Source of the DNA: Vulcanimicrobiota bacterium
GTDB taxonomy: Bacteria; Vulcanimicrobiota; Xenobia; Xenobiales; JADMJV01
DNA length: 64,000 nt
Direction of reading: 5' to 3'
Assembly: GCA_019637395.1 (NCBI GenBank)
Contig: JAHBVR010000002.1
Location: forward strand, 195,495 to 259,494
Shown here: in pieces, positions 1 through 64,000 of the stretch
Numbering within the stretch: the first letter of the stretch is position 1
Layout of the letters: each line of letters opens with the position of its first letter
Position numbers and translations under genes: made by a program
The notes under the pieces: model-generated
Databases searched by the model: none
Seen by the model: the letters and a program-made list of their open reading frames with translations, nothing else
Told to the model about the DNA's origin: nothing

Positions 1-43
1 GTGATAACCATCTACCTCCATTCGGCCTCCAGTATAACCGGCT

Positions 44-196
44 TCACGGCTCGAGCATAGTGCCCATATGCTTAGTCGCAATTCGTAACGAAACCAAAAA
101 GTCTCGATCTCGACGGGGCTCTCGCTCTTTATGGTATCGGATTTCCTCGAGGACGTCCTTGATGGCCGGCTCAGTGAAGCGGACGGTCCACTTCAT
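44..196 (-). pseudogene. ParE/RelE-like toxin remnant
   Basis: This 50-codon frame starts MKWTVRFTEPAIKDVLEEIR and continues through a DFLVSLRIATKHM segment. That pattern resembles the N-terminal half of ParE/RelE-superfamily toxins, which are about 90-100 residues long. A stop at 44-46 cuts it short, and the other two frames downstream do not clearly restore the C-terminal half before the window edge. No antitoxin gene is visible upstream on this strand. Codon use is more AT-rich (TTT TTG GTT, TTA CGA ATT) than in neighbouring genes, which fits acquired, decaying DNA. It could also be chance. I see nothing else in bases 1-306 except the ribosome binding site of lpdA. Confidence 0.3.
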
Positions 197-306
197 CCTG
201 GGAAAGAGCCTCCGCTTCCGACCAGGATAGCGAGCGACCTCATCCTGGACGACTCGCGGAAGGGAACCTTTTCACGCGGCGCAAAGCCACCGCCCTGGAG
301 GTGCCC

Positions 307-1728
307 TTGAGTTCAGTATCCTATGATGTGGCCATCGTCGGTGGTGGTCCGGGCGGTTATGTGGCCGCCATTCGTGCGGCCCAGTTGGGCTTGAAGACTT
401 TGCTGGTGGAGAAGGATGCCGCCCTGGGCGGTACCTGTCTGCACCGAGGTTGCATTCCCACCAAGACCTGGCTGCACGACTCGGATTTCTTCCACAAGGT
501 GCTGCACAGCGAAAAGTTCGCTGTGAAACTCTCGAGCCCGCCTCAGCTCGATGTGGCTCTGCTGCTTAAGCGTAAGAACGAGGTCATCAAGCGCATGGCC
601 ATGGGCCTGGACGGGTTGATGAAAAAGAACCGCATCGAGGTGCTGCGCGGCTGGGGCCGTCTCACCCAGGGCGGTAAGTTGCTGGTCGACGATCAGCCGG
701 TAGAGACCAAGAACGTAATCCTGGCCACGGGTTCGGCCCCCGCCCTGTTGCCCGGGCTCACCGTGGACAGAAGACGGGTTTTTACCAGCGACGAGATTCT
801 TGAACTGGACCGGGTTCCTCAGAGCTTGATCATCCTGGGGGCCGGCGCCGTGGGCATGGAGTTTGCTTCCATCTACCATCGCCTGGGCAGCCAGGTGCAG
901 GTGGTGGAATTGCTGGATCGAGCGCTGCCGATGGAGGATGCCGAAGTTTCGGCCGAGATCGCCAGGATATATCAAAAGCAAGGCATTGCCGTGCATACCT
1001 CCACGCGCATGCAGAAGGTGGAGGTGAGCGAAAGCGGCGTGCGCATGCAGGTTCAGGATGCGCAGGGCGAGCGCTGGCTGGAGGCCGAGATCTTGCTCTC
1101 GGCGGCCGGACGCAAGCCGCTGCTGGAAGGCATCGGTCTGGAGGAAGCAGGAGTGGCCAGGTCCGGCCGCTTCCTTCAGGTGGACGGCTTCATGCGCACC
1201 AGTCTGCCCCACCTCTACGCCATCGGCGACATCGTGCCCACCGCCCAGTTGGCCCACGTGGCTTCGGCCGAGGGCATCGTGGCCGTGGAGCATATCGCCG
1301 GCCATCAGACCCACCCGCTCAACTACGACAAGATTCCCAGCGCCACATACTGCCATCCGGAAGTGGCCAGCGTCGGTTTGACCGAAGCCAGAGCCCGGGA
1401 GCGCGGCTACGAGGTCAAAGTGGGGCGTTTTCCCTGGGCCGCCCTGGGCAAAGCTCAAATCATCGGGGAAACCGACGGTTTCGTGAAGGTGGTGGCCGAG
1501 GCCAAATACGGCGAACTGTTGGGGGTGCACATCATCGGCCCGCATGCCACCGATCTGATCCACGAAGCCTGCGTGGCGCTCAACTGTGAAGCCACCGTGG
1601 AGGAACTGTTCCGCACCGTGCACGCCCATCCGACCCTGGCCGAGGGAGTCATGGAGGCCGCTCACGGCGTCTTCTCCAACCCCATTCACTTTGTGCCGCC
1701 GCCGGCTCGGAAGAAGGCTGGCGTATGA
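307..1728 (+). CDS. lpdA: Dihydrolipoyl dehydrogenase (E3)
   Basis: This is the flavoprotein E3 subunit of 2-oxoacid dehydrogenase complexes, which reoxidises dihydrolipoamide with NAD+. The FAD dinucleotide-binding motif VGGGPGG lies near the N-terminus. The redox disulfide is in GGTCLHRGCIPTK (Cys about 44 and 49), a second nucleotide motif GAGAVGMEF follows, and the active-site base is in HAHPTLAEG near the C-terminus. The length of about 473 residues is normal. I prefer the TTG at 307 over the GTG at 301: GGAGG at 297-301 is 5 nt upstream of the TTG but overlaps the GTG. The stop overlaps the next start (ATGA), so E3 and E1 are translationally coupled. Confidence 0.95.
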   Translation: MSSVSYDVAIVGGGPGGYVAAIRAAQLGLKTLLVEKDAALGGTCLHRGCIPTKTWLHDSDFFHKVLHSEKFAVKLSSPPQLDVALLLKRKNEVIKRMAMGLDGLMKKNRIEVLRGWGRLTQGGKLLVDDQPVETKNVILATGSAPALLPGLTVDRRRVFTSDEILELDRVPQSLIILGAGAVGMEFASIYHRLGSQVQVVELLDRALPMEDAEVSAEIARIYQKQGIAVHTSTRMQKVEVSESGVRMQVQDAQGERWLEAEILLSAAGRKPLLEGIGLEEAGVARSGRFLQVDGFMRTSLPHLYAIGDIVPTAQLAHVASAEGIVAVEHIAGHQTHPLNYDKIPSATYCHPEVASVGLTEARARERGYEVKVGRFPWAALGKAQIIGETDGFVKVVAEAKYGELLGVHIIGPHATDLIHEACVALNCEATVEELFRTVHAHPTLAEGVMEAAHGVFSNPIHFVPPPARKKAGV

Positions 1729-2687
1729 CCGGCGAGCAACTGCTGCAGGCTTACTACTTTCTGAAGCTCAATCGAGCTTTGGAAGAACAGTTGTTGAAAT
1801 TTTATATGCAGAACAAAGTGGTGGGGGGCCTCTATCGGAGCCTGGGTCAGGAAGCCATCTCGGTAGGCACGGCCATGGCGCTGGAGCCCCAGGACTGGGT
1901 GGCTCCGCTGATCCGCAACGTGGGCGCCTTCCTGGTGCGCGGTTACCGCCCGCGCGACCTCTTCACCCAGTACATGGCCAAGGCCACTTCGCCCACGGCG
2001 GGGCGGGATTGCAACACGCATTTCGGCGACATCCAAAGAGGCGTGGTGGCTCCCATTTCCATGCTGGGTGCCATGATTCCGGTCATGGTGGGAGTGGGCT
2101 GGGGCAGCCGCCTGCAGGGACTGGATCGGGTGGGCCTGACCTACATCGGTGACGGCGGGACCAGCACCGGCGACTTTCATGAAGGGCTCAATCTGGCTTC
2201 GGTATGGAAGGCCCCGATGGTGCTGGTGGCCGAGCACAATCAGTTTGCTTACAGCACGCCCACCAGCAAGCAGATGGCCATTACCGACCTGGTGGACCGA
2301 GCTAAAGCCTACGCCATCCCGGCCGAAATCGTCGACGGCAACGACCTGATGGCGGTCTATGCAGCTACTCGGCGCGCCCTGGAGCACGCCCGCTCGGGCC
2401 GAGGGCCGTATTTTCTCGAATGCAAAACCATGCGCATGCGCGGCCACGCCGAACACGACGATGCCCGCTACGTGCCGGCCGAATTGCTCGAAGAGTGGCG
2501 GGCCAAAGACCCCATCGATCGGTTTTCGCAAAGACTGCTGGAAGAATTCGGATTTTCTCAGGAGCAGTTAAGCGAACAAGATCAGCGGGTGGCGAAATTG
2601 ATTGAAGAAGACGCCGAATTCGCCGAGCGCAGTCCCTACCCTGAGGGGAGCCGCAGCCAGGCTCAGGAGGGAGTGTTCGCCTCGTGA
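1725..2687 (+). CDS. pdhA: 2-oxoacid (pyruvate-type) dehydrogenase E1 alpha
   Basis: This is the thiamine-diphosphate-dependent E1 alpha subunit, which decarboxylates a 2-oxoacid and passes the acyl group to lipoyl-E2. The ThDP motif begins at GDGGTSTGDFHEG and ends at the Asn of VLVAEHN, matching the family spacing of about 25-30 residues. The 320-residue length is typical. It starts at an ATG overlapping the lpdA stop and ends in a GTGA overlap with the E1 beta gene. The substrate (pyruvate, acetoin or branched-chain acid) cannot be settled from the motif, so pdhA is the best label rather than a proven one. No E2 gene lies in this window. Confidence 0.85.
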   Translation: MTGEQLLQAYYFLKLNRALEEQLLKFYMQNKVVGGLYRSLGQEAISVGTAMALEPQDWVAPLIRNVGAFLVRGYRPRDLFTQYMAKATSPTAGRDCNTHFGDIQRGVVAPISMLGAMIPVMVGVGWGSRLQGLDRVGLTYIGDGGTSTGDFHEGLNLASVWKAPMVLVAEHNQFAYSTPTSKQMAITDLVDRAKAYAIPAEIVDGNDLMAVYAATRRALEHARSGRGPYFLECKTMRMRGHAEHDDARYVPAELLEEWRAKDPIDRFSQRLLEEFGFSQEQLSEQDQRVAKLIEEDAEFAERSPYPEGSRSQAQEGVFAS

Positions 2688-3637
2688 TCACCATGTTGGA
2701 AGCGATCCGCCAGGCTTTGCGTGACGAGCTGGCCGGCGATGACAAGGTCGTCCTCCTGGGCCAGGATATCGGCGACTTTGGAGGAGCCTTCAAAGTTACT
2801 CAGGGTCTGGTGGAGGAGTTCGGCGAGCAGCGCGTGGCCGACACCCCCATCAGTGAATCCGCCATGATCGGGGCCGCTATCGGGGCCGCCATGGTCGGCC
2901 TGAAGCCGGTGGTCGAGATGCAGTTTATCGACTTTCTGGCCTGCGGATATAACCAGTTGGTCAACTTTGCCGGCAAGATGCGCTATCGCTGGGGCCAGGG
3001 CGCCTCGCTGGTGGTGCGCGGACCGTGCGGGGCCGGTGTGAGCGGTAGCGCCTTCCATTCCCAGAGTCCCGAGTCGACCTACCTGTGCGTGCCGGGCATC
3101 AAAGTGGTTTATCCCAGCACCGCCGAGGATGCCTACGGGTTGTTGCGTAGCGCCATTCAAGACCCGGACCCGGTGCTCTTTTTAGAGCATAAATTTCTCT
3201 ATCGGCGGATTAAAGGCGAGGTGGGCCATCAGCCCATTCCCCTGGGTAAGGCGGCCCTTCGCCGGCGGGGAGAAAAGCTGTCGGTCATCACCTATGGCGC
3301 CAGCTCGCACACGGCCCAGGAAGTGGCCGAACAGTTCGGAGACCAGGTGGAGGTTATCGATTTGCGCTGCCTGCAGCCGTTAGATGAAGCCTGCCTGTTT
3401 GAATCGGTGAAGCGCACCAACAAAGTGCTGCTCTACCATGAAGCCCAGAAAACGCTGGGAATGGGAGCGGAACTGTCGGCACGCATCAGTGAACAGCTCT
3501 TTGAGTATCTGGACGGCCCGGTGGTCCGCGTGGCCGCTCCGGATTCGCCGGTGCCGTTCAGTCCCAACCTGGAGAAAGCCTGGCTCCCGGGGGCGGAGCA
3601 GTTGGCGGAGGCTTGCCGCCGGTTGCTGGCCTATTGA
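2684..3637 (+). CDS. pdhB: 2-oxoacid dehydrogenase E1 beta
   Basis: This is the beta subunit of the heterotetrameric E1, forming the ThDP-binding and subunit interface with the gene upstream. Family hallmarks are LGQDIGDFGGAFKVTQGL near the N-terminus, DTPISESAMIGAAIG, the core QFIDFLACGYNQLVN, and the C-terminal transketolase-type domain (VIDLRCLQPLD). The 317-residue length is normal. The start is GTG at 2684, overlapping the preceding stop by 4 bases. The last 7 bases overlap the convergent MerR-type gene, so this operon has no terminator of its own visible here. Confidence 0.9.
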   Translation: MITMLEAIRQALRDELAGDDKVVLLGQDIGDFGGAFKVTQGLVEEFGEQRVADTPISESAMIGAAIGAAMVGLKPVVEMQFIDFLACGYNQLVNFAGKMRYRWGQGASLVVRGPCGAGVSGSAFHSQSPESTYLCVPGIKVVYPSTAEDAYGLLRSAIQDPDPVLFLEHKFLYRRIKGEVGHQPIPLGKAALRRRGEKLSVITYGASSHTAQEVAEQFGDQVEVIDLRCLQPLDEACLFESVKRTNKVLLYHEAQKTLGMGAELSARISEQLFEYLDGPVVRVAAPDSPVPFSPNLEKAWLPGAEQLAEACRRLLAY

Positions 3638-4578
3638 AATAACGAGAGCAGATCGCTTTCTTGCAGATGAAAGAGGGAGACCTCGCCAGGCCACAGGATC
3701 ATTCCGTAGCCTTTGAGTTCGCTTTCTTCTTCCCGTTTGACGGCTCGGCCCCCCACAATCAGCCTGGTTTCGGCCGAGAGGGTTTGAGCGAATTGAATAA
3801 GCCCCGGCTTGTGGACTTCCAGCAAAGCGGCGCGCGTGACCGAGAGCATGACCAGTTGTGGCCGGCGTACCTGCACGGCCGTGGCCAGAGCTTCAAACGG
3901 CAGGGCCGGGCCCAGATAAAGCACTTGCATGCCCATGTGCAGCAAATGATAGGTCGCCAGGTGCAGGCCTAAATCGTGGTATTCGTCCGGAAATCCGGCG
4001 CACAGCGCCAGGGGGCGTTGTCCGGAGCGATTCTCCAAATCGTTCATTCGTTGCAGGCGGCGAATCAGGCATTGGGTCAGCAGATGCTCGGCCGCCACCG
4101 AGGCCAGTTGGCGGGCCCAGAGTTGGCCGATTTCCTGAGCCAGGGGCACGACCAGATGTTCCAACACCTGGGCCGCGGATATCGAGCCAAAGGCCAGGTC
4201 CAGCCCCCGCTGAATGCCCTGGTCGTCAAGGGAAAGAGCGGCTTGCAGAATTTCCTCGCGTAGACTTTCCAACAAGGGGAAGGCCGTGGAGGCTTGTTGA
4301 CTCGGGCCGGGCATAGGATGGGCGTCCCGGGAGAGCAGACGGCTTCGACCTTGAGCGACAATTTCACCGATGGAACGCCCCTGGTCGAGCAAATTGCGCA
4401 CTCGTCTCAAAACCCGCAGATCGTCGGCCGTGTAAAGACGGTGGCCGGTATCGGTGCGAGTTGGCACCAGCAATCCGTAACGTCGCTCCCAGGCGCGCAA
4501 AAGAGTTGGATTGAAGCCTGTTAAAGAAGCGATCGTCTTAATTTTATAGAGATCCCTGGGACTGCTCTGAACGCTCAC
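3631..4578 (-). CDS. CarH/LitR-type MerR regulator with cobalamin-binding domain
   Basis: This is a predicted B12-dependent transcriptional repressor. Residues 10-75 form a MerR-type DNA-binding domain (TLLRAWERRYGLLVPTRT, then GHRLYTADDL). Residues about 105-180 are the helical cobalamin cap. They carry the W-x9-EH signature of light-sensing CarH proteins (Trp154, Glu164, His165). Residues 190-310 are a Rossmann-like B12-binding domain with the E-x-H-x-x-G motif (Glu199, His201, Gly204) that supplies the lower axial ligand. In Thermus CarH, as I recall, a His directly after the Trp becomes the upper ligand after light exposure; here that residue is Ala155. The gene diverges from a lipid-modification operon, with operator-like repeats between them. 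Confidence 0.85.
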   Translation of the reverse strand: MSVQSSPRDLYKIKTIASLTGFNPTLLRAWERRYGLLVPTRTDTGHRLYTADDLRVLRRVRNLLDQGRSIGEIVAQGRSRLLSRDAHPMPGPSQQASTAFPLLESLREEILQAALSLDDQGIQRGLDLAFGSISAAQVLEHLVVPLAQEIGQLWARQLASVAAEHLLTQCLIRRLQRMNDLENRSGQRPLALCAGFPDEYHDLGLHLATYHLLHMGMQVLYLGPALPFEALATAVQVRRPQLVMLSVTRAALLEVHKPGLIQFAQTLSAETRLIVGGRAVKREEESELKGYGMILWPGEVSLFHLQESDLLSLFQ

Positions 4579-4619
4579 TCTGCCACTTCCCTAAAGCCTC
4601 TACGCGGGCTTTTTGATCT

Positions 4620-4648
4620 ATTAAAAAACAATAATAACTTATCGTCAA
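4620..4648 (-). promoter_or_regulatory. Candidate sigma-70 promoter of the CarH-type gene
   Basis: Read on the minus strand, TTGACG (4648-4643) and TTTAAT (4625-4620) are separated by exactly 17 bases and lie upstream of the regulator's ATG at 4578. The -35 element directly abuts the repeat block at 4652-4681. A regulator bound there could therefore control its own gene as well as the divergent operon. Confidence 0.55.
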
Positions 4649-4651
4649 GGA

Positions 4652-4681
4652 TTAAACAATTGTTGGACAATTATTGGACAA
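4652..4681 (+). promoter_or_regulatory. Three tandem 11-bp repeats, candidate CarH operator
   Basis: TTAAACAA (4652-4659), TTGGACAA (4663-4670) and TTGGACAA (4674-4681) start exactly 11 bases apart. Each fits T-n-n-A-C-A. To my knowledge, Thermus CarH binds as a tetramer to tandem 11-bp direct repeats of the form nnTnnACAn overlapping the promoter, and this block has the same period and core. It sits between the CarH-type gene and the flavin oxidoreductase gene. The -10 for the rightward operon is not obvious. Confidence 0.7.
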
Positions 4682-4724
4682 GGATTTCCAGGGGAATTCG
4701 CGACCGTGGAAAAGTCCGCCGGCT

Positions 4725-5960
4725 ATGGAAAACAAGCCGACCTGTGCGGTGATAGGCGGTGGCGTTGCCGGGATCGTGGCCGCCCACCTGCTTCAGCGAC
4801 GTTACCAGGTGGACTTATGGGAAAGCCAGCAGCGCTTGGGCGGGCACAGCAATACCTTCGAAGTATTGCAAGGAGAGGACGCCGGTCTCAAGATCGACAC
4901 CGGATTCATCGTCTTTAATGGAGAAACCTACCCTCTGTTTCAGCGGTTCTTGACTGAATTGGGGGTGGCCAAACAAATTTCCGATATGTCCTTCGGATAT
5001 TTTTGTGAAAAGACCGGCTGGGGCTATGGGGGCCACGATCTCAATACTTTCTTCGCCCAGCGCGACAAGCTGTTTCATCCGGATTTTTGGCGCTTCGCGG
5101 CCGATCTGGCGCGCTTTAACGTCGCCAGCTCGCGGCGCTTACGCGCAGGCCGGGTGGAAGGCAGTTTGCGCGACTATTTACGCGGCTACACTCGAACCTT
5201 CGTAAGGCATTACATTCAGCCCCTGGGCTCTTCGGTTTGGTCAGCACCGCTGGACAAGATCCTGGATTTTCCGGCTCAGACCTTCGTGCGATTTTTTGCC
5301 AATCACGGGTTGCTGCGCGTGGTGCGCCGGCCCGACTGGTTTACCGTTTTGGGCGGAAGTCGCAGTTATATACAGGCCTTTTTGCGGAGTTTTCAGGGCC
5401 GGGTGCGCCTCTCCTCGCCGGTGTGCCGGGTTCTCCCCGTCTCAGACGGCTACGAGGTAGAAGGCAACCGGTATGAAAAAGTGGTGCTGGCCACCCATGC
5501 CGATATTGCGCTGGCCCAGTTGCGGCAGCCCACTCCGTTGCAGCGCCAGTTGCTGAAGAATTGGAGGTACCTGGCCAATCGCGCGGTGCTTCATCAGGAC
5601 ACGACGCTGCTGCCGGCCAACCCTCGCCTGCGAGCCTCCTGGAACTACCGGCGCGGCCCGGGCTCCGAGCAACTACCCACCCTGACTTACGATATGAATC
5701 GCTTGCAAAGTCTGGCCTCGCGGCGCCGCTATCTGGTCACGCTGAATCCTCAGCGCGAGATCGATGCCTCGCTCGTGCTGGGCGAATGGATCTATCATCA
5801 CCCGCAGTTCGATCAGAACAGTGAAGCCAGTCAGGCCCTACTGCCTCGGTTGAACGATGGGACCATCGCTTTTTGCGGGAGTTATCACCGCTTTGGTTTT
5901 CACGAGGATGCCGTGATGTCGGCGGCGGCAGCCGCCGCCAGCCTGGGATGCCCGTGGTAA
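4725..5960 (+). CDS. FAD/NAD-binding amine-oxidase-like protein (COG2907 type)
   Basis: This is a flavin-dependent oxidoreductase of the family found beside cyclopropane fatty acid synthases. The FAD motif VIGGGVAGIVAA is at residues about 9-20. It is followed by LGGHSNTFEV and the family block IDTGFIVFNGETYPLF, and by C-terminal FCGSYHRFGFHEDAV. I place the start at ATG 4725, because a TTG at 4674 would lie inside the operator repeats and add residues not expected in the family. The Shine-Dalgarno sequence is weak. It is the first gene of a run of overlapping genes ending at 10681. The substrate is unknown; membrane-lipid acyl chains are likely from context. A related flavoprotein (UfaD) acts in furan fatty acid synthesis. 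Confidence 0.8.
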   Translation: MENKPTCAVIGGGVAGIVAAHLLQRRYQVDLWESQQRLGGHSNTFEVLQGEDAGLKIDTGFIVFNGETYPLFQRFLTELGVAKQISDMSFGYFCEKTGWGYGGHDLNTFFAQRDKLFHPDFWRFAADLARFNVASSRRLRAGRVEGSLRDYLRGYTRTFVRHYIQPLGSSVWSAPLDKILDFPAQTFVRFFANHGLLRVVRRPDWFTVLGGSRSYIQAFLRSFQGRVRLSSPVCRVLPVSDGYEVEGNRYEKVVLATHADIALAQLRQPTPLQRQLLKNWRYLANRAVLHQDTTLLPANPRLRASWNYRRGPGSEQLPTLTYDMNRLQSLASRRRYLVTLNPQREIDASLVLGEWIYHHPQFDQNSEASQALLPRLNDGTIAFCGSYHRFGFHEDAVMSAAAAAASLGCPW

Positions 5961-7960
5961 GCTCCAGAGTCTACCGGGGCGAGATCATGCACCACCGACT
6001 GCAGCCGGTGGTGCATCGCTTCGCCTACCCGGCCTATGTTTACGCTTTCGAAGTCAGTGAACTCGAGCAGTTATCCCGCCAGTTGAGGTGGTTCGGTTAC
6101 AACCGGGCCGGCCTGGTCTCCCTCCACAGTCGCGATTACCTCGACGGCAGCCAGCGCCCGCTATTGGAGAAGCTCCACGAGGTGCTGCGGGCGCACGGCA
6201 ACCAGACCCGGTGTTCGCGAGTCGTGCTGGTCACGGGGGCTCGTTTCCTCGGCTATATCTTCAACCCCGTCAGCTTCTGGTTCTGCTATGCGAACGAAGA
6301 GTTGGCTTGCCTGGTGGCTGAGGTGAACAACACCTTTGGCGAGCGTCATGTCTATGTCCTGGATGAAAAGCTTCCTTGTCATGCCCCCTTCTGCGCACGT
6401 TTTCGGGTGCCCAAAGCCTTCTACGTTTCCCCTTTCAATCCCATTCAGGGTGATTACGAGTTCCGGGTGGCTCATCCGGAGCAAAGCCTGGACATCCGCC
6501 TGCGCGTTTTCCAAAACGGGCGGCCGGTTTTCAACACCTGGCTGCGCGGGCAAGCCGAGTCGCTGGATGGGCGGGGTCTGTGGCGAACCCTGAGCGCCTA
6601 CCCCCTGACCGCCTGGTTGACGGTACCTCGCATTCACTGGGAGGCGGCCGTGCTCTTTTTCCAAAAGAAGCTGCCCGTGGTCTACAAACCCAGGCCCAGC
6701 CATCCCTCGACCATCCGCGCCGAGCCGCCCAGCCGGTTGCACCGCACCCTCATCTCGGTCGTGCGCGGCTTTCTGGTCAAAGCCGCGCGCGGCCGCCTGC
6801 GTTTTGATCTGCCTGACGGCACCCTCTGGGACTTCGGGCCGGGGGGTTTTCCAACGGCCGAAGTGCGGGTGCTCAACTGGGACTTTTTCTTGCGCCTGGT
6901 GTGGGATGGGGACGTGGCTCTGGGGGACGGGTTGGTGGCGGGAGAGTGGGAGTCTCCCGATCTGACGGCGGTGGTGCGATTCTTTATCGACAATCGAGAG
7001 GCGCTGGACGATCGCAAGGTCTCGCTGACGCGGATCCTGGGGCGGGGCTGGGGCTGGCTGCGCCAGCAGTTGCGGCGCAACTCTCTGGCCGGCAGCCGGC
7101 GCAATATCCAGGCTCACTACGATCTGGGCAACGAGCTCTACCGGCGTTTCCTCGACCCCGGAATGAGCTACTCCTGCGCCTATTTTTACGATGGGGAGTG
7201 CGACCTGGAGGCGGCCCAGCTGCGCAAAATCGACATGCTTTTAGATAAGGCCCGTCTGGACGCACAGACACATCTACTGGAGATCGGCTGCGGTTGGGGC
7301 ACACTGGCCATCCGGGCGGCCCAAAGGTTCGGCTGCCGCGTCACCGGAGTCACCCTCTCGCAGCAACAACTCGAGTGGGGGCGCGTGGCGGTGGCACAGG
7401 CCGGCCTGAGTGATCGCATTGATCTGCACCTTTGCGATTATCGGCAACTCCAAGGTCAATTCGACCGGGTGATTTCCTGCGAAATGTTGGAGGCGGTAGG
7501 CCACGAGAACTTGCCGCGCTATTTCGCGGCGCTCGAGCGCCTGCTGCGGCCCGAAGGAGTGGTGGTGCTGCAGGTGATCACGGTGCCGGATTTCAGCTAC
7601 GATGAGTATCGGGCCAACCAGGACTGGATTCAGAAGGAGATCTTTCCGGGCGCCCTGTGCCCCTCCATCAGCGCCCTGCTGCAGGCGGCCCGGCGTTCTT
7701 CGCGGTTGGTCCTGGAGGAACTCCAGAACATCGGGCCGCATTATGCGCGCACGCTGCGCGAATGGCGGGAACGGTTCGCTGGTGCCTGGCCGGAACTCCA
7801 GCAGTTAGGCTACGATGAGCGCTTCCAGCGCGCCTGGCGCTATTATCTGAGCTACTGCGAAGCGGCCTTCGCCAGTCGCAATTTAGGAGATGTGCAGATG
7901 GTCTTGAGTCGCCCCAAAAACGGGCTTTTGTTGAAGGAGAACCCGCCCTGGCTGTCCTGA
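5948..7960 (+). CDS. DUF1365 - cyclopropane-fatty-acyl-phospholipid synthase fusion
   Basis: One 670-residue frame joins two proteins that are usually separate neighbours. Residues 1-250 are DUF1365 (MHHRLQPVVHRFAY, and the hallmark FLGYIFNPVSFWFCY). Residues about 290-670 are a CFA-type SAM-dependent methyltransferase, with AHYDLGNELYRRFLDPGMSYS, the SAM motif LEIGCGWGTLA and the active-site region SCEMLEAVGHENL. The region that carries a catalytic His in E. coli Cfa (HTIG) here reads QVIT, as in a subgroup of homologues. The start ATG at 5948 overlaps the preceding gene by 13 bases. The domain should methylenate or methylate unsaturated acyl chains of phospholipids. The function of DUF1365 is not known to me. 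Confidence 0.85.
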   Translation: MPVVSSRVYRGEIMHHRLQPVVHRFAYPAYVYAFEVSELEQLSRQLRWFGYNRAGLVSLHSRDYLDGSQRPLLEKLHEVLRAHGNQTRCSRVVLVTGARFLGYIFNPVSFWFCYANEELACLVAEVNNTFGERHVYVLDEKLPCHAPFCARFRVPKAFYVSPFNPIQGDYEFRVAHPEQSLDIRLRVFQNGRPVFNTWLRGQAESLDGRGLWRTLSAYPLTAWLTVPRIHWEAAVLFFQKKLPVVYKPRPSHPSTIRAEPPSRLHRTLISVVRGFLVKAARGRLRFDLPDGTLWDFGPGGFPTAEVRVLNWDFFLRLVWDGDVALGDGLVAGEWESPDLTAVVRFFIDNREALDDRKVSLTRILGRGWGWLRQQLRRNSLAGSRRNIQAHYDLGNELYRRFLDPGMSYSCAYFYDGECDLEAAQLRKIDMLLDKARLDAQTHLLEIGCGWGTLAIRAAQRFGCRVTGVTLSQQQLEWGRVAVAQAGLSDRIDLHLCDYRQLQGQFDRVISCEMLEAVGHENLPRYFAALERLLRPEGVVVLQVITVPDFSYDEYRANQDWIQKEIFPGALCPSISALLQAARRSSRLVLEELQNIGPHYARTLREWRERFAGAWPELQQLGYDERFQRAWRYYLSYCEAAFASRNLGDVQMVLSRPKNGLLLKENPPWLS

Positions 7961-7998
7961 CCAAGGCCGGCCCGGACCGGATCGCTTGGAGCCGCACC

Positions 7999-8811
7999 GT
8001 GCCTTTCATCCTGATGCACCTGGCCTGCCTGCCGGTGCTCTGGTGCGGCGTCTCCAAGCTGGCCATCGGCCTGTGCTTTTTTAACTATGTGATTCGCATG
8101 TTCGGCATTACGGCCGGCTATCACCGTTATTTTAGCCATCGCTCCTTTAAAACAAGCCGGACCTTCCAGTTCGTGCTGGCCTGGTTGGGGGCTTGTTCCG
8201 CTCAGTTGGGACCGCTCTGGTGGGCGGCTCACCACCGCCACCACCATCAGCACTCGGATACCGAGAAAGATGCCCACACTCCCGGATTGAAAGGGTTTTT
8301 GTGGTCGCATATGGGCTGGATTTTTTGCTCCAGGTACCATGTGACTCATTATGACCGCGTGCGCGACTTCGCGGGCTATCGCGAATTGCGTTTCGTGGAG
8401 CGCAACTGGCTTTTGCCGCCCACTTTGCTGGCCGTTTCCACCCTGGTTTGGGGATGGTGGCTGGGCCGCTTCGCCCCCGAGTGGGGCACCAACGGCCTGC
8501 AACTGCTGACCTGGGGCTTTTTTGTCAGCACCTTTCTGCTTTACCACGCTACTTTCTGCATCAATTCCATGGCCCACCTGTGGGGCAGCCGGCGTTATCC
8601 CACTAAGGACGATAGCCGCAACAACTGGATGCTGGCGCTGGTCACTCTGGGAGAAGGCTGGCACAACAATCATCATCAGTACCCTTCCTCGGAGCGCCAG
8701 GGATTTTACTGGTGGGAAGTCGACGCCACCCATTACCTCTTACAAGTGCTGGCCTGGCTCGGCCTCGTCTGGGACCTGCGCCAGCCTCCTGAAGCGGCTT
8801 ACCGGCGATGA
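7999..8811 (+). CDS. Acyl-CoA / acyl-lipid desaturase
   Basis: This is a membrane di-iron fatty acid desaturase (stearoyl-CoA delta-9 type). Three histidine boxes are visible: HRYFSH, HHRHHHQH and GWHNNHH. Hydrophobic stretches lie near the N-terminus and at residues about 130-185. It probably makes the double bond used by the flanking CFA-type enzymes. The GTG at 7999 has GGAG 7 nt upstream. However, the frame is open further upstream, and codons encoding PDRIAWSRTVPF resemble a normal family N-terminus. A non-canonical CTG at 7948 preceded by AAGGAG (7934-7939) is an alternative start. The end overlaps the next gene (ATGA). Confidence 0.87.
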   Translation: MPFILMHLACLPVLWCGVSKLAIGLCFFNYVIRMFGITAGYHRYFSHRSFKTSRTFQFVLAWLGACSAQLGPLWWAAHHRHHHQHSDTEKDAHTPGLKGFLWSHMGWIFCSRYHVTHYDRVRDFAGYRELRFVERNWLLPPTLLAVSTLVWGWWLGRFAPEWGTNGLQLLTWGFFVSTFLLYHATFCINSMAHLWGSRRYPTKDDSRNNWMLALVTLGEGWHNNHHQYPSSERQGFYWWEVDATHYLLQVLAWLGLVWDLRQPPEAAYRR

Positions 8812-9584
8812 GCCTTTTTTTGATCGCACTGGGGTTTTGTTCGGCTTTCATGGCCCTGCTCTGGCTCATGCAGCGCTTCTTTACGCAGAACGCGGCCCTG
8901 GTCGACCTGGGCTGGACGCTCTTGGTTCCCTTGCTGCACCTCTATTTCGCCTGGTTCTCCGGAGGAGATCGGGGGCGCGGGTTGTGGCTGGCCGCCATGG
9001 CCTGTCTTTGGGGAGCCCGTCTGGGCGCACACCTTTTCTGGACCCGGCTCCGCCCGGGTCTGGAAGAGGAGGGGCGTTATAAGAAGCTGCGAGAGGAATG
9101 GGGTGCCGGCTTTCAGAGCAAACTCTTCTGGTTTTATCAGACGCAAGCGCTGGCTGCCTTTCTGCTGGTGGCCGTCTTCTGGCCGTGCTACCGCGACGGT
9201 CGTTCGGCTCTCGGGTTTTATGAGCTGGCTGGCGCCCTGCTCTTCGCCGTCGGGCTGAGTGGCGGAGCTCTGGCCGACGCTCAGTTGGCCGCCTTCAAAA
9301 AACGTTCCCGGCCTGGTGAGGTGTGCCAGGAAGGTCTCTGGAATTATTCGCGCCACCCCAATTACTTCTTCGAAACGGTGCTCTGGTTCGGCTGGGCCAC
9401 GTTCGCGTTGGCCAGTCCCGGGGGAAGTTGGGCGCTGCTGGCGCCGCTGACTCTTTTGCACCTGGTGCTGAACGTCACCGGAATCCCTCCCACCGAGCAG
9501 CAGGCGCTGCGCAGCAAGGGCCACGCTTATCGCGAATATCAGCGCACCACCAGCGCCTTCGTGCCCTGGCGCAAGCGCCCATGA
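8808..9584 (+). CDS. DUF1295 family membrane protein (steroid 5-alpha-reductase-like)
   Basis: This 258-residue polytopic membrane protein carries the C-terminal family signature WNYSRHPNYFFE followed by GTP-free hydrophobic helices. The fold family includes steroid 5-alpha reductases and isoprenylcysteine methyltransferases. In many genomes DUF1295 genes sit with CFA synthases and LitR/CarH regulators. A role in reducing or otherwise finishing a modified acyl chain is inference. The gene is coupled by 4-base overlaps (ATGA) to the desaturase upstream and the methyltransferase downstream. Confidence 0.8.
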   Translation: MSLFLIALGFCSAFMALLWLMQRFFTQNAALVDLGWTLLVPLLHLYFAWFSGGDRGRGLWLAAMACLWGARLGAHLFWTRLRPGLEEEGRYKKLREEWGAGFQSKLFWFYQTQALAAFLLVAVFWPCYRDGRSALGFYELAGALLFAVGLSGGALADAQLAAFKKRSRPGEVCQEGLWNYSRHPNYFFETVLWFGWATFALASPGGSWALLAPLTLLHLVLNVTGIPPTEQQALRSKGHAYREYQRTTSAFVPWRKRP

Positions 9585-10681
9585 GCCTCCTCCTCAAGGC
9601 CATGGAATGGGTGTGGCCGGGGGATTTCCTGGTGCGGCGCGCCATTCGTGGCTTGAACCGAGCTCGTCTGCGCGAACTTCGCCAGGGTGGCCTGGAAGGC
9701 CAGCTCCGGCGCAAGCAGGCCTTGTTGGAGCAACTGCGCTCCAGTCCGCTGGCCGTCGTTCCCGAGCAGGCCAATGAGCAGCACTACGAGGTCCCGGCCG
9801 CCTTCTTCGAGGCCATGCTGGGACCTCACTTAAAATACAGTTCGGGCTACTGGCCGGACGGTGTGGCCAGCCTGGAGGCCTCCGAGCTGGCCATGCTGGA
9901 GCTGTATCTGGAGCGAGCTCAACTGCAGGACGGTCAGCGCATCCTGGACCTGGGCTGCGGTTGGGGCTCGCTCTCGCTGTTTCTGGCCGAGCGTTTTCCC
10001 ACCAGCCGCCTTCTGGGTGTTTCGAACTCCGCTTCCCAGCGTGCCTTTATTCTGGGACGAGCGGCCGAACGCGGGCTGACCAACCTGGAGATCTGGACCT
10101 GCGATATCAATCATCTGGAGCTTCCCGCGGCCGAGTTCGATCGTATCGTCAGCGTCGAAATGCTCGAACATGTGCGCAACTACGCGGCCGTCTTCCAGTT
10201 GTTGAGCCGGGCTCTGAAGCCCGACGGCAAGCTCTTCGTACACGTCTTTGCCCATCGCGAACACGCCTACACCTTCGAGCCGAGAGGGCAGGGGGGAGTG
10301 GCCGGCGACTGGATGGAGCGGGAGTTCTTTAGCGGCGGCACCATGCCGAGTTTGGACCTCCTGGCGCATTTCTGCGGGCCGCTCCGGGTCGAGGCGCAGT
10401 GGGCCGTCAGTGGCGCCCACTACCGGCGCACGGCCGACGCCTGGCTGGCACAAATGCGCCGCCGGCGCGCCCTGGTGGTGCCGCTGCTGCGGCGGACTTA
10501 TGGGCGTTCCTGGCGGCGCACCTGGCTGGGCTGGCAGTTGTTTCTACTGGCCTGCTCCGAGCTCTTCGGCTACCAACACGGCCAGCAGTGGTGCGTGCAC
10601 CACCTGCGCTTTAGCCCTGTTCCTGCAGATGCGCTTCCAGAAACCAGAGCCACTGGTCCAGATCACGCTGCACGTCGATGA
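9581..10681 (+). CDS. Second CFA-synthase-like SAM methyltransferase
   Basis: This 366-residue class I methyltransferase of the CFA synthase superfamily has the SAM motif LDLGCGWGSLSL, NQHYEVPAAFFEAMLGP-type N-terminal features (here NEQHYEVPAAFFEAML) and VEMLEHVRNYA. The segment LFVHVFAHREHAYTF and GGTMPS resembles the branch that includes plant coclaurine-N-methyltransferase-like proteins, not the branch of the fused enzyme at 5948. The two paralogues therefore probably do different steps. The start ATG at 9581 overlaps the DUF1295 stop. The last 71 bases overlap the convergent dps gene, and the C-terminal tail is probably not conserved. Confidence 0.82.
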   Translation: MSLLLKAMEWVWPGDFLVRRAIRGLNRARLRELRQGGLEGQLRRKQALLEQLRSSPLAVVPEQANEQHYEVPAAFFEAMLGPHLKYSSGYWPDGVASLEASELAMLELYLERAQLQDGQRILDLGCGWGSLSLFLAERFPTSRLLGVSNSASQRAFILGRAAERGLTNLEIWTCDINHLELPAAEFDRIVSVEMLEHVRNYAAVFQLLSRALKPDGKLFVHVFAHREHAYTFEPRGQGGVAGDWMEREFFSGGTMPSLDLLAHFCGPLRVEAQWAVSGAHYRRTADAWLAQMRRRRALVVPLLRRTYGRSWRRTWLGWQLFLLACSELFGYQHGQQWCVHHLRFSPVPADALPETRATGPDHAARR

Positions 10682-11126
10682 GCATATCGGAAGTAGCCGC
10701 GTCTCCGGCCTTATCCGAGACGTCAATGCCTTCGCGCACGCTGTTGCCGACGGCTGCGTAGCGCTCGGTCAACGCCTTGAGCATCTCCCGTCCGGCCAGG
10801 ATGTCGGTCGGGAATTCCTTGACCTTGCTGTTGGCAGCCGCCATACGTGCGGTGCCGTTGGCGTAGCCGCCCATGGCGGTGATGCGCTCGGCCACCACGT
10901 CCACATACTTCTCGAGGCCTTCGGCGAAGCTGTCGAAGAGCAAGTGGAGGGCGTGGAAGTGAGGTCCCTTGACGTTCCAGTGAGCCTGCTTGGTCTGGCT
11001 CATCAGGTCGAAAAGGTCGGCCAGATGCTGATTGAGCATGGGGATCATCTTCTGGCGAATTTCCGGTTTCAGTCCGATACTGGTGTGAATTTTGGTTTTT
11101 GAATGTCCGTTGGTCATGGTAGCCAT
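10611..11126 (-). CDS. dps: Dps family DNA-binding ferritin-like protein
   Basis: This is a starvation/oxidative-stress miniferritin that sequesters iron using H2O2 and protects DNA. The inter-subunit ferroxidase signature is complete: QAHWNVKGPHFHALHLLFD followed by EGLEKYVDVVAER. The N-terminal tail MATMTNGHSKTK is short and basic, as in DNA-binding Dps. The start at 11126 is set by AGGAGGT at 11140-11134, 7 nt upstream; an upstream in-frame start would add non-family residues. The protein is 171 residues. It converges on, and overlaps, the last gene of the lipid-modification operon, a sensible place for a photo-oxidative stress gene. Confidence 0.95.
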   Translation of the reverse strand: MATMTNGHSKTKIHTSIGLKPEIRQKMIPMLNQHLADLFDLMSQTKQAHWNVKGPHFHALHLLFDSFAEGLEKYVDVVAERITAMGGYANGTARMAAANSKVKEFPTDILAGREMLKALTERYAAVGNSVREGIDVSDKAGDAATSDMLIDVQRDLDQWLWFLEAHLQEQG

Positions 11127-11242
11127 GGGTCGTACCTCCTGGGTTTGCTGTGGCCTATAGCTTATTCCGGCCCCATCCGGGAACCCAGAAACCGGAATCA
11201 TCCGCCAGGGGGATCGGGATCCCGCGTAGAATTTTCTTCATT

Positions 11243-12016
11243 ATGAGAATGGCTGCGCTGGGGTGCGCCCTGTTTTGCGTTGGACTGGCGGCCGCCCAAC
11301 CCGTCTACACCAACAGCGATGTGAATGCCATGAAAGCGCGCTACGTGCCCAGAGTGGCGCCCAAGTTACCGGCTCACTACCCGTCCGAGTTCGATGCCCG
11401 GCCTTTGGAAAAACCCAAGTATGTGCCCTGGATGTTGCCTTACCAGGAGTGGACGGAAGAGTATCGGGCCTATTTCCAGCGCCATTCTCACGACCCCAGC
11501 GTGGAGCTGCAGCCGACTCTGATCTGCATGCACTATACGGTCACCGACAATGCCCGGTCGGTTTGGGAGAGTTTCAACCGCGGCTGCTACATGTCCAACG
11601 GCAACAAGGGTTCTATCTTTGGCCACGTCAGCACCCACCTGATCATCGACAAGGACGGCACCGTCTATCAGCTATTGCCCTTTAACCGCCGTTGCACCGG
11701 GGCCTACGGAGTCAACCACAAGGCCATTTCCATCGAGATGATCGCCACCACCGAGCCGGACCTGCTCTCGCGCAGCCAGCAGATCTGGTCCTCGTTTTGC
11801 GTGGTCCGTGATCTGATGAAGCGTTACCATATCGGGCTTTCAGGCATTATCGCGCATTACGAGGTCAGTCAGGGCGTGAGCGTGGTGCCGGACTACCTTG
11901 ACTACAACGATCCGGACTGTCCTGACCGGTATCCCGCCAAATTTTTTCGCTCTGACCCGGGGCCCACTTATATGTCCTGGTTGCGCAGTTATTTACAGAA
12001 GTTCCCCCCTGGATGA
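11243..12016 (+). CDS. Secreted N-acetylmuramoyl-L-alanine amidase (Amidase_2/PGRP)
   Basis: This is a predicted exported, zinc-dependent cell-wall amidase of 257 residues. A signal peptide (MRMAALGCALFCVGLAAAQP) is followed by an Amidase_2 domain. The domain has zinc-ligand candidates in CMHYTVTD, GIIAHYEVSQG and DPDCPDRYP, plus the THLIIDKDGTVYQLLP strand typical of the fold. ATG 11243 is chosen because it gives an intact signal peptide. The stop overlaps the start of the OPT transporter gene (ATGA). This coupling suggests recycling or uptake of peptides released from peptidoglycan, which is inference. Confidence 0.88.
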   Translation: MRMAALGCALFCVGLAAAQPVYTNSDVNAMKARYVPRVAPKLPAHYPSEFDARPLEKPKYVPWMLPYQEWTEEYRAYFQRHSHDPSVELQPTLICMHYTVTDNARSVWESFNRGCYMSNGNKGSIFGHVSTHLIIDKDGTVYQLLPFNRRCTGAYGVNHKAISIEMIATTEPDLLSRSQQIWSSFCVVRDLMKRYHIGLSGIIAHYEVSQGVSVVPDYLDYNDPDCPDRYPAKFFRSDPGPTYMSWLRSYLQKFPPG

Positions 12017-13959
12017 GCGAACCATTCCAGCCCTACGTCTCCGAAGCTGAGAATATCGCGGAGTTCACCTGGACGGCCCTGCTCTTGGGAGCCCTGCAGG
12101 CCATTTTCTTCGGCGTAGCCGACGCCTATCTGGCTCTTAAGCTGGGTATGACGGTGGGCGCTTCGATTCCGGCCGCGGTCATCTCCATGTCGATCTTGCG
12201 CGGACTGCTGCGCCGCGGTACGGTTTTAGAAAACAACCTGGTGCAAAACATGGCCTCGGTCGGTGAATCGTTGGCGGCCGGTGCCACTTTTACCATCCCG
12301 GCTCTTTATTTGCTGCGAGCTTCCCTGCCCCCGGGCGAGGCGGCGCCCTTCCAGTTGACTCTGCCCCAGGTCTACTTCATCACCTGCATCGGCGGCCTGA
12401 TGGGTATCTTTTTTATGATTCCCATGCGCCGTTATCTGATTGTCAAGGAACACGGTAAGCTGCGTTATCCCGAGGGCACGGCCTGCGCCGAGGTGCTCAT
12501 GGCGGGGGATAAAGGCGGGCAATCGGCGGGCACGGTCTTCGCCGCCATCGGCGTGGCCGGACTTTTCCGCATCGCCGAGAACGCCCTCGGGCTCTTTAAA
12601 GAAATCGTGGTCTGGCCGGTCAAGACGCTGGCCACCAACTTGAGTTTCGACCTGTTACCCTCGCTGATGGCGGTGGGCTTTATTCTGGGCCTGGAAACCT
12701 GCGGGATCATGCTGGCTGGCGCTGCCCTGGGTTGGTTTGTCATCATCCCCCTGATCGGTTTCTTCGGCCATGGTCTGGCGGCTCCGCTGCCTCCCGGCGA
12801 GGTCTTGATTTCGGCCATGACCCCGGACGATCTCTGGGCCCATTACCTGCGCTACATCGGTGCGGGCGCGGTGGCTTTCGGCGGTCTGGTCAGTTTATGC
12901 AAGGCCCTGCCCACCATCTGGGAGTCGGTGGCGGCTGTCTTCGGGGAACTGCGCAGCGCCTCCCAGGGGACGGTTGAAGAGAAGGGCCGCACTTCCCGGG
13001 ACATGCCGCTCAAGTTTGTGCTGGCCGCCTGGATGGTCATTTTTATAGCCATTGCCCTCAACAAAGGCATCAATCCGACCGGGGTGATCGGCGCTCTGCT
13101 GACGGTGGTTTTCGCCTTCTTCTTCGTGACCGTTTCCTCGCGTATCGTGGGTATCGTGGGCACCACCTCGATGCCGCTTTCGGGCATGACCATCGGAGCT
13201 CTGCTGGTTACCTGCCTGGTGGTCAAGGCCGCCGGCTACCTGGGCACCGTGGGTATGGGCGCCTCGCTGGTGGTGGCGGCCATGGTCTGTATCGCCATCT
13301 CCATGGGCGGGGACATTTCTCAGGACCTGAAAATCGGTTTTTTGTTGGGGGCTACGCCGCGCTGGGTGCAGGTGACCCAGGTCATCAGCGTGCTCATCTC
13401 CTCGGCCTCGGTATGCTTGCTGGTCAACATGATGGCTCCCCAGGTGATCGACCACACTTACAAGGCGCCTCAGGCCAATCTGTTGTTCCTGATCACCCAG
13501 GGCGTCATCGGCGGCAATCTTCCCTGGGTGCCGGTGATGATCGGCATGTGTATCGCCGCCTGCGTGGAGATGATGGGGATCGGCAGCTTGCCCTTCGCGG
13601 TCGGGCTCTATCTACCGTTGGAGTTGACCACCACGCTGGTGTTCGGCGGTCTGATCCACTGGTATTTTCACAAAGTCTATCCCGAGAAGCGCCATAAGGT
13701 GCTCTACGATCACGGTCTGCTGGTCTGCTCGGGCCTGGTGGCCGGCGATGCCCTGGTGGGCGTGCTGCTGGTAGGCCTGGGCAACTACGGCCTGGATTTG
13801 AGCGTAACCAGCTTTCCGTTCAAGGAATCCCAGGCATTTTCATGCGCTTGCTTTGCGTTGCTCTGTCTCTACCTCTTTGGGGAAGTGCGCAAGGCCGCCT
13901 GGCGGCCCGAGCAGTTCGAGGCGGAAAATCCTATCGGCGTAGCCGAACCCGAGAGCTAA
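12013..13959 (+). CDS. OPT family oligopeptide transporter
   Basis: This 648-residue polytopic membrane protein is of the oligopeptide transporter family, which moves small peptides or metal chelates with protons. The N-terminal block LGALQAIFFGVADAYLALKLGMTVGASIPAAV and the ENNLVQNMASVGESLAAGATFTIPAL segment are family hallmarks (each quoted piece is part of a longer conserved run). Around 14-16 hydrophobic helices are visible. It overlaps the amidase gene by 4 bases, so a peptide from cell-wall turnover is a reasonable substrate guess. The last codons overlap the convergent kinase gene by 4 bases. Confidence 0.9.
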   Translation: MSEPFQPYVSEAENIAEFTWTALLLGALQAIFFGVADAYLALKLGMTVGASIPAAVISMSILRGLLRRGTVLENNLVQNMASVGESLAAGATFTIPALYLLRASLPPGEAAPFQLTLPQVYFITCIGGLMGIFFMIPMRRYLIVKEHGKLRYPEGTACAEVLMAGDKGGQSAGTVFAAIGVAGLFRIAENALGLFKEIVVWPVKTLATNLSFDLLPSLMAVGFILGLETCGIMLAGAALGWFVIIPLIGFFGHGLAAPLPPGEVLISAMTPDDLWAHYLRYIGAGAVAFGGLVSLCKALPTIWESVAAVFGELRSASQGTVEEKGRTSRDMPLKFVLAAWMVIFIAIALNKGINPTGVIGALLTVVFAFFFVTVSSRIVGIVGTTSMPLSGMTIGALLVTCLVVKAAGYLGTVGMGASLVVAAMVCIAISMGGDISQDLKIGFLLGATPRWVQVTQVISVLISSASVCLLVNMMAPQVIDHTYKAPQANLLFLITQGVIGGNLPWVPVMIGMCIAACVEMMGIGSLPFAVGLYLPLELTTTLVFGGLIHWYFHKVYPEKRHKVLYDHGLLVCSGLVAGDALVGVLLVGLGNYGLDLSVTSFPFKESQAFSCACFALLCLYLFGEVRKAAWRPEQFEAENPIGVAEPES

Positions 13960-15074
13960 GGAATCCCAGCCCTCTCCATCTCTCCGCTCAAAGAGCGGTT
14001 CCAGGTTTCCATCACCAGGTCGTGAAGTTCGGCTTCGGCGGCTTCCAGGCGGCGGACCAGTTCGAACTGGCTGCGGGCGCGCTGGAGGTTGTGTTCGGGA
14101 TGATGGACCCTGAAATAGAGGTCGCCCTCCAGGTAGTCGGTAAGAAAGCGGATACCCACTTCCAGGGTCATCAGGATGGCGGAAAAAGCCAGGTGTTCGA
14201 CTTCGCGCTCGGTGAGAAAGTGGCGGCCCGCCTCCAGGTAGCCCTGGCAAATTCCTGAGAAGAGGTGGCGATCGAAGTCGACCCGCTCCAGGTCTTCCTC
14301 GTCCTCGGCGGCGGTGGCGCAGCCGGTCCGGATCATGTCGCCGAAGTCATAATGCACCAGACCGGGCATGACGGTGTCCAGATCCAGTACGCAAAGCGGT
14401 TCGTTGCCGGCCTCGTCGAACATCAGATTGTTTAGCTTGGTGTCGTTGTGGGTGATGCGCTCGGGGATTTCGCCGCGGCGCTGGCAGTCCACCAGCCTTC
14501 CCACGCGGGGCTGGCGTTTTTGGGCGAAGTCGAGCTCTCGCTGGGCCAGGGAGCGCCGGCGTTGGGGGTCGGCCTGGGCCACGTGGAGCAGTCGCGCCAG
14601 GCGGCGCGGAGTGTGGTGGAAGTCCACGATGGTTTCATGAAGGCGAGGATGGGGGAGGTCGGCCAGTAAGGCCTGGAATTCGCCGAAAGAACGGCCCACG
14701 AAGTAGGCCTGGCGGTGGGTTTGCAGCTGATCGTAGCTTTGCATAGGATGGAGGCGCGAGTACATTCGCCAGTATTGGCCTTTATCGTCGACGTGGAGTG
14801 ACCGTCCCTGGCGGGTATGGATGACCCGCAGGCTGCGCTGATGGCAGTCGGGCAGGTGGGCGACTTTGTTCTGCAGATGTTGGGTCACCCGCACGATATT
14901 GTCCATCACCCATTCGGGCCGCGGAAATACGAAGTGGTTGAGACGTTGCAGCACATGATCGGGTCCGTCGGCGAAAGCCACCAAAAAAGTATCGTTGATG
15001 TGGCCGCGGCCGAGCGGACTGATACGCATGACCTTACGGGGACAGTCGAAATGCTGGGCGATGTCTACTTCCAT
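13956..15074 (-). CDS. APH-family sugar kinase (NahK-like)
   Basis: This is a phosphotransferase of the aminoglycoside-phosphotransferase/choline-kinase fold, 372 residues. The catalytic loop THNDTKLNNLMFD and the metal-binding segment VLDLDTVMPGLVHYDFGD closely resemble bifidobacterial N-acetylhexosamine 1-kinase. The N-terminal nucleotide loop is GRGHINDTFLV. It is downstream of, and overlaps by 10 bases, a nucleotidyltransferase gene on the same strand. Together they could salvage a free sugar as sugar-1-phosphate and then activate it with a nucleotide. The exact sugar is not determined. Confidence 0.8.
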   Translation of the reverse strand: MEVDIAQHFDCPRKVMRISPLGRGHINDTFLVAFADGPDHVLQRLNHFVFPRPEWVMDNIVRVTQHLQNKVAHLPDCHQRSLRVIHTRQGRSLHVDDKGQYWRMYSRLHPMQSYDQLQTHRQAYFVGRSFGEFQALLADLPHPRLHETIVDFHHTPRRLARLLHVAQADPQRRRSLAQRELDFAQKRQPRVGRLVDCQRRGEIPERITHNDTKLNNLMFDEAGNEPLCVLDLDTVMPGLVHYDFGDMIRTGCATAAEDEEDLERVDFDRHLFSGICQGYLEAGRHFLTEREVEHLAFSAILMTLEVGIRFLTDYLEGDLYFRVHHPEHNLQRARSQFELVRRLEAAEAELHDLVMETWNRSLSGEMERAGIP

Positions 15075-15952
15075 AATTGCTCCGGATACTGGCCGGCGGC
15101 GATGCGTTTGCGCACCTCCTCGACCACTCTGGGTTTGTCGTCGGGATAGGTCACGCCAAACCAGCTTTCCGGACTGGTCAGAACTTGGACCCGGCCACGA
15201 CCTTCTCGGATGATTCGATCCAGTACGCTGGGAATATAGAGTTCTCCTTTGGCTCCCGGATTCGAATTGAGAAAAATTCTAAACTGCGACTCCAACTCCT
15301 GGAAAATGGAAGGTTGTAAACCCCAAAAGTTCATGGAAACCACTTCCTCGCCGGTCAGCGCCTGCGGACCACCCTCGGCTTCCTGAGAAACGGCCCCGGT
15401 TGGGGTGGGCTCGATCTTGGTGTGTTCGACCACCCGCAGCAAGTGGTTTTGTTCGTCGGTCTGGCAGAGGCCGCGCGAGACGCTGCCGAACTCGGAAAGA
15501 GTGTTGGCCAGGCGGAAGCCGGCCATAGCGTAACCATTGGACTTTTGCAGGTGTTCACTGAGCAACTGATAGGAGCGGGGACCGTAATAGTCGTCGGCGT
15601 TGATGGCCAGGAACGGACCCTTGACCAGCTCGCGGGTGGCCCAAATGGCCTGGCCGGTCCCCCAGGGTTTGCTGCGCCCCGGATCGGGGCTGCATCCCTC
15701 AGGAACATCAGTGAGTTCCTGGTAGGCGTAGTCCAGCGGGATTTTCCCGCGTAGCCGCGAGCCGATGTGTTCTTCGAAAGCCTCTTCCAGGTCGCGACGG
15801 ATCACGCAGACAATGCGTTCGAATCCGGCCGCCAGGGCATCGTAAACCGAGTATTCCAGCAAGATCTCGGCGTGGGGACCAACCGGATCCACTTGCTTTA
15901 AACCCCCATAGCGACTGCCCATGCCGGCCGCCAGCACTACTAAAGTAAGCAC
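15065..15952 (-). CDS. Sugar-1-phosphate nucleotidyltransferase
   Basis: This is a nucleotide-sugar pyrophosphorylase-like enzyme of 295 residues. The GT-A signature LAAGMGSRYGGLKQ is at the N-terminus, GTGQAIWATRELV forms the base/sugar site, and AINADDYYG contains the metal-binding Asp. The GTG start at 15952 is preferred to an upstream start, because GGAGG lies 9 nt before it and the upstream residues are non-family. The gene is followed by the NahK-like kinase with a 10-base overlap, so the pair likely works on the same sugar. It diverges from the Ser/Thr kinase gene. Confidence 0.85.
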   Translation of the reverse strand: MLTLVVLAAGMGSRYGGLKQVDPVGPHAEILLEYSVYDALAAGFERIVCVIRRDLEEAFEEHIGSRLRGKIPLDYAYQELTDVPEGCSPDPGRSKPWGTGQAIWATRELVKGPFLAINADDYYGPRSYQLLSEHLQKSNGYAMAGFRLANTLSEFGSVSRGLCQTDEQNHLLRVVEHTKIEPTPTGAVSQEAEGGPQALTGEEVVSMNFWGLQPSIFQELESQFRIFLNSNPGAKGELYIPSVLDRIIREGRGRVQVLTSPESWFGVTYPDDKPRVVEEVRKRIAAGQYPEQLWK

Positions 15953-16045
15953 CGTTCCTATCCTCCGGCCGCGGCGTTCACGTTTTTTGCCTCGGGCTCC
16001 TGCGCCCGCAGGACCTGATCGGCGGGGACGGAAGCAAGCAGAGCA

Positions 16046-17692
16046 ATGAATCATGAAGTGGGGGCGGTTTTACAGGACCGTTATGAGATAGAGGCCGCCA
16101 TCGGTCAGGGGGGCATGGGCGCTGTTTACCGGGCTCGCGATCTTCAAACCGAACAAATCGTAGCCGTCAAGCAGTTGCGCCCCGATGCTTCCGCCGGGTT
16201 CGAATCCAAAGAGATGCTGGCCCGCTTCGATAATGAGTGGCAGCTTTTACGTACACTCAATCACCCGCGCATTCCCCGTATGCTCGATGCCTTTCGCATC
16301 GAAGAATGTGGCTACTATGTGATGGAGTTTATCGAGGGCCAGAGCCTCGACCAGGTCTTGCGGGGTTACAAGTCGGCAGGAAGGCGTTTCCCTGAGGAGC
16401 TTTTGCTCCAGTATTCTCTGCAGATTTTGGATGTTCTCGAGTATTTGCACGGCCTCCCCAAGGGGTTGTTGCATCGGGATATCAAGCCCCAGAACATCAT
16501 CGTGCGGGAGGCCGACGGGGAACTTTTCCTGGTCGACTTCGGCCTGGCCCGCGAAGGGGGTTCGGCTACCACCAAGACTCTGGTCGGGACGCTGGGTTAC
16601 GCGCCGCTCGAACAGGTTAAAGGCCATCCGGAGCCGCGCTCGGACCTCTACGCTCTGGGAGCCACCATGTACCATATGCTGGTGGGGGAGCAGCCCGCTC
16701 CTTTTGACATTCCCCCCATCGCCACGGTGCGTAACGACATCCATCCAGCCCTGGCTGAAGTGGTCGACCGCGCCTGTCAGGACAACGTCAATCGCCGGTA
16801 CGCCAACGCGCGTAAGATGGAATTCGCCGCCCGCCAGGCTTTGCAGGCTCTGACCGGCCAGCAGGGTGGAGAGCGCTACGAACAGCTCTACCTGGAGGAA
16901 ACCCCCGAGGTGGTCTACCAGACGGCGCGGCCCCTGGACGCTCGCGAGTTTTTGTTGCGCGCGGCCCTGGCTTCCGCCAGTCTTCTGTTGTTGATGGTGG
17001 TGCTGTACCGCATTCAGCATTTGCTCAAATCGAAGGCCCCTGGCCCAAAGGTGGCTGTGACCGAGACGGCGAGTCCCGACGTTGCTTTCACTCCGGGAGA
17101 AAACTTTCCCGTACGCTCGGGGCCGCCCGCTCCTCCGCTCGAGGTCATCAGCGGCGCCGGGCAACGCATTCAGTTATCGCCAGCCGGTCCGGAACAGGTC
17201 AATCTTCTTCCCCTGTCCCCAAATTGGAGGCTGGCCGGTTACTCAGGCCTGCTCGGACCCGGCACCCTTCAGGCGCCCGCCGGAGGAGCGGCAGCCGTCA
17301 TGCTCGAGCGTGGCGGCCCTGTCCGTATCAGTCACTTACGACTTTCTCTAGCGCGCCCTCAGGGGCCGGTGAATTTGCAGGTCGGTCTCTTTGCCGGCGG
17401 CAGCTTGCTGGTGGGAGTCGTCTCTACGCTGGAGAGAGACGACTATTACACCTCGCTACAGTCCGAAGGAGCGAGTTCTCAGGATTTGCGCTGTGGCTGG
17501 CAGCAAGGAATCAGTCAGCAACTGGACCTGAGTTACTTCGCCGGCCACTGGGTTCTGCGTGACGTTGTTCAGAACGCCGAGGTCAAAGTAGCCGGCCGAG
17601 ACAATCAGATCGACCATCTTCAGCTGGTCCTCCCGGCCGCCCGGCAGGCTCAGATACTCGGTGTGAACAGTCTTTCCGTAACCGAAGAGTAA
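16046..17692 (+). CDS. Membrane Ser/Thr protein kinase (PknB type)
   Basis: This is a Hanks-type kinase of 548 residues with a cytoplasmic catalytic domain at 12-270. Visible parts are the glycine loop GQGGMGAVY, Lys42 in VAVKQL, catalytic loop HRDIKPQN (Asp145) and DFG at 164-166. An Arg-rich juxtamembrane linker and one membrane span (about 303-322) follow, then about 220 extracytoplasmic residues without PASTA repeats. That outer part looks beta-rich and is not a family I recognise. The activation segment has TTKTLVGTLGYAPLEQ, typical of autophosphorylating kinases. No cognate phosphatase is nearby. Confidence 0.9.
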   Translation: MNHEVGAVLQDRYEIEAAIGQGGMGAVYRARDLQTEQIVAVKQLRPDASAGFESKEMLARFDNEWQLLRTLNHPRIPRMLDAFRIEECGYYVMEFIEGQSLDQVLRGYKSAGRRFPEELLLQYSLQILDVLEYLHGLPKGLLHRDIKPQNIIVREADGELFLVDFGLAREGGSATTKTLVGTLGYAPLEQVKGHPEPRSDLYALGATMYHMLVGEQPAPFDIPPIATVRNDIHPALAEVVDRACQDNVNRRYANARKMEFAARQALQALTGQQGGERYEQLYLEETPEVVYQTARPLDAREFLLRAALASASLLLLMVVLYRIQHLLKSKAPGPKVAVTETASPDVAFTPGENFPVRSGPPAPPLEVISGAGQRIQLSPAGPEQVNLLPLSPNWRLAGYSGLLGPGTLQAPAGGAAAVMLERGGPVRISHLRLSLARPQGPVNLQVGLFAGGSLLVGVVSTLERDDYYTSLQSEGASSQDLRCGWQQGISQQLDLSYFAGHWVLRDVVQNAEVKVAGRDNQIDHLQLVLPAARQAQILGVNSLSVTEE

Positions 17693-17729
17693 GCTCTTTC
17701 ATTCCCATCGGGGGCTCAAGCAGGGATGT

Positions 17730-17750
17730 CGGCATTCTTTAAGAATGCCG
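17730..17750 (+). terminator. Perfect inverted repeat after the Ser/Thr kinase gene
   Basis: CGGCATTCTT (17730-17739) and its exact reverse complement (17741-17750) flank one base. In RNA this folds as an 8-10 bp hairpin, 38 bases after the kinase stop. No clear U-tract follows, so it may be a weak terminator, an RNA-stabilising hairpin, or a protein-binding palindrome for the downstream lipoprotein gene. Confidence 0.45.
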
Positions 17751-17795
17751 CTTCGCTAATTTGCCGAGACTCAGTCTCAGGCTGTGGAGGTTTCT

Positions 17796-19529
17796 TTGAA
17801 ACGTACGATTTGGGCTTCTGTGACCGTTGGGCTCGCGGCGCTGATGACGTTTGGTTGCGGCAATGTCGTGAATTCTGATTCGGGTCGTCCTAATGATTCT
17901 CAGGTTCCGTTTGCCGGAGGGACAAATGGTGCTCCTGGTCTAAAAATTTGGGCGGTAGACACCGCTGGCTCACTGTTCTGGTTTGACTCGGATAACCCGC
18001 TAGCCATCAGCGCTAAAATTACTCTTACCGGGCTGCCGGCAGGAGAGAGGATCGTCGCCATCGATTGCCGGCCGCGAACGGGGGTTCTCTATGGCATCAG
18101 TAACACGGGCAAGCTTTTTTGGCTGGACAAGGGGACGGGCGCTGCCACGTTGGTAGGTAATGGTGCGGCTCCCGAAACTGCCAACTCGGATATCGACTTC
18201 AATCCGGTGGTTGACCGGATTCGTCTCGAATCCGGCGACCAGAACGTGGTTCTCCATCCTGGCACGGGTGTGGCGACCGCGCAAACGGATCTGACTATTG
18301 ACGGCCAGCCTGCTTTTGTGACTGCTCTGGCCTACTCGAATCCCGTCGAGGCCCCTACGCAAACGACGCTGTTGGCCGTTTCCCATCTTACCCGGAAGGT
18401 CTATAAGCAGACCACGCCGAGCGACGGGGTGTTGACGGAGATCGCTACCATACCAGCAGCTATCGGTCCGAATATCGGCTTTGACATCGGGCCCAATGGA
18501 GTTGGATACCTGGCTGCACAAAGAGATGGGGAGGCTTTCTCCAGTCTGTTCCGCGTCGATCCTTCGGATGGCGGCACCGTTTTGGAGACCAAGATCGCTA
18601 GTGATTTACCGATCTCGTCGATTGCGGTGGATCTCAGCGGACCGACGGTGACGAAATTTGTCGGCATTGATGCCGACAAGAATCTGGTTCGCTTCAACTC
18701 CAATGATCCGAGTAACTTGATTTCTTCGAATGTCATCACTGGTATTGCCGAGAATATCGTTGGTTGCGACTTCAGTGCCGGAGGCGATCAGGCCACCGGT
18801 TTGAAAGTGCTGGCCGTGCCGACCGGAGGTGGGCCTGGCAAGATTTACTCGGTCGATTTGACTCCTGGTGCGAGTTTCGCGGCAGGTACTCTAGTTTCGA
18901 CCACCACAGTGAATTTGCCTGACCCAGCAGGCAAGCAGTTTGGCGTGGATATTATCCCTGGAGCGGCCGGAGGCACCATGGTCATCACCGCCGCCACCGG
19001 TTCCTTCACGGGCAAGCGGGTCCTGAGTGGCCAGTCGACGCCGGTCTTCTCGACGGTTATCGCGAGCGGTGCGACCACTCCACTGACCGGTTTTTCTGGC
19101 TATATCCCGGCCTTCGCTTTCGATAGAAACTTCCTTGGCGGTGGTGAGGTTAGCGGGTTTGGAATTAACTTTGGCCAGACCGGCGAAGTCGACAGCGAGG
19201 TTCCGTTCCTGCAGTTCGTCACTTTGACGGCGTCTGGATTCCAAGGCGCACTCGGTTTCCTGGGCCAGGTCACCACGGAAATCAGCGAACTCGATATCGA
19301 ACCGAACAACAACATGTGGTTCGTCGGTCCTCGAGTCGAGTTGCGCACGGTTGCGGCCGGAGAATCCTATCCCGTGGAAGGTTTCTCCACTCTCTTCCAG
19401 GTGAGCCGTCCCGGCTTTGGCGGAACGCCCGTGGGGCGCGTCGGTGGCCAGCCGATCAAGAGCTTCGCCATCATCCCGACGTTGGAACAGAATCCCGCTC
19501 CCCAGCCTCGCTTGACCGAGGCGCCGTAG
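17796..19529 (+). CDS. Putative lipoprotein with DUF4394 repeats
   Basis: This 577-residue exported protein has a lipoprotein-like leader (MKRTIWASVTVGLAALMTFGC; Cys follows a TFG tripeptide, an imperfect lipobox). The DUF4394 unit is clear: GSLFWFDSDNP, GLPAGERIVAIDCRPRTGVLYGI (in part), then SDIDFNPVVDRIRLES. At least one more diverged copy of the same beta-propeller-like unit occurs around residues 285-330. The start is TTG 17796, with GGAGG at 17786-17790 five bases away; the GTG at 17784 would place the Shine-Dalgarno sequence inside the gene. Its function is unknown. A strong terminator follows. Confidence 0.75.
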   Translation: MKRTIWASVTVGLAALMTFGCGNVVNSDSGRPNDSQVPFAGGTNGAPGLKIWAVDTAGSLFWFDSDNPLAISAKITLTGLPAGERIVAIDCRPRTGVLYGISNTGKLFWLDKGTGAATLVGNGAAPETANSDIDFNPVVDRIRLESGDQNVVLHPGTGVATAQTDLTIDGQPAFVTALAYSNPVEAPTQTTLLAVSHLTRKVYKQTTPSDGVLTEIATIPAAIGPNIGFDIGPNGVGYLAAQRDGEAFSSLFRVDPSDGGTVLETKIASDLPISSIAVDLSGPTVTKFVGIDADKNLVRFNSNDPSNLISSNVITGIAENIVGCDFSAGGDQATGLKVLAVPTGGGPGKIYSVDLTPGASFAAGTLVSTTTVNLPDPAGKQFGVDIIPGAAGGTMVITAATGSFTGKRVLSGQSTPVFSTVIASGATTPLTGFSGYIPAFAFDRNFLGGGEVSGFGINFGQTGEVDSEVPFLQFVTLTASGFQGALGFLGQVTTEISELDIEPNNNMWFVGPRVELRTVAAGESYPVEGFSTLFQVSRPGFGGTPVGRVGGQPIKSFAIIPTLEQNPAPQPRLTEAP

Positions 19530-19539
19530 CCTGAGAAAG

Positions 19540-19573
19540 TCGCTCCGGCTCAGGCCGGGGCGATTTTTTTTTT
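19540..19573 (+). terminator. Rho-independent terminator
   Basis: A 10-bp GC-rich stem with one G-U pair (19540-19549 with 19554-19563) closes a TCAG loop and is followed by ten T residues (19564-19573). It ends the DUF4394 lipoprotein transcript, 10 bases after the stop codon. Confidence 0.93.
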
Positions 19574-19584
19574 GGCCTGATGTA

Positions 19585-19612
19585 TTGCCAGCCGGCGCGT
19601 TCTCTGTATAAT
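19585..19612 (+). promoter_or_regulatory. Sigma-70 promoter of rpmA-obg
   Basis: TTGCCA (19585-19590) and a consensus TATAAT (19607-19612) are separated by 16 bases. They lie between the upstream terminator and the rpmA ribosome binding site, giving a short 5' leader of roughly 25-30 bases. Confidence 0.85.
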
Positions 19613-19645
19613 AGATGGGCTCAAAGAAGGGCCTCGGAGGTTGTA

Positions 19646-19927
19646 ATGATTTGGATGGATTTAACTCGCTTCGCGCACAAGAAGGGGATGGGCTCGACCA
19701 AGAACGGTCGCGACAGCAACCCGCAAATGCTGGGCGTAAAGCGTTTCGGAGGCCAGGAAGTCTTGTCCGGCAATATCCTGGTTCGCCAGCGCGGTAACAA
19801 GTTCTGGGCCGGCGAGAACGTGGGCACGGGACGTGATTACACTCTGTTTGCCACGGTTGATGGTCAGGTCGCGTTCGAGAAGCGCGCCGGCCGCACGCTG
19901 GTTTCGGTCAAGCCCGCCCAAGCCTGA
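19646..19927 (+). CDS. rpmA: Ribosomal protein L27 with N-terminal leader
   Basis: This is large-subunit protein bL27, whose N-terminus reaches the peptidyl-transferase centre. The conserved start [15 protein letters not shown] is preceded by nine extra residues, MIWMDLTRF. The start at ATG 19646 is firm: GGAGG (19636-19640) is 5 bases upstream. In Firmicutes a similar leader ending in Phe-Phe is removed by the protease Prp to expose AHKKG or ASKKG, and the leader here resembles it (hydrophobic, Leu, terminal Phe before Ala). rplU and a prp gene are not adjacent, unlike in Firmicutes. obg follows after a short hairpin. Confidence 0.95.
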
Positions 19928-19950
19928 GCGAAACTAAGGCAAATCCTAAG

Positions 19951-19973
19951 CAGCCTCGGATGCTCCGAGGCTG
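19951..19973 (+). terminator. rpmA-obg intergenic hairpin
   Basis: CAGCCTCGGA (19951-19960) pairs perfectly with TCCGAGGCTG (19964-19973) around a 3-base loop and is followed by only TTT. It probably acts as a partial terminator or attenuator that lowers obg expression relative to the abundant L27 message. Confidence 0.6.
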
Positions 19974-19994
19974 TTTCCATTTGGAGATTCTTTT

Positions 19995-21455
19995 ATGAGT
20001 CACGGTCTGGTTGATCATATCACTCTCTATGTGCGTGGCGGCGACGGCGGCCACGGTTCGCGCTCCATGCGCACCGAGAAGTTCGTGCCCGCGGGCGGTC
20101 CCGATGGCGGTGACGGGGGGCGGGGCGCCGACGTTTATTTGGAAGTAGATGCCAACATTCATACTCTGCTGGATTTTAAGCGCAAAGTGCACTGGAAAGC
20201 TGGCCACGGCGGCAAAGGCGGGGCCAAACGCGCCAACGGCGCCGACGGCCGAGATCTGATCATCAAGGTGCCCCCGGGAACGGTGGTGCTTGATAAGGAG
20301 AGTGGTGCCTGTCTGGCCGACCTGTTCCGGGAGGGCGAGCGCGTGCTGGTGGCCCGCGGCGGCAAAGGCGGGCGGGGCAACACCCACTTCGTCACCTCGG
20401 TTCACAAAGCCCCTCGTTACTGCGAGCAGGGCGAGCCGGGGGAGGAACGCTGGCTCACGCTCGATCTTCAAATGATGGCCGAAGTGGGCATTGTGGGCTT
20501 TCCCAACGCCGGTAAGTCCACCCTGTTGAGCGTCCTATCCCGGGCAGAGCCGAAAGTGGGCGATTACCCCTTCACTACCCTGCAGCCCATCCTGGGAGTG
20601 GTTAACCGAGGCTACCAGGGCATCGTCTTCGCCGATCTGCCGGGACTTGTCGAGGGCGCCTCGGAAGGCGTCGGCCTGGGCCACCGCTTCTTGCGTCACG
20701 TGGAGCGAACGCGCGTGCTGCTGCACCTGCTGGACCTGGCTTCGCTCGATCCCGAGCAGCCGCTGGCGACTTATGACACCTTGCGCCGCGAGTTGCGCCT
20801 CTACAGCCAGAATCTGGCTTTACGTCCCGAGGTACTGGCGGTCAATAAATGCGATCTGCCGGGGCGGGCTCAGGAGGCTCTCGAGGCGCTACGCCAGGCC
20901 ACCAGGAAGCGGGGCCTGCCGCTCTTTGAGGTGAGCTGTCACGAGCACCGGGGCATGGCGCCGTTGCTGGAAGCCCTTTTCGCGGAACTGGATCAGACCG
21001 AGCCTCCGCAACGCCGGTTGGCCCATCCCCTGCCGCCCCGAACTCACCGTGAATTTCGCGTCGAATACGAAGTCGACTGTTGGCGTGTGTTCGGCGAGCA
21101 GGTCGAGCAACTGGTCAAGGCCACTGACATGCAGGACCCGGATCAGGTGCGAAATTTACAGCGCAAACTGCTGGGCTGGGGCGTCGAGGACGAATTGCTG
21201 CGCCAGGGTGCCGAGGCCGGGGAGACGGTGCGTATCGATCGCTTTCTCTTCGACTTCGAGCCGACCCCGGACTGGTTGCGCAAGGAGCGGCTGCCCGATC
21301 CGGACGCCGTGGAGGTGCGTCCTTCCCAAAAGGAGCGTCTGGTCCGCCGCGGCCAGTTGCGCCAGTCGGCTAAAGAACAGGCCCACCAGTTGGGCAAGCA
21401 GGTCGGCTCGCGCGGGCGCGGCCGCAAAGGCCAGGCGCGTAAGGGAAAGAGCTAG
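19995..21455 (+). CDS. obg: Obg/CgtA GTPase
   Basis: This is an essential ribosome-associated GTPase involved in 50S assembly and stress control. The glycine-rich Obg fold is at residues 1-158 (VRGGDGGHGSRSMR, RGGKGGRGN). The G domain follows, with G1 GFPNAGKST, DLPGLVEGAS (G3) and NKCD (G4). An OCT-like domain is at about 345-425 and then a basic tail. At 486 residues it is longer than many Obg proteins because of the tail rich in Arg, Gly and Lys. GGAG lies 9 bases before the ATG. The neighbouring rpmA is the usual partner. Confidence 0.97.
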   Translation: MSHGLVDHITLYVRGGDGGHGSRSMRTEKFVPAGGPDGGDGGRGADVYLEVDANIHTLLDFKRKVHWKAGHGGKGGAKRANGADGRDLIIKVPPGTVVLDKESGACLADLFREGERVLVARGGKGGRGNTHFVTSVHKAPRYCEQGEPGEERWLTLDLQMMAEVGIVGFPNAGKSTLLSVLSRAEPKVGDYPFTTLQPILGVVNRGYQGIVFADLPGLVEGASEGVGLGHRFLRHVERTRVLLHLLDLASLDPEQPLATYDTLRRELRLYSQNLALRPEVLAVNKCDLPGRAQEALEALRQATRKRGLPLFEVSCHEHRGMAPLLEALFAELDQTEPPQRRLAHPLPPRTHREFRVEYEVDCWRVFGEQVEQLVKATDMQDPDQVRNLQRKLLGWGVEDELLRQGAEAGETVRIDRFLFDFEPTPDWLRKERLPDPDAVEVRPSQKERLVRRGQLRQSAKEQAHQLGKQVGSRGRGRKGQARKGKS

Positions 21456-21524
21456 AACTCCGGCCGAAACCCCCAAGTTTCGTCGCGGTAAGCCGCTCCC
21501 GTCGCGCAGCCTCCGGCCGCGTTC

Positions 21525-22508
21525 CTAGGTTTTACTGACCACGTGCTTGGTCATCAGGGTTTCGCCCAGCTTGGATTGGCGGGCCACGCCGGCCAGCTCG
21601 CGCGGGAGCGTGAAGACGACGTCTTCCTCGATCACGTCGAGATCGGCGAACTCCACCTTAAACTGGGTCTCCAGCCAGCGCACCACATCCTGTACCAGGA
21701 TTTCCGGCGCTGAAGCCCCGGCGGTGATGCCGACCTTTTCCACGCCTTCGAAAAGCTCGCGCACCAGGTCGCTGGAATCGTTGATCAGCTTGCTTTTGCA
21801 GCCTTTGGCGGTGGCCACTTCGACCAGGCGGTTGGAGTTGGATGAGGTGCGCGAACCGATGACCAGGATCAGGTCACACTGGCGGGCCATCTCCTTGATG
21901 GCCGTCTGGCGGTTGGTGGTGGCGTAACAGATGTCGTCGGTCGGCGGAGCCTCGATGTGGGGATAGCGGTTCTTCAAGGCGGCAATAACCTCGGCCGTGT
22001 CATCCACAGACAAGGTGGTCTGAGTCAGGTAGACGAGCTTTTCCTCCTGGGGTAGGCTCAGGTTGGCCACGTCGCTGGCGTCCTCCACCAGGGTGATGGA
22101 GCCGGGCGCTTCTCCCATGGTGCCTTCCACCTCGACGTGGTTGCGATGCCCGATGAGCACGATGTGGTAACCGCGCTTAGCGTAGCGGATCGCTTCCAGA
22201 TGCACTTTGGTTACCAGCGGGCAGGTGGCGTCGATGATCTTGAGGTCCCGGCTCTTGGCCTGTTCTTTGATGGCCGGCGAGACGCCATGGGCGGAGAAGA
22301 CGGTGACCGAGCCTGCGGGAATGGACTCGAGTTCGTCGACGAAGACGGCGCCCTTTTTGCGCAACTCATTGCATACGTGGTCGTTGTGCACGATCTCGTG
22401 GCGCACGTAGACGGGAGGACCGTAGATGTCCAGGGCGATTTCCACCACGTCGATGGCGCGGTCCACGCCGGCGCAGAATCCGCGAGGTTTGGCAAGATAA
22501 ACTTTCAT
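21525..22508 (-). CDS. ispH: 4-hydroxy-3-methylbut-2-enyl diphosphate reductase
   Basis: This is the last enzyme of the MEP isoprenoid pathway, a 4Fe-4S reductase giving IPP and DMAPP. The three cluster cysteines are visible in KPRGFCAGV, DATCPLVTKVH and DDICYATTNRQ. The active-site Glu lies in HVEVEGTMGE. The start ATG 22508 gives the canonical N-terminus MKVYLAKPRGFCAG; the longer frame adds 12 non-family residues. The protein is 327 residues. It shows that this organism uses the MEP route. It converges with obg without overlap, the only convergent pair in the window that does not overlap. Confidence 0.96.
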   Translation of the reverse strand: MKVYLAKPRGFCAGVDRAIDVVEIALDIYGPPVYVRHEIVHNDHVCNELRKKGAVFVDELESIPAGSVTVFSAHGVSPAIKEQAKSRDLKIIDATCPLVTKVHLEAIRYAKRGYHIVLIGHRNHVEVEGTMGEAPGSITLVEDASDVANLSLPQEEKLVYLTQTTLSVDDTAEVIAALKNRYPHIEAPPTDDICYATTNRQTAIKEMARQCDLILVIGSRTSSNSNRLVEVATAKGCKSKLINDSSDLVRELFEGVEKVGITAGASAPEILVQDVVRWLETQFKVEFADLDVIEEDVVFTLPRELAGVARQSKLGETLMTKHVVSKT

Positions 22509-22588
22509 AGACCTATTCTTCCATGGCAAATCTTCTTTAAACACCCAGAAGCACCAGGATGTGCGGCGGTCTGGCTGAAAATAGCTGG

Positions 22589-23350
22589 ATGAATCGACTT
22601 CTGCTGGGCCTTCTGCTCACCCTGCCGGTGGCGGCCCAACCTTTACCCAATCCTCCTTTCACCATCAATCGCAAGATTACGCTGGCTGAAGTCAATCGCG
22701 GTGGCCGGGTCGAGTTGTTTTACGATCTTTCCCAATATCCCGGCTGCTCCTTGCAGGTGACCTGTTACCGTTTCCTGGGTCCCGGTGGGTCGCCCAAAAT
22801 GGCCGAATGGACGATTCCCGGCGGCACCGGTATGAAACGCCTGGATTTCAAAAAAATGCCGGTGTCTCAGTATTTGTTCAAGGGGCAATTGCGCGATGCT
22901 CAGGATCAGCCGGTGGCCATGGATTTCCGCCCGGTGCAGCTGGAGTATGGCGGGTGGAGCGGGCGGCTGCGGGTAGAAGAGGCCACCCGCAAGGCCAGCG
23001 CCGACCCGAACGCGCCGCTGGGCGTGATTCCCAAGCAGACCGAAGAAACCAGCGAATGGGAGTTCAAAGTGACTCCCGACACGCTGGTGGTGCAACCTGG
23101 AGGTCAGGCGGACGTGGCCGCTTATCTCAATTCCCGTCCCGTGGTCGAGGAGCTGCAGTGGTTTTTGCAGGGGCCCGGCAAGCTGACGGTGCTCGAAAAT
23201 TTTATCGCCGTCTACACAGCCGACAAGCAAGTCGACGGGGATCAGCGCGCCACCATCACGGTGGTGGCACCGCGCCACCCGCAACTGCGCCAGGACATCC
23301 AGGTGCTGGTGACGCGCGAAAACGTCAAAACCACTACTCCTTCGGAGTAA
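22589..23350 (+). CDS. Secreted protein of unknown function
   Basis: I do not recognise this 253-residue protein. A clear signal peptide (MNRLLLGLLLTLPVAAQ) ends at an AQP cleavage site. The remainder is beta-rich, and the C-terminal 85 residues (VTPDTLVVQPGGQADVAAYL, ending TITVVAPRHPQL) look like a bacterial Ig-like domain. ATG 22589 is used because it begins the signal peptide. The last 17 bases overlap the convergent M16-like gene. A cell-surface or periplasmic structural role is a guess. Confidence 0.65.
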   Translation: MNRLLLGLLLTLPVAAQPLPNPPFTINRKITLAEVNRGGRVELFYDLSQYPGCSLQVTCYRFLGPGGSPKMAEWTIPGGTGMKRLDFKKMPVSQYLFKGQLRDAQDQPVAMDFRPVQLEYGGWSGRLRVEEATRKASADPNAPLGVIPKQTEETSEWEFKVTPDTLVVQPGGQADVAAYLNSRPVVEELQWFLQGPGKLTVLENFIAVYTADKQVDGDQRATITVVAPRHPQLRQDIQVLVTRENVKTTTPSE

Positions 23351-25652
23351 GAATCAGTGAGACGACCCGCTCCGGCGCCAGGCGCAGGCGGGCCGAGCTG
23401 AGCACGTCCTTGGCGCTGACGTTGTGGTAGATACCGGCGAACCCCTGATTGTAGCTGTCGGACAGTCGAAACAGTTCGAGGTTGCGCAGTTGCAGCACCA
23501 TTCCCGTCGAGTTTTTGCAGGCTACCTGCTGCTGCCCTTCCAGACGCGAAATGGCCAGGCGCAATTCTTCCGGGCTGATTTCTTGGGAGCGCAGCGCCTC
23601 CATTTGCTCCTTCAGGCGAGCCTGCACCTGGGCCAGGTTAGAGGGACTGCAGTCGATGCGCAAAAGCCAGGGCGCCACCGCACTGGAGGAGAGGAAGTTG
23701 CAATCCACCCGTTCGACCAAGGGCTGTTTGAGGCGCAACTCCATTTGCAGGCGGCTGCGCAACGGATCGGCGGCCAGCGCCTGGAGTAGCAATACGAAGG
23801 CGTAGTAGTCGGCTTCGCGTCGGCTGGGTCCGTGACCGCCCACCAGTAGAGTGCAGCGAGACACCTCGGCCGGGTGTATCACCGGCCCCAGGTCTCTCCT
23901 GTCACCCGGGTTGGTGGTCGGCAGAGTCTCGAGATTGCCCGTCCCAAGCTCTCCCGTCACCGGAACCACGTTCAGGGCCGGGGTCAAGTCGTTGCCGGTC
24001 AGGCTACCGGTGATAAACAGATTCCAGCGTCCTCGTTGGCGCACTTCATTCTGCAGTTCTTGCAGGCGTTCGGGAGCCAGGGCCACTCGTTGGCCTTCGC
24101 GACCCAAAGGGTGATCGGGGGGGAAGAGCAGGCGCAGCCATTCTCGGTAGCCCTGTTGCAGCGCTCCCGCGCTCCCGCTCGGGGATGGCTGGCAGCGCGC
24201 CGCCAAAACCGGATCGAATTTGGAGGAACTCCAAATCTGCAGCCATTTGCTCACCCAGGCGCAGGCCTGCTCCCGCGGTAGATAGGCGGAAAACTGCCAG
24301 CCGTAGGGCTGAGCTTCCACGCGGGTGGGCAGTTCGGGCTCGAATCCTGCCTGCCAGTAGGCGGCCAGCCATTCGGCTCGGCCCGCCAGGGCGGCTGCGT
24401 CGCAGGAATTCCCTCCGGGTAACACCGCCCGCACCGATACCACCGGTAAATCCGCCACCGTCTGAATCAGCACTGAGCAACCGGGGGTGGGCTCCAAACG
24501 CACGAAGGCGGGAGGAGCGGCCGGGGAGGCGGCCGGCAGGGCCGGAGTCGGCCTGGGTTTGCTCCTGCTGCCGGCGTTCTTGGCGGGAGGAGCCAACATC
24601 ACCGGCAAACCTTCGCCGTGGCTCCCCACCCAGGCCATATCGGTTTTCCATTGCAGTGGATCGTAGGTTTTCAGGGCTTCGTAGGTCTGCAAATCCTGAC
24701 CCAGTTCCCCATGAGCTTGCTGGAAGCCGAGCAGGCTCGAACGATTGGCCAGGTCATCCCAATCCTCCAGCCACTCAAGCACCGCCTGCTGGCGCAAGGG
24801 CAGGGTTACCAGCAGACCGCTGTCGGGAGCGGCCGCCAGCAACTTCCGGCGGGCCGCTTCCAGCCCGCCCTGGCTGGCCGTGCTCAGCCAGTAGTCATCC
24901 TGAGCTGGCGAGAGGTCCAGTTGCACTTCCTGGTCCTGAGAGCGCAGAGCCGTGCGCCACAGCCAGGCTGCCGCCCGCTGGCGTGCCTGGGTCGGCCTGG
25001 GGTAGGACCAGCCGAGACGATTCGGTAAAAAGTCGGTCGTGGCGGCGGCCGGCCCCGGCCGGGTGGCCTTGAGGGCCGGCAGGCGGGCGAGCATCGACTG
25101 GACTTCGGCCGCATCGTAGCCCCCGACCAGCGACAACACGGCCTGAGATGGGTTCCAACGCTGCGCGTAGAGGGAGCGCAGGCGCGTCGCGTCCAGGTTG
25201 CCGGGAGCCGCGTAGGTACTCAGCAGGCCGCTCAAGTCTTCGCCCTGCAGCCACTGTCCGGACAGTCTGTCGAGTTGTATCCGGGTGGCCCAGCCGGCGT
25301 AGCCGCGGGGAACGACCAGCGTAAAGCTGCTCCAGCTCTGGCCGGTTTGGTAGCTGGCCAGACCACCGATTTCTTCCAATCTTAACAGCAGAGTCCCGGC
25401 CGGGTAGCGGCCACCGCAGCGGGCCAGGATTTGGTTCAGAAACTCACAGGCTTGCGGGTCATGGCCGCGCCCCCAGGGCATGACCAGGGTTACGGCGGCT
25501 ACCGGCCGATCAGTTAAAGCTTGCAGCACCAGAGTGCTACCTCCCGCGAAGGTGCGGCGTTCGACCGGACCCGCAGTCGTTTCCACCCGCTCCTGGGCCG
25601 GCAGGGGGAATGCCCAACAGAGCAAGAAAAGGAGCAACAGCAACGGCTTCAT
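23334..25652 (-). CDS. Secreted M16-family (insulinase-like) protein, zinc site lost
   Basis: This 772-residue exported protein (signal peptide MKPLLLLLFLLCWAFPLPAQ) has the two-halved M16 architecture, residues about 30-360 and 395-770. The first half should carry HxxEH in the helix after the PWGRGHDPQA strand. There it reads ACEFLNQILARCGG, so no zinc site is present. The second half begins again with PTPGCSVLIQTVADLPVVSV and contains ILHPAEVSRC-like substrate-binding features (VIHPAEVSRCTLLV). Non-catalytic M16 proteins normally pair with an active partner, but none is adjacent. It may be a chaperone-like or scaffold subunit. Confidence 0.75.
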   Translation of the reverse strand: MKPLLLLLFLLCWAFPLPAQERVETTAGPVERRTFAGGSTLVLQALTDRPVAAVTLVMPWGRGHDPQACEFLNQILARCGGRYPAGTLLLRLEEIGGLASYQTGQSWSSFTLVVPRGYAGWATRIQLDRLSGQWLQGEDLSGLLSTYAAPGNLDATRLRSLYAQRWNPSQAVLSLVGGYDAAEVQSMLARLPALKATRPGPAAATTDFLPNRLGWSYPRPTQARQRAAAWLWRTALRSQDQEVQLDLSPAQDDYWLSTASQGGLEAARRKLLAAAPDSGLLVTLPLRQQAVLEWLEDWDDLANRSSLLGFQQAHGELGQDLQTYEALKTYDPLQWKTDMAWVGSHGEGLPVMLAPPAKNAGSRSKPRPTPALPAASPAAPPAFVRLEPTPGCSVLIQTVADLPVVSVRAVLPGGNSCDAAALAGRAEWLAAYWQAGFEPELPTRVEAQPYGWQFSAYLPREQACAWVSKWLQIWSSSKFDPVLAARCQPSPSGSAGALQQGYREWLRLLFPPDHPLGREGQRVALAPERLQELQNEVRQRGRWNLFITGSLTGNDLTPALNVVPVTGELGTGNLETLPTTNPGDRRDLGPVIHPAEVSRCTLLVGGHGPSRREADYYAFVLLLQALAADPLRSRLQMELRLKQPLVERVDCNFLSSSAVAPWLLRIDCSPSNLAQVQARLKEQMEALRSQEISPEELRLAISRLEGQQQVACKNSTGMVLQLRNLELFRLSDSYNQGFAGIYHNVSAKDVLSSARLRLAPERVVSLILTPKE

Positions 25653-25690
25653 GCGAGGCTATTTGCCCACCTGTCCACAGAGAGAAACAA

Positions 25691-27316
25691 GTGACTGAAG
25701 ATCAGCTTCCCCGCCACCTGCGCGCGCCTTTTCCCTGCTTAGGCCGCCGGGGCGTGGCCGTGTCGGACCATCCCCTGGCCTCTCAGGCCGCCTGCGACGT
25801 GCTCGCTGCCGGAGGCAGCGCGGTGGACGCGGCCATTGCACTTTCCCTCACCCTGGGTTGCGCCTGCCCTTACTACACAGGCATAGGCGGAGGCGGCTTC
25901 GGACTGGTGTGGATGCCCGGCTGGAGCGAACCTCGTTGGCTGGACTTTCGCGAGGTGGCGCCGGCCGCCGCCCACATGGAAACCTTTGAAGATTTGCCGG
26001 ATGTGGCCTCTACGCAGGGAGTCCACTCGGTTGGAGTACCTGGAATGCTGGCGGGTCTGGGAGAGTTGCACAAGCAGTTTGGGCGCTTGCCCTGGAAGGA
26101 TTTGTTCATCCCCGCCATGGCCGCGGCTCGCGCCGGGGTGGCGGTGGATCCCAACTGGCACCGCATTTCTCTGTCCAAGGAGCGAATTCTGGTCGGATTC
26201 CCGGAAGCCGCCCGCCTGTTTTTACGCGGGGGAGTCAGCCCATTTCCGGGCACGCCCATCCCTTTGCCCGAACTGGCCGACACTTACGAATACCTGGCCG
26301 AGCACGGGGCGGCCGCTTTTTATCGTGGGGATTTGGCGGCGTGCCTCCTGTCCTGTCTGGATGGCTGGATGACGGCGGAGGATCTGGCCGGCTACCAGGT
26401 GCGTTGGCGCCAGCCGCTCAGCATGGACTGGCGAGGAGGGCGGGTCCACACGGTTTCCTCCCCTTCGGCCGGGGGTCTGCAGTTACTGCAGATTTTGGGA
26501 CTGATGGAACGCCGCGGGAGTCCCGAGGCCAGTCAGGAGGATAACAGCCACTGGTTGGCCGAGGCCATGCGCATCAGTTTCCGAGATCGCTGCCAGAGCG
26601 CGGGCGACCCCGACTTTCAAGGACCCGACCCCAGTCTCTACTTGAGCAAGGATTGGTTTGAGGATTGGTCGACGCAAATGACCGCCGACTCCATTCTGCA
26701 ACTGATCGGGCCGACCCTGGCCTATGCCACTGGCGGCACTGCCTCTCATGCGGTGGCCAGCGCCGACGGGGGGGTGGTGGTGATGACCGAATCGATCAAT
26801 CACTGGTTCGGCTCTTTTCTCATCCCCAAGGGCACAGGCATGCTGCTCAACAACATCATGGATGATTTCACCACCCACCGCCACCGGCCCGACGGTTTCA
26901 ACCTGGCTCCGGCGCCTTGGAACCTGGTGGAAGCGGGCAAACGCCCGGTCAGCAGCAGTACTCCGGCCGTCTGGATGGTGGACGGGCGGCCTCGCCTGGT
27001 GGTCGGTTCGGCGGGAGGTCCGCGCATCACCACTTCGGTGGCGCAAATCTTGCTCAACAGCGTCTGGCACGGTCAGAATATCCAGCAGGCGGTGCAGGCG
27101 CCGCGGCTGCATCATCAGTGGTTCCCCGACCATCTTGAAGTGGAACCTCAGGTTCCCGAGGGCCTGCGTCAGGCGCTGCGCGCACGTGGCCATCGCATTC
27201 AAGAGCACGCCTGCCGCAGCCATGCCGCCGCCTTGGAGTGTCACTGGGAGGAAGGCTTCTTCAGTGCCGGAGCTGACTTCCGCAGCTTCGGAGCGGCCCG
27301 GGGATGGTCATTGTGA
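25691..27316 (+). CDS. ggt: Gamma-glutamyltransferase family protein
   Basis: This is an N-terminal nucleophile hydrolase precursor of 541 residues that cleaves gamma-glutamyl bonds. Family blocks are GGSAVDAAIALSLTLG, YTGIGGGGFGLVW, and GTGMLLNNIMDDF after the processing site. The autocatalytic nucleophile is most likely Thr350 in GGTASH. The adjacent pattern is TASH instead of the usual TTH or TSH, so the assignment needs care. No signal peptide is seen from the GTG at 25691, although most GGTs are periplasmic. The gene overlaps the next flavoprotein gene by up to 13 bases. Confidence 0.85.
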   Translation: MTEDQLPRHLRAPFPCLGRRGVAVSDHPLASQAACDVLAAGGSAVDAAIALSLTLGCACPYYTGIGGGGFGLVWMPGWSEPRWLDFREVAPAAAHMETFEDLPDVASTQGVHSVGVPGMLAGLGELHKQFGRLPWKDLFIPAMAAARAGVAVDPNWHRISLSKERILVGFPEAARLFLRGGVSPFPGTPIPLPELADTYEYLAEHGAAAFYRGDLAACLLSCLDGWMTAEDLAGYQVRWRQPLSMDWRGGRVHTVSSPSAGGLQLLQILGLMERRGSPEASQEDNSHWLAEAMRISFRDRCQSAGDPDFQGPDPSLYLSKDWFEDWSTQMTADSILQLIGPTLAYATGGTASHAVASADGGVVVMTESINHWFGSFLIPKGTGMLLNNIMDDFTTHRHRPDGFNLAPAPWNLVEAGKRPVSSSTPAVWMVDGRPRLVVGSAGGPRITTSVAQILLNSVWHGQNIQQAVQAPRLHHQWFPDHLEVEPQVPEGLRQALRARGHRIQEHACRSHAAALECHWEEGFFSAGADFRSFGAARGWSL

Positions 27317-28539
27317 AAACTCCTGTCCTCATCGTGGGCGGCGGATTGGCCGGCCTGACCTGCGCCGTGGAACTCGAGCGGCGCGGAGTGGAATATCGCT
27401 TGCTGGAGGCTGGTGCGCGCCTGGGAGGCCGGGTCGTGTCCGACCAGGTCGACGGCTTCATACTCAACCGTGGTTTTCAAGTCTTGCTGACCGGCTACCC
27501 CGAGATTCGCCGGCTCTGGGCCATGGAGAACCTGCGCTTGCGCCGCGTCCGCTCCGGAGCGGTCATCCGCCGGCAGGGAAAATGGCTGACTCTGCCCGAT
27601 CCCCTGCGCCACCCGGGTGAAATTTGGGATGCCTGGCGCTCCCCGGTGGGGACCGGGATGGATAAACTCCGCCTGGCTCTGCTGGCCTTGGGCAGTCTGC
27701 GTAACAGCGCCGACAACTGCTTCGTAGGCGGCTCGCAGACGACTCTGCAGTATCTACAGCGTTGGGGCTTCTCAGAAGGAATGATCGAGACGTTCTGGCG
27801 GCCCTTCCTGGCCGGTCTCTTTTTGGATTGGGAGTTGAGTAGCAGCGCCGATTTGTTCCGTTTCCTCCTGCCTTTGTTCGCCTGGGGCAGGGTGGCGCTG
27901 CCGGCCGGCGGTATGCAGCAGCTTCCTCGGCAGTTAGAGCGCCGCCTGACTCCGGGCCGGGTGGTGCTGGAGACGCGAGTGGAAAAACTGGAAGGAGCTC
28001 GCTGCTGGGATCAGAGCGGCCAACTTTGGGAGGCAGACCAGTTGGTACTGGCGCTGGATGGCTCCAGTGCCGACCGCCTGTTGGGGCGGGAGAGCGAGGT
28101 TCGTTGGGCGGGTAGCTGCACCACTTACTTCGCGGCTCCGCGCTCGATCGGTGGGCGCGGCCGTCTGCACCTGAACGCGGACGGAGCCCACTCGTGCATT
28201 CAACACTTGATCTGTATAAGCGATTTTGCTCCCGAGTATGCTCCGGCCGGCCAACATTTAATTTCCGTCTCATCGCTTTTCGCCCGTCCCTCGGAGGACG
28301 AGTTGCGGGGACAATTGCAGGAGTGGTTCGGAGCCGAGGTGGGTGCCTGGAGGATGTTGCGCCAGGACTTTCTTCCTCAGTCTCTTCCCACGCTCGCTCC
28401 GGGCATGCGTCCGCGTGAACTCAAGATTGGCGAAGGAGTCTGGCGCTGTGGCGATTATACGGCTTATCCTTCGCTCAACGCGGCGGTGGCCAGCGGCCGT
28501 CTGGTAGCGGAGTCTCTTGGCTATGGAGAGCCGAAGTGA
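27304..28539 (+). CDS. FAD-dependent oxidoreductase (amine oxidase / HemY-like)
   Basis: This 411-residue flavoprotein has an N-terminal Rossmann motif VGGGLAGLTCAVELERRG followed by GARLGGRV and the family block DGFILNRGFQVLLTGYPE. The C-terminal FAD contact is GDYTAYPSLNAAVASGRL. The family includes phytoene desaturase and protoporphyrinogen-oxidase-like proteins whose substrates are mostly unknown. The ATG at 27304 overlaps ggt by 13 bases. A GTG at 27313 would give a 4-base GTGA overlap and the start MKTPVLIVGGG, and is equally likely. It is not part of the CarH-linked cluster. Confidence 0.8.
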   Translation: MVIVKTPVLIVGGGLAGLTCAVELERRGVEYRLLEAGARLGGRVVSDQVDGFILNRGFQVLLTGYPEIRRLWAMENLRLRRVRSGAVIRRQGKWLTLPDPLRHPGEIWDAWRSPVGTGMDKLRLALLALGSLRNSADNCFVGGSQTTLQYLQRWGFSEGMIETFWRPFLAGLFLDWELSSSADLFRFLLPLFAWGRVALPAGGMQQLPRQLERRLTPGRVVLETRVEKLEGARCWDQSGQLWEADQLVLALDGSSADRLLGRESEVRWAGSCTTYFAAPRSIGGRGRLHLNADGAHSCIQHLICISDFAPEYAPAGQHLISVSSLFARPSEDELRGQLQEWFGAEVGAWRMLRQDFLPQSLPTLAPGMRPRELKIGEGVWRCGDYTAYPSLNAAVASGRLVAESLGYGEPK

Positions 28540-28542
28540 TAT

Positions 28543-28563
28543 TGTCAATACATATTCTTGACA
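28543..28563 (+). promoter_or_regulatory. TGTCAA-N9-TTGACA dyad before the translin-like gene
   Basis: A 6-bp perfect inverted repeat with a 9-base AT-rich centre spans 21 bases and ends 8 bases before the ribosome binding site. Two readings are possible. It may be an operator dyad, with TTGACA also usable as a -35, or a short hairpin plus GATTTTT acting as a weak terminator of the preceding flavoprotein gene. Confidence 0.45.
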
Positions 28564-28587
28564 GATTTTTGAGGAGGTGATGGTCAG

Positions 28588-29250
28588 ATGAGTCTACAGG
28601 AGATCTCAGGGCGCATTGGACAGCGCTTCGAGGAGATGGACCGGGCGCGCGACCAGAGTCTGATCAACGCCCGCAAAGTGATCAAGAACTGCAGTCTGGC
28701 TATCCGCGCCGTGCACCGCGGGGAAGCGGCCGAAGTCGAGCAGTTCATGACCGAAGCGCGCAAGTTGCTCAGCACGGCCTGCGAGCAACTGCGATCTTAT
28801 CCGGATGTTTACTACAGCGGCTTCCTGCAGGACGCCGAAAAGGAATATGCCGAGGCGCAGATCACTTACAGGATTGTATCCGGAAAGTCTCTGCCTACTC
28901 CTGAGGAGTTGGGGGTGGACTATGCACCCTACCTGAACGGCATGGCCGAGGCGGTTGGGGAACTGCGCCGCCAGGTGCTCGACTTATTGCGTCGGGGTGA
29001 CCTGGAGCGCGCCGAGAGCCTGCTGTCCATGATGGACGACATCTACTATGTGCTCATCTCCATGGATTTCCCCGACGCCATCACACGCGGTTTGCGCCGC
29101 AGCACCGATATTGCCCGCGGCTGTCTGGAAAAGACGCGCGGTGATTTGACCCACCATTCGGCCGGTCAGAACCTGGAGCGGGAGCTGTCCAGCATCCGCA
29201 ACCGCCTCAGTGTGGAGGCCGACCAGCTATTGCAAGCCGCGCTGCGCTGA
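28588..29250 (+). CDS. Translin family protein (archaeal-type)
   Basis: This 220-residue, almost entirely helical protein matches the translin superfamily, RNA/ssDNA-binding octamers known mainly from eukaryotes and archaea. Key segments are DVYYSGFLQDAEKEYAEA, PYLNGMAEAVGELRRQ, the helix LLSMMDDIYYVLISMDFPDA and GLRRSTDIARGCLEKTRGDL, which reads like archaeal translins. A near-perfect AGGAGGTGAT lies at 28572-28581, so strong translation is expected. The last 24 bases overlap the convergent methyltransferase gene. Whether it retains the RNase activity reported for some family members cannot be judged here. Confidence 0.82.
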   Translation: MSLQEISGRIGQRFEEMDRARDQSLINARKVIKNCSLAIRAVHRGEAAEVEQFMTEARKLLSTACEQLRSYPDVYYSGFLQDAEKEYAEAQITYRIVSGKSLPTPEELGVDYAPYLNGMAEAVGELRRQVLDLLRRGDLERAESLLSMMDDIYYVLISMDFPDAITRGLRRSTDIARGCLEKTRGDLTHHSAGQNLERELSSIRNRLSVEADQLLQAALR

Positions 29251-29976
29251 GGAACAGTCCACTCCGAGCAGATAATCGAAACTGTAGCTGGCCGCGGACT
29301 TGAGATATTCGGCGGCGCGCTGGCGCAGAGCGTGGCAGCGCCGGCGCAGCACCTGGGCCAGGCCGCGGTCCTGGAAAAGTTCCAGGTTTTGTTCTAGAGA
29401 AGCCACTTCGCGAGCCACCCAGTCCGCATCATAAAGGTTCTGATAGCGCTCTTTCCAGGCGATGCGCGCGCCGCGGGCCTCGATGTGGCGCTCGATCCAG
29501 GCTTGCGGGAGTTCACGATGGGGGCGGTTGCCCAGCAACAGTTGCACCGCGTCGCGTAGCTGAGCTACTTCAAAGAGGCAGCTTTGAGCCGGCGTGTTCG
29601 GAGCCGGCTGAGGTTCCAGCCCGATCAAAAACAGCCAGCCAGAACACTTGGAGAGAACTCTCTCGATCATCTCTTCCTGGAAATGAGGGGCGTAGCGATC
29701 ACAGGCCCCGAACAAATAGTCGGCCAGGATGACGTCAAAACGCCGTCCCTGCAGCAGTAGCGGGTCTTGCCACAGGCCTACCAGCACCTCGTCCTGGGGG
29801 CCCATGCCGGGACGCTCCCGTAAGGCCTGGGCGCGTGCTTCTTCGGCTGTGATACCCGTGCGCGAACGGCACGTTTGCTTGAGCAGCCAGCCCCACGACG
29901 AGGCGCCGGTGCCCGCGTCGAGGACGTCGCCCCAGGGCAAAGGGTGCCGCAGGACGATCTGGTCGAGCAGGTCCAA
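29227..29976 (-). CDS. Class I SAM-dependent methyltransferase, substrate unknown
   Basis: This 249-residue protein has the SAM-binding motif I as DVLDAGTGASSWGWLL and a motif IV-like strand FDVILADYLFGACDRY. The second half is helical and carries no recognisable specificity domain. The start is a TTG at 29976, two bases beyond the stop of the upstream LCP gene on the same strand, so translation is probably coupled to it. No ribosome binding site is visible. Its 3' end overlaps the translin-like gene by 24 bases. A link to cell-envelope polymer attachment is possible only by position. Confidence 0.65.
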   Translation of the reverse strand: MDLLDQIVLRHPLPWGDVLDAGTGASSWGWLLKQTCRSRTGITAEEARAQALRERPGMGPQDEVLVGLWQDPLLLQGRRFDVILADYLFGACDRYAPHFQEEMIERVLSKCSGWLFLIGLEPQPAPNTPAQSCLFEVAQLRDAVQLLLGNRPHRELPQAWIERHIEARGARIAWKERYQNLYDADWVAREVASLEQNLELFQDRGLAQVLRRRCHALRQRAAEYLKSAASYSFDYLLGVDCSSAQRGLQ

Positions 29977-29978
29977 GA

Positions 29979-31619
29979 TCAGCTGATGGGGGTGGCCGCC
30001 GGCGCGGGCGCCTCGGGCGCCGGTGGGGGAGGAGCTACGACGGGAGCCGGCGGGGGAGCTTCCGGCGCCGGAGGCGGTGCAACCGGAGCCGGGACGGGCG
30101 GCGCGGCCACCGGCTCAGGTGCGGGCGCGGCCGGCTCGCTGGCCGGAGGGGGCACGTCGGCCGGGAGGTCGCTGGCCGGTTCGATTTGGGGCTCGGGTTC
30201 GGGGGCGGGGGCGGGGTCGGCTTGCGGCTCAGGCTGGGGAGCGGGTTCGGCCGGGCCGGGCTCGCTGTTGCGATAGGTCGGATAGCTTTCCGGCTGTTCC
30301 CAACGGGAAGCGCTGACCGGTTCGCGAGCCGGCCGGTCCGCCACAAAGCCGCGGTCGGTTCCCAAGGTAATGGTGATGTCATAGTCGCCACTGCTCTTGG
30401 CGGCGGCCGTGTCGCGGAATTTTGCGTCCGGAAAGAGCGCCTGCAGTCGGGCGTGAACGCGGGGACTGCGCGCGTATTCCACCACTTCGGTGGTTTTGAT
30501 GGTCTTATGGTCGTTGTCCTCAACCTTGACCACGTTGAACCCTTCCAGGTTCATTTCGTCGGCCACCTGGGTTCCCAAACCATTGTCACCGCTGGCGTTG
30601 ACGATGCGAATACGCATGTCTTTAAGGCCCAGGTCGATATCGTCTTTAAGCAGGCGGCGCACGATTTTGGTGTTCTCGGGCTCGTAAGGGACGATGACCA
30701 TGGCGCCGTTCACGGTGTCGTCGTCGCCTTTGATCTGGGCGGAACGCATCTTGCTCTGGTCAAAGCCTTTGTAAAGCAAGGCCAGGTCGATCATTTGCTC
30801 GACCGTCAGATCGGTCTCCAGCGTCTCTTTGACGGCCTGGGCCAGCTGGCTGAACTTGGTCATGATGCTGGGGTCCTTCATGCGCCGAATGACGGCGCGG
30901 ATCACTTGCTGCTGGCGGCGCATGCGCCCGTAGTCGCCTTCCTCGTCATGGCGGAAGCGGGCGTAGCCGACGGCCTGGTCCCCGCTGAGAATCTGCGGAC
31001 CTTTTTTCAGGTGAATGTGCAACTGGCCCCAGTTGTCATCATAGTCCATGTCCTTCTCGACATCGACGGGCAGACCGCCGAGCGCGTCGATGATCTTTTT
31101 CGCCCCCTGCACTTTGACGATGACGTAGTAGTGCACCGGCACTCCCAAGAAATGGCTGACCGTTTCACGGGTTTGCTTGACGCCGCCATAACTGAAGGCG
31201 GAATTGATCTTGTCCGAGCCGATTTTTTCGGAGATGAGCGTGTAGGTGTCGCGCGGGATCGAGACGATGTTGAGAAATTGCGCTTCATCTCCAATGCTGG
31301 CCACCATCATGGTGTCGGAGCGGGCCCCTTTGCTATAGGGCATGCCTTTGCTATCGTGGTTGTAATCGATGCCCAGCACCAACAGATTGATGCGTCTGCG
31401 TTCACCCACGAAAACCGATTTGCCGTAGCTTTTCTGGAACATCTTGGTCAGGCCGCCGCTGGTGATGGCGCCGCCCGTGATCTGGACGTATTTAGTGGCC
31501 ACCAGGCCGGCTCCCAAGGTGCCCATCGCGCCAATCATTGCGAATGAGGAGAAGAGGACCAGGCGCTTCAGGCTGGGTATGCGCCGGAAGCGCTGCCAGC
31601 GGGTCAGTGAATTGGACAT
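29979..31619 (-). CDS. LytR-CpsA-Psr (LCP) protein with proline-rich tail
   Basis: LCP enzymes attach anionic polymers to peptidoglycan from lipid-linked precursors. This 546-residue copy has a short cytosolic N-terminus (TRWQRFRRIPSL), one membrane span at about 20-42 and the LCP domain at about 76-245. The domain includes LGIDYNHD, KGARSDTMMV with Arg and Asp active-site residues, and SIPRDTY. A LytR_C domain lies at about 333-423 and a disordered Pro/Ala/Glu tail at 440-546. The tail is absent from the paralogue next door and could span the wall. It is downstream of that paralogue on the same strand. Confidence 0.92.
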   Translation of the reverse strand: MSNSLTRWQRFRRIPSLKRLVLFSSFAMIGAMGTLGAGLVATKYVQITGGAITSGGLTKMFQKSYGKSVFVGERRRINLLVLGIDYNHDSKGMPYSKGARSDTMMVASIGDEAQFLNIVSIPRDTYTLISEKIGSDKINSAFSYGGVKQTRETVSHFLGVPVHYYVIVKVQGAKKIIDALGGLPVDVEKDMDYDDNWGQLHIHLKKGPQILSGDQAVGYARFRHDEEGDYGRMRRQQQVIRAVIRRMKDPSIMTKFSQLAQAVKETLETDLTVEQMIDLALLYKGFDQSKMRSAQIKGDDDTVNGAMVIVPYEPENTKIVRRLLKDDIDLGLKDMRIRIVNASGDNGLGTQVADEMNLEGFNVVKVEDNDHKTIKTTEVVEYARSPRVHARLQALFPDAKFRDTAAAKSSGDYDITITLGTDRGFVADRPAREPVSASRWEQPESYPTYRNSEPGPAEPAPQPEPQADPAPAPEPEPQIEPASDLPADVPPPASEPAAPAPEPVAAPPVPAPVAPPPAPEAPPPAPVVAPPPPAPEAPAPAATPIS

Positions 31620-31703
31620 GGAGCCTCCTGTGATGACATCGCCGGTGCTTCGGAAGCTTGAAAAAAATTCCTCACCGGCAATCCTCTAAAAGAGAAATTC
31701 TGG

Positions 31704-33227
31704 CTAGCCGCGGACGGTCCCCCCGGGTTGATGTTCGGTCCGTAGAGTGCCCTCGGCATCGGGGTGGGTAGGCGTGGGTAACGGGGCGGGGACTTCATCG
31801 TCGATCATGATCGGGCGGGTTTCAGGCAGCCTGGGCTTCAAGATCACTTTGGGTTTCGGCAGTTCGGGCTGGGGCTCCGGCCAGTGCGAAGCCGAGGGGG
31901 GTTCGGGAGCGGCCTTCTTGGCCAGGAAGCCGCGGTCGGCGCCGACGGTGATCAAGATATCATAGTCCGTGCTGGGAGAGGCGCTGTCGCGGAACTGGGC
32001 GGTGGGAAAGAGGGCGCGCAGGCGCGGCTGCACACGCGGGCAGCGCGTGTAGAGAGTAACCTGGGTCTTTTGGGTGGGCCTGTGCTCGACGTCGTCGGCC
32101 ATGACCACGTTGTAGCCCTGAGAGTTCATGTCGTCGGCCAGGCGGTTGCCCAGGCCGGGTTCGCCGCTGTTGTTGAGGATGCGGATGCGTACATCGCGCA
32201 ACCCGAGATCCACCGAATCCTTGAGCAGGCGGCGCACCGTCTGGTTGTTTTCGTCGGTGGTGGGAATCAAGACCATGGCCTCGCCCACCAGGTCGTCGGT
32301 TCCCTTGATCTGGCCGCCGTGCACCTGTTTGATGTCGAAGCCTTTGTAGAGGTTGGCCAGAGCCAGCATGTCCTCCATGCTGAAATCGGTCTCCAGAGTG
32401 TCTTTGACGGCCCGGGCGATGGCCGGGAAGCGGGCCACGATGGCCGGGTCCTTGGTGGTGCGCAGCAGACCGCGGATCACTTGCTGCTGGCGGCGCATCC
32501 GGCCGACGTCGCCTTCCATGTCGATACGCGTGTTGTCTTTGCGGAAGCGGGCGTAGCCCACCGTCTGCTCGCCATTGAGGTGCTGTTTGCCTTTTTTGAG
32601 GTGCACGTGCAACCCGCCCCAGTTGTCGTCGTAGTCCATGTCTTTTTCGACCTCCAGGTCCACCCCGCCGATGGCGTCGATCACTTTCTTGGCGCCGTAG
32701 ACTTTGACGATGACGTGGTGGTGGAGGGGAATGCCCATCAGGTGGCTGACCGCTTCTTTGGCTTTCTTCACTCCCCCGTAACTGTAGGCGGCGTTGATGC
32801 GGTCAGAGCCATCGTAGGCGGAGAGGGGGACGTAGAGGTCGCGCGGGATGGAAACGACGTTGAGCAGGCTGCCGTCGCTGGCCAGGCTGACCACCATCAT
32901 ACTATCGGAGCGGGCGCCCTCGGTGTAGATAATACTCTTGGGATCGTGGTTGTAGTCGATGCCCAGCACCAGGATATTCATACGCTTGTTACCCTTGAAG
33001 CAAGCGGGTGGCGGCGTTTCATGGTAGTCGGTCGAGTTCGGGTAGGCGCGAGGGGGTTCGGTCATTACAAGATCATCGAACTTCAGCGCTAGAGTGCCGG
33101 CGGCCAGGGCGCCGCTGGCGCCCACCATGCAGCAGAACGAGAAGACGCCTAGGCGCAGCAGGCTGGGAATGCGCCGGAAGCGCTGCCAGCGCGTCATCTT
33201 CAGAGGAGGTGTGTGTGCGTTTTGCAT
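31704..33227 (-). CDS. LytR-CpsA-Psr (LCP) protein, paralogue
   Basis: This is a second LCP-LytR_C protein of 507 residues, clearly a duplicate of the neighbour. It shares the cytosolic motif TRWQRFRRIPSLLRLG, a membrane span, and LCP blocks LGIDYNHD, EGARSDSMMV and SIPRDLY. The LytR_C domain begins near VRIRILNNSGEPGLGNRLAD. Its C-terminal tail is shorter and mixed, not proline-alanine repeats. ATG 33227 has AGGA about 9 bases upstream. It diverges from rsmA. Tandem copies with different tails suggest attachment of different polymers or different wall depths. Confidence 0.92.
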   Translation of the reverse strand: MQNAHTPPLKMTRWQRFRRIPSLLRLGVFSFCCMVGASGALAAGTLALKFDDLVMTEPPRAYPNSTDYHETPPPACFKGNKRMNILVLGIDYNHDPKSIIYTEGARSDSMMVVSLASDGSLLNVVSIPRDLYVPLSAYDGSDRINAAYSYGGVKKAKEAVSHLMGIPLHHHVIVKVYGAKKVIDAIGGVDLEVEKDMDYDDNWGGLHVHLKKGKQHLNGEQTVGYARFRKDNTRIDMEGDVGRMRRQQQVIRGLLRTTKDPAIVARFPAIARAVKDTLETDFSMEDMLALANLYKGFDIKQVHGGQIKGTDDLVGEAMVLIPTTDENNQTVRRLLKDSVDLGLRDVRIRILNNSGEPGLGNRLADDMNSQGYNVVMADDVEHRPTQKTQVTLYTRCPRVQPRLRALFPTAQFRDSASPSTDYDILITVGADRGFLAKKAAPEPPSASHWPEPQPELPKPKVILKPRLPETRPIMIDDEVPAPLPTPTHPDAEGTLRTEHQPGGTVRG

Positions 33228-33310
33228 TCTGTTTTATCCTTATACCCAGCCGGCAGAATACCCGCACTCATCAGAGGTAAACATGGCGGCCGCCCGAACG
33301 GTGCGGCCAC

Positions 33311-34060
33311 ATGGGTGGACGTCCTCTCGGCCAGCACTTTTTACAGGATCCGCGGATTATTGACCAGATCCTGGCTGCGGCTAATCCGCAACCCGGTCAG
33401 AAAATCTTGGAGATCGGACCGGGGCGCGGTGCCCTGACCTACCCCATGCTGCTCAGCGGCGCCCGGGTACTGGCCGTGGAAGTAGATGAGCAACTGGCCG
33501 CCAGGCTCAAGCCCGCCGACCACTTGAGGGTGGTTCGCCAGGACATTCTGCAGACCCGGCTGAGCGAGCTGCTGGCCGACGGCCCCTACAAAGTGGTGGC
33601 CAACCTGCCCTACTACATCACCACCCCCATTCTGGAAAAAGTGCTGCAAGAAGGCCACGGGCTCATCGACGAGCTGGTGCTCATGATGCAACACGAGGTG
33701 GCCGAGCGCATCGTCAAGCCGGCCAACCGCCTCTCGGGCTCTCTGACTCACTTCGTGCGCTTTCATGCTCAGGCCGAGTACCTTTTCAAAGTACCTCCCT
33801 CGGCCTTTCTGCCCCCGCCCGAAGTGGACTCGGCCGTGCTCCGCTTCCGGCTGCACGCTCCCCCCGAAGATTGCCTGGCCAGGCGCTTCTTCGACATCCT
33901 GCGGCGCAGCTTCGCGCAACGCCGCAAAATGCTGCGCAGCTCCCTCAAGGGCTTGATCAACGACGAACAGTTCCAGAAAGCCGGCGTCGAACCCCAACGC
34001 CGCCCCGAAACCCTCCACTTCGAGGAATTTTTAGCCCTGGAACGCTGCAGCCGCAGTTAA
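33311..34060 (+). CDS. rsmA: 16S rRNA dimethyladenosine transferase
   Basis: This is the KsgA/Dim1 enzyme that dimethylates A1518 and A1519 of 16S rRNA late in 30S assembly. N-terminal LGQHFLQDPRIIDQI, SAM motif EIGPGRGALTYP, catalytic NLPYYITTPI and the C-terminal FAQRRKMLRSSLKG are all present. At 249 residues it is slightly shorter than E. coli KsgA. ATG 33311 immediately precedes the family N-terminus. It diverges from the LCP gene at 33227 with 83 bases between. Confidence 0.95.
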   Translation: MGGRPLGQHFLQDPRIIDQILAAANPQPGQKILEIGPGRGALTYPMLLSGARVLAVEVDEQLAARLKPADHLRVVRQDILQTRLSELLADGPYKVVANLPYYITTPILEKVLQEGHGLIDELVLMMQHEVAERIVKPANRLSGSLTHFVRFHAQAEYLFKVPPSAFLPPPEVDSAVLRFRLHAPPEDCLARRFFDILRRSFAQRRKMLRSSLKGLINDEQFQKAGVEPQRRPETLHFEEFLALERCSRS

Positions 34061-34121
34061 GGGCCGCCCCGATTTTCCATGTCCATAAGGAGATGCTTGC
34101 CCTTGCCTAGAAACCGCTAAC

Positions 34122-35057
34122 GTGCGCTGCTTGCTTCTTTTCCTGGCCCTGCTGACTCCACCGCTGCTGGCCCAACCGCTGGAATTGGTACCCGCGCCGG
34201 AGGAGAAGGTTCAGGAAGACCGGCCCTGCATCCAGGTGAGTTGGCCGGAAGGCGCCGTGCAGGCGCAAAAATGCCGGCTCTGGATGAACGGCCGGGAAGT
34301 GACCGGAGAATGTCTGCGCAGCGGGCGTTTTCTCAGCTATCGTCCCTATAAAGCGCCAGCCGCGGGCACGGTGGAGGTCCGCTTCCAGGCGGAGGACCCC
34401 ATGGGCCAGCCGCTGGAGAAGAGCTGGAAGTTTTTACTGGCGCCCGGCGCCTGGATTCAGAACTTGAGTCACGACGCCAGGAGCGACCTCTTCGAGGATG
34501 ATACCCTGCAGGTGCAGTTTCGGGCGCCCAGCCGGGGCAAGGCCAGCTTTACGCTGGGCAATCTAGGACCGGTGGAGATGAGCGAAAAGGAGCCGGGCCT
34601 CTATCAGGGCAGCTATCGCGTCAAATCGAGTGATACTTCTCTGAACCAACCGCTGACGGCTCATTACCAGAAAGGCGATCACCAGGAAGTGGCCGTGGCC
34701 CACCCGCCGGTCAAAGTGTTCGGCGGCTTCTACCGAGTGCGTATTACCTCACCCGCTGACGGCAGCCTGGTCGAGCAGAATTTTGTGCTTACCGGCCACG
34801 CTCGTCCCGGCTCTCGGGTCAGCGTCATTCCTAAAATCGGCTTCAGTGACGACATTCCTTCCCCGACCACTAACAGCAACGCGGTGGCGGGCACGGCCGG
34901 AAGCATCCCGGCCGAGGTGGATGAGCAGGGCGACTTTCAGGTGGAGTACGGAATGCCCATTCTTTTGCCGGGGATGCAGGTAGTGATGTCCATCTTTGCC
35001 GTAGACGCGGAAGGCAATCGCTCGATGCCCACGATTGTTCGCTATCGATTCAAGTAA
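34122..35057 (+). CDS. Secreted Ig-like-domain protein, unknown function
   Basis: I do not recognise a named family. The 311-residue product begins with a signal peptide (MRCLLLFLALLTPPLLAQ) from a GTG at 34122. Three beta-sandwich-like segments follow. The first is a cell-surface-type domain with a disulfide-capable Cys pair (CRLWMNGREVTGEC). The second is at about 115-195 (DDTLQVQFRAPSRGKASFTL). The third starts at VRITSPADGSLVEQNFVLTG, a common start of Ig-like Y_Y_Y/Big domains. The C-terminus FAVDAEGNRSMPTIVRYRF is typical of the same fold. A periplasmic or surface structural role is likely. Confidence 0.65.
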   Translation: MRCLLLFLALLTPPLLAQPLELVPAPEEKVQEDRPCIQVSWPEGAVQAQKCRLWMNGREVTGECLRSGRFLSYRPYKAPAAGTVEVRFQAEDPMGQPLEKSWKFLLAPGAWIQNLSHDARSDLFEDDTLQVQFRAPSRGKASFTLGNLGPVEMSEKEPGLYQGSYRVKSSDTSLNQPLTAHYQKGDHQEVAVAHPPVKVFGGFYRVRITSPADGSLVEQNFVLTGHARPGSRVSVIPKIGFSDDIPSPTTNSNAVAGTAGSIPAEVDEQGDFQVEYGMPILLPGMQVVMSIFAVDAEGNRSMPTIVRYRFK

Positions 35058-35072
35058 GGAAGTCCCGAGAAG

Positions 35073-35555
35073 ATGCAAACTTGCCCGTGCGGCCAAGACC
35101 GTCCCTTTGAAGCTTGCTGCGGCCCGTTCCTGGAAGGCCTGGCTCTGCCAGGCACGGCCGAACAACTGATGCGCTCGCGTTTTTCCGCCTATGCCACCGG
35201 CAACATCGACTATATCTGTGCCACCGAGGAGAATCCCAACCGCGATACCATCGAGAATTGGGCCGGCTCGACCAGCTTCAAGCGCCTGCGCATACTGGCC
35301 GCCGAGAGGGGAGGCCCCGAGGACGAGAGCGGCACGGTTACTTTTGAAGCGGATTTTGAAACCAACGGTCAGAACGGCACCCATCGGGAAACTTCTCAGT
35401 TCCAGAAGCTGGAAGGCCGCTGGATGTTCACACGGGGCCAGCATAACCCCCTGCGCACCGGACCCAAAGTGGGGCGCAATGATGCCTGCCCCTGTGGTAG
35501 CGGTAAGAAATTTAAAAAATGTTGTTTGGGGAAAGACAGTGACGGGCCTCAATGA
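35073..35555 (+). CDS. YchJ/UPF0225-like protein with SEC-C motif
   Basis: This 160-residue protein has zinc-binding motifs at both ends: [15 protein letters not shown] at the N-terminus and [17 protein letters not shown] (SEC-C) at the C-terminus, flanking a YchJ (UPF0225/NTF2-like) domain with [20 protein letters not shown]. The family function is unknown; the SEC-C motif in SecA binds zinc and ribosome or SecB. The last 44 bases overlap the 3' end of the convergent 1004-residue gene. Confidence 0.9.
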
Positions 35556-38526
35556 GGCCCTGCTGAGCCAATCGGAGTAGCTGCTGCTGCATAGGATAGC
35601 GGATGAAGGCCTGTTCCAGGCGGTCGGCTTTGACGCCGGGTTTGAGTGCCGCGAAGATCTCTGAACGATAGAGCAGAACTTCGCTGCACAGCAGGCCGCC
35701 GCGCACTCCCTCGCCATGGCAGAGGGTGCAGCCCTGCTTGCGGGCATAGTTCCCTTCGGCGGGTAGGGCGGCCAGCACCTGAGCATCCTGTTCGGGCACC
35801 TTGCAGCCGCACAGGCGCGGAACTCGGCGCAGCGAGATGGCGCCCAGAATGGCCTTGCCCAGCGTTCTGCCATCCAGCCCTTGTTCCAGTAATTCCACCA
35901 GGGCCGCTCCGGCCTGCGGAGCATGATGGCGGGCCAGGACCAGACTGCGTTCACCGGCCCGGCGCAGCAGGCTTTCCCAGGCCGAGCGGTGGCGCGCCGC
36001 GGTGCAGGCCAGCACGTCGATATCGTGTCCTTCCAACTCTTGTAACAGCGAGGTCAGATCCTGTTGGGGCATCACCTGGGTGGCAGACTTCAGGCCGAAC
36101 CACTCTTCTTTGTGGCAGAGCACCGCGTGCCGATCCGCGAATTGGGTGCTCAACCAGTCGACCATCAAGGAGTTGCCGCCGGAACCCTTGGGCCCGCACA
36201 CCAGAATGAGTCCCCGGCGCCGAGTGAACAGCGTGGATATGGCTGAGCGAGCTGGTTCGGCCAGAGAGGCGTGACTGCGCAGGCGAGCGGGGCGAACCTC
36301 CAGGACGACCTTTTCGCCATTCACCGTGGGGCAGAAAGAAGCTTCAAATCGATAAGGCTCCTTTTGGCAGTCTCGCTGAAAGCGACCACTCTGAAATTGG
36401 CCCTGACTCGGATCCAACTGGCACCAGTGCCGAAACTGAGCGAGCAACCCCAGCGCCAGCGGATCCTCAAAGGGCGTGGCCAGGGCCTGCAGCTTCCCGC
36501 AGATTCGCAGGCGGACTTTGATTTGCGCCGCTTGCAGTTCGATGTGGATGTGGCTGGCCTGGCGGCCGGCGGCCTGCTCGAGCAGTTCCTCGGCCAGTTG
36601 GAAACTCGCGTTGGCGCCGGACGAATGAGGAATGGGAGTGCGCCAGAAATCGCTGCGGAAAAGCTCCCCCTCCCAAGTTGGATCCAGGGAGTAGTTGCGA
36701 CTTAAGAGGTTCAACTGCTCGACCAGACGGTTGCGCTCCGCCTCCCGGGCCGGGCCCAGGCGGCGCAGCAATCCTTCCCGCTGCGCTTGTGCCCAGAGCA
36801 GCGCCAGGGCCGGGTGGTCCACCATGCGAGGGGTCAGGGTAAGGGAGATGGGGCCTTGTTCGCTCAATCCCCGCGCGATCAAAGGCCCTATGCCTTGATG
36901 CCGGCCCAGCACGGTCAAATGCTGGGCTGAGAAGATATCGGAGAGCCGCTCGGGATATTGATGGGCCGGATCGCAATGGAAACCCTGCCCGACCAGTTGC
37001 ATGTTGCTGAGAATCGGCTGGCCTAACTGTTGGACCAGGCGCTCCACGCCGCTGCTGAGGTCCTGGGCCAAGGCCACCTCCGAGCTGCCTCCTCCAACTT
37101 CGGCCAGCCTGCGCAGGAAGTGTAGCTGGCTGTGGTCGCCCAGGCTCAGGGTGAAGAGTCGCAACTTTCTGGCCAGGGATGAGGCCAGGCGCAGAACTTC
37201 AGCCTGGCGCCCGCCCTGACCGTCGCTGATGAGCACGACCAGGAGATTTTCCTGGTCTCGGAAAGCGTGACGAATCCACTCGAGAGCCTGGACCAGATCG
37301 GTGGTTCGCCCGCGCGCTTGCTGTTGCAGCCACTCCTTAGCGGCAGTGACGGCGCCCGCCCCTACCCAGCGTCCTTTCTGCCATGGTTCTACCGTTTCGT
37401 CGAACACCGCCAGCGCGAAGCGATCCAGCGGGCGCAGTTGGCGCAAGGCGTGAATCACTGCGCGCCGTCCCTGCTCCGCGGCCCAGCCTTCCAGGCTGGC
37501 CGAGCGGTCGAGTAGGAAGAGCACGTGACGGGGAGGGGGCGGTTGCAGTTGCGGAGGGGCTTGCAAATGCAGCAAAAAATGCTGTCCGTCCGAGAGCAAC
37601 AGCCCCTGTAAGGATTTTTCCGCCTGGGTATGGCGGTAATGGAAAATCAAGGGGCGTTGCGACGGGCCTTCGCCGGGCTGGAGCTTAATTTGAATCTGAT
37701 CACTCTGTTGCCGGACCCAGGTGGCGGGGCGACTGCAGCTCAGGTGGTTGGGAAGCAACCCTGGCCACTGCAGGGTAATGCTGCTGGCCAGGGGTTCGGG
37801 GCCCAAAGGACAGGGAAGAGTGATACGAAAGCCAGCGCTTTCTCTCTCCAGGATATGCACATATTGGAGAATGAGGCGCACCTGGCTGTCCGCCCCCACG
37901 GGGGCGAGCGAGGCGCTGAAGTGGAGTTGCCCCGCCAGCGTCACCCGCTCGACCGATCTCAAGGGCAAGGGACTGCCCCCCTGGTCGGCCCACAGGCCCT
38001 GGAGAAGGGCTCCGTGGGGAATGGGGACTTGATAGAGCCCGCCCAGTGATTCGCGCAGAGGATTGGCGAAGATCTGCTCCAAGCGGACCCATATCAGTGA
38101 GCCCGTAATATTTGCCTCGAGTTGGGAAGTCAGCAACCGAAAGCCTTCCTGAGGCAGAGGCGGAGCGGAGACGATTTGCTCCCAGCCAGGCAGTGGTCCG
38201 CCATCGGGGCAGAGCTGGACCACTCTTACTTCCCAGCCGGTCAAGCGCCGAACGGTTTCCTGGATGGCCAGATCGGCCGGGTCTTCCATACCCAAGAGCA
38301 GGATGCCGTCCCGCACCTCAATGGGGAGAGCTCGATGGAGGCGCAATAACGGGCCGGGCAGCGTCTGCAGCAACTGGCGATCGACTTGCAGCAGGCGCGG
38401 ATTGACTCTTACGCAGCCGGCGGAACTGGCCGACCAGGACACGAGGCGGGGCTCTCCTTGAAGCAGGGCGGGTAACCCTTCTTCTAGCCGTGAGACCCAG
38501 CCCAGACTCGTTGCGTCATCGAGCAT
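35512..38526 (-). CDS. MshEN-VIT-VWA-pseudo-PilB/GspE fusion protein
   Basis: This single 1004-residue frame combines parts that normally occur in different proteins. Residues about 40-105 resemble the N-terminal MshEN/T2SS-E domain. Residues 130-250 are a VIT domain. Residues 333-500 are a VWA domain with an intact MIDAS (Asp340, Ser342, Ser344, Thr409, Asp435). Residues 640-1000 match a type II/IV secretion ATPase: ASHIHIE at 657-663, Walker A at 778-786 and paired cysteines at 906/908 and 933/936. The Walker A reads GPKGSGGNS, so the Lys and Thr are lost. The Walker B region reads [12 protein letters not shown], where GEIRD is expected. ATP hydrolysis is therefore unlikely. There is no signal peptide, so it is cytoplasmic. 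Its role is unknown. Confidence 0.85.
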
Positions 38527-38533
38527 ATACTTT

Positions 38534-38557
38534 ATCTTACAGTGTGACAGTTAAGAT
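38534..38557. promoter_or_regulatory. ATCTTA-N12-TAAGAT dyad in a divergent control region
   Basis: A 6-bp inverted repeat with a 12-base centre lies 8 bases from the ATG of the 1004-residue gene, in the 205-base region dividing it from the glycine-rich gene. AT-rich -10-like hexamers overlap it on the minus strand (TAAGAT, TAAAGT), so binding here would block that promoter. The rest of the region (38558-38731) is AT-rich leader with no other clear element apart from the ribosome binding site at 38717-38722. Confidence 0.4.
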
Positions 38558-38731
38558 GTAAACCTGGTTTTTGCGGCCTGCCTGCGCCTGTTGCCGGGAG
38601 GTTAAAACGCAGAATTTTAGCCTGGCGTTTACATGCTTTTCATAATAGGCCGGTTTTTTAACGAATGATTTATATGAAAATTTCCTTAAACAGTGCATAC
38701 TGTGTTTAACAAGTTTGGAGGTAACAAAGAT

Positions 38732-39190
38732 ATGGCAAGCGGCATCAACTTCGGCGGTGGTATTCCTCAGTATGGTGGTTACAACAACTTCCAGGCCAAC
38801 AACTTTAACTCCGGTTTCGGCGCCAGCCCCTTCTCGGGCAGCCCGGTCAATCCGTTCAATGCGGTCCAGGTGATTCAACAGCTCATCTCCGCGATGGCCC
38901 AGCTCTCCGGACAGTGGGGCGGCATCCTCGGTCAGAACGGCGGCAACGCCGGTTCGGCTGGTAATATCGGTGGTGCCGGCAATGTCGGTGGAGCCGGCAG
39001 TGCCTATGGCGGCGGCGGCAACACGGGTGGCGCGGGCAGCGCTTATGGCGGCGGCGGAAATACCGGCGGTGCCGGTAGCGCCTACGGCGGCGGCGGCTAT
39101 GTGGCTCCCGCTCCGCAGACCAACGTAGCCGTGGCGGTCAACGCCACTCCCCCCAAAGCTCAGGGTGGCGGTGCCGGCGCTTACGGCTAA
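38732..39190 (+). CDS. Glycine-rich tandem-repeat protein, unknown function
   Basis: This 152-residue protein starts at ATG 38732, with GGAGGT at 38717-38722. The N-terminal 55 residues are rich in Asn, Phe and Gly (NFGGGIPQYGGYNNFQANNF). One amphipathic helix follows (NAVQVIQQLISAMAQLSGQW). Then come Gly/Ala/Asn runs with three copies of GGAGSAYGGGG and a short hydrophobic end. No signal peptide or membrane span is present. Low-complexity proteins of this kind can be extracellular matrix, coat or phase-separating proteins. It diverges from the VIT-VWA/pseudo-PilB gene and is followed by a strong terminator, so it is its own transcription unit. Confidence 0.75.
   Translation: MASGINFGGGIPQYGGYNNFQANNFNSGFGASPFSGSPVNPFNAVQVIQQLISAMAQLSGQWGGILGQNGGNAGSAGNIGGAGNVGGAGSAYGGGGNTGGAGSAYGGGGNTGGAGSAYGGGGYVAPAPQTNVAVAVNATPPKAQGGGAGAYG
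38987..39103 (+). repeat. Three 39-bp coding repeats
   Basis: Units start at 38987, 39026 and 39065. Each encodes GGAGSAYGGGG plus two linker residues (NT, NT, YV). Third-codon positions differ among copies while the peptide is identical, so the repeats are kept by selection on protein sequence, not by a recent DNA duplication. Confidence 0.85.
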
Positions 39191-39254
39191 ACCTAAGAAT
39201 TTCGGTCCCCGCCGGCCTCGCTTGCCAGAGCCGGCCCTCCTTAAGGCAAACTCC

Positions 39255-39281
39255 AAAAGCCCTCACCAAGAGGGCTTTTTT
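39255..39281 (+). terminator. Rho-independent terminator after the glycine-rich gene
   Basis: A perfect 10-bp stem (39255-39264 with 39270-39279) closes a 5-base loop and runs into TTTTTT. It ends the glycine-rich gene transcript, about 65 bases after its stop, and separates it from the glyoxylate genes. Confidence 0.92.
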
Positions 39282-39391
39282 CGTTGCGGTGGCCGCAAGG
39301 ATTTGACCTTTCTCCCTCCCGAAGGGATGCAGCGCAAGTGCAACCGACCCCAACTAAAAGGAGCGGGTCTGGAAGAGAGAGGTCCTAGAAA

Positions 39392-40954
39392 ATGAGCCGT
39401 TATCGCATCACCGCGCCGTTGGAGTCCGGGTTTGAGAAAGTGCTCACCCCGGAGGCCTGCGACTTTCTGGTCAGCCTGCACGATCGGTTTGAAGGCGAAC
39501 GGCAAAACCGACTGGCTCGCCGAGTCGAGCAGCAACAGCAGTTGGATCGGGAACCCCGCCTGAATTTCTTAGACGAAACCGCCTCGGTGCGGGCCGGCGA
39601 CTGGAAGGTCGCTCCCATCCCGGCCGACCTGAGCGACCGGCGGGTGGAAATCACCGGTCCGGTCGACCGTAAGATGGTCATTAACGCGCTCAACTCCGGA
39701 GCCCGCGTCTTCATGGCCGACTTCGAGGACAGCAATTCTCCAACGTTCCAGAACTGCGTGCAGGGCCAGATCAACCTGGCTGACGCCAACCGCGGGGACC
39801 TCAGTTATGTCAGTCCTGAAGGCAAGCACTACAAGATGGGAGAGAAACCGGCGGTTTTGCTGGTCCGCCCGCGCGGCTGGCACCTGCCGGAAAAGCATTT
39901 TCTGGTCGACGGGCAACCGATTTCGGGCTCGCTCTTCGACTTCGGACTCTACTTCTTCCACAATGCCAAAGTGCGTCTGGAGCGGGGCACGGGCGTTTAT
40001 TTTTACCTGCCCAAGCTGGAGCACTACCTGGAAGCCCGCCTGTGGAACGAAGTCATCGTTTTCGCCCAAAACGCGCTGGCTGTCCCCCAGGGGTCGGTGC
40101 GGGCCACCGTGCTCATCGAAACCATTACCGCCGCCTTCCAAATGGATGAGATTCTCTACGAGTTACGCGAGCACTCGGCCGGCTTGAACTGCGGGCGTTG
40201 GGACTATATCTTCAGCTTTATCAAGAAATTCCGCAGGCACCCGCAGTTTTTGCTGCCCGACCGGGCCCAGGTCACCATGGAAAAACACTTTCTGGCCTCT
40301 TACGTCAAGCTGCTCATCCAGACTTGCCACCGCCGCGGAATTCACGCCATGGGCGGCATGGCCGCGCAGATTCCCATCAAGAACGATCCGGCCGCCAACG
40401 AAGCGGCCATGGAAAAAGTGCGGCGGGATAAACAGCGCGAGGTCGACGCCGGCCACGACGGCACCTGGGTGGCCCATCCCGGGTTGATCGGCCTCGCTCA
40501 GGAAATCTTTGATCGGGGCATGCCCGGCCCCAACCAGATCGGGGCGGCCCCGCCCGCGGGCGAAGTCAGCGCCGAAGACCTGCTGCGCGTGCCGGAGGGC
40601 ACCCGCAGCGAAGCCGGCTTGCGTTTGAACATCGATGTCGGCCTGCAATATGTGGAAGCCTGGCTCCGCGGCAACGGCTGCGTGCCCATCCACAACTTGA
40701 TGGAGGACGCCGCCACCGCGGAGATCTCGCGCACCCAGGTGTGGCAATGGCAGCAGCATCGAGCTGCTCTGGAGGATGGGCGCACCGTCACCCCGGAGCT
40801 GGTGACTCAGATTGCCGAGCAAGAGCTGGCTCGGCTGCTGCAAAACGCTCCCGCCGGACACCGTTTCGAACTGGCCGGCAAGCTCTTTCTGGAGATGATG
40901 GTGGCGGCCGACTCTCCTGAATTTTTGACCTCGGTGGCCTATGACCACCTCTGA
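39392..40954 (+). CDS. aceB: Malate synthase A
   Basis: This glyoxylate-shunt enzyme condenses glyoxylate with acetyl-CoA. It is a 520-residue isoform A. Visible blocks are DRRVEITGPVDRKMVINALN, ARVFMADFEDSNSPTF, VLIETITAAFQMDEILYEL (in part, with the catalytic Glu) and GWHLPEKH. The C-terminal LFLEMMVAADSPEFLT is normal. It lies upstream of isocitrate lyase on the same strand with a 63-base gap, so the two shunt enzymes are probably co-transcribed. The shunt indicates growth on acetate or fatty acids. Confidence 0.96.
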   Translation: MSRYRITAPLESGFEKVLTPEACDFLVSLHDRFEGERQNRLARRVEQQQQLDREPRLNFLDETASVRAGDWKVAPIPADLSDRRVEITGPVDRKMVINALNSGARVFMADFEDSNSPTFQNCVQGQINLADANRGDLSYVSPEGKHYKMGEKPAVLLVRPRGWHLPEKHFLVDGQPISGSLFDFGLYFFHNAKVRLERGTGVYFYLPKLEHYLEARLWNEVIVFAQNALAVPQGSVRATVLIETITAAFQMDEILYELREHSAGLNCGRWDYIFSFIKKFRRHPQFLLPDRAQVTMEKHFLASYVKLLIQTCHRRGIHAMGGMAAQIPIKNDPAANEAAMEKVRRDKQREVDAGHDGTWVAHPGLIGLAQEIFDRGMPGPNQIGAAPPAGEVSAEDLLRVPEGTRSEAGLRLNIDVGLQYVEAWLRGNGCVPIHNLMEDAATAEISRTQVWQWQQHRAALEDGRTVTPELVTQIAEQELARLLQNAPAGHRFELAGKLFLEMMVAADSPEFLTSVAYDHL

Positions 40955-41017
40955 TCAAAACCAACCGTTCCGCGCCCGAGGGGCGGCCCGGCTGGAATCT
41001 CACCCTTTGGGGGTAGC

Positions 41018-42298
41018 ATGACGGATAAGGCGACCTTTGTTGCAAATCTCGAAAAGAGCTGGGCCGAAGACGCCCGCTGGAAGGGAATTCAGCGTCGTTA
41101 TTCGGCCGAGGACGTCTATCGTCTGCGCGGTTCCTACGACATTGAATATAGTCTGGGCCGGTTGACTTCCGAGCGCCTCTGGAGCTTGATGCACAGCGAA
41201 GATTACGTCAACGTGCTCTCGGCTATCACCGGCAACCAGGCCATTCAAGAAGTGAAGGCGGGCCTGAAGGCCATCTATGTCAGCGGCTGGCAGGTGGCCG
41301 CCGACGGTAACAACGCGCTGCACATGTATCCGGACCAGAGTCTCTATCCCAGTGACTCGGTGCCGTTGCTGGTCCGTCGTATCAACAACGCGTTGTTGCG
41401 GGCCGATCAAATTCATCACATGCAGGGGGATCACAGCACTCACTGGCTGGCCCCGGTGGTGGCCGACGCCGAAGCCGGTTTCGGTGGTCCGCTGCACGCC
41501 TTTGAGATTATGAAGGACATGATCGAAGCCGGCACGGCCGGCGTCCACTTTGAGGATCAGCTGGCCTCGGTGAAAAAGTGCGGCCATCTCGGCGGCAAAG
41601 TCCTCGTTCCCACTCGGGAATTCGTCGACAAGCTGGTGGCCGCGCGTCTGGCCGCCGACGTGTGCGGCGTGCCTACCGTGCTGATTGCGCGCACCGACGC
41701 CAACAGCGCCAATCTGCTGACCAGCGACATCGATCCGTACGATGCCGAATTCCTGGACGGCTCACGCACCCATGAAGGTTTCTTCGGCGTCAAGATGGGC
41801 GTCAAGCAGGCCATCAGCCGCGGTCTGGCCTACGCTCCTTACGCCGACCTGATCTGGATGGAGACGGGCAACCCCGATATCGCCGAAGCCAAGGAGTTCG
41901 CCGAAGCCATTCACGCGAAGTTCCCCGGCAAGCTGCTGGCTTACAACTGCTCGCCTTCCTTCAACTGGCGCAAGAAATTGAGCCAGGCCGAGTGCGAAAG
42001 CTTCCAGCGCGAGCTGGGCGCCATGGGCTACAAGTTTCAGTTCGTCACGCTGTCCGGCTTCCACCAGCTCAATTATGGCATCTTCAAACTGGCTCAGGAA
42101 TACAAGCAGCGTGGCATGGGCGCTTACTCCGACCTGCAACAGTTGGAATTCGCGGCCGAGAAGGAAGGCTACGAAGCGGTCAAGCACCAGCAATTCGTAG
42201 GCACCGGCTACTTCGACGAGGTCACTCAGGTGGCCACCGGTGGACAATCCTCCGTCACCGCCCTGGCCGGCTCCACCGAAGCCGAACAATTCCATTGA
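41018..42298 (+). CDS. aceA: Isocitrate lyase
   Basis: This enzyme splits isocitrate into succinate and glyoxylate, the entry to the shunt completed by the gene upstream. The catalytic signature [10 protein letters not shown], the N-terminal WQVAADGNN and the C-terminal [10 protein letters not shown] are present. At 426 residues it is the short prokaryotic form. GGGGGT a few bases before ATG 41018 is the ribosome binding site. Confidence 0.97.
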
Positions 42299-42383
42299 GC
42301 GATACCGCAGTGAGGGGAGGGACTCGCCCCTCTCCTCACTGCGGCCCGCAGGGTTCGCCCTTGGGAACGGGAACTGGCAGCCC

Positions 42384-43079
42384 ATGAAACGTACGCTTTC
42401 CTGCTTACTCCTTCTCCAGGCCTGCGCCTGGGCCGAACCCACCACCGACCGCATGTTGCAAATCGCTCGCCAGGAATGGGAGTTCTTTGGTAAACAGACG
42501 ATCGGCAAAGACGGAAAAATCAGCCATGCCGGCCACAAGGAGACCGAAGAAGGCTACTGGCAAAGAGTGGGAATCTATTGGCGCAACGGCGTTTACGAAA
42601 GCTTTACCGGAAAAGACACCGACGAGGCCTGGTCGGCTGCTTTTATGTCTTACGTGATGCGCGAAGCAGGTTTGGGCGGGCGTTTCACTTACTCCGACTG
42701 GCACGCGCATTACATCAATCAGGCCATCGACGGCCGTAGAAGCCATGACCCCGACTGTGCCTTTTACGGTTACCGCCTCAGCGAGCGAGCACCGCAGGTC
42801 GGTGACCTGGTTTGCTATCGGCGCGCCGACGGCATTACCTTTGATGACCGCCCCGAGACCTATCCTTCTCACACGGATCTGGTAGTGGCCGTGCGTCCCG
42901 GGGAGATCGACGTGATTGGCGGGAACGTCCAGGACTCGGTGACGATGAAGACGCTCGCGACCGATGCCCAGGGTCTATTGGTGGATACCAATCAGCAATG
43001 GTTCGCCGTGCTGGGCAATCGCCTGGTCAATCCCCAACTGGTGGAAAGCAAGCCGGGGCGCGAAATCTCACTCCGTTAG
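42384..43079 (+). CDS. Exported DUF2272 protein
   Basis: This 231-residue protein begins with a signal peptide (MKRTLSCLLLLQACAWAE) at ATG 42384. The DUF2272 domain is recognised by DEAWSAAFMSYVMREAG, a Cys-to-Ala variant of the NlpC/CHAP-like nucleophile region, then RAPQVGDLVCYRR and SHTDLVVAV, which would hold the His. The Cys position (WSAAF, commonly WSAAFIS in DUF2272) suggests it is not an ordinary cysteine peptidase. It may bind or cut peptidoglycan. No clear operon partner. Confidence 0.75.
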   Translation: MKRTLSCLLLLQACAWAEPTTDRMLQIARQEWEFFGKQTIGKDGKISHAGHKETEEGYWQRVGIYWRNGVYESFTGKDTDEAWSAAFMSYVMREAGLGGRFTYSDWHAHYINQAIDGRRSHDPDCAFYGYRLSERAPQVGDLVCYRRADGITFDDRPETYPSHTDLVVAVRPGEIDVIGGNVQDSVTMKTLATDAQGLLVDTNQQWFAVLGNRLVNPQLVESKPGREISLR

Positions 43080-43101
43080 GATCAGGGGAAGGGGGCCCAG
43101 C

Positions 43102-43878
43102 TTGCCTAAGAATAAGAACTTCTCCATCATTCGCAACGTCGAGAATTGTTTCTTTTACCCGGGCCGCATCTGGATGGCGGAGTTTCGCCAGATCGCCGGG
43201 ATGAGCGGGGCGACTTTCCAATCCCACTTAGAGTCCGGCTATTTCTCGCGGGGCCTGGATTTTTATAAGCCGATCTGCAGCACCTGCCAGGAGTGCATTC
43301 CGGTGCGCCTGCCGGTGGCCGATTTTCGCCCCAGTAAGAGTCAGCGCAAACTCTGGCGCCAGAACTCCGACCTGGAAGTACGCCTGGCCAAGCCAGTTTA
43401 CAGCGACCAGCGTCTCGACCTCTACGCGCGCTATCACCGCAGCCGTTGGGGCTGGGTCAGCGTCGACGCCGAGATCCTGCGCCCGCACTTTCAAGAGCAT
43501 CTCATCATCGATTGGGGGGACGCCTGGGAACTTTCTTACTGGCTGGACGGCCAATTGATCGGCTTCGGATTGGTGGATGAAACCCCTCAGGGAGCCAATT
43601 CCCGCTACTTTGTCTACGAGCCGGAGCTGGGCAAACGCGGCCTGGGCATCTATAGCCTGATGCGCGAAATCGAGTGGTGCCAACAGCGCGGCAAGGAATT
43701 TCTCTACCTGGGCATGTACGTGGCCAGCTCGCCCAGCATGAGCTACAAAGTCGACTTTCGGCCCTTTGAGCTGCGCCTGCCGGGCGGCGCCTGGGTCCGA
43801 GTGGAGGATCGCAAAGGGATCGAAGGCCTCATGCCAAAACGGAGGGGGGTCCAAGGGGGCGACGGAGTCCCCCCTTGA
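43102..43878 (+). CDS. bpt: Aminoacyl-tRNA-protein transferase (ATE1/Bpt family)
   Basis: This is a predicted leucyl/arginyl-transferase that adds an amino acid to N-terminal degrons. The N-terminal ATE domain has the Cys cluster CSTCQECIPVRLPVADFRP, and the C-terminal GNAT-like part includes YFVYEPELGKRGLGIYSL and YLGMYVASSPSMSYK. I choose TTG 43102, with GGGGG 6 bases upstream, giving 258 residues. The last dozen or so codons (KRRGVQGGDGVPP) lie inside a copy of an intergenic repeat that also supplies the stop codon, so the original C-terminus has been replaced. Confidence 0.85.
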   Translation: MPKNKNFSIIRNVENCFFYPGRIWMAEFRQIAGMSGATFQSHLESGYFSRGLDFYKPICSTCQECIPVRLPVADFRPSKSQRKLWRQNSDLEVRLAKPVYSDQRLDLYARYHRSRWGWVSVDAEILRPHFQEHLIIDWGDAWELSYWLDGQLIGFGLVDETPQGANSRYFVYEPELGKRGLGIYSLMREIEWCQQRGKEFLYLGMYVASSPSMSYKVDFRPFELRLPGGAWVRVEDRKGIEGLMPKRRGVQGGDGVPP

Positions 43879-43923
43879 TTCTTGAAGGAGGGGGGTCCAA
43901 GGGGGCGACGGAGTCCCCCTTGA
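43841..43923 (+). repeat. Two copies of a GC-rich hairpin repeat
   Basis: Copy 1 (43841-43878) and copy 2 (43887-43923) are identical apart from one C, separated by 8 bases. Each contains a stem AAGGGGG / CCCCCTT around a 9-base loop, preceded by GGAGGGGGGTCC. The form is that of a short dispersed repeat (a REP- or MITE-like element). Copy 1 forms the end and stop of the transferase gene. Copy 2 lies 18 bases before the next start codon. Confidence 0.85.
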
Positions 43924-43941
43924 AAATTAAAGGCGGGCTCC

Positions 43942-45051
43942 ATGCCAAAGAAACGAGTCTTAGTTCTATCCGCCTCGGTGGGAGCCGGGCATCTGCGCGC
44001 CGGGGAGGCGCTGGCCGTGGCCGGCCAGAACAGCGAGCTGGAAGTCGTTCATCAAGACGTGCTGGAACTCATGCCGCGTCCTTTCCAGAAGCTCTACCGC
44101 GATGCCTATCTGGATATGGTCGGGCGGGCGCCGCAAATCTTCGGCTGGCTCTACGAACTGACCGATAAACCGTTTCAGGAGGATATCCTGCGCCAGGCCT
44201 TCGAGGAAGCCAGTGCCGGCAAGTTCTATGAGTTTGTCGACAAGTTCAACCCCGACCTGGCCCTGTGCACTCACTTTCTCCCCAGCAGCCTGATCCATAA
44301 GCGCCGCAAGAAGGGAAAGTTTGCTCACACACTGGCTACCGTGGTCACCGATTTCGATGTCCACGGCATGTGGCTGGCCACTCCGTCGGATCACTACTTC
44401 GTGGCCGTCCCGGAGGCGCGGGCCTACCTGAAAACCTTCGGTATTTCGGGCCGGGCCGTCAGCGTCACCGGCATCCCCACTCACCCGGTTTTCGCGCAGG
44501 CTATGGACCGGTCCAAGGTGTCGGCGCGTCTGGGAGTGCGCTCGGACCTGCCCACCCTGCTGATCTCGACAGGGGGATTTGGCGTAGGCAGCGTCGGCCA
44601 GATCCTGGAAGCCTTGCGCGAGCTGACCACGCCCGTGCAGATCGTGGCCGCCTGCGGGCGCAACGACGAGCTGCGCCAAAAACTGCAGCAACAGTTCGCC
44701 GGTCAGGAAAATCTCCATATCATCGGCTTCACCAAAGCCTTTGATGAGTACATGACCTGTGCCGACTTGATGTTGGGCAAGCCGGGCGGTCTGACCACCT
44801 GGGAGTCTTTCGTGAAAGGACTGGCCTGGGTGGTCATCAACCCCATCCCTGGCCAGGAAGAGCGCAATACTTATCACTTGCTCGAAGAAGGGGTGGGTAT
44901 CTGGGCCTACCAGGCGCGCACACTGGCTTTCAAGGTCGACCAGATGCTCAAAGAGCCGGGTCGCCTCGAACAGATGCGCCAGAATTCGCGGCGCCTGGCC
45001 CGGCCGCGGGCGGCTCAGGAGATTCTCGAAGTCTGCCAGGATCTATTGTAA
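43942..45051 (+). CDS. GT28 glycosyltransferase (MGDG synthase / UgtP-like)
   Basis: This processive diacylglycerol glycosyltransferase-like enzyme of 369 residues probably makes membrane glycolipids. The N-terminal block VLVLSASVGAGHLRAGEAL is the acceptor-side hallmark of MGDG synthases. The donor domain includes LLISTGGFGVG and LGKPGGLTTWES, the nucleotide-sugar contact, then PIPGQEERNTYHLLE. ATG 43942 follows the second repeat copy, and the ribosome binding site is the GGCGGG region. The last 9 bases overlap the next, convergent gene. Confidence 0.88.
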   Translation: MPKKRVLVLSASVGAGHLRAGEALAVAGQNSELEVVHQDVLELMPRPFQKLYRDAYLDMVGRAPQIFGWLYELTDKPFQEDILRQAFEEASAGKFYEFVDKFNPDLALCTHFLPSSLIHKRRKKGKFAHTLATVVTDFDVHGMWLATPSDHYFVAVPEARAYLKTFGISGRAVSVTGIPTHPVFAQAMDRSKVSARLGVRSDLPTLLISTGGFGVGSVGQILEALRELTTPVQIVAACGRNDELRQKLQQQFAGQENLHIIGFTKAFDEYMTCADLMLGKPGGLTTWESFVKGLAWVVINPIPGQEERNTYHLLEEGVGIWAYQARTLAFKVDQMLKEPGRLEQMRQNSRRLARPRAAQEILEVCQDLL

Positions 45052-45612
45052 CCGGTCCGGAGTCTGACCATGCAGCGTGACGATGGCGGCATCGATCAGT
45101 CCTAGCGAATAGCCGGTGCGGAAAGTTTCCGCCATAGCCCTCTGAGTTTGGGCGTCGCCTGAGCCGGGACGGGCCAGGAACTCGACGTTTTCTTCTTCGG
45201 TGGCGCGGTTCAGGTACTTTCCATAGCCGGCCTGCAACTGCAAGGCGTCCGCATCCAGTTGCCGCCACTCCCCGTCCGCCACCTCGAGGGCCTGGCGCAA
45301 TCTCAAGCTTTCTGAAGCCAGCGGTGCTTCTTTCAGCCGGTAGAGAAACAATCCGTCCAGGGCCCCGCAAAGCAGTCCGGCGGCCAGACTTTCCAAGCTG
45401 TAGTTCCGTATCCAATCGGCCCGCTGACTCCAACGCAAGTTTTCCAAGAGAGGGAAAAGCTGGTTTTGCAGGCTCCTGGACAGACCCCGATGGGGCCAAA
45501 CGTCGGGTTGCTCCAACAACCATACATCCAGTTCATAAAAAGCTTGTAGAGGCGGACGGGGGAGCAGCAGGTACGCTGGCTCGCCGCGTAATCCAAATCC
45601 CGATTCGTTCAT
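45043..45612 (-). CDS. Hypothetical helical protein
   Basis: I do not recognise this 189-residue protein. It has no signal peptide or membrane span. It is mostly helical with many Leu and Arg residues, and blocks such as RNYSLESLAAGLLCGALDG and ETFRTGYSLGLIDAAIVTL. It starts at ATG 45612, overlaps the glycosyltransferase gene tail by 9 bases, and diverges from a metallophosphoesterase gene 32 bases away. Codon use is like its neighbours, supporting a real gene. Confidence 0.55.
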   Translation of the reverse strand: MNESGFGLRGEPAYLLLPRPPLQAFYELDVWLLEQPDVWPHRGLSRSLQNQLFPLLENLRWSQRADWIRNYSLESLAAGLLCGALDGLFLYRLKEAPLASESLRLRQALEVADGEWRQLDADALQLQAGYGKYLNRATEEENVEFLARPGSGDAQTQRAMAETFRTGYSLGLIDAAIVTLHGQTPDRLQ

Positions 45613-45644
45613 GCAGGCGTGTTTGTCACCGGTCGGCGAAGGCC

Positions 45645-46328
45645 TTGAGGTTGTTGGAATGGTGTTGGTCCCGTCCGTTGCTGCGGCGCTGCGAGGCCAT
45701 AAGGCTCGGTCTCGAGAGCCGGGTGCGTTTGGCTTATCTCAGCGACCTCCACTGCGCCCCCTGGAGCGGACCCATGCTGCGGCAACTGGCAGTGGAAATG
45801 AAGCGAGCCGCTCCCGACTTGATCTTACTGGGTGGCGACTTGCTCGACCTGCCCTGGGGCCACGCAGGCCTGGTCGAGTGGGCTCGGCAAATGCAGCGGA
45901 TCTGCCCGCTGGCGGCCGTGCCGGGCAACCATGACTGCTGGGTGGGGCTGAAGCGCGTCAAACGGAGTCTGAGTCAACTGCACTGGCTGGACGAAAGCCC
46001 GCTGCTGCTGCCCGGCGGCCTGCGCTTGTGCGGCCGCCCGGAGCAGGGAGCCAGCGCCCAAAGCATTCTGGTGGGACACCAACCCACGGGCGTCAAAGCC
46101 GCCTCCCGGGCGGGCTTTCCGCTCATGCTGTCGGGCCATCTGCATGGTTGCCAGTGGATCTGGTTTGAGTGGAGGGGCCGAGACTATCCGGGAGCCTGGT
46201 TTTTTGCTTATCACGGAGCCCGCTTTCAGGTGGGGCCGACTCTGTTGTTGGTGAGCCGGGGAGTGAGCGATACGTTGCCTTTGCGCATCGCCTGCCCCCG
46301 CGACTACTTGTGGTTGGAGCTGAGTTGA
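45645..46328 (+). CDS. Metallophosphoesterase (calcineurin-like)
   Basis: The conserved metal-site motifs appear in order: YLSDLHCAP, LLGGDLLD, PGNHDC, VGHQP and SGHLHG, so it should be a two-metal phosphoesterase. The family resembles YaeI/UDP-diacylglucosamine hydrolase-like proteins but is short at 227 residues. The start is uncertain. TTG at 45645 gives a basic amphipathic N-terminus (LRLLEWCWSRPLLRRCE); a GTG at 45723 would start right at the first motif. It is one base from the following methyltransferase gene. Because a glycolipid synthase is nearby, a lipid-phosphate substrate is possible. Confidence 0.8.
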   Translation: MRLLEWCWSRPLLRRCEAIRLGLESRVRLAYLSDLHCAPWSGPMLRQLAVEMKRAAPDLILLGGDLLDLPWGHAGLVEWARQMQRICPLAAVPGNHDCWVGLKRVKRSLSQLHWLDESPLLLPGGLRLCGRPEQGASAQSILVGHQPTGVKAASRAGFPLMLSGHLHGCQWIWFEWRGRDYPGAWFFAYHGARFQVGPTLLLVSRGVSDTLPLRIACPRDYLWLELS

Positions 46329-46329
46329 C

Positions 46330-47034
46330 ATGGTAGGTTGGTTTGATACTCCCAACGGCCCGACGCTTGCGGAGCTGGTCCGGCAGGGGTTGAGTTCCAT
46401 CGAAGGCGGTTACGATCGTCTTTCCAGCAAGTTTGATCAGAGCGTCTTCCGCACTCCTGATCCGGTTCTGGACGGTCTGGAGAGCCAGCTCTTCCGTTGT
46501 GGCCGGGCGCTCGATATCGGCTGTGGGACCGGAGCCGTGTTGCAAAGACTGCAAAATTATGCCGATGAGCTGGTGGGAGTCGACTTGAGCCGCAGCATGC
46601 TGGCCCGTGCCCGGGCTCAGTTGGGCCCGGGGCCAACGCTGCTGCGCGGCGATTTTCTGAAAATGTACTGGCAGGAGCATTTTGATTTGATCACCAGCGT
46701 GGGCGTGCTGGGACATATCGCCCCGGCTGACCAGGATGAGTTCTTTCGCCGGGTTTTCAGCGCTTTACGCCCGGGTGGGTGGTTCCTGACGGTGACCGGC
46801 GACCTGCGCCGGCGGCCCTGGGTTTATCTGCCGGCGCTGGCCTTCGATAGCCTGATGCGCGTGCGTAACTTTGTGTGGCGTCCCACCTTCGTCATGTACT
46901 ACCTGAGCTTCGTATTGCCCCGGGCCCGGAACGTATTGGAGCGCCACGGCTTTGTGTGCCAGGTGCTGGACGGCCGCTTTCCGGTGCCCTTCAGCCAGTT
47001 GAAGCTTCTCCTGGCCAGGCGGCCGCTGACCTAA
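46330..47034 (+). CDS. Class I SAM-dependent methyltransferase
   Basis: This 234-residue protein has motif I LDIGCGTGAVLQRL, motif II VGVDLSRSMLARA and a motif IV region LITSVGVLGHIAPADQ. Its last third (RVRNFVWRPTFVMYYLSFV) is hydrophobic, hinting at a membrane-associated or lipid substrate. ATG 46330 lies one base after the metallophosphoesterase stop, so the two are almost certainly co-expressed. The last 4 bases overlap the convergent channel gene. Confidence 0.82.
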   Translation: MVGWFDTPNGPTLAELVRQGLSSIEGGYDRLSSKFDQSVFRTPDPVLDGLESQLFRCGRALDIGCGTGAVLQRLQNYADELVGVDLSRSMLARARAQLGPGPTLLRGDFLKMYWQEHFDLITSVGVLGHIAPADQDEFFRRVFSALRPGGWFLTVTGDLRRRPWVYLPALAFDSLMRVRNFVWRPTFVMYYLSFVLPRARNVLERHGFVCQVLDGRFPVPFSQLKLLLARRPLT

Positions 47035-48419
47035 CTGAAGCGGCTCAGACAAAGCAGAGTCTCCCCGGCGGCTACTTCCCGGCCGCCGGGGTTGATGTGC
47101 AGCTCCCCGGCCGCCTCCTGCACGGCCAGCACAATCAGGCCCTGGCTGGTGGCCAGTTCGCAGACGCACTCGGCAAACTTCTTACCAGCCAGCTTTTCGT
47201 CCACGGCTACCGCCTGGATATTATCGGCTTTGAGCAATTGGTGAAAGAGCCGGGCATTCGACGAATTGAGCGCGGCCTGGGCCAGCAGATGGCCGGAAAG
47301 ATCCTGAGTCACCACTACTTCGCGCACGTGAGCCATGCTCAAATGGTGCTCATTGCCGCTGTTGGAAAGCTCGGCGCAAGTATGCACCCTGGGGTTGAGC
47401 TTATCGATGGTGAGGGCGGCCAGCACAGTGCGCGCGTCGGCATCCTGGCGGCTGCCCCGCGAATTGTCGCAAAACAGCAGGGCCACCGCCGCCTGCGCCA
47501 CATTGGCCTTGCGCAAAACCTCGGCCCGGGTGAAATCTTCCCGCAAACAGACCACCTGGTCGGGCAGCGGGAGCTGGCGAATGCCGGTGAAGTCCTCGCG
47601 CTCAGCGATCAGCACAAAGGCCTTTTCGCGAAAATCGGGGTGCCGCTGCAGGCGGGCCAGCGTGGCCGCCGAGCCGGTATTCCAGCCGCAGACCAGCACG
47701 TGGCCTTCCAGGTCCTCCGGATAGAGTGAGCCCATATTCGTTCCTTCACGCAGTTTTTCGATGAGGTAAACCGAGGCTGTGCCGGTCAGCACCGCGAATA
47801 AGCACAGTCCGGCCAGTTCCAGCAGAAACACCATCACCTTACCGCCCAAAGTCTGGGGGTAACTGGTGATATATTCCGCCGACACCGTGGAAAAGAGCGC
47901 CGACCAGAAAGAATTCTCGATGGTGCTGTAGCCGCTGTGGGCGCTTTCAAACCAGGTCAGACCCAGGGCCCCCAAAGAGACGGCAAAGGCCAGGAAGAAA
48001 CCCAGCAGAATATACTCGCCTCCCCCGTAGCGGAAAAGACGGCGGGTGAGCCGCGTGCGCTTTCCCAGAATACGCACCAGCCGAAAGAGGCGAAAGAGCC
48101 GCAGCAATTTCAGGAAGCGGAAAATGCGGAAAGCCCGGAGCACGGGGACCACCGCCAGAATATCGATCCAATATTCTCTGAGAAACCGGCGCGGCTTGCC
48201 CATGGCCAGAAAGCGCACGGCCAACTCGAGACAAAAAAGCGCGGTGATCGTCTCCTGCACTACCCCGATGGCCAATCGAGTCGAATCCAACCGGGGTAGA
48301 GCTATTTCAGGAAAGAGCAGCGCCAAATTGATCACAATCAGGATAGCCACCGAGACATCGAAGGCTGAATGAGCCTGAATACGCTGGCAGACTCGCGAGA
48401 GGGAACTCAGGCTCTGCAT
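47031..48419 (-). CDS. Voltage-sensor channel with TrkA-N/RCK domains, atypical filter
   Basis: This 462-residue potassium-channel-like protein has six-helix architecture. Visible are S1-S3, an S4 helix with regularly spaced Arg/Lys (RAFRIFRFLKLLRLFRLFRL), a pore helix (ENSFWSALFSTVS) and S6. A TrkA-N/RCK nucleotide-binding domain (GHVLVCGWNTGSAATLARL) and a TrkA-C region follow. The filter expected as TVGYGD reads TVSAEYITSYPQT, so canonical K+ selectivity is not supported. ATG 48419 is preferred; the long upstream extension of the open frame runs antisense through the GH13 gene. The close AGGTG suits this start. Confidence 0.85.
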   Translation of the reverse strand: MQSLSSLSRVCQRIQAHSAFDVSVAILIVINLALLFPEIALPRLDSTRLAIGVVQETITALFCLELAVRFLAMGKPRRFLREYWIDILAVVPVLRAFRIFRFLKLLRLFRLFRLVRILGKRTRLTRRLFRYGGGEYILLGFFLAFAVSLGALGLTWFESAHSGYSTIENSFWSALFSTVSAEYITSYPQTLGGKVMVFLLELAGLCLFAVLTGTASVYLIEKLREGTNMGSLYPEDLEGHVLVCGWNTGSAATLARLQRHPDFREKAFVLIAEREDFTGIRQLPLPDQVVCLREDFTRAEVLRKANVAQAAVALLFCDNSRGSRQDADARTVLAALTIDKLNPRVHTCAELSNSGNEHHLSMAHVREVVVTQDLSGHLLAQAALNSSNARLFHQLLKADNIQAVAVDEKLAGKKFAECVCELATSQGLIVLAVQEAAGELHINPGGREVAAGETLLCLSRFS

Positions 48420-48494
48420 GTCACCTGAAATGCGCCCTTCCAGCCCGATTTCCTGGAGGGGGTCGGCGCGCGTCCCTCCGAAGGGCTTCCTCCC

Positions 48495-49625
48495 GTGATT
48501 ATCGTTCAACTTTTCAACCAGACCTTTGAACAGGTCCGCAAGTCCTTGCCCCGGCTGCAGCGCCTGGGCGTAACTCATGTGCTCATCTCCCCGCCCCAGA
48601 AAAGCCACTCCAGCCGCAGCTGGTGGGCGCGCTATCAGCCGGTGGATTTCACGCGCATTGAAGGGCCGCTGGGAACGTTGACCGAGCTGAAACAACTTTG
48701 CGACCAGGCCCGGGCACGCGGGTTGGCCGTGGTGGTGGATACGGTCATCCATCATCTGAGCAACGAAGGGCGCTACCTGCGCACCCGCGCGGGACGTATC
48801 GAAGCCGCCCAGTATCCACGCTTTTCCACTCCCGATTTCCGCGGCTTGCACCAACTCGGCAAAGGCCGCGGGCTGCCCATTCTGGACACCAATTCGGCCT
48901 GGGTGCGCTCGCAGTTGCGCGACTATATCCACGGGCTCTTCGGGCTGGGCGTGCGCGGCTTTCGCATCGACTCGGCCAAGCACCTGGATCCCCATCTCTT
49001 TCCCTATCTGTTCCAGGGTCTGCCGCCCGTGCTGGTCTTCGGCGAACTGGTCTATGCCAGTCCGCACGACTTCCCCCCCGAGTATTTTCAGAGCATGCGA
49101 GCCTATGATTTCCCCCTGGCCCGCTCGCTCAAAAGCGCTTTCGCCCCCGGTGGCGACCTGGGCCAATTGCTCCAGCCACAGGCGTTGGGAGGGGAGCATT
49201 CGGTGCCCTTCGTCAACCACCACGACCTCGTCAAAAATCGCTCGGCCTTCGACTATTTCCGTATCTCCGACGTGCGTGACCGGCAACTGGCCTATGCTTT
49301 TCTACTGGCCCGACCCGAAGGGGTGCCGCTCGTCTACGGCGGCGACCTGAGAGGTCGCGAGGTCAAGGCCGGTCTTGCCTTCCGCCGCCAGGCCTCGGGC
49401 CGTCCCCTTCATTGGGTGGCGGCCGGGCGCGACGAGGTGGCCGCCCGGGTGGGAGACAATCTGGCTCTGGCCATCAACAAAGCCGGCCGACCCTGGCGCT
49501 TTCACACTCGAATCCGCCCCGGCCACTATATCGACCTGGTTTCCCAGGCGCGCTACTGGACCCATGGAGACCAGTTGGAAATGTGGCTGCCTCCCCGTAG
49601 CGCCGCTTTGCTTGTGCCAGGATAA
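48495..49625 (+). CDS. GH13 alpha-amylase family glycoside hydrolase
   Basis: This is a TIM-barrel alpha-glucan hydrolase or transglycosylase of 376 residues. The catalytic triad is visible: nucleophile Asp159 in GFRIDSAKH, acid/base Glu184 in VFGELV and transition-state Asp244 in VNHHDL. The motif Y-x-P-V-D appears as YQPVDF. There is no signal peptide, so it is probably cytoplasmic and may act on glycogen or trehalose. It is compact, lacking a long domain B, with only a short C-terminal beta domain. The start is GTG 48495. Confidence 0.85.
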   Translation: MIIVQLFNQTFEQVRKSLPRLQRLGVTHVLISPPQKSHSSRSWWARYQPVDFTRIEGPLGTLTELKQLCDQARARGLAVVVDTVIHHLSNEGRYLRTRAGRIEAAQYPRFSTPDFRGLHQLGKGRGLPILDTNSAWVRSQLRDYIHGLFGLGVRGFRIDSAKHLDPHLFPYLFQGLPPVLVFGELVYASPHDFPPEYFQSMRAYDFPLARSLKSAFAPGGDLGQLLQPQALGGEHSVPFVNHHDLVKNRSAFDYFRISDVRDRQLAYAFLLARPEGVPLVYGGDLRGREVKAGLAFRRQASGRPLHWVAAGRDEVAARVGDNLALAINKAGRPWRFHTRIRPGHYIDLVSQARYWTHGDQLEMWLPPRSAALLVPG

Positions 49626-49630
49626 TTGAG

Positions 49631-50389
49631 GTGCGTGCGGAACCGGCCGCCATGGCTTCCCCTTTGTTAGGCGAGTTTCTCGGCACCATGGTTCTCATCT
49701 TGTTAGGCAACGGTGTGGTTGCCTCCGTTTTGCTCAAGGATTCCAAAGCCAACAACGCCGGTTGGATCGTGATCACCGCCGGCTGGGCCTTCGCCGTGAT
49801 GGCGGGGGTTTTCACCTCGATTGCGGCCGGCAGTTCCGATGCCCACCTCAACCCGGCGGTGACCCTGGGCTTTGCCGTCATCTCGGCGGATTTTTCTAAG
49901 CTGGCGGGCTACTGGGCCGCGCAGATGGCCGGGGCTTTTGTGGGCGCCACACTGGTCTGGCTCCATTTCTTTCCCCACTGGGCGCCCACTGAGGAGGCTG
50001 ACCTCAAACTGGCCTGCTTTTCCACCGGTCCGGCCATTCGCGCCCCCCTTTGGAACTTGCTCAGCGAAATTATCGGCACTTTCGTGCTGATGCTGGTGGT
50101 TTTTTCCATCTTTTCCAAGGCCGTCAGCCCGGCCGGTCCGTCGCCGGCCCTGGGGCCTTTGTTGGTGGCCTCGCTGGTTATGGGCATCGGGCTGAGCCTG
50201 GGCGGAACCACCGGTTACGCCATCAACCCGGCTCGCGACCTGGGGCCTCGCCTGGCCCACGCTCTTCTGCCCATCGCCGGCAAAGGCGGTTCGGACTGGG
50301 GTTACGCCTTCGTTCCGGTGCTGGGTCCCTTATTGGGGGCGGCTCTGGCCGGCTTGCTGGTGAACGGGCTCCATCTCCAGGTAGCCTAA
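49631..50389 (+). CDS. Aquaglyceroporin (MIP family)
   Basis: This six-helix channel of 252 residues has both NPA boxes, HLNPAVTLG and AINPARDLGPRL. The Asp after the second box (NPARD) is typical of glycerol facilitators rather than pure water channels. The start at GTG 49631 follows the GH13 stop by 5 bases, so the two may be one unit. ATG 49652 (MASPLLGEFLG) is an alternative, though no ribosome binding site is well placed for it. The last 60 bases overlap the convergent small gene. Confidence 0.92.
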   Translation: MRAEPAAMASPLLGEFLGTMVLILLGNGVVASVLLKDSKANNAGWIVITAGWAFAVMAGVFTSIAAGSSDAHLNPAVTLGFAVISADFSKLAGYWAAQMAGAFVGATLVWLHFFPHWAPTEEADLKLACFSTGPAIRAPLWNLLSEIIGTFVLMLVVFSIFSKAVSPAGPSPALGPLLVASLVMGIGLSLGGTTGYAINPARDLGPRLAHALLPIAGKGGSDWGYAFVPVLGPLLGAALAGLLVNGLHLQVA

Positions 50390-50779
50390 GATGCGCAGGT
50401 TTTCCAGCACGTGCCTGGTTTCGGCATCCGCCCGGGCCGGGTCGAAGCTGGATTCGTGAGCCCCCTCGGCGTCGTAGAAGCGGAGCTTCCAAGTCCCCCC
50501 GCCTTTGGCGGGCTTGAGGAGCTGAGCGGCCAATCTCAGGTCGTTCAAGTCGGTCTCTCCCAGCCGGCCCTGTTGGAGGCCGCTGATCTCCCCGTGATTG
50601 CCCACTGTGAGCGTGCCGCGGGGGGTCTCCACCTCGAGTAAAAAACGCGGTTGCACGTGGGAGCGCGGAGTTGGATAGTGAGTGGGCCAGGGCATCTGCC
50701 CGCGCATGGCATAACCGCCCAGCAGCAGCAGAGCCATGAAAATGGAAGCCAAGAACTCGGGGATATTGCGCTTCAGCAT
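50330..50779 (-). CDS. Small membrane-anchored protein, unknown
   Basis: I do not recognise this 149-residue protein. A single N-terminal hydrophobic helix (EFLASIFMALLLLGGYAM) follows a short basic start. The exported part begins PWPTHYPTPR and contains a beta-strand region RGTLTVGNHGE and a helical end. I chose ATG 50779; an ATG at 50833 adds 18 residues and gives no better leader. The gene overlaps the aquaporin tail by 60 bases and diverges from the ankyrin gene. It may be a regulatory or surface protein. Confidence 0.5.
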   Translation of the reverse strand: MLKRNIPEFLASIFMALLLLGGYAMRGQMPWPTHYPTPRSHVQPRFLLEVETPRGTLTVGNHGEISGLQQGRLGETDLNDLRLAAQLLKPAKGGGTWKLRFYDAEGAHESSFDPARADAETRHVLENLRILGYLEMEPVHQQAGQSRPQ

Positions 50780-50835
50780 CGGACCATTGTGCCCGGAATG
50801 CAGGCCTGGGCGCAAGAGGAGAGAAGGTTTCATCT

Positions 50836-51615
50836 ATGCGAAAGAAAGCCGGAACTCTGCTGGCCGCCCTTCTGGCCGGAGCCCTCGCCGCCCAGGCACA
50901 ACCCCCCGCCTATATGCGCAAAGCCAAAGAAATCCAGGCGGAAGCGCGCAACATGCAGGAAAACTCCCGCAAGAACCCCCAGCAAGTCCCGGACTTTGAG
51001 GAGAACAAGCCAGCCGTCCCATCCAAGACCGGCAAATCTTCCTCCAGAGCTCACGCTCATAGCAACGGCGCCGAAAACGAGGAAGATAACGCCGCCCCCG
51101 GCAACGCCACCGCCAAAATGGGCGCCCAGGACGTGATGAAAGCCGCCAGTAGCGGTAATCTGGGAGAACTGCAACTATTGGAAAGCAAAGGCTATTCTCT
51201 GACCGCACCGGACGCCGAGCAGAATACTCCGTTGCATATGGCCGCCTATAAGAATCAAAAGGCGGTGGTCGACTATCTCCTGAGCCGTCCCGGCATCCTG
51301 AAAGATCCGCTGGATAAACGCGGTACTACCCCGCTGATGCTGGCCGCGGGCGCCGGGAACCTCAGCTGCGTGGAAAGCTTGCTGGCCTCGGGCTGCGATT
51401 TCAAAATCAAGGCTCCGGACGGCTCCACCGCTTTGCATCGGGCGGCCGCCCAGGGCCAACTGGCGGTGGTGGACAAGCTGCTGGAAGCCGGAGCCGACCC
51501 GGCAGCCACCGACGCTAAAGGCAACACGCCCGACAAACTGGCTCAACAGAAGAAAAAGGGCGATTGGGAGTCGGTCATATCTCACCTAAAGCAGGCTCAA
51601 AGCAACCAGCCTTAA
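50836..51615 (+). CDS. Exported ankyrin-repeat protein
   Basis: This 259-residue protein has a signal peptide (MRKKAGTLLAALLAGALAAQAQ), a charged Lys/Glu/Asn linker to about residue 90 and four ankyrin repeats: NTPLHMAAYKNQKAVVDYLL, TTPLMLAAGAGNLSCVESLL, STALHRAAAQGQLAVVDKLL and a partial NTPDKLAQQ. Ankyrin repeats mediate protein binding. In bacteria, exported ones can act as periplasmic inhibitors or stress partners. No obvious client gene is adjacent. ATG 50836 gives a proper signal peptide. Confidence 0.85.
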   Translation: MRKKAGTLLAALLAGALAAQAQPPAYMRKAKEIQAEARNMQENSRKNPQQVPDFEENKPAVPSKTGKSSSRAHAHSNGAENEEDNAAPGNATAKMGAQDVMKAASSGNLGELQLLESKGYSLTAPDAEQNTPLHMAAYKNQKAVVDYLLSRPGILKDPLDKRGTTPLMLAAGAGNLSCVESLLASGCDFKIKAPDGSTALHRAAAQGQLAVVDKLLEAGADPAATDAKGNTPDKLAQQKKKGDWESVISHLKQAQSNQP

Positions 51616-51697
51616 GCGCTTTAATACTTCTTTAAGGCTTGAGAACTATCGTTGGAAGACAGAGAGACAGACAAAAGTCAGAGGGAAATCAGCAAAT

Positions 51698-51856
51698 ATG
51701 TTCAGCCATAACTTGTATGAGGCTCTGTGCCAGAGCCAAAAAGCCGACGACCAGGCCGGCAGCGCCCAGACCGACGACTCCACCGTGATGGAAGCCATCG
51801 AGCGGGCCATGGAAACCTATCAGCGCCTTTTTGCCGGTCGCGACGCGGCCGAGTAG
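51698..51856 (+). CDS. 52-residue acidic small protein
   Basis: A short frame begins MFSHNLYEALCQSQKADDQ and ends QRLFAGRDAAE. GAGGGA lies about 11 bases before the ATG, which is acceptable though wide. The product is a helical, acidic protein with no membrane span. It overlaps the 3' end of the pseudouridine synthase gene by 37 bases. It could be a real microprotein or a chance frame. The third-codon-position GC content and lack of rare codons favour real. Confidence 0.4.
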   Translation: MFSHNLYEALCQSQKADDQAGSAQTDDSTVMEAIERAMETYQRLFAGRDAAE

Positions 51857-52461
51857 CCCCAATCCTCGCCCGTGGGGCACTCTAAGGTCAGTGATAGGCC
51901 ACTGACCGGATGCTCCAGTTCCAAGCGCCAGGCGTGTAGCCACAAGCGACTGCTGGCCTCTCCCCCGTAGAGTTTGTCTCCTACAATCGGCCACCCCCGA
52001 CTCTGACAATGAACCCGTAACTGATGTTTCCGCCCGTGCAGCGGATGGAGTTCCAGCAAGGCATAGGCCCCCTGGCTCTCGCGTCGGACAAACCGAGTCA
52101 CCGCCTCTTTGCCGACGGGAGCAGCGCGCACTCGACCCTTCGTTTCGGCCAGCGGCTGATCGATACAACCCTGCTGAGGCGGCCTGCCCTTGACGCGAGC
52201 CAGGTAGGTTTTGCGGATGCGCCGCTGTTCAAAGGCCTGAGCCAGGGGCGCGCAGGCTCGCAGGGAGTGAGTGAGCACGAGCAGTCCCGAGGTTTCCAGA
52301 TCCAGGCGATGATGCATCACCAGTTTCGCGGCCTGAAGCTCGCCGCGCAACCAGTTGACCAGGTCGGGCCGGGCCGGGTCGGCGCTGGGATGGCTGAGCA
52401 ATCCGGCCGGCTTGTAGACCGCCACCAGATCCTCATCCATATAAATAATACGGGGTTTCAC
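51820..52461 (-). CDS. RluA-family pseudouridine synthase
   Basis: This is an RNA pseudouridylase of 213 residues. The catalytic Asp54 lies in HHRLDLETSG, preceded by AVYKPAGLLSHPS and followed by YLARVKG and HPLHGRKHQLRVH, all RluA hallmarks. No S4 domain is present, so it is the short single-domain type (TruC/RluA-like). It cannot be assigned to a particular tRNA or rRNA site from motif alone. The start is GTG 52461. It overlaps the 52-residue gene convergently. Confidence 0.9.
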   Translation of the reverse strand: MKPRIIYMDEDLVAVYKPAGLLSHPSADPARPDLVNWLRGELQAAKLVMHHRLDLETSGLLVLTHSLRACAPLAQAFEQRRIRKTYLARVKGRPPQQGCIDQPLAETKGRVRAAPVGKEAVTRFVRRESQGAYALLELHPLHGRKHQLRVHCQSRGWPIVGDKLYGGEASSRLWLHAWRLELEHPVSGLSLTLECPTGEDWGYSAASRPAKRR

Positions 52462-52503
52462 CCGACCCCGTGTTCAAGGGGGGGGCGCCAGGCCCTTGCG
52501 AAG

Positions 52504-52533
52504 TGCGTGCACCGGTTCCGGCAATGCGTGCAC
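52504..52533. promoter_or_regulatory. Paired TGCGTGCAC direct repeats before the DAHP synthase fusion
   Basis: TGCGTGCAC occurs at 52504-52512 and 52525-52533, exactly 21 bases (two helical turns) apart. Each copy contains the palindrome GTGCAC. They lie about 70-100 bases before the start of the aromatic amino acid gene, where an operator for amino-acid feedback would be expected. No known regulator was matched. Confidence 0.35.
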
Positions 52534-52600
52534 GGGTGAGCGCGGGCCGGGTTGTCGCCTGCGCAGGATTTGCTCCCCCTTTCTGAGGAAAGCGCAGAGC

Positions 52601-54490
52601 ATGATCGTCGTTCTCCGTCCTGATTTGCAACCCGGCCAACTCGAATCGCTGCAGTCGATATTGGCCCGCAAGGGTCTGGAAACCAAGCTCATTCAGGGAA
52701 CGGAACGCCAGGTACTGGCCGTTATCGGCCATACCCCCAAAGATACCCGGGAGATCGAGCAACTCCCCGGGGTCAGCCAGGTCATCAAGGTCGGCCGGCC
52801 CTACAAACTGGCCGCTCGCGAAGCCGGCATGGAAACTCAGACCAGCCGGGTCATGGTGGGTTCCTGGGAAATCGGCGGCCCTCAATTGGTGGTGATGGCC
52901 GGTCCCTGCTCGGTGGAATCGCGCCAGGGTCTGCTCGACATCGCCTCCAAGGTCAAGGGGGCGGGCGCCCATATCCTGCGCGGCGGCGCCTACAAGCCGC
53001 GAAGTTCACCATACGCCTTCCAGGGAATGGGCCAGGAGGGCCTGGAAATCTTGGCTGAGGCGCGCAAGTTATACGGTTTGCCCATCGTCACCGAAGTGGT
53101 TTCCCCGGCCCACGTGGATCAGGTGGCCGCCTACACCGATCTTTTTCAGATTGGCGCGCGCAACATGCAAAACTTCGAGTTGCTCAAGGCGGTGGCCGCC
53201 ACCGACAAACCCGTCCTGCTCAAACGCGGTCTCTCGGCCACTATTGAGGAATTCCTGATGTCAGCGGAATATGTGCTGGCGGGAGGCAACGGGGTGCGGG
53301 TGATTCTCTGCGAACGAGGGATTCGCACCTTTGAGCCGAGCACGCGCAATACGCTGGACCTATCCTCGATTCCGGTGATTCGGGCGCTCAGCCACCTGCC
53401 CATCATCGTCGATCCCAGCCACGGCACCGGCCACCGCAACTACGTGGCTTCCATGGCTCTGGCGGCCGTGGCCGGTGGTGCCGACGGACTGATGATCGAG
53501 GTTCATCCCAACCCTCCCGAAGCGCTTTCCGATGGGGCCCAGAGCCTCTATCCCCACCAGTTCGAAAAAGTGATGCGCGACGTGGCTGCTATCGCACCCG
53601 TGGTAGGCCGCCACCTGGGGGTGGAGTTTCGCCGACCGCCCGCTCCTATCACGGTGGCCCGCCAGGGACAGTCGCGCGCCGCCTATCAGGGCGAGCCGGG
53701 CGCCTACAGCGAGAGAGCGCTGCGCAAATTTTTCGGAGCTTCGGTGGAGGCCGTGCCCTGTCACAGCTTCGCCGAGACCTTTTCCCAGGTAGCCAGCGGC
53801 GCCACGCAATATGCTGTGCTACCCATGGAGAACTCTCTGGCGGGCAGCGTCCAGCCGAACTATGAGTTAATTCTGGAACATCCCGAGTTGCAGGTGGTAG
53901 GCGAAATCTCGCTGCGTATCTGCCATAGTCTGATCGTGCATCCCGGCACGCGCCTGGAAGACATCAAGCGAATCTATGCGCATCCTCAGGCCGCAGCCCA
54001 ATGTGAAGACTTTCTGCGCGCCCATCCCGACTGGGAAATTTTTCACGTCTATGACACCGCCGGCAGCGTCCACTATATACAGAAGAATGGTCTGCGCGAT
54101 GCTGGCGCCATCGCGGCTCGTCAGGTCGCGGAACAACTACAACTGGAAGTTCTCCAGGAAGGTATCGAAAGTCATCCCCGCAACTACACCCGCTTCTGGA
54201 TGCTCGAGCGGGGAGGCCAGGCCGTCGCGGGCGGGGACAAAGCCAGCATTATCTTCGATACTCCGGACCATCCCGGCGCTCTGCATCAGGCTCTGGGTAA
54301 ACTGACGGAACAGCAGATCAACCTGCACCGTCTGGAAAGTCGCCCCATTCCCGGCAAACCCTGGGAATACCGTTTTTTTGCCGATCTGCAGGTGCCCGAG
54401 GAGCCTCAGGCGCTGGAGAAAGCACTGGAATCCCTGCGCGTTTTCTGCCCCTTCTACCGCCTCTTGGGGATCTACCGGGCGGCGGACTGA
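52601..54490 (+). CDS. DAHP synthase - prephenate dehydratase fusion
   Basis: This 629-residue bifunctional protein covers the first and a late step of phenylalanine synthesis. Residues 1-70 are the ferredoxin-like regulatory domain of type I-beta DAHP synthases. Residues about 75-335 are the DAHP synthase barrel (MAGPCSVES, LRGGAYKPRSSPY, DPSHGTGHR). Residues 359-538 are prephenate dehydratase (AYQGEPGAYSERA, PMENSLAGSV, NYTRFWML), and residues 546-625 are an ACT domain with GALH and ESRP effector motifs. No chorismate mutase domain is present, unlike common P-proteins. ATG 52601 is preferred; the upstream frame has no family residues. The next gene overlaps by one base. Confidence 0.93.
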   Translation: MIVVLRPDLQPGQLESLQSILARKGLETKLIQGTERQVLAVIGHTPKDTREIEQLPGVSQVIKVGRPYKLAAREAGMETQTSRVMVGSWEIGGPQLVVMAGPCSVESRQGLLDIASKVKGAGAHILRGGAYKPRSSPYAFQGMGQEGLEILAEARKLYGLPIVTEVVSPAHVDQVAAYTDLFQIGARNMQNFELLKAVAATDKPVLLKRGLSATIEEFLMSAEYVLAGGNGVRVILCERGIRTFEPSTRNTLDLSSIPVIRALSHLPIIVDPSHGTGHRNYVASMALAAVAGGADGLMIEVHPNPPEALSDGAQSLYPHQFEKVMRDVAAIAPVVGRHLGVEFRRPPAPITVARQGQSRAAYQGEPGAYSERALRKFFGASVEAVPCHSFAETFSQVASGATQYAVLPMENSLAGSVQPNYELILEHPELQVVGEISLRICHSLIVHPGTRLEDIKRIYAHPQAAAQCEDFLRAHPDWEIFHVYDTAGSVHYIQKNGLRDAGAIAARQVAEQLQLEVLQEGIESHPRNYTRFWMLERGGQAVAGGDKASIIFDTPDHPGALHQALGKLTEQQINLHRLESRPIPGKPWEYRFFADLQVPEEPQALEKALESLRVFCPFYRLLGIYRAAD

Positions 54491-54954
54491 TGGCCTTACC
54501 TTTCCGGCCCAACGTTTGCATGCTGGTTTACAATCAGCATTTTGACCTCTGGATCGGCGAGCGCTTCGGGGCCAGCACCTGGCAGTTTCCCCAGGGCGGG
54601 GTCAATCAGAAAAGGCCCGTGCGCGACAGCGTGATCCGCGAACTGCGCGAGGAACTGGGGCTGCGTCGTCGCCACCTGGGGGAAATCACCCCCCTGGTGG
54701 CCACCCACCGCTACGAGTTTCAACGCACTCCGCCCCGCTGGCAGGGTCGCTGGGCGGGCCAGGAGCAAACTTTTTGGGCGGTGCAGTTTTTAGGCCGTGA
54801 TGAGGAGATCGACCTGACCGGCCACCACCCCCAGGAATTTTCGCGCTGGGAGTGGTGCCCCGCCGACCAGTTACTGCTGCGAGTCGAACCTATACGCCGT
54901 CCCGGCTATGAGCGTCCACTGGGAGAGTTTTTGGAGAAGATTGCCCGCTTGTGA
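54490..54954 (+). CDS. Nudix hydrolase (RppH-like)
   Basis: This 154-residue protein resembles RNA pyrophosphohydrolase, which removes 5' pyrophosphate from mRNA. N-terminal FRPNVCMLVYN and the RppH-type WQFPQGGVN precede a Nudix box whose catalytic part is RELREELGL. The first Glu of the canonical box is not kept (Arg instead), but the catalytic Glu cluster is. The start overlaps the DAHP synthase stop by one base (TGATG), so they are co-translated. A dinucleoside polyphosphate substrate is also possible. Confidence 0.85.
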   Translation: MALPFRPNVCMLVYNQHFDLWIGERFGASTWQFPQGGVNQKRPVRDSVIRELREELGLRRRHLGEITPLVATHRYEFQRTPPRWQGRWAGQEQTFWAVQFLGRDEEIDLTGHHPQEFSRWEWCPADQLLLRVEPIRRPGYERPLGEFLEKIARL

Positions 54955-55022
54955 ACATGTCATAAAATAATGCTAACTTTCCGTCTATCGAATTGTAGAG
55001 CTCTCTCCTTCATAATCACTCT

Positions 55023-55724
55023 ATGATCCGTGAGATTCCGAATGGTCTGAAGCCGAAGCAGTCCAACGAGCTTAAAGCGAAGCAAATCCAGGCTTTGCAG
55101 CAGGCGGAAGCAGCCCGGAAGCTGGAAACGGATCCCGACAAGCAAAAAAACCTCCCTCTCGTTGACCAGGTGACCGCCTCGCGCGAGATTTCCGAAGAGT
55201 TCGACGGAGCCTACGAGCAGAAAGAACATCAGGGCCTGGAGGCGCTGCTGGCCAACTTCGGCGCTCAGGAGCCCAAGAAGCTCGAAGCCAACGACAAGGT
55301 GAACGAGGTCGGCAAGGGCAGCGAGGTCGCCAGGATCAAGGAAAATCCCGACAAGAAGCCTCCGGTGCGCGAACTCAAAGAAGACGAAAAGCGCTCCATC
55401 GACAAGGCCAAGGACCCGAAAGCCGCCGACCGGATGGGCAACCTCAAAGTTTCTTCGAAAAAAGAAGCTCAGGGCGTCAAAGACAAGCCCCAGGCGCCCA
55501 CCAGTGAGCACAATCCCAACCATCACAAGATGGGCAGCAAAGGTGCCCCCAAAACCGACGCCCCGCGCCCGGTCGGCGCCACCGAACAACTGAGAGCTCC
55601 CAAACCCGACGGTAAAGTCGGCTTGCGCCAGCTCCCGCAAATGCGCAACAATGGCGCCGACAAGACCGACTTCTCCGAAGAAATCAAACAGGCCCTGGCC
55701 TCTCAAAAACAAGCGGTCGCCTGA
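55023..55724 (+). CDS. Highly charged disordered protein, unknown
   Basis: This 233-residue protein is almost wholly Lys, Glu, Asp, Gln, Ala and Pro, without a signal peptide or membrane span, so it is probably intrinsically disordered. No family is recognised. The segments KQSNELKAKQIQALQQAEA and FSEEIKQALASQKQAV are predicted helices at the two ends. CATAAT at 55011-55016 lies only 7 bases before ATG and there is no Shine-Dalgarno sequence, which suggests a leaderless message. It is flanked by unrelated genes. Confidence 0.65.
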   Translation: MIREIPNGLKPKQSNELKAKQIQALQQAEAARKLETDPDKQKNLPLVDQVTASREISEEFDGAYEQKEHQGLEALLANFGAQEPKKLEANDKVNEVGKGSEVARIKENPDKKPPVRELKEDEKRSIDKAKDPKAADRMGNLKVSSKKEAQGVKDKPQAPTSEHNPNHHKMGSKGAPKTDAPRPVGATEQLRAPKPDGKVGLRQLPQMRNNGADKTDFSEEIKQALASQKQAVA

Positions 55725-55842
55725 CCTCCGGCTCTAAGTTTCCCCCGCCCTGCCCTGATGGGTGCAAAACCGGCGTTCGAGGCTTCGCCCCGAACACGCG
55801 GTTTGACACTCGGTCGCCACATACCAACGCAGGGAGGAGCAG

Positions 55843-56196
55843 GTGGAGTTAGAAAATAGCCGGGCTATGGATGAATTGATTGCGCAGGTACGCCAGTTGG
55901 GGATGACTCTAGCCGCCAATGTGGCTGAATTCGACCTTGGACCGGTTTTCGAGAAACTCAGTCATGCGGCCGGGCCTAAAAAAGGACGGCTACTGGACCT
56001 GATCGACGGGAGCAGCGTGGTGATCAATTCCAACCACCCGATGGCCTCCAAGCTGGCCGATGGCAAGCCCGGGAGGGCTCAGGTGCTGGCCTCGGCCATC
56101 ATCAGCCTGGTCAATCGCGCCGAAAAAGACCTCACCGACCACCACCAGCGGCATCTGCACCGCTATCTACTCGAGAGCATGGTCTCTTCAACCTAG
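55843..56196 (+). CDS. Small helical protein, unknown
   Basis: This 117-residue product, mostly helical, starts at GTG 55843 with GGAGGAG about 10 bases upstream. Blocks such as VFEKLSHAAGPKKGRLLDLI and VLASAIISLVNRAEKDL are amphipathic. No family is recognised. It follows the disordered protein on the same strand after 118 bases and overlaps the convergent M1 peptidase gene by 9 bases. A regulator or adaptor role is conceivable but unsupported. Confidence 0.55.
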   Translation: MELENSRAMDELIAQVRQLGMTLAANVAEFDLGPVFEKLSHAAGPKKGRLLDLIDGSSVVINSNHPMASKLADGKPGRAQVLASAIISLVNRAEKDLTDHHQRHLHRYLLESMVSST

Positions 56197-57612
56197 GGGG
56201 TTGCCCGGCCACGGAGGGAGCTTGGACTGGCGCAGCCACCTGTCGAAGAATTCCGTCTTGTCCTGGCCGCTGACCGTGTTGACCACGGCGATGAAGTCGT
56301 CGGTGGTGACGTTTTTGCCGCGATACTGCTCACCGTAGGTTTTCAAGCAGTTGAAGAAGGTTTCGTCCCCCAGGTCCTTGCGCAGCAAATGCAGAGTTAC
56401 CGCTCCGCGATTGTAGACGTTCTCGCTGAACATATCGTTCTCGCCCGGGTCGACCACCGGCGGACTGTTGCGGGGGAGGAACATGTACATCTGATACATG
56501 GCGCGGTCCAGCTTCTTGAAGCTGCCGTCGTGCTCGTGCTTCCACTGCATGTGAGAGTAGTTGGCGAAGCCTTCGTTGAGCCAGATGTCCTTCCAGTTTT
56601 CCACGCTGGTGCTGTTGCCCCACCACTGGTGAGCCAGTTCGTGAGCGTAAATATACTCAGCGCGTTTATCACCGGTAACCATGCCGCGTTCGTAAATGGG
56701 ACGGGTCTGGGTTTCCAAAGCCGCGCCACCCACGTTGGCGTTGATCACCAGGTTGCCGTAGGTCTCGAAGGGGTACTTGCCATAGCGGTTGGAGAACCAC
56801 TCCATCATTTCGGGCACCCGCTCGAAGTCTTTTTTGGCCTTCTTGGCCACCGGGGTGGCAAAGAAGTTATGGATGGGCACGCCCTCCGGGCCGGTCTGCA
56901 GCTGTTCTTCGAATTTGCCCACGTTGACGGTGGAGAGATAACTGGCCATCGGATCTTGAGCGTCCCATACGTAGGTGGTTTTGTCCTCACCCAGCGGGCT
57001 CTTCTCGACCAGCTTACCGTTACAGACCGCCTGGTAGTCGTTGGGTACGGTCACGTAGAATTTATAGGTGGCCTTGTCCCGAGGGTGATCGTTGACCGGA
57101 TACCAGGTGCTGGACCCGTCGGGCTCGGAGAGCACATAGCTGCCGCCGTCGTCCGTGGGATTCCAGCCGATGGTGATGGGGGCGTGGCTGGATTCGTAAG
57201 GCACCGGGTTGCCGGCGTAGTCGACCTTGACGCTGAAATCCTGACCGGCCAGCAGGGGTTGCTCCGGAGTGATGGTCAATTCGCCGCCTTCGCGCTGGAA
57301 TTTGGCTTCGGTCCCGTTGACGGTGATGTGGGCGATATCGAAGTTGCGGAAGTCCAGGTTAAAGGCATCCAGGTCCTGCAGAGCCCTGGCCTTCATTTCG
57401 CAACTGGCGGTCAGGTGATTGTTGGCCGGGTCGACGTCCAGACGCAGATCATAGTGGTCGGCGTCGTAGCCTCCGTTGCCCATGGTGGGGAAATACGGGT
57501 CGCCCACGCCGGCAGCGCCCACCCGGTCGGAATCAGGTTGTTGGAGACCGGTAGCTTTGGTGCGGGGGTGGAAGCGATGGCAGCAGAAGTGTTCGGGAGG
57601 CTTGACTTGCAT
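56188..57612 (-). CDS. M1-family aminopeptidase
   Basis: This zinc metallopeptidase of 474 residues has the HExxH motif in YAHELAHQWWG and the third ligand Glu 18 residues later in WLNEGFANY. The usual GAMEN exopeptidase motif appears as a variant, NANVGGAALE, which may alter substrate choice. There is no signal peptide; the N-terminus (HFCCHRFHPRT) has a CC pair. It is short for an M1 enzyme, lacking the C-terminal armadillo domain, as in the compact bacterial M1 group. A long antisense frame over it is spurious. Confidence 0.9.
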   Translation of the reverse strand: MQVKPPEHFCCHRFHPRTKATGLQQPDSDRVGAAGVGDPYFPTMGNGGYDADHYDLRLDVDPANNHLTASCEMKARALQDLDAFNLDFRNFDIAHITVNGTEAKFQREGGELTITPEQPLLAGQDFSVKVDYAGNPVPYESSHAPITIGWNPTDDGGSYVLSEPDGSSTWYPVNDHPRDKATYKFYVTVPNDYQAVCNGKLVEKSPLGEDKTTYVWDAQDPMASYLSTVNVGKFEEQLQTGPEGVPIHNFFATPVAKKAKKDFERVPEMMEWFSNRYGKYPFETYGNLVINANVGGAALETQTRPIYERGMVTGDKRAEYIYAHELAHQWWGNSTSVENWKDIWLNEGFANYSHMQWKHEHDGSFKKLDRAMYQMYMFLPRNSPPVVDPGENDMFSENVYNRGAVTLHLLRKDLGDETFFNCLKTYGEQYRGKNVTTDDFIAVVNTVSGQDKTEFFDRWLRQSKLPPWPGNPLG

Positions 57613-57664
57613 ATCCTTAGCATAGGGCAGTGGTCAGGATTGGGGGTTTCCGAATTGTTGCCCG

Positions 57665-58693
57665 TCAGACGCCTGCCCAAGCCTGGGCGTAGAGCTGGTG
57701 GGGAACGGTTAAATAGCCTGGATACTCGGCTCGCGCTTTCACAATTTCGTCATGTCTAAGCGTCCAGGTCAACCATGACTCGGTGCTTTCGGCCAGCACT
57801 TCTCCGTCGGGCCCGATGACCACACTGGGCCCTCCGATGGGTGGAGCGTCTAAATCGGGCCGGTTGACGCTGAGCAGATAGCAGCCGCTGAGCCGAGCCA
57901 TGGCCTGCATCACCAGACGCCAGTTCGGATAAGTTCCCCGCTCGGTGGCGCGCGGCAGCAAGATGGCCGCGGCACCCTGGGCGCGCAAGAACATGGAGCC
58001 AAAGGGTCGCTGGATGTCGGAGCAGAGCTGGATGCCCAGGGGAAATCCCAGATCGTCGCAGACGCGCGGCCCGGCTTGACCGGGGTCGTAGTGGTTGGCT
58101 TCCCAGAACCCCGGTTCTTGGGGGAGATGAATTTTTTCGTAACGTAGCTTCAGCTCACCCTGAGGGCTATAGAGCAGAGCCGTGTTACGCCGTCCCAGCA
58201 GACTGCCTCCCAGCAGCCACTTACCCGAATCTCGGGCCACCCGGGACTGCTCCTCGGCTCGGCCCAGATCCTCGTCCTGAGGGTCTCGCTCGGGTTGGGC
58301 CGGGCACCAGCGATGCCAGGGCAGCTCGGGTAGTACGACCAGATCGGCCTGGATTCCCCGCAACTCTTCGGCCGTCGGGCGGATACCCCGATGCAAAGCG
58401 ATGGTCAGATCGCGCAGCGGGGTGAGCGGTTCGGCCCGGGTGACGGCCGAGCAGGGAAGGGAGGCGTAGAGATGAGGAAAGCCGTTTTCCACCTTCAGGC
58501 CGGCCGGCAGCGCGGTTTCGTCGATGTGCAACAGTACCAGGCCGGATTGGCCCTGATAGTAGCGCTGCAGAGTCAGGCGCCACTGGTGAGGGTAGGAAAA
58601 ATGGATAAAGCCTTCGGTTTTCAGACTGGCGGGGCGGTACTCGCCATCGGCCTGGCTGGCCTGCCATTCGGACTGCTGGGCAATATGAAACAA
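57665..58693 (-). CDS. DUF952 - carbon-nitrogen hydrolase fusion
   Basis: This one frame of 342 residues joins two families. Residues 1-95 are DUF952 (FHIAQQSEWQASQ, GFIHFSYPHQ, LVLLHIDETAL, FPHLYASL), a domain with an ADP-ribosyltransferase-like fold of unknown role. Residues about 105-340 are a nitrilase-superfamily domain with all three catalytic residues: Glu123 in LPELPWH, Lys187 in RYEKIHL and Cys224 in IQLCSDIQ. The enzyme probably hydrolyses an amide or nitrile. The start is TTG 58693, six bases after an extended -10 box, so the message may be leaderless. Confidence 0.85.
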   Translation of the reverse strand: MFHIAQQSEWQASQADGEYRPASLKTEGFIHFSYPHQWRLTLQRYYQGQSGLVLLHIDETALPAGLKVENGFPHLYASLPCSAVTRAEPLTPLRDLTIALHRGIRPTAEELRGIQADLVVLPELPWHRWCPAQPERDPQDEDLGRAEEQSRVARDSGKWLLGGSLLGRRNTALLYSPQGELKLRYEKIHLPQEPGFWEANHYDPGQAGPRVCDDLGFPLGIQLCSDIQRPFGSMFLRAQGAAAILLPRATERGTYPNWRLVMQAMARLSGCYLLSVNRPDLDAPPIGGPSVVIGPDGEVLAESTESWLTWTLRHDEIVKARAEYPGYLTVPHQLYAQAWAGV

Positions 58694-58699
58694 GGCGAA

Positions 58700-58708
58700 A
58701 TTATAACA
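58700..58708 (-). promoter_or_regulatory. Extended -10 promoter of the DUF952-nitrilase gene
   Basis: TGTTATAAT on the minus strand is a consensus extended -10. The start codon TTG at 58693 begins 6 bases after it, so transcription should start at or within a base or two of the start codon, and no ribosome binding site is possible. The rest of the 297-base gap to the histidine kinase gene holds only the hairpin at 58943-58969. Confidence 0.65.
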
Positions 58709-58942
58709 CAGATCGAGTGTGTCTGTCCGTGATTCGCGTCCTTGGAGGGAGCGTTTTTTCTGACTAAGATATTCGAGTAAGGCAAGTCCTCGAAAATCTC
58801 AAGCCATCGGGGGCTGCCTCCGGCTAACCAGAGGCGACAAAATGGTCTTTCCGTTTGAGCCACGTCCCGGGCCTGATCCCCCGGGCTGTCTCACAAGAAC
58901 TGGTGAAATGCTTTCGCTACTCTGGGCAACTGGCCGCCCTGA

Positions 58943-58969
58943 AAGGCTCCGTCGGTTCGACGGGGCCTT
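58943..58969 (-). terminator. Hairpin after the histidine kinase gene
   Basis: A 12-bp stem with one mismatch (58943-58954 with 58958-58969) closes a 3-base loop, 21 bases beyond the histidine kinase stop on the minus strand. Only a short run of T follows on that strand, so it is a moderate terminator candidate. Confidence 0.55.
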
Positions 58970-58990
58970 ACTTTATGTCGGGTGAAGAAG

Positions 58991-61462
58991 TCAGCTCGCC
59001 TTGCCTAACAGCTTGACTAACTTGCTGACCAGCACCTGACCGTCGACCGGCTTCTCCACAAAGTCCGTGCCCTGGCCACCGGTCTGTCCCGGGAACTGCC
59101 CCAGTCCGCTGCAGAACAGTGCGGGAATTTCGGCCCGTTGTTCTTGAATGCGGCGGAAGGCCTCCAATCCATTCATATCCGGCAAGCCGATATCCATGAG
59201 CACCGCGTCGATGTCGTCAGGCTGGGCCACAAAGAGCTGCAAGGCGGCCTCCGCGTTCAAGGCGCCGAGCACGCGGTAACCGTGATTCTCCAGGATTTTG
59301 GTGTGCAGATTAAGCACCAGAGGGTCGTCTTCGACCACCAGGATGGTGGTGAGCCGTCTGGCGGTGCTGGCCTGAGTGCGCGGCAAGTAGACTTCGAAAG
59401 TCGTCCCCTCCCCGGGGCTACTGTGCACCAGAATCCGTCCCTCGTGGCTGCGAACCACCCCGTAAACCACCGACAATCCAAGTCCGGTACCGCCTTCCTT
59501 GCCCTTGGTGGAATAGAAAGGCTCGAAAATGCGTGACTTTTCGCTGGTGCTCATACCCACGCCGGTATCGCGAAAGGAAAGTTTGTAGCCTTGCACGACG
59601 TCCTGGCATTCCTCCAACGAAACCGTCAGTTGGCCGCCCTTGGGCATGGCGTCCCGAGCATTTACAGCCAGATTGAGCACTACTTGCTCCAGTTGGCCCG
59701 AATCGCACTCGACCCAGGCTTCCTCCACCGAGGAGGCAAACTGGTATTGAATATGATCGGGAAACCAGCGATGAATCACGCGCATCGTTTCGGGCACCAA
59801 CTGCTGCAGATCGACCGAGACTTTTTCCACCGGTTGTCGGCTGGCGAAAGTCAAGAGTTGCCGAGTAAGGCGTTGGGCGCGTTCGGTGGCCGCCATGACA
59901 TCATTCAGAAAGGGGGAGGCTTCCAGACCTTCCATCTCGCGGGAGGACTGTTCCAGCGTACAGTTGCCCATGATCACCTGGACCAGATTGTTGAAGTCGT
60001 GAGCCACGCCGCCGGCCAACAAGCCCAGCGACTCCAATCTCTGAGAAGCGCGCAGTTGTTCTTCCAACTGCACTTCGCGCGTGACGTCGCGGCAGGTTAC
60101 CAGGAACTCCCGGAATTCGCCGCGCTCGTCGTGGACCTTGGAGAAAACCGCCTCCATGACCAGGTCGGAACCGTCGCTATGGAAGCAGCGCAGCCGGCCG
60201 GACCAAATGCCGGTCCGGTGCACCTCGGTGAATACATCTTCGGGCTGCATTTCGTTGAGGCACGAGAAACAGCTGAAGAACGGGCTCCAAATCAGGTTTT
60301 CACCGGGCTGGGAGGTTTTCAGAGAATAAGCCGGGTTGACGTAAGTCACCCGCCCATAGCTATCAAGCAAGGCCACAATCTCGATGGCCTGGTCGACCAG
60401 TTGGGCCATTTTGTCCAACTGCCGCTGCATGAGTTTGCGTTGGGTGATATCCAGGGCCAGCCCCAACTGACCGCCGCGACCGCTGCGCTGGCTGTGCAAC
60501 CAGAGTTCCACCCACCAGGGCCCATGCGGCCCCGAACGGCAGTAGACTTCGCGGTGCACAGGCAACTCGTAGCCGGATTCCAGGTGGAAGAAGTCGGTCA
60601 GCGGTTTGCCCAGAGAATCTTGGGGTGAGAATCCGGTGATCTTTTCCCAACTGGAATTGACGAAAGCCAAATTTCCCTGAGTATCCACTTCGAAGACGGC
60701 CTGATGCAGCTCGTCGAGCACCTGGCGATAGCGCCGCTCGCGGGAAATCAGGGCCTTGGCGGCGGCTTTGCGCCCGGTGATGTCGCGCGAATGGACCACC
60801 ACGGAAATCATATCGGTTTCTGACTCCACGCTGGTGAACCACGATTCCACGAAGTAAACGGACTCGGCTTCCTCGGGAGGACCGGAAAGGCGGTATTCTA
60901 TCGGTCCGATGGCTGGCTCACCGGCTCCGATGCGTAGCAGGCAATTGCGCACCAGGGGCAGATCGTCGGGATGCACCCAATCGAGGTAGTTCAGCCCGTT
61001 GCCCTTGCTTCGCTTGAGCTGCAGCAGCCGTTCGAAGGAACTGGTCTGGTAATAGAGGCGCCCATCGGTAGCCATGAGGGTGATCAATTCCAGCGAATGA
61101 TCGAGCAATTTGTGCAGTAAGTCGACCCGCCAGCTTTGACAGGCCCGGGCTTCCTCGCGCTCCCAAAATATGCGCAGAACCGCGTTGAGGGATTCGAGAC
61201 CTACCGGCGGACCGTCTTGGGACAGACAGAGCAGCCGGCCGGAATAGGGCGAGCTATTCCAGGCCAGAATGTCCAGGCGCCCAAAATCGCCGCTACAGAC
61301 CGCCTGCTCGCTGTCCACCAGTTCGTCCAGGCCGGCAAAGTGCCAGCTCTTGCCGGGAAACAGGTAGTTGTGCTTCTCACCGGGCAGGCGGAGAGCCAGC
61401 CGGCACTGAGGGGTCAAAGCCTCAAGATGCTTGAGGAAAAGCTCGGTGGGTTGGTCATTCAT
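58991..61462 (-). CDS. Hybrid histidine kinase (PAS3-HisKA-HATPase-REC)
   Basis: This is a soluble sensor kinase of 823 residues with no membrane span. PAS-like domains lie at about 115-235, 242-345 and 352-462. The DHp domain has phospho-accepting His488 in GGVAHDFNNLVQ, the ATPase has N601 and the DTGVGM box at 632, and the C-terminal receiver has the phospho-Asp757 in VLMDIGLPD with Lys804. It can autophosphorylate and pass phosphate to its receiver, or on to a partner. The N-terminal 100 residues are unknown. The divergent DHp-like gene at 61543 is a plausible partner. Confidence 0.93.
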   Translation of the reverse strand: MNDQPTELFLKHLEALTPQCRLALRLPGEKHNYLFPGKSWHFAGLDELVDSEQAVCSGDFGRLDILAWNSSPYSGRLLCLSQDGPPVGLESLNAVLRIFWEREEARACQSWRVDLLHKLLDHSLELITLMATDGRLYYQTSSFERLLQLKRSKGNGLNYLDWVHPDDLPLVRNCLLRIGAGEPAIGPIEYRLSGPPEEAESVYFVESWFTSVESETDMISVVVHSRDITGRKAAAKALISRERRYRQVLDELHQAVFEVDTQGNLAFVNSSWEKITGFSPQDSLGKPLTDFFHLESGYELPVHREVYCRSGPHGPWWVELWLHSQRSGRGGQLGLALDITQRKLMQRQLDKMAQLVDQAIEIVALLDSYGRVTYVNPAYSLKTSQPGENLIWSPFFSCFSCLNEMQPEDVFTEVHRTGIWSGRLRCFHSDGSDLVMEAVFSKVHDERGEFREFLVTCRDVTREVQLEEQLRASQRLESLGLLAGGVAHDFNNLVQVIMGNCTLEQSSREMEGLEASPFLNDVMAATERAQRLTRQLLTFASRQPVEKVSVDLQQLVPETMRVIHRWFPDHIQYQFASSVEEAWVECDSGQLEQVVLNLAVNARDAMPKGGQLTVSLEECQDVVQGYKLSFRDTGVGMSTSEKSRIFEPFYSTKGKEGGTGLGLSVVYGVVRSHEGRILVHSSPGEGTTFEVYLPRTQASTARRLTTILVVEDDPLVLNLHTKILENHGYRVLGALNAEAALQLFVAQPDDIDAVLMDIGLPDMNGLEAFRRIQEQRAEIPALFCSGLGQFPGQTGGQGTDFVEKPVDGQVLVSKLVKLLGKAS

Positions 61463-61542
61463 TTTGGCACCCTGTCTTTAGACAGTTTACGCCCCTTTCC
61501 CTGGGAACACGGCCAGCAGGTCCTTGTGATAGTGGGGGCCAA

Positions 61543-62232
61543 ATGCCGTTCATGCTGGCCACCCTACTCTTTCGCTGCGCCGACGAGCTGCAAACTCCCT
61601 TGGAAGGGTGCTGGTACAAGCAGAAATGGAGGGCCCGGCAACAAGCTCCCGAGCCCTCCGGCTCCCCTGTGCGCATCCATCGTGACCTGAGCATTCCTCG
61701 GGAACTGCCGGCTCTGCGGAGCCTTTTCCGGGCTCGCCTGAAAGCTCGCGGGCAGCGCCGACTCAGTCTCCAGCTGCTGAAAATCCTGGGGCAGCAGCGC
61801 CGTGACCTGGCCCATGCCCTCCACGCCGGTCCTTGCCAGACCATGACCGCGGCCCAGTTGACTCTGGGATTGCTGGAGGTGGCTCCCGATCCCGAAACTC
61901 TGAAAGAACTGGAGCTGAGCGTGGTCCAGGCGGGCCTGGAACTGCGCGAACTGTATGAGGCTCAACTCTGTCTCTTCCCGGAAGGCCAGAAACAGCTTTA
62001 CAGCACCCTTCAAATTCAGCTGGACCGGGAAGATCAATTACTCTTCGAGTTCTTGCTGGCGGCCAGGAAAGCGGACCCACAGTTGAGCGTCTCCCAGTTC
62101 GAAGACGAGCTCTGGCTGGAATTCACCAAAGACGAGGGTCCCGAGAAAATCAGCGACTTTATCGAGGCCCTGCGGGCACGGGGGGACCGCATCAAGCGTA
62201 GCGGCGCCCTGGTCAGCCTGCGGGTGCGCTGA
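61543..62232 (+). CDS. DHp-like (histidine-kinase dimerisation) protein, no ATPase
   Basis: This 229-residue protein contains RRDLAHALHAGPCQTMTAAQ, which resembles the H-box of NarL-type histidine kinases (the pattern ELHDGPxQxLTAA). The following 90 residues lack the N, G1 and G2 boxes of an ATPase domain. It may be a phosphotransfer protein, or a kinase remnant that dimerises with another protein. It diverges from the hybrid histidine kinase 80 bases away. Start ATG 61543 is chosen by frame and a GGGGG stretch upstream. The function is inferred from one motif. Confidence 0.55.
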   Translation: MPFMLATLLFRCADELQTPLEGCWYKQKWRARQQAPEPSGSPVRIHRDLSIPRELPALRSLFRARLKARGQRRLSLQLLKILGQQRRDLAHALHAGPCQTMTAAQLTLGLLEVAPDPETLKELELSVVQAGLELRELYEAQLCLFPEGQKQLYSTLQIQLDREDQLLFEFLLAARKADPQLSVSQFEDELWLEFTKDEGPEKISDFIEALRARGDRIKRSGALVSLRVR

Positions 62233-62322
62233 CAATTCTTGTCACCTGGCCTCGTCTTTTCTTAAGAAAGCCCTCAGCTTGGTCCAGCCCCGGGCTTAAG
62301 GGTCATTCCCCACCATAGGCCT

Positions 62323-62727
62323 GTGCGTCGGGAGTCTATCCTTTTAGGCATCGTTCTGCTGCTGGCGGGGCTACTGAAAGTGGCCGATCCCGGGCATTTT
62401 CAGGCCATGCTTGGCCGCTACGGTCTTTTCCCCGCTCCCACGCTTCCCTACGTGTCGCCCCTGATCATCGTGGGCGAGGTCCTGCTCGGGCTCGCTCTGC
62501 TGAGCGGGCGCCAGGTCCGCCACTGTCTGGCCGTTTGCGAAGTGTTGTTCTACACTTTTGCGCTGGCGGTGGCCAGCGTACTCTACCGGGGCTTACAGAT
62601 TCGCTGCGCCTGCTTTGGAGTCTTCAGTCTCAAGGTAACTCTCTGGCATTGCCTGATCTGCCTGGCGATCGCACTTTACCTGAGCTGGCGGCGCACCTAC
62701 CGCTCGCCGGTGGTGCCGAAAACGTGA
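62323..62727 (+). CDS. MauE/DoxX-like small membrane protein
   Basis: This 134-residue four-helix membrane protein matches the MauE/DoxX-like family in its features: KVADPGHFQAMLGRYGLFP in helix 1-2, GEVLLGLALLSG in helix 3 and a conserved CACFG (Cys pair) before the last helix. MauE-type proteins assist redox maturation of periplasmic enzymes, and the cysteines could be redox-active. The start is GTG 62323. The last 31 bases overlap the convergent hydroxylase gene. Confidence 0.75.
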   Translation: MRRESILLGIVLLLAGLLKVADPGHFQAMLGRYGLFPAPTLPYVSPLIIVGEVLLGLALLSGRQVRHCLAVCEVLFYTFALAVASVLYRGLQIRCACFGVFSLKVTLWHCLICLAIALYLSWRRTYRSPVVPKT

Positions 62728-63368
62728 TCCCAGGCTTCGGTGGATACACCGAATTTGTTGGCGCTGTCTTTGAAGTGGTGCTCCAGGTGGTGGCGGCGCA
62801 GGCGCTTGAGCCAGGGGTGTTTGACGGGCACGTGGTGCAGGGTCCAGTGGAGCACGTCGTAGGTGATGTAGCCGAGCACGAAGCCGGTCATGAAAGGGTA
62901 GGCCAGATGCAACTGGCCAACGGCTCCGAACAGGGCCTTGAAGAAGAAGAAGAACAGGCTGCCCACCGGCAGGGAGAAAGTGAGCGGCGAGACCAGGCGG
63001 GTGCTGGTGTGGGGTTGCACATGGTGGATGCCGTGGATGAGGAACATGAATTCCTCTTGCCAGCGCCAGCGCACCTTCCCGTGGAAAAAGTGGCGATGTA
63101 CCACGTATTCAGTTAGCGTCCACACGACCGCAAAGCCGAGTGCGATCATCAAAGGGAACCACTGCCAGGCGGCGGCGGCCGGCCAGAGGGTGAATCCTTT
63201 CACGGCCAAGAGAGCGGCGACGGGCAGCCAGACGAGGGGCACCACCTGCACCGGGGTGTGGGTGAATTTTTCCAGGAAATCCCAGCGGAACAGACGCAGC
63301 GGGGGACTATCGACCGGCAAGGTCTTCTTCTTTCGCACCATCTCCAGGTATTCATCAGACACAAACAT
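62697..63368 (-). CDS. Fatty acid hydroxylase (sterol desaturase superfamily)
   Basis: This is a membrane di-iron hydroxylase of 223-224 residues. Histidine clusters are EYVVHRHFFH, HGIHHVQPH, HWTLHH and RRHHLEHHF, the pattern of FA2H/Scs7 fatty acid 2-hydroxylases and sterol desaturases. Four hydrophobic helices flank them. Start ATG 63368, with a GTG one codon earlier equally possible. It would add a hydroxyl group to a fatty acid or lipid. It is not linked by position to the CarH-associated lipid cluster, about 52 kb away. Confidence 0.88.
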   Translation of the reverse strand: MFVSDEYLEMVRKKKTLPVDSPPLRLFRWDFLEKFTHTPVQVVPLVWLPVAALLAVKGFTLWPAAAAWQWFPLMIALGFAVVWTLTEYVVHRHFFHGKVRWRWQEEFMFLIHGIHHVQPHTSTRLVSPLTFSLPVGSLFFFFFKALFGAVGQLHLAYPFMTGFVLGYITYDVLHWTLHHVPVKHPWLKRLRRHHLEHHFKDSANKFGVSTEAWDHVFGTTGER

Positions 63369-63410
63369 CACCGAGCGCTTTCCAGACAGGCGGCAAACGC
63401 CCTTCCCCTC

Positions 63411-64000
63411 CTACACCAGGCTTAAATGAGTCCTGAGCCAGTCGGCAAAGGCGCGCGCTGGAGGTTCGCCGGCCCATTCGTGGATGGGATGTTTTTCCCC
63501 CGAATGCAGCCGGAGTTCGACCTCGTAGCGGTAGGTCACGTCCCCGTCGGAGTCGCGCTTCTCGTGGCGTTTGATTTCCACCGACTCAATTTCCGAGATG
63601 GGACGAGACTCCCGTTGACTCCCGCTGAAATACTCCACGCGGCCGGGCTCGATGCGCAAATCCCCGGCGCCCAGACGATTGTTCTGGGCCGCCTGAAAGG
63701 CCGCCCAGCCGGACATGAACGCCACCGCCATCCAGGCCAGACGCATGGTTTCCAGACTGGGGTTCATGGAGCTGGAGATGCCGATCACGAAAATGGCCAG
63801 GAAGCTCAGACAGCCCAGCGAGGTGACGGCGGCTGCCAGAGGATGTGTGTATTTCAGGCGAGCCCGCCAGCCCATGCCCTCGCGCACCACCGGAATGCCG
63901 CCCGGGCCGGCGCGCTGCAGCATCAGGGGGCCGATGAGAAAGCCCAACCCGATGGCATTAAAAGGCATCAAGAACATGATGATAAAGGCATCGCGGCCAC
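63411..64000 (-). CDS. DUF3592-like membrane protein, 5' end beyond window
   Basis: This protein (at least 189 residues here) has hydrophobic helices at MPFNAIGLGFLIGPLML and LAAAVTSLGCLSFLAIFVIG, with a soluble beta-rich C-terminal part (PISEIESVEIKRHEKRDSDG) that resembles DUF3592 proteins. The reading frame stays open upstream of ATG 63977 to the window edge, with codons encoding GRDAFIIM, so the true start lies outside. The function is unknown. Confidence 0.6.
   Translation of the reverse strand, partial: GRDAFIIMFLMPFNAIGLGFLIGPLMLQRAGPGGIPVVREGMGWRARLKYTHPLAAAVTSLGCLSFLAIFVIGISSSMNPSLETMRLAWMAVAFMSGWAAFQAAQNNRLGAGDLRIEPGRVEYFSGSQRESRPISEIESVEIKRHEKRDSDGDVTYRYEVELRLHSGEKHPIHEWAGEPPARAFADWLRTHLSLV

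Follow-up and report, generated by a model that had tools for sequence, protein, structure and literature searches.

CarH proteins bind tandem 11-bp repeats of the form nnnnTnnACAn. Three such repeats are found in T. thermophilus, and Bacillus megaterium CarH operators hold either four repeats or three and a pseudo-repeat, overlapping the -35 or -10 (PMC9304148, PMC8156234). In Pseudomonas, the class II LitR proteins PplR and PmlR, which are B12-free, control ufaM and phrB at TGTACA-N12-TGTACA sites (PMC9758184), and a link from the LitR/CarH family to ufa genes is therefore already known. In R. sphaeroides, UfaM (a SAM methylase), UfaD (an NAD-FAD enzyme related to phytoene desaturase) and UfaO (DUF1365) suffice to convert cis-vaccenate to a furan fatty acid (PMC7380195). 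The literature searched held no report of ufa control by an AdoB12-type CarH, and no paper in it mentioned CarH together with furan fatty acid or with cyclopropane.

We examined a 64-kb window (the whole stretch of DNA that was analysed) in which a CarH-like gene (4578-3631, minus strand) is separated by a 146-bp gap from a divergent five-gene operon (4725-10681, plus strand). The gap contains 11-bp repeats in tandem, each built around TnnACA. They likely serve as the operator for the CarH-type, AdoB12-binding repressor encoded next to them; this repressor would switch both its own gene and the lipid operon in response to light so that protective lipids are made. The features of the locus are listed by position in the window.

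3631-4578, minus: CarH-type regulator of 315 aa, with MerR HTH, B12-binding helical bundle and Rossmann domain (Pfam, phmmer, fold, residues)
4620-4648, minus: predicted regulator promoter read from the sequence, -35 TTGACG (4648-4643), 17-nt spacer, -10 TTTAAT (4625-4620)
4638-4648, plus: dr0, putative pseudo-repeat cttaTcgTCAa in the same 11-bp register
4649-4659, plus: DR1 of the putative operator, ggatTaaACAa
4660-4670, plus: DR2 of the putative operator, ttgtTggACAa
4671-4681, plus: DR3 of the putative operator, ttatTggACAa
4725-5960, plus: operon gene 1, UfaD-like FAD amine-oxidoreductase/phytoene-desaturase-like protein (Pfam Amino_oxidase, NAD_binding_8; weak CrtD/CrtI-family matches)
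5951-7960, plus: fused UfaO-like (DUF1365, Pfam E 6e-76) and UfaM-like (CMAS methyltransferase, Pfam E 4e-87) protein in a 669-aa frame
7999-8811, plus: fatty-acid desaturase (Pfam FA_desaturase, E 1e-19)
8808-9584, plus: DUF1295 membrane protein, steroid-reductase-like (Pfam DUF1295, E 1e-53)
9578-10681, plus: last operon gene, second CMAS-type methyltransferase (Pfam CMAS, E 2e-39; start codon uncertain in a longer frame)

Similar to T. thermophilus CarH (TtCarH), the regulator possesses the MerR, helical-bundle and Rossmann B12 domains of class I LitR/CarH proteins. Pfam MerR_1 and B12-binding_2 scored above cut-off, and the B12-binding Rossmann domain (E 2e-5) scored below its gathering score. 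The best relatives of solved structure were T. thermophilus CarH/LitR, with a phmmer match to TtCarH at E 5e-30 and ~30% identity. An AlphaFold2 model (mean pLDDT 85) also matched TtCarH best (Foldseek E 2e-18). Compared with DNA-bound TtCarH (5C8E), the model gave a Z of 23.1, and the B12 domain superposed at 2.0-2.2 A over ~200 residues; the full-length rmsd of 9.5 A most likely reflects a different orientation of the DNA-binding domain. The Wx9EH cap (W154, E164, H165) and the cobalt-ligand histidine (H201) are present, corresponding to W131, E141, H142 and H177 of TtCarH, and were kept in 17 of 18 aligned homologues. The CarH-like assignment made in the original prediction thus agreed with the sequence, the predicted fold and the residues that contact B12. 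The NCBIfam CarH equivalog NF052513 was still the best match at 135 bits, short of its cut-off of 400. Since the model is narrow and picks out close orthologues of CarH, CarH-type is the safer name. For making AdoB12, the window's genome encodes a PduO-type adenosyltransferase.

The regulator differs from TtCarH beside the Trp of the cap, where Ala155 occupies the position of His132 and no histidine was seen in any aligned homologue (0/18). In TtCarH, His132 is the upper light-state ligand and is required for disassembly in light to be efficient. It is variable across the family, so it is not strictly defining; lacking an equivalent, this protein may differ in its light step. How His132 contributes to the light response is debated, and a protein that naturally lacks it is relevant to that question. 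Without the second histidine that locks TtCarH in its light state, the regulator might bind the repeats and need B12 but act mainly as a sensor of AdoB12 level or redox, or show only weak light sensing. In a 2023 study, TtCarH H132A was mostly tetrameric after aerobic light, which speaks for such a sensor, although the same paper cites an earlier report of light-induced H132A disassembly (PMC10442372). We consider this reading unlikely, given that the B12-contact residues are intact and that a ufa-like operon together with a photolyase gene carrying a similar site (see below) points to light or photo-oxidative stress.

Less probable again is a B12-independent mode resembling that of CarA or class II LitR, in which the adjacent protein would repress without AdoB12 and be released by a partner protein. 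Precedents exist: M. xanthus CarA binds the same operator as CarH and needs no B12, class II LitR in Pseudomonas works with a LOV partner, and the sister genomes have MerR paralogues with a CarH-like HTH and no B12 domain. The locus also resembles the Pseudomonas class II LitR regulon (PMC9758184) in pairing a LitR/CarH-family repressor with ufaM-type and photolyase targets and with light, all of these links being predicted here. However, class II proteins have a partial B12 domain and recognise TGTACA-N12-TGTACA, whereas the regulator keeps the whole Wx9EH cap and the cobalt-ligand histidine and adjoins an 11-bp tandem; neither the class II site nor a degenerate B12 domain was found at this locus. 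Only one CarH-like protein was detected in the window's genome. These observations favour an AdoB12-binding repressor of the CarH type.

On the DNA side, TTAAACAA at 4652 and TTGGACAA at 4663 and 4674 form the repeats, whose full 11-bp units are TTAAACAATTG (4652-4662), TTGGACAATTA (4663-4673) and TTGGACAAGGA (4674-4684), with start-to-start distances of 11 and 11. The literature register nnnnTnnACAn puts the same units at 4649-4659, 4660-4670 and 4671-4681. The original prediction had placed three 11-bp-spaced repeats between the CarH-like gene and its divergent operon and had matched them to a T-n-n-ACA operator rule; the positions and spacing were exact, and the rule is that of the published operators (PMC9304148, PMC8156234). 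Known CarH operators comprise at least three tandem nnnnTnnACAn units, or a mixture of DR and dr units, and DR1, DR2 and DR3 are full matches across 4649-4681. As with TtCarH (PDB 5C8D/5C8E; PMC8156234), three tandem TnnACA repeats are present, and the putative operator would meet a predicted -35 box.

The triple repeat pattern had a single match in the 64-kb window and none in any of 100 shuffles; TTNNACA x3 had a single match in the 7.66-Mb genome and none in a reversed control. The minimal TNNACA x3 gave two genomic matches versus one in the reversed control; the bare triple is therefore not unique genome-wide, and its position rather than its rarity is the argument. Shuffling the 146-bp gap (first order, either strand) produced the TnnACA core triple in 1 of 100,000 trials. 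A test unbiased as to motif (any period of 8-14, three-way identity at least as high as observed) was weaker at 117/5,000 (p ~0.02), and so the strength of the result rests on a motif set beforehand by the literature.

The whole locus is present in two same-genus genomes, G001 and G003, whose regulators are 82% and 72% identical to that of the window. In the order DR1-DR2-DR3, the cores read TGAACA-TCTACA-TGGACA in G001 and TGATCG-TGGACG-TAGACA in G003, where two repeats, DR1 among them, are degenerate. Persistence of the 11-bp periodicity in orthologous gaps was one point on which the original prediction had said it could fail; the register was kept in both gaps with no indels in the repeats. 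Between G001 and the window, 0/12 core bases and 12/21 other repeat bases had changed. Across this footprint of three genomes, invariant positions made up 7/8 of the core versus 2/14 of the remainder for DR2 and DR3 (p 0.0015), and 9/12 versus 7/21 when all three repeats were counted (p 0.025). The same stretch contains an inverted repeat (AACAATTGT at 4655-4663 and ACAATTATT at 4667-4675, 89% complementary) that could serve a classical MerR dimer or another regulator, leaving the direct repeats incidental. We rejected this very improbable reading because neither G001 (GAACAGAGCCTCTACA) nor G003 retains the palindrome, whereas the direct TnnACA register persists.

The same signature was sought beside CarH homologues in other genomes, as had been proposed. 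Upstream of 20 homologues, all from outside this genus and including several other phyla, 17 TnnACA pairs were found at spacing 11, in 10 loci, where 0.08-0.15 were expected; no other spacing from 6 to 39 exceeded four pairs. Enrichment was thus at exactly 11 bp, in a set in which some loci are closely related to one another (two Verrucomicrobia, L042 and L058). No such repeat pair was seen at Ufa-like clusters without an adjacent carH in other Eremiobacterota, in the stretches examined (some contigs being short), and no such repeats were seen in the stretches examined near two phytoene/squalene-synthase-type loci. That the repeats arose by chance in an AT-rich gap is hardly credible: a genome should hold about one bare TnnACA triple by chance and the motif-free periodicity test was modest, but this site lies beside a CarH gene, is almost never recovered by shuffling, is conserved preferentially in its cores and shares its period with CarH loci of other phyla.

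The layout may extend to dr0-DR1-DR2-DR3, similar to the three DRs and one pseudo-repeat of Bacillus megaterium CarH/LitR (PMC9304148), where a unit likewise overlaps a promoter -35. The dr0 core, TCGTCA (4642-4647), is one base off TnnACA and reads TCGTCA in G001 and CCGTCA in G003. A repeat finder also located two copies of CAAGGATT, one at 4646 and one at 4679, separated by exactly three 11-bp periods (33 bp). Unlike in B. megaterium, dr0 is recognised here only from its register and single core mismatch, which suggest a fourth, degenerate unit and a four-unit operator. It overlaps the predicted -35 TTGACG of the regulator promoter, and bound regulator would therefore cover this -35. The hexamers and 17-nt spacing of this promoter are constant in the three genomes while the spacer sequence varies; the promoter is absent from the scanner list, as the scanner demands an A at position 2 of the -10.

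On the operon side, neither the scanner nor inspection by eye recognised a canonical sigma70-like promoter in the three genomes, and, unlike in T. thermophilus, DR3 does not stand out as a -35 for the operon. Placing the operon's -35 in DR1, DR2 or DR3 was rejected, since inspection of the three genomes showed no -10 at a distance of 16-18 nt. Between the repeats and the operon ATG, a block at 4685-4715 (AGGGGAATT...GTGGAAAAGTCC) is well conserved in the three genomes with no evident -10, and in the window it contains a 9-nt inverted repeat. This block may hold the operon start or an unusual promoter element.

The operon, whose gene order is identical in the two same-genus genomes, encodes UfaM-like, UfaD-like and UfaO-like (DUF1365) proteins together, as judged at the domain level against the R. 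sphaeroides enzymes (PMC7380195). This match in CMAS-like methylase, NAD-FAD/phytoene-desaturase-like enzyme and DUF1365 enzyme leads us to call it a Ufa-like cluster, by domains rather than by product. It looks like a furan-fatty-acid cluster and not a set of carotenoid genes; in this the neighbouring, lipid-modifying operon differs from that of T. thermophilus CarH. Unlike in R. sphaeroides, DUF1365 and CMAS are fused, a desaturase, a DUF1295 protein and a second CMAS are added, and the regulator is CarH-like rather than ChrR/sigmaE.

A related site, TAGACAAAAGGTTGACAA, lies ~30 nt upstream of a photolyase gene in the window genome (G000:C11:52964-52947, minus strand; gene product in the TIGR00591 superfamily at 353 bits, below cut-off). 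It consists of two repeats, TAGACA-N5-TTGACA (L087, L088, L089, L090), and is kept in four same-genus genomes, one of which has TATACA in place of TAGACA. Part of this conservation may stem from a divergent open frame, whose start the site overlaps. The site is likely a second target of the regulator. Two-repeat matches genome-wide were at control level (4 vs 5 in the reversed control), and we claim no regulon from counts alone. The second TnnACA triple of the window genome (G000:C15:17920-17893, minus strand; L082:1528-1501) lies 8-36 nt before a CheR gene and is divergent from a chemoreceptor gene; its first repeat is lost in the one close orthologue, in a sister genome. Outside the ufa locus, TnnACA triples in the sister genomes preceded unrelated genes.

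As read from the DNA, a CarH-type operator before the lipid operon is very likely functional. Because the repeats fit the binding signature of the sensor and are kept in two related species, a furan-fatty-acid-like pathway is probably under the control of a light switch that is known mainly from carotenoid regulation. In the dark, the AdoB12-bound regulator, probably a tetramer, would bind dr0-DR1-DR2-DR3 with its MerR heads lined up next to one another, covering the -35 of its own promoter (autoregulation) and keeping the divergent lipid operon off. Light would break the Co-C bond of AdoB12, whereupon the assembly would loosen and leave the DNA and the operon would be expressed. Its enzymes would then modify the acyl chains of the membrane, the probable products being furan or methylated fatty acids that would protect against light-generated singlet oxygen. 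We count against the operator reading the missing canonical operon promoter, the two degenerate repeats of G003, the alanine at the His132 position, the NF052513 score below cut-off and the small size of the same-genus footprint, at three genomes.

For a phylum that has received little study, sequence alone would connect a B12 photoreceptor with its operator. Such a system would also add membrane furan or methylated fatty acids to carotenoids as likely targets of AdoB12-type CarH. We advance more tentatively, as a possibility that we would not yet favour, that in this Eremiobacterota lineage an AdoB12-type CarH without the bis-His ligand directly light-switches both the furan-fatty-acid operon and the photolyase gene. 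If true, this would constitute a carotenoid-independent B12 photoprotection regulon operating through a His132-independent light step.

Proteins and sites resembling those of the window were also seen in related genomes. Proteins of ~400-430 aa (L045:5941-7152, L051:5974-7233 and L012) carry a CarH-like MerR HTH (54-60% identical) and a C-terminal half with no Pfam match and no B12 domain, and may combine the same DNA-binding head with a different sensor. Just beyond the 3' end of the L045 gene, and oriented towards it, is a triple TAAACA-TGTACA-TTGACA at 11-bp spacing (L045:7272-7245, minus strand), followed by TATACT at 16 nt. G001 also encodes a CarH paralogue (L035:6001-6756) that has lost the Trp/Glu/His cap and the cobalt-ligand histidine and is therefore probably B12-independent. 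In two other Eremiobacterota families (L007/L036 and L008), a CarH-like gene adjoins a fasciclin-domain gene, near which two TnnACA repeats lie 11 bp apart; in L007, one of these repeats is the TTGACA of a promoter-like TTGACA-N17-TATTGT.
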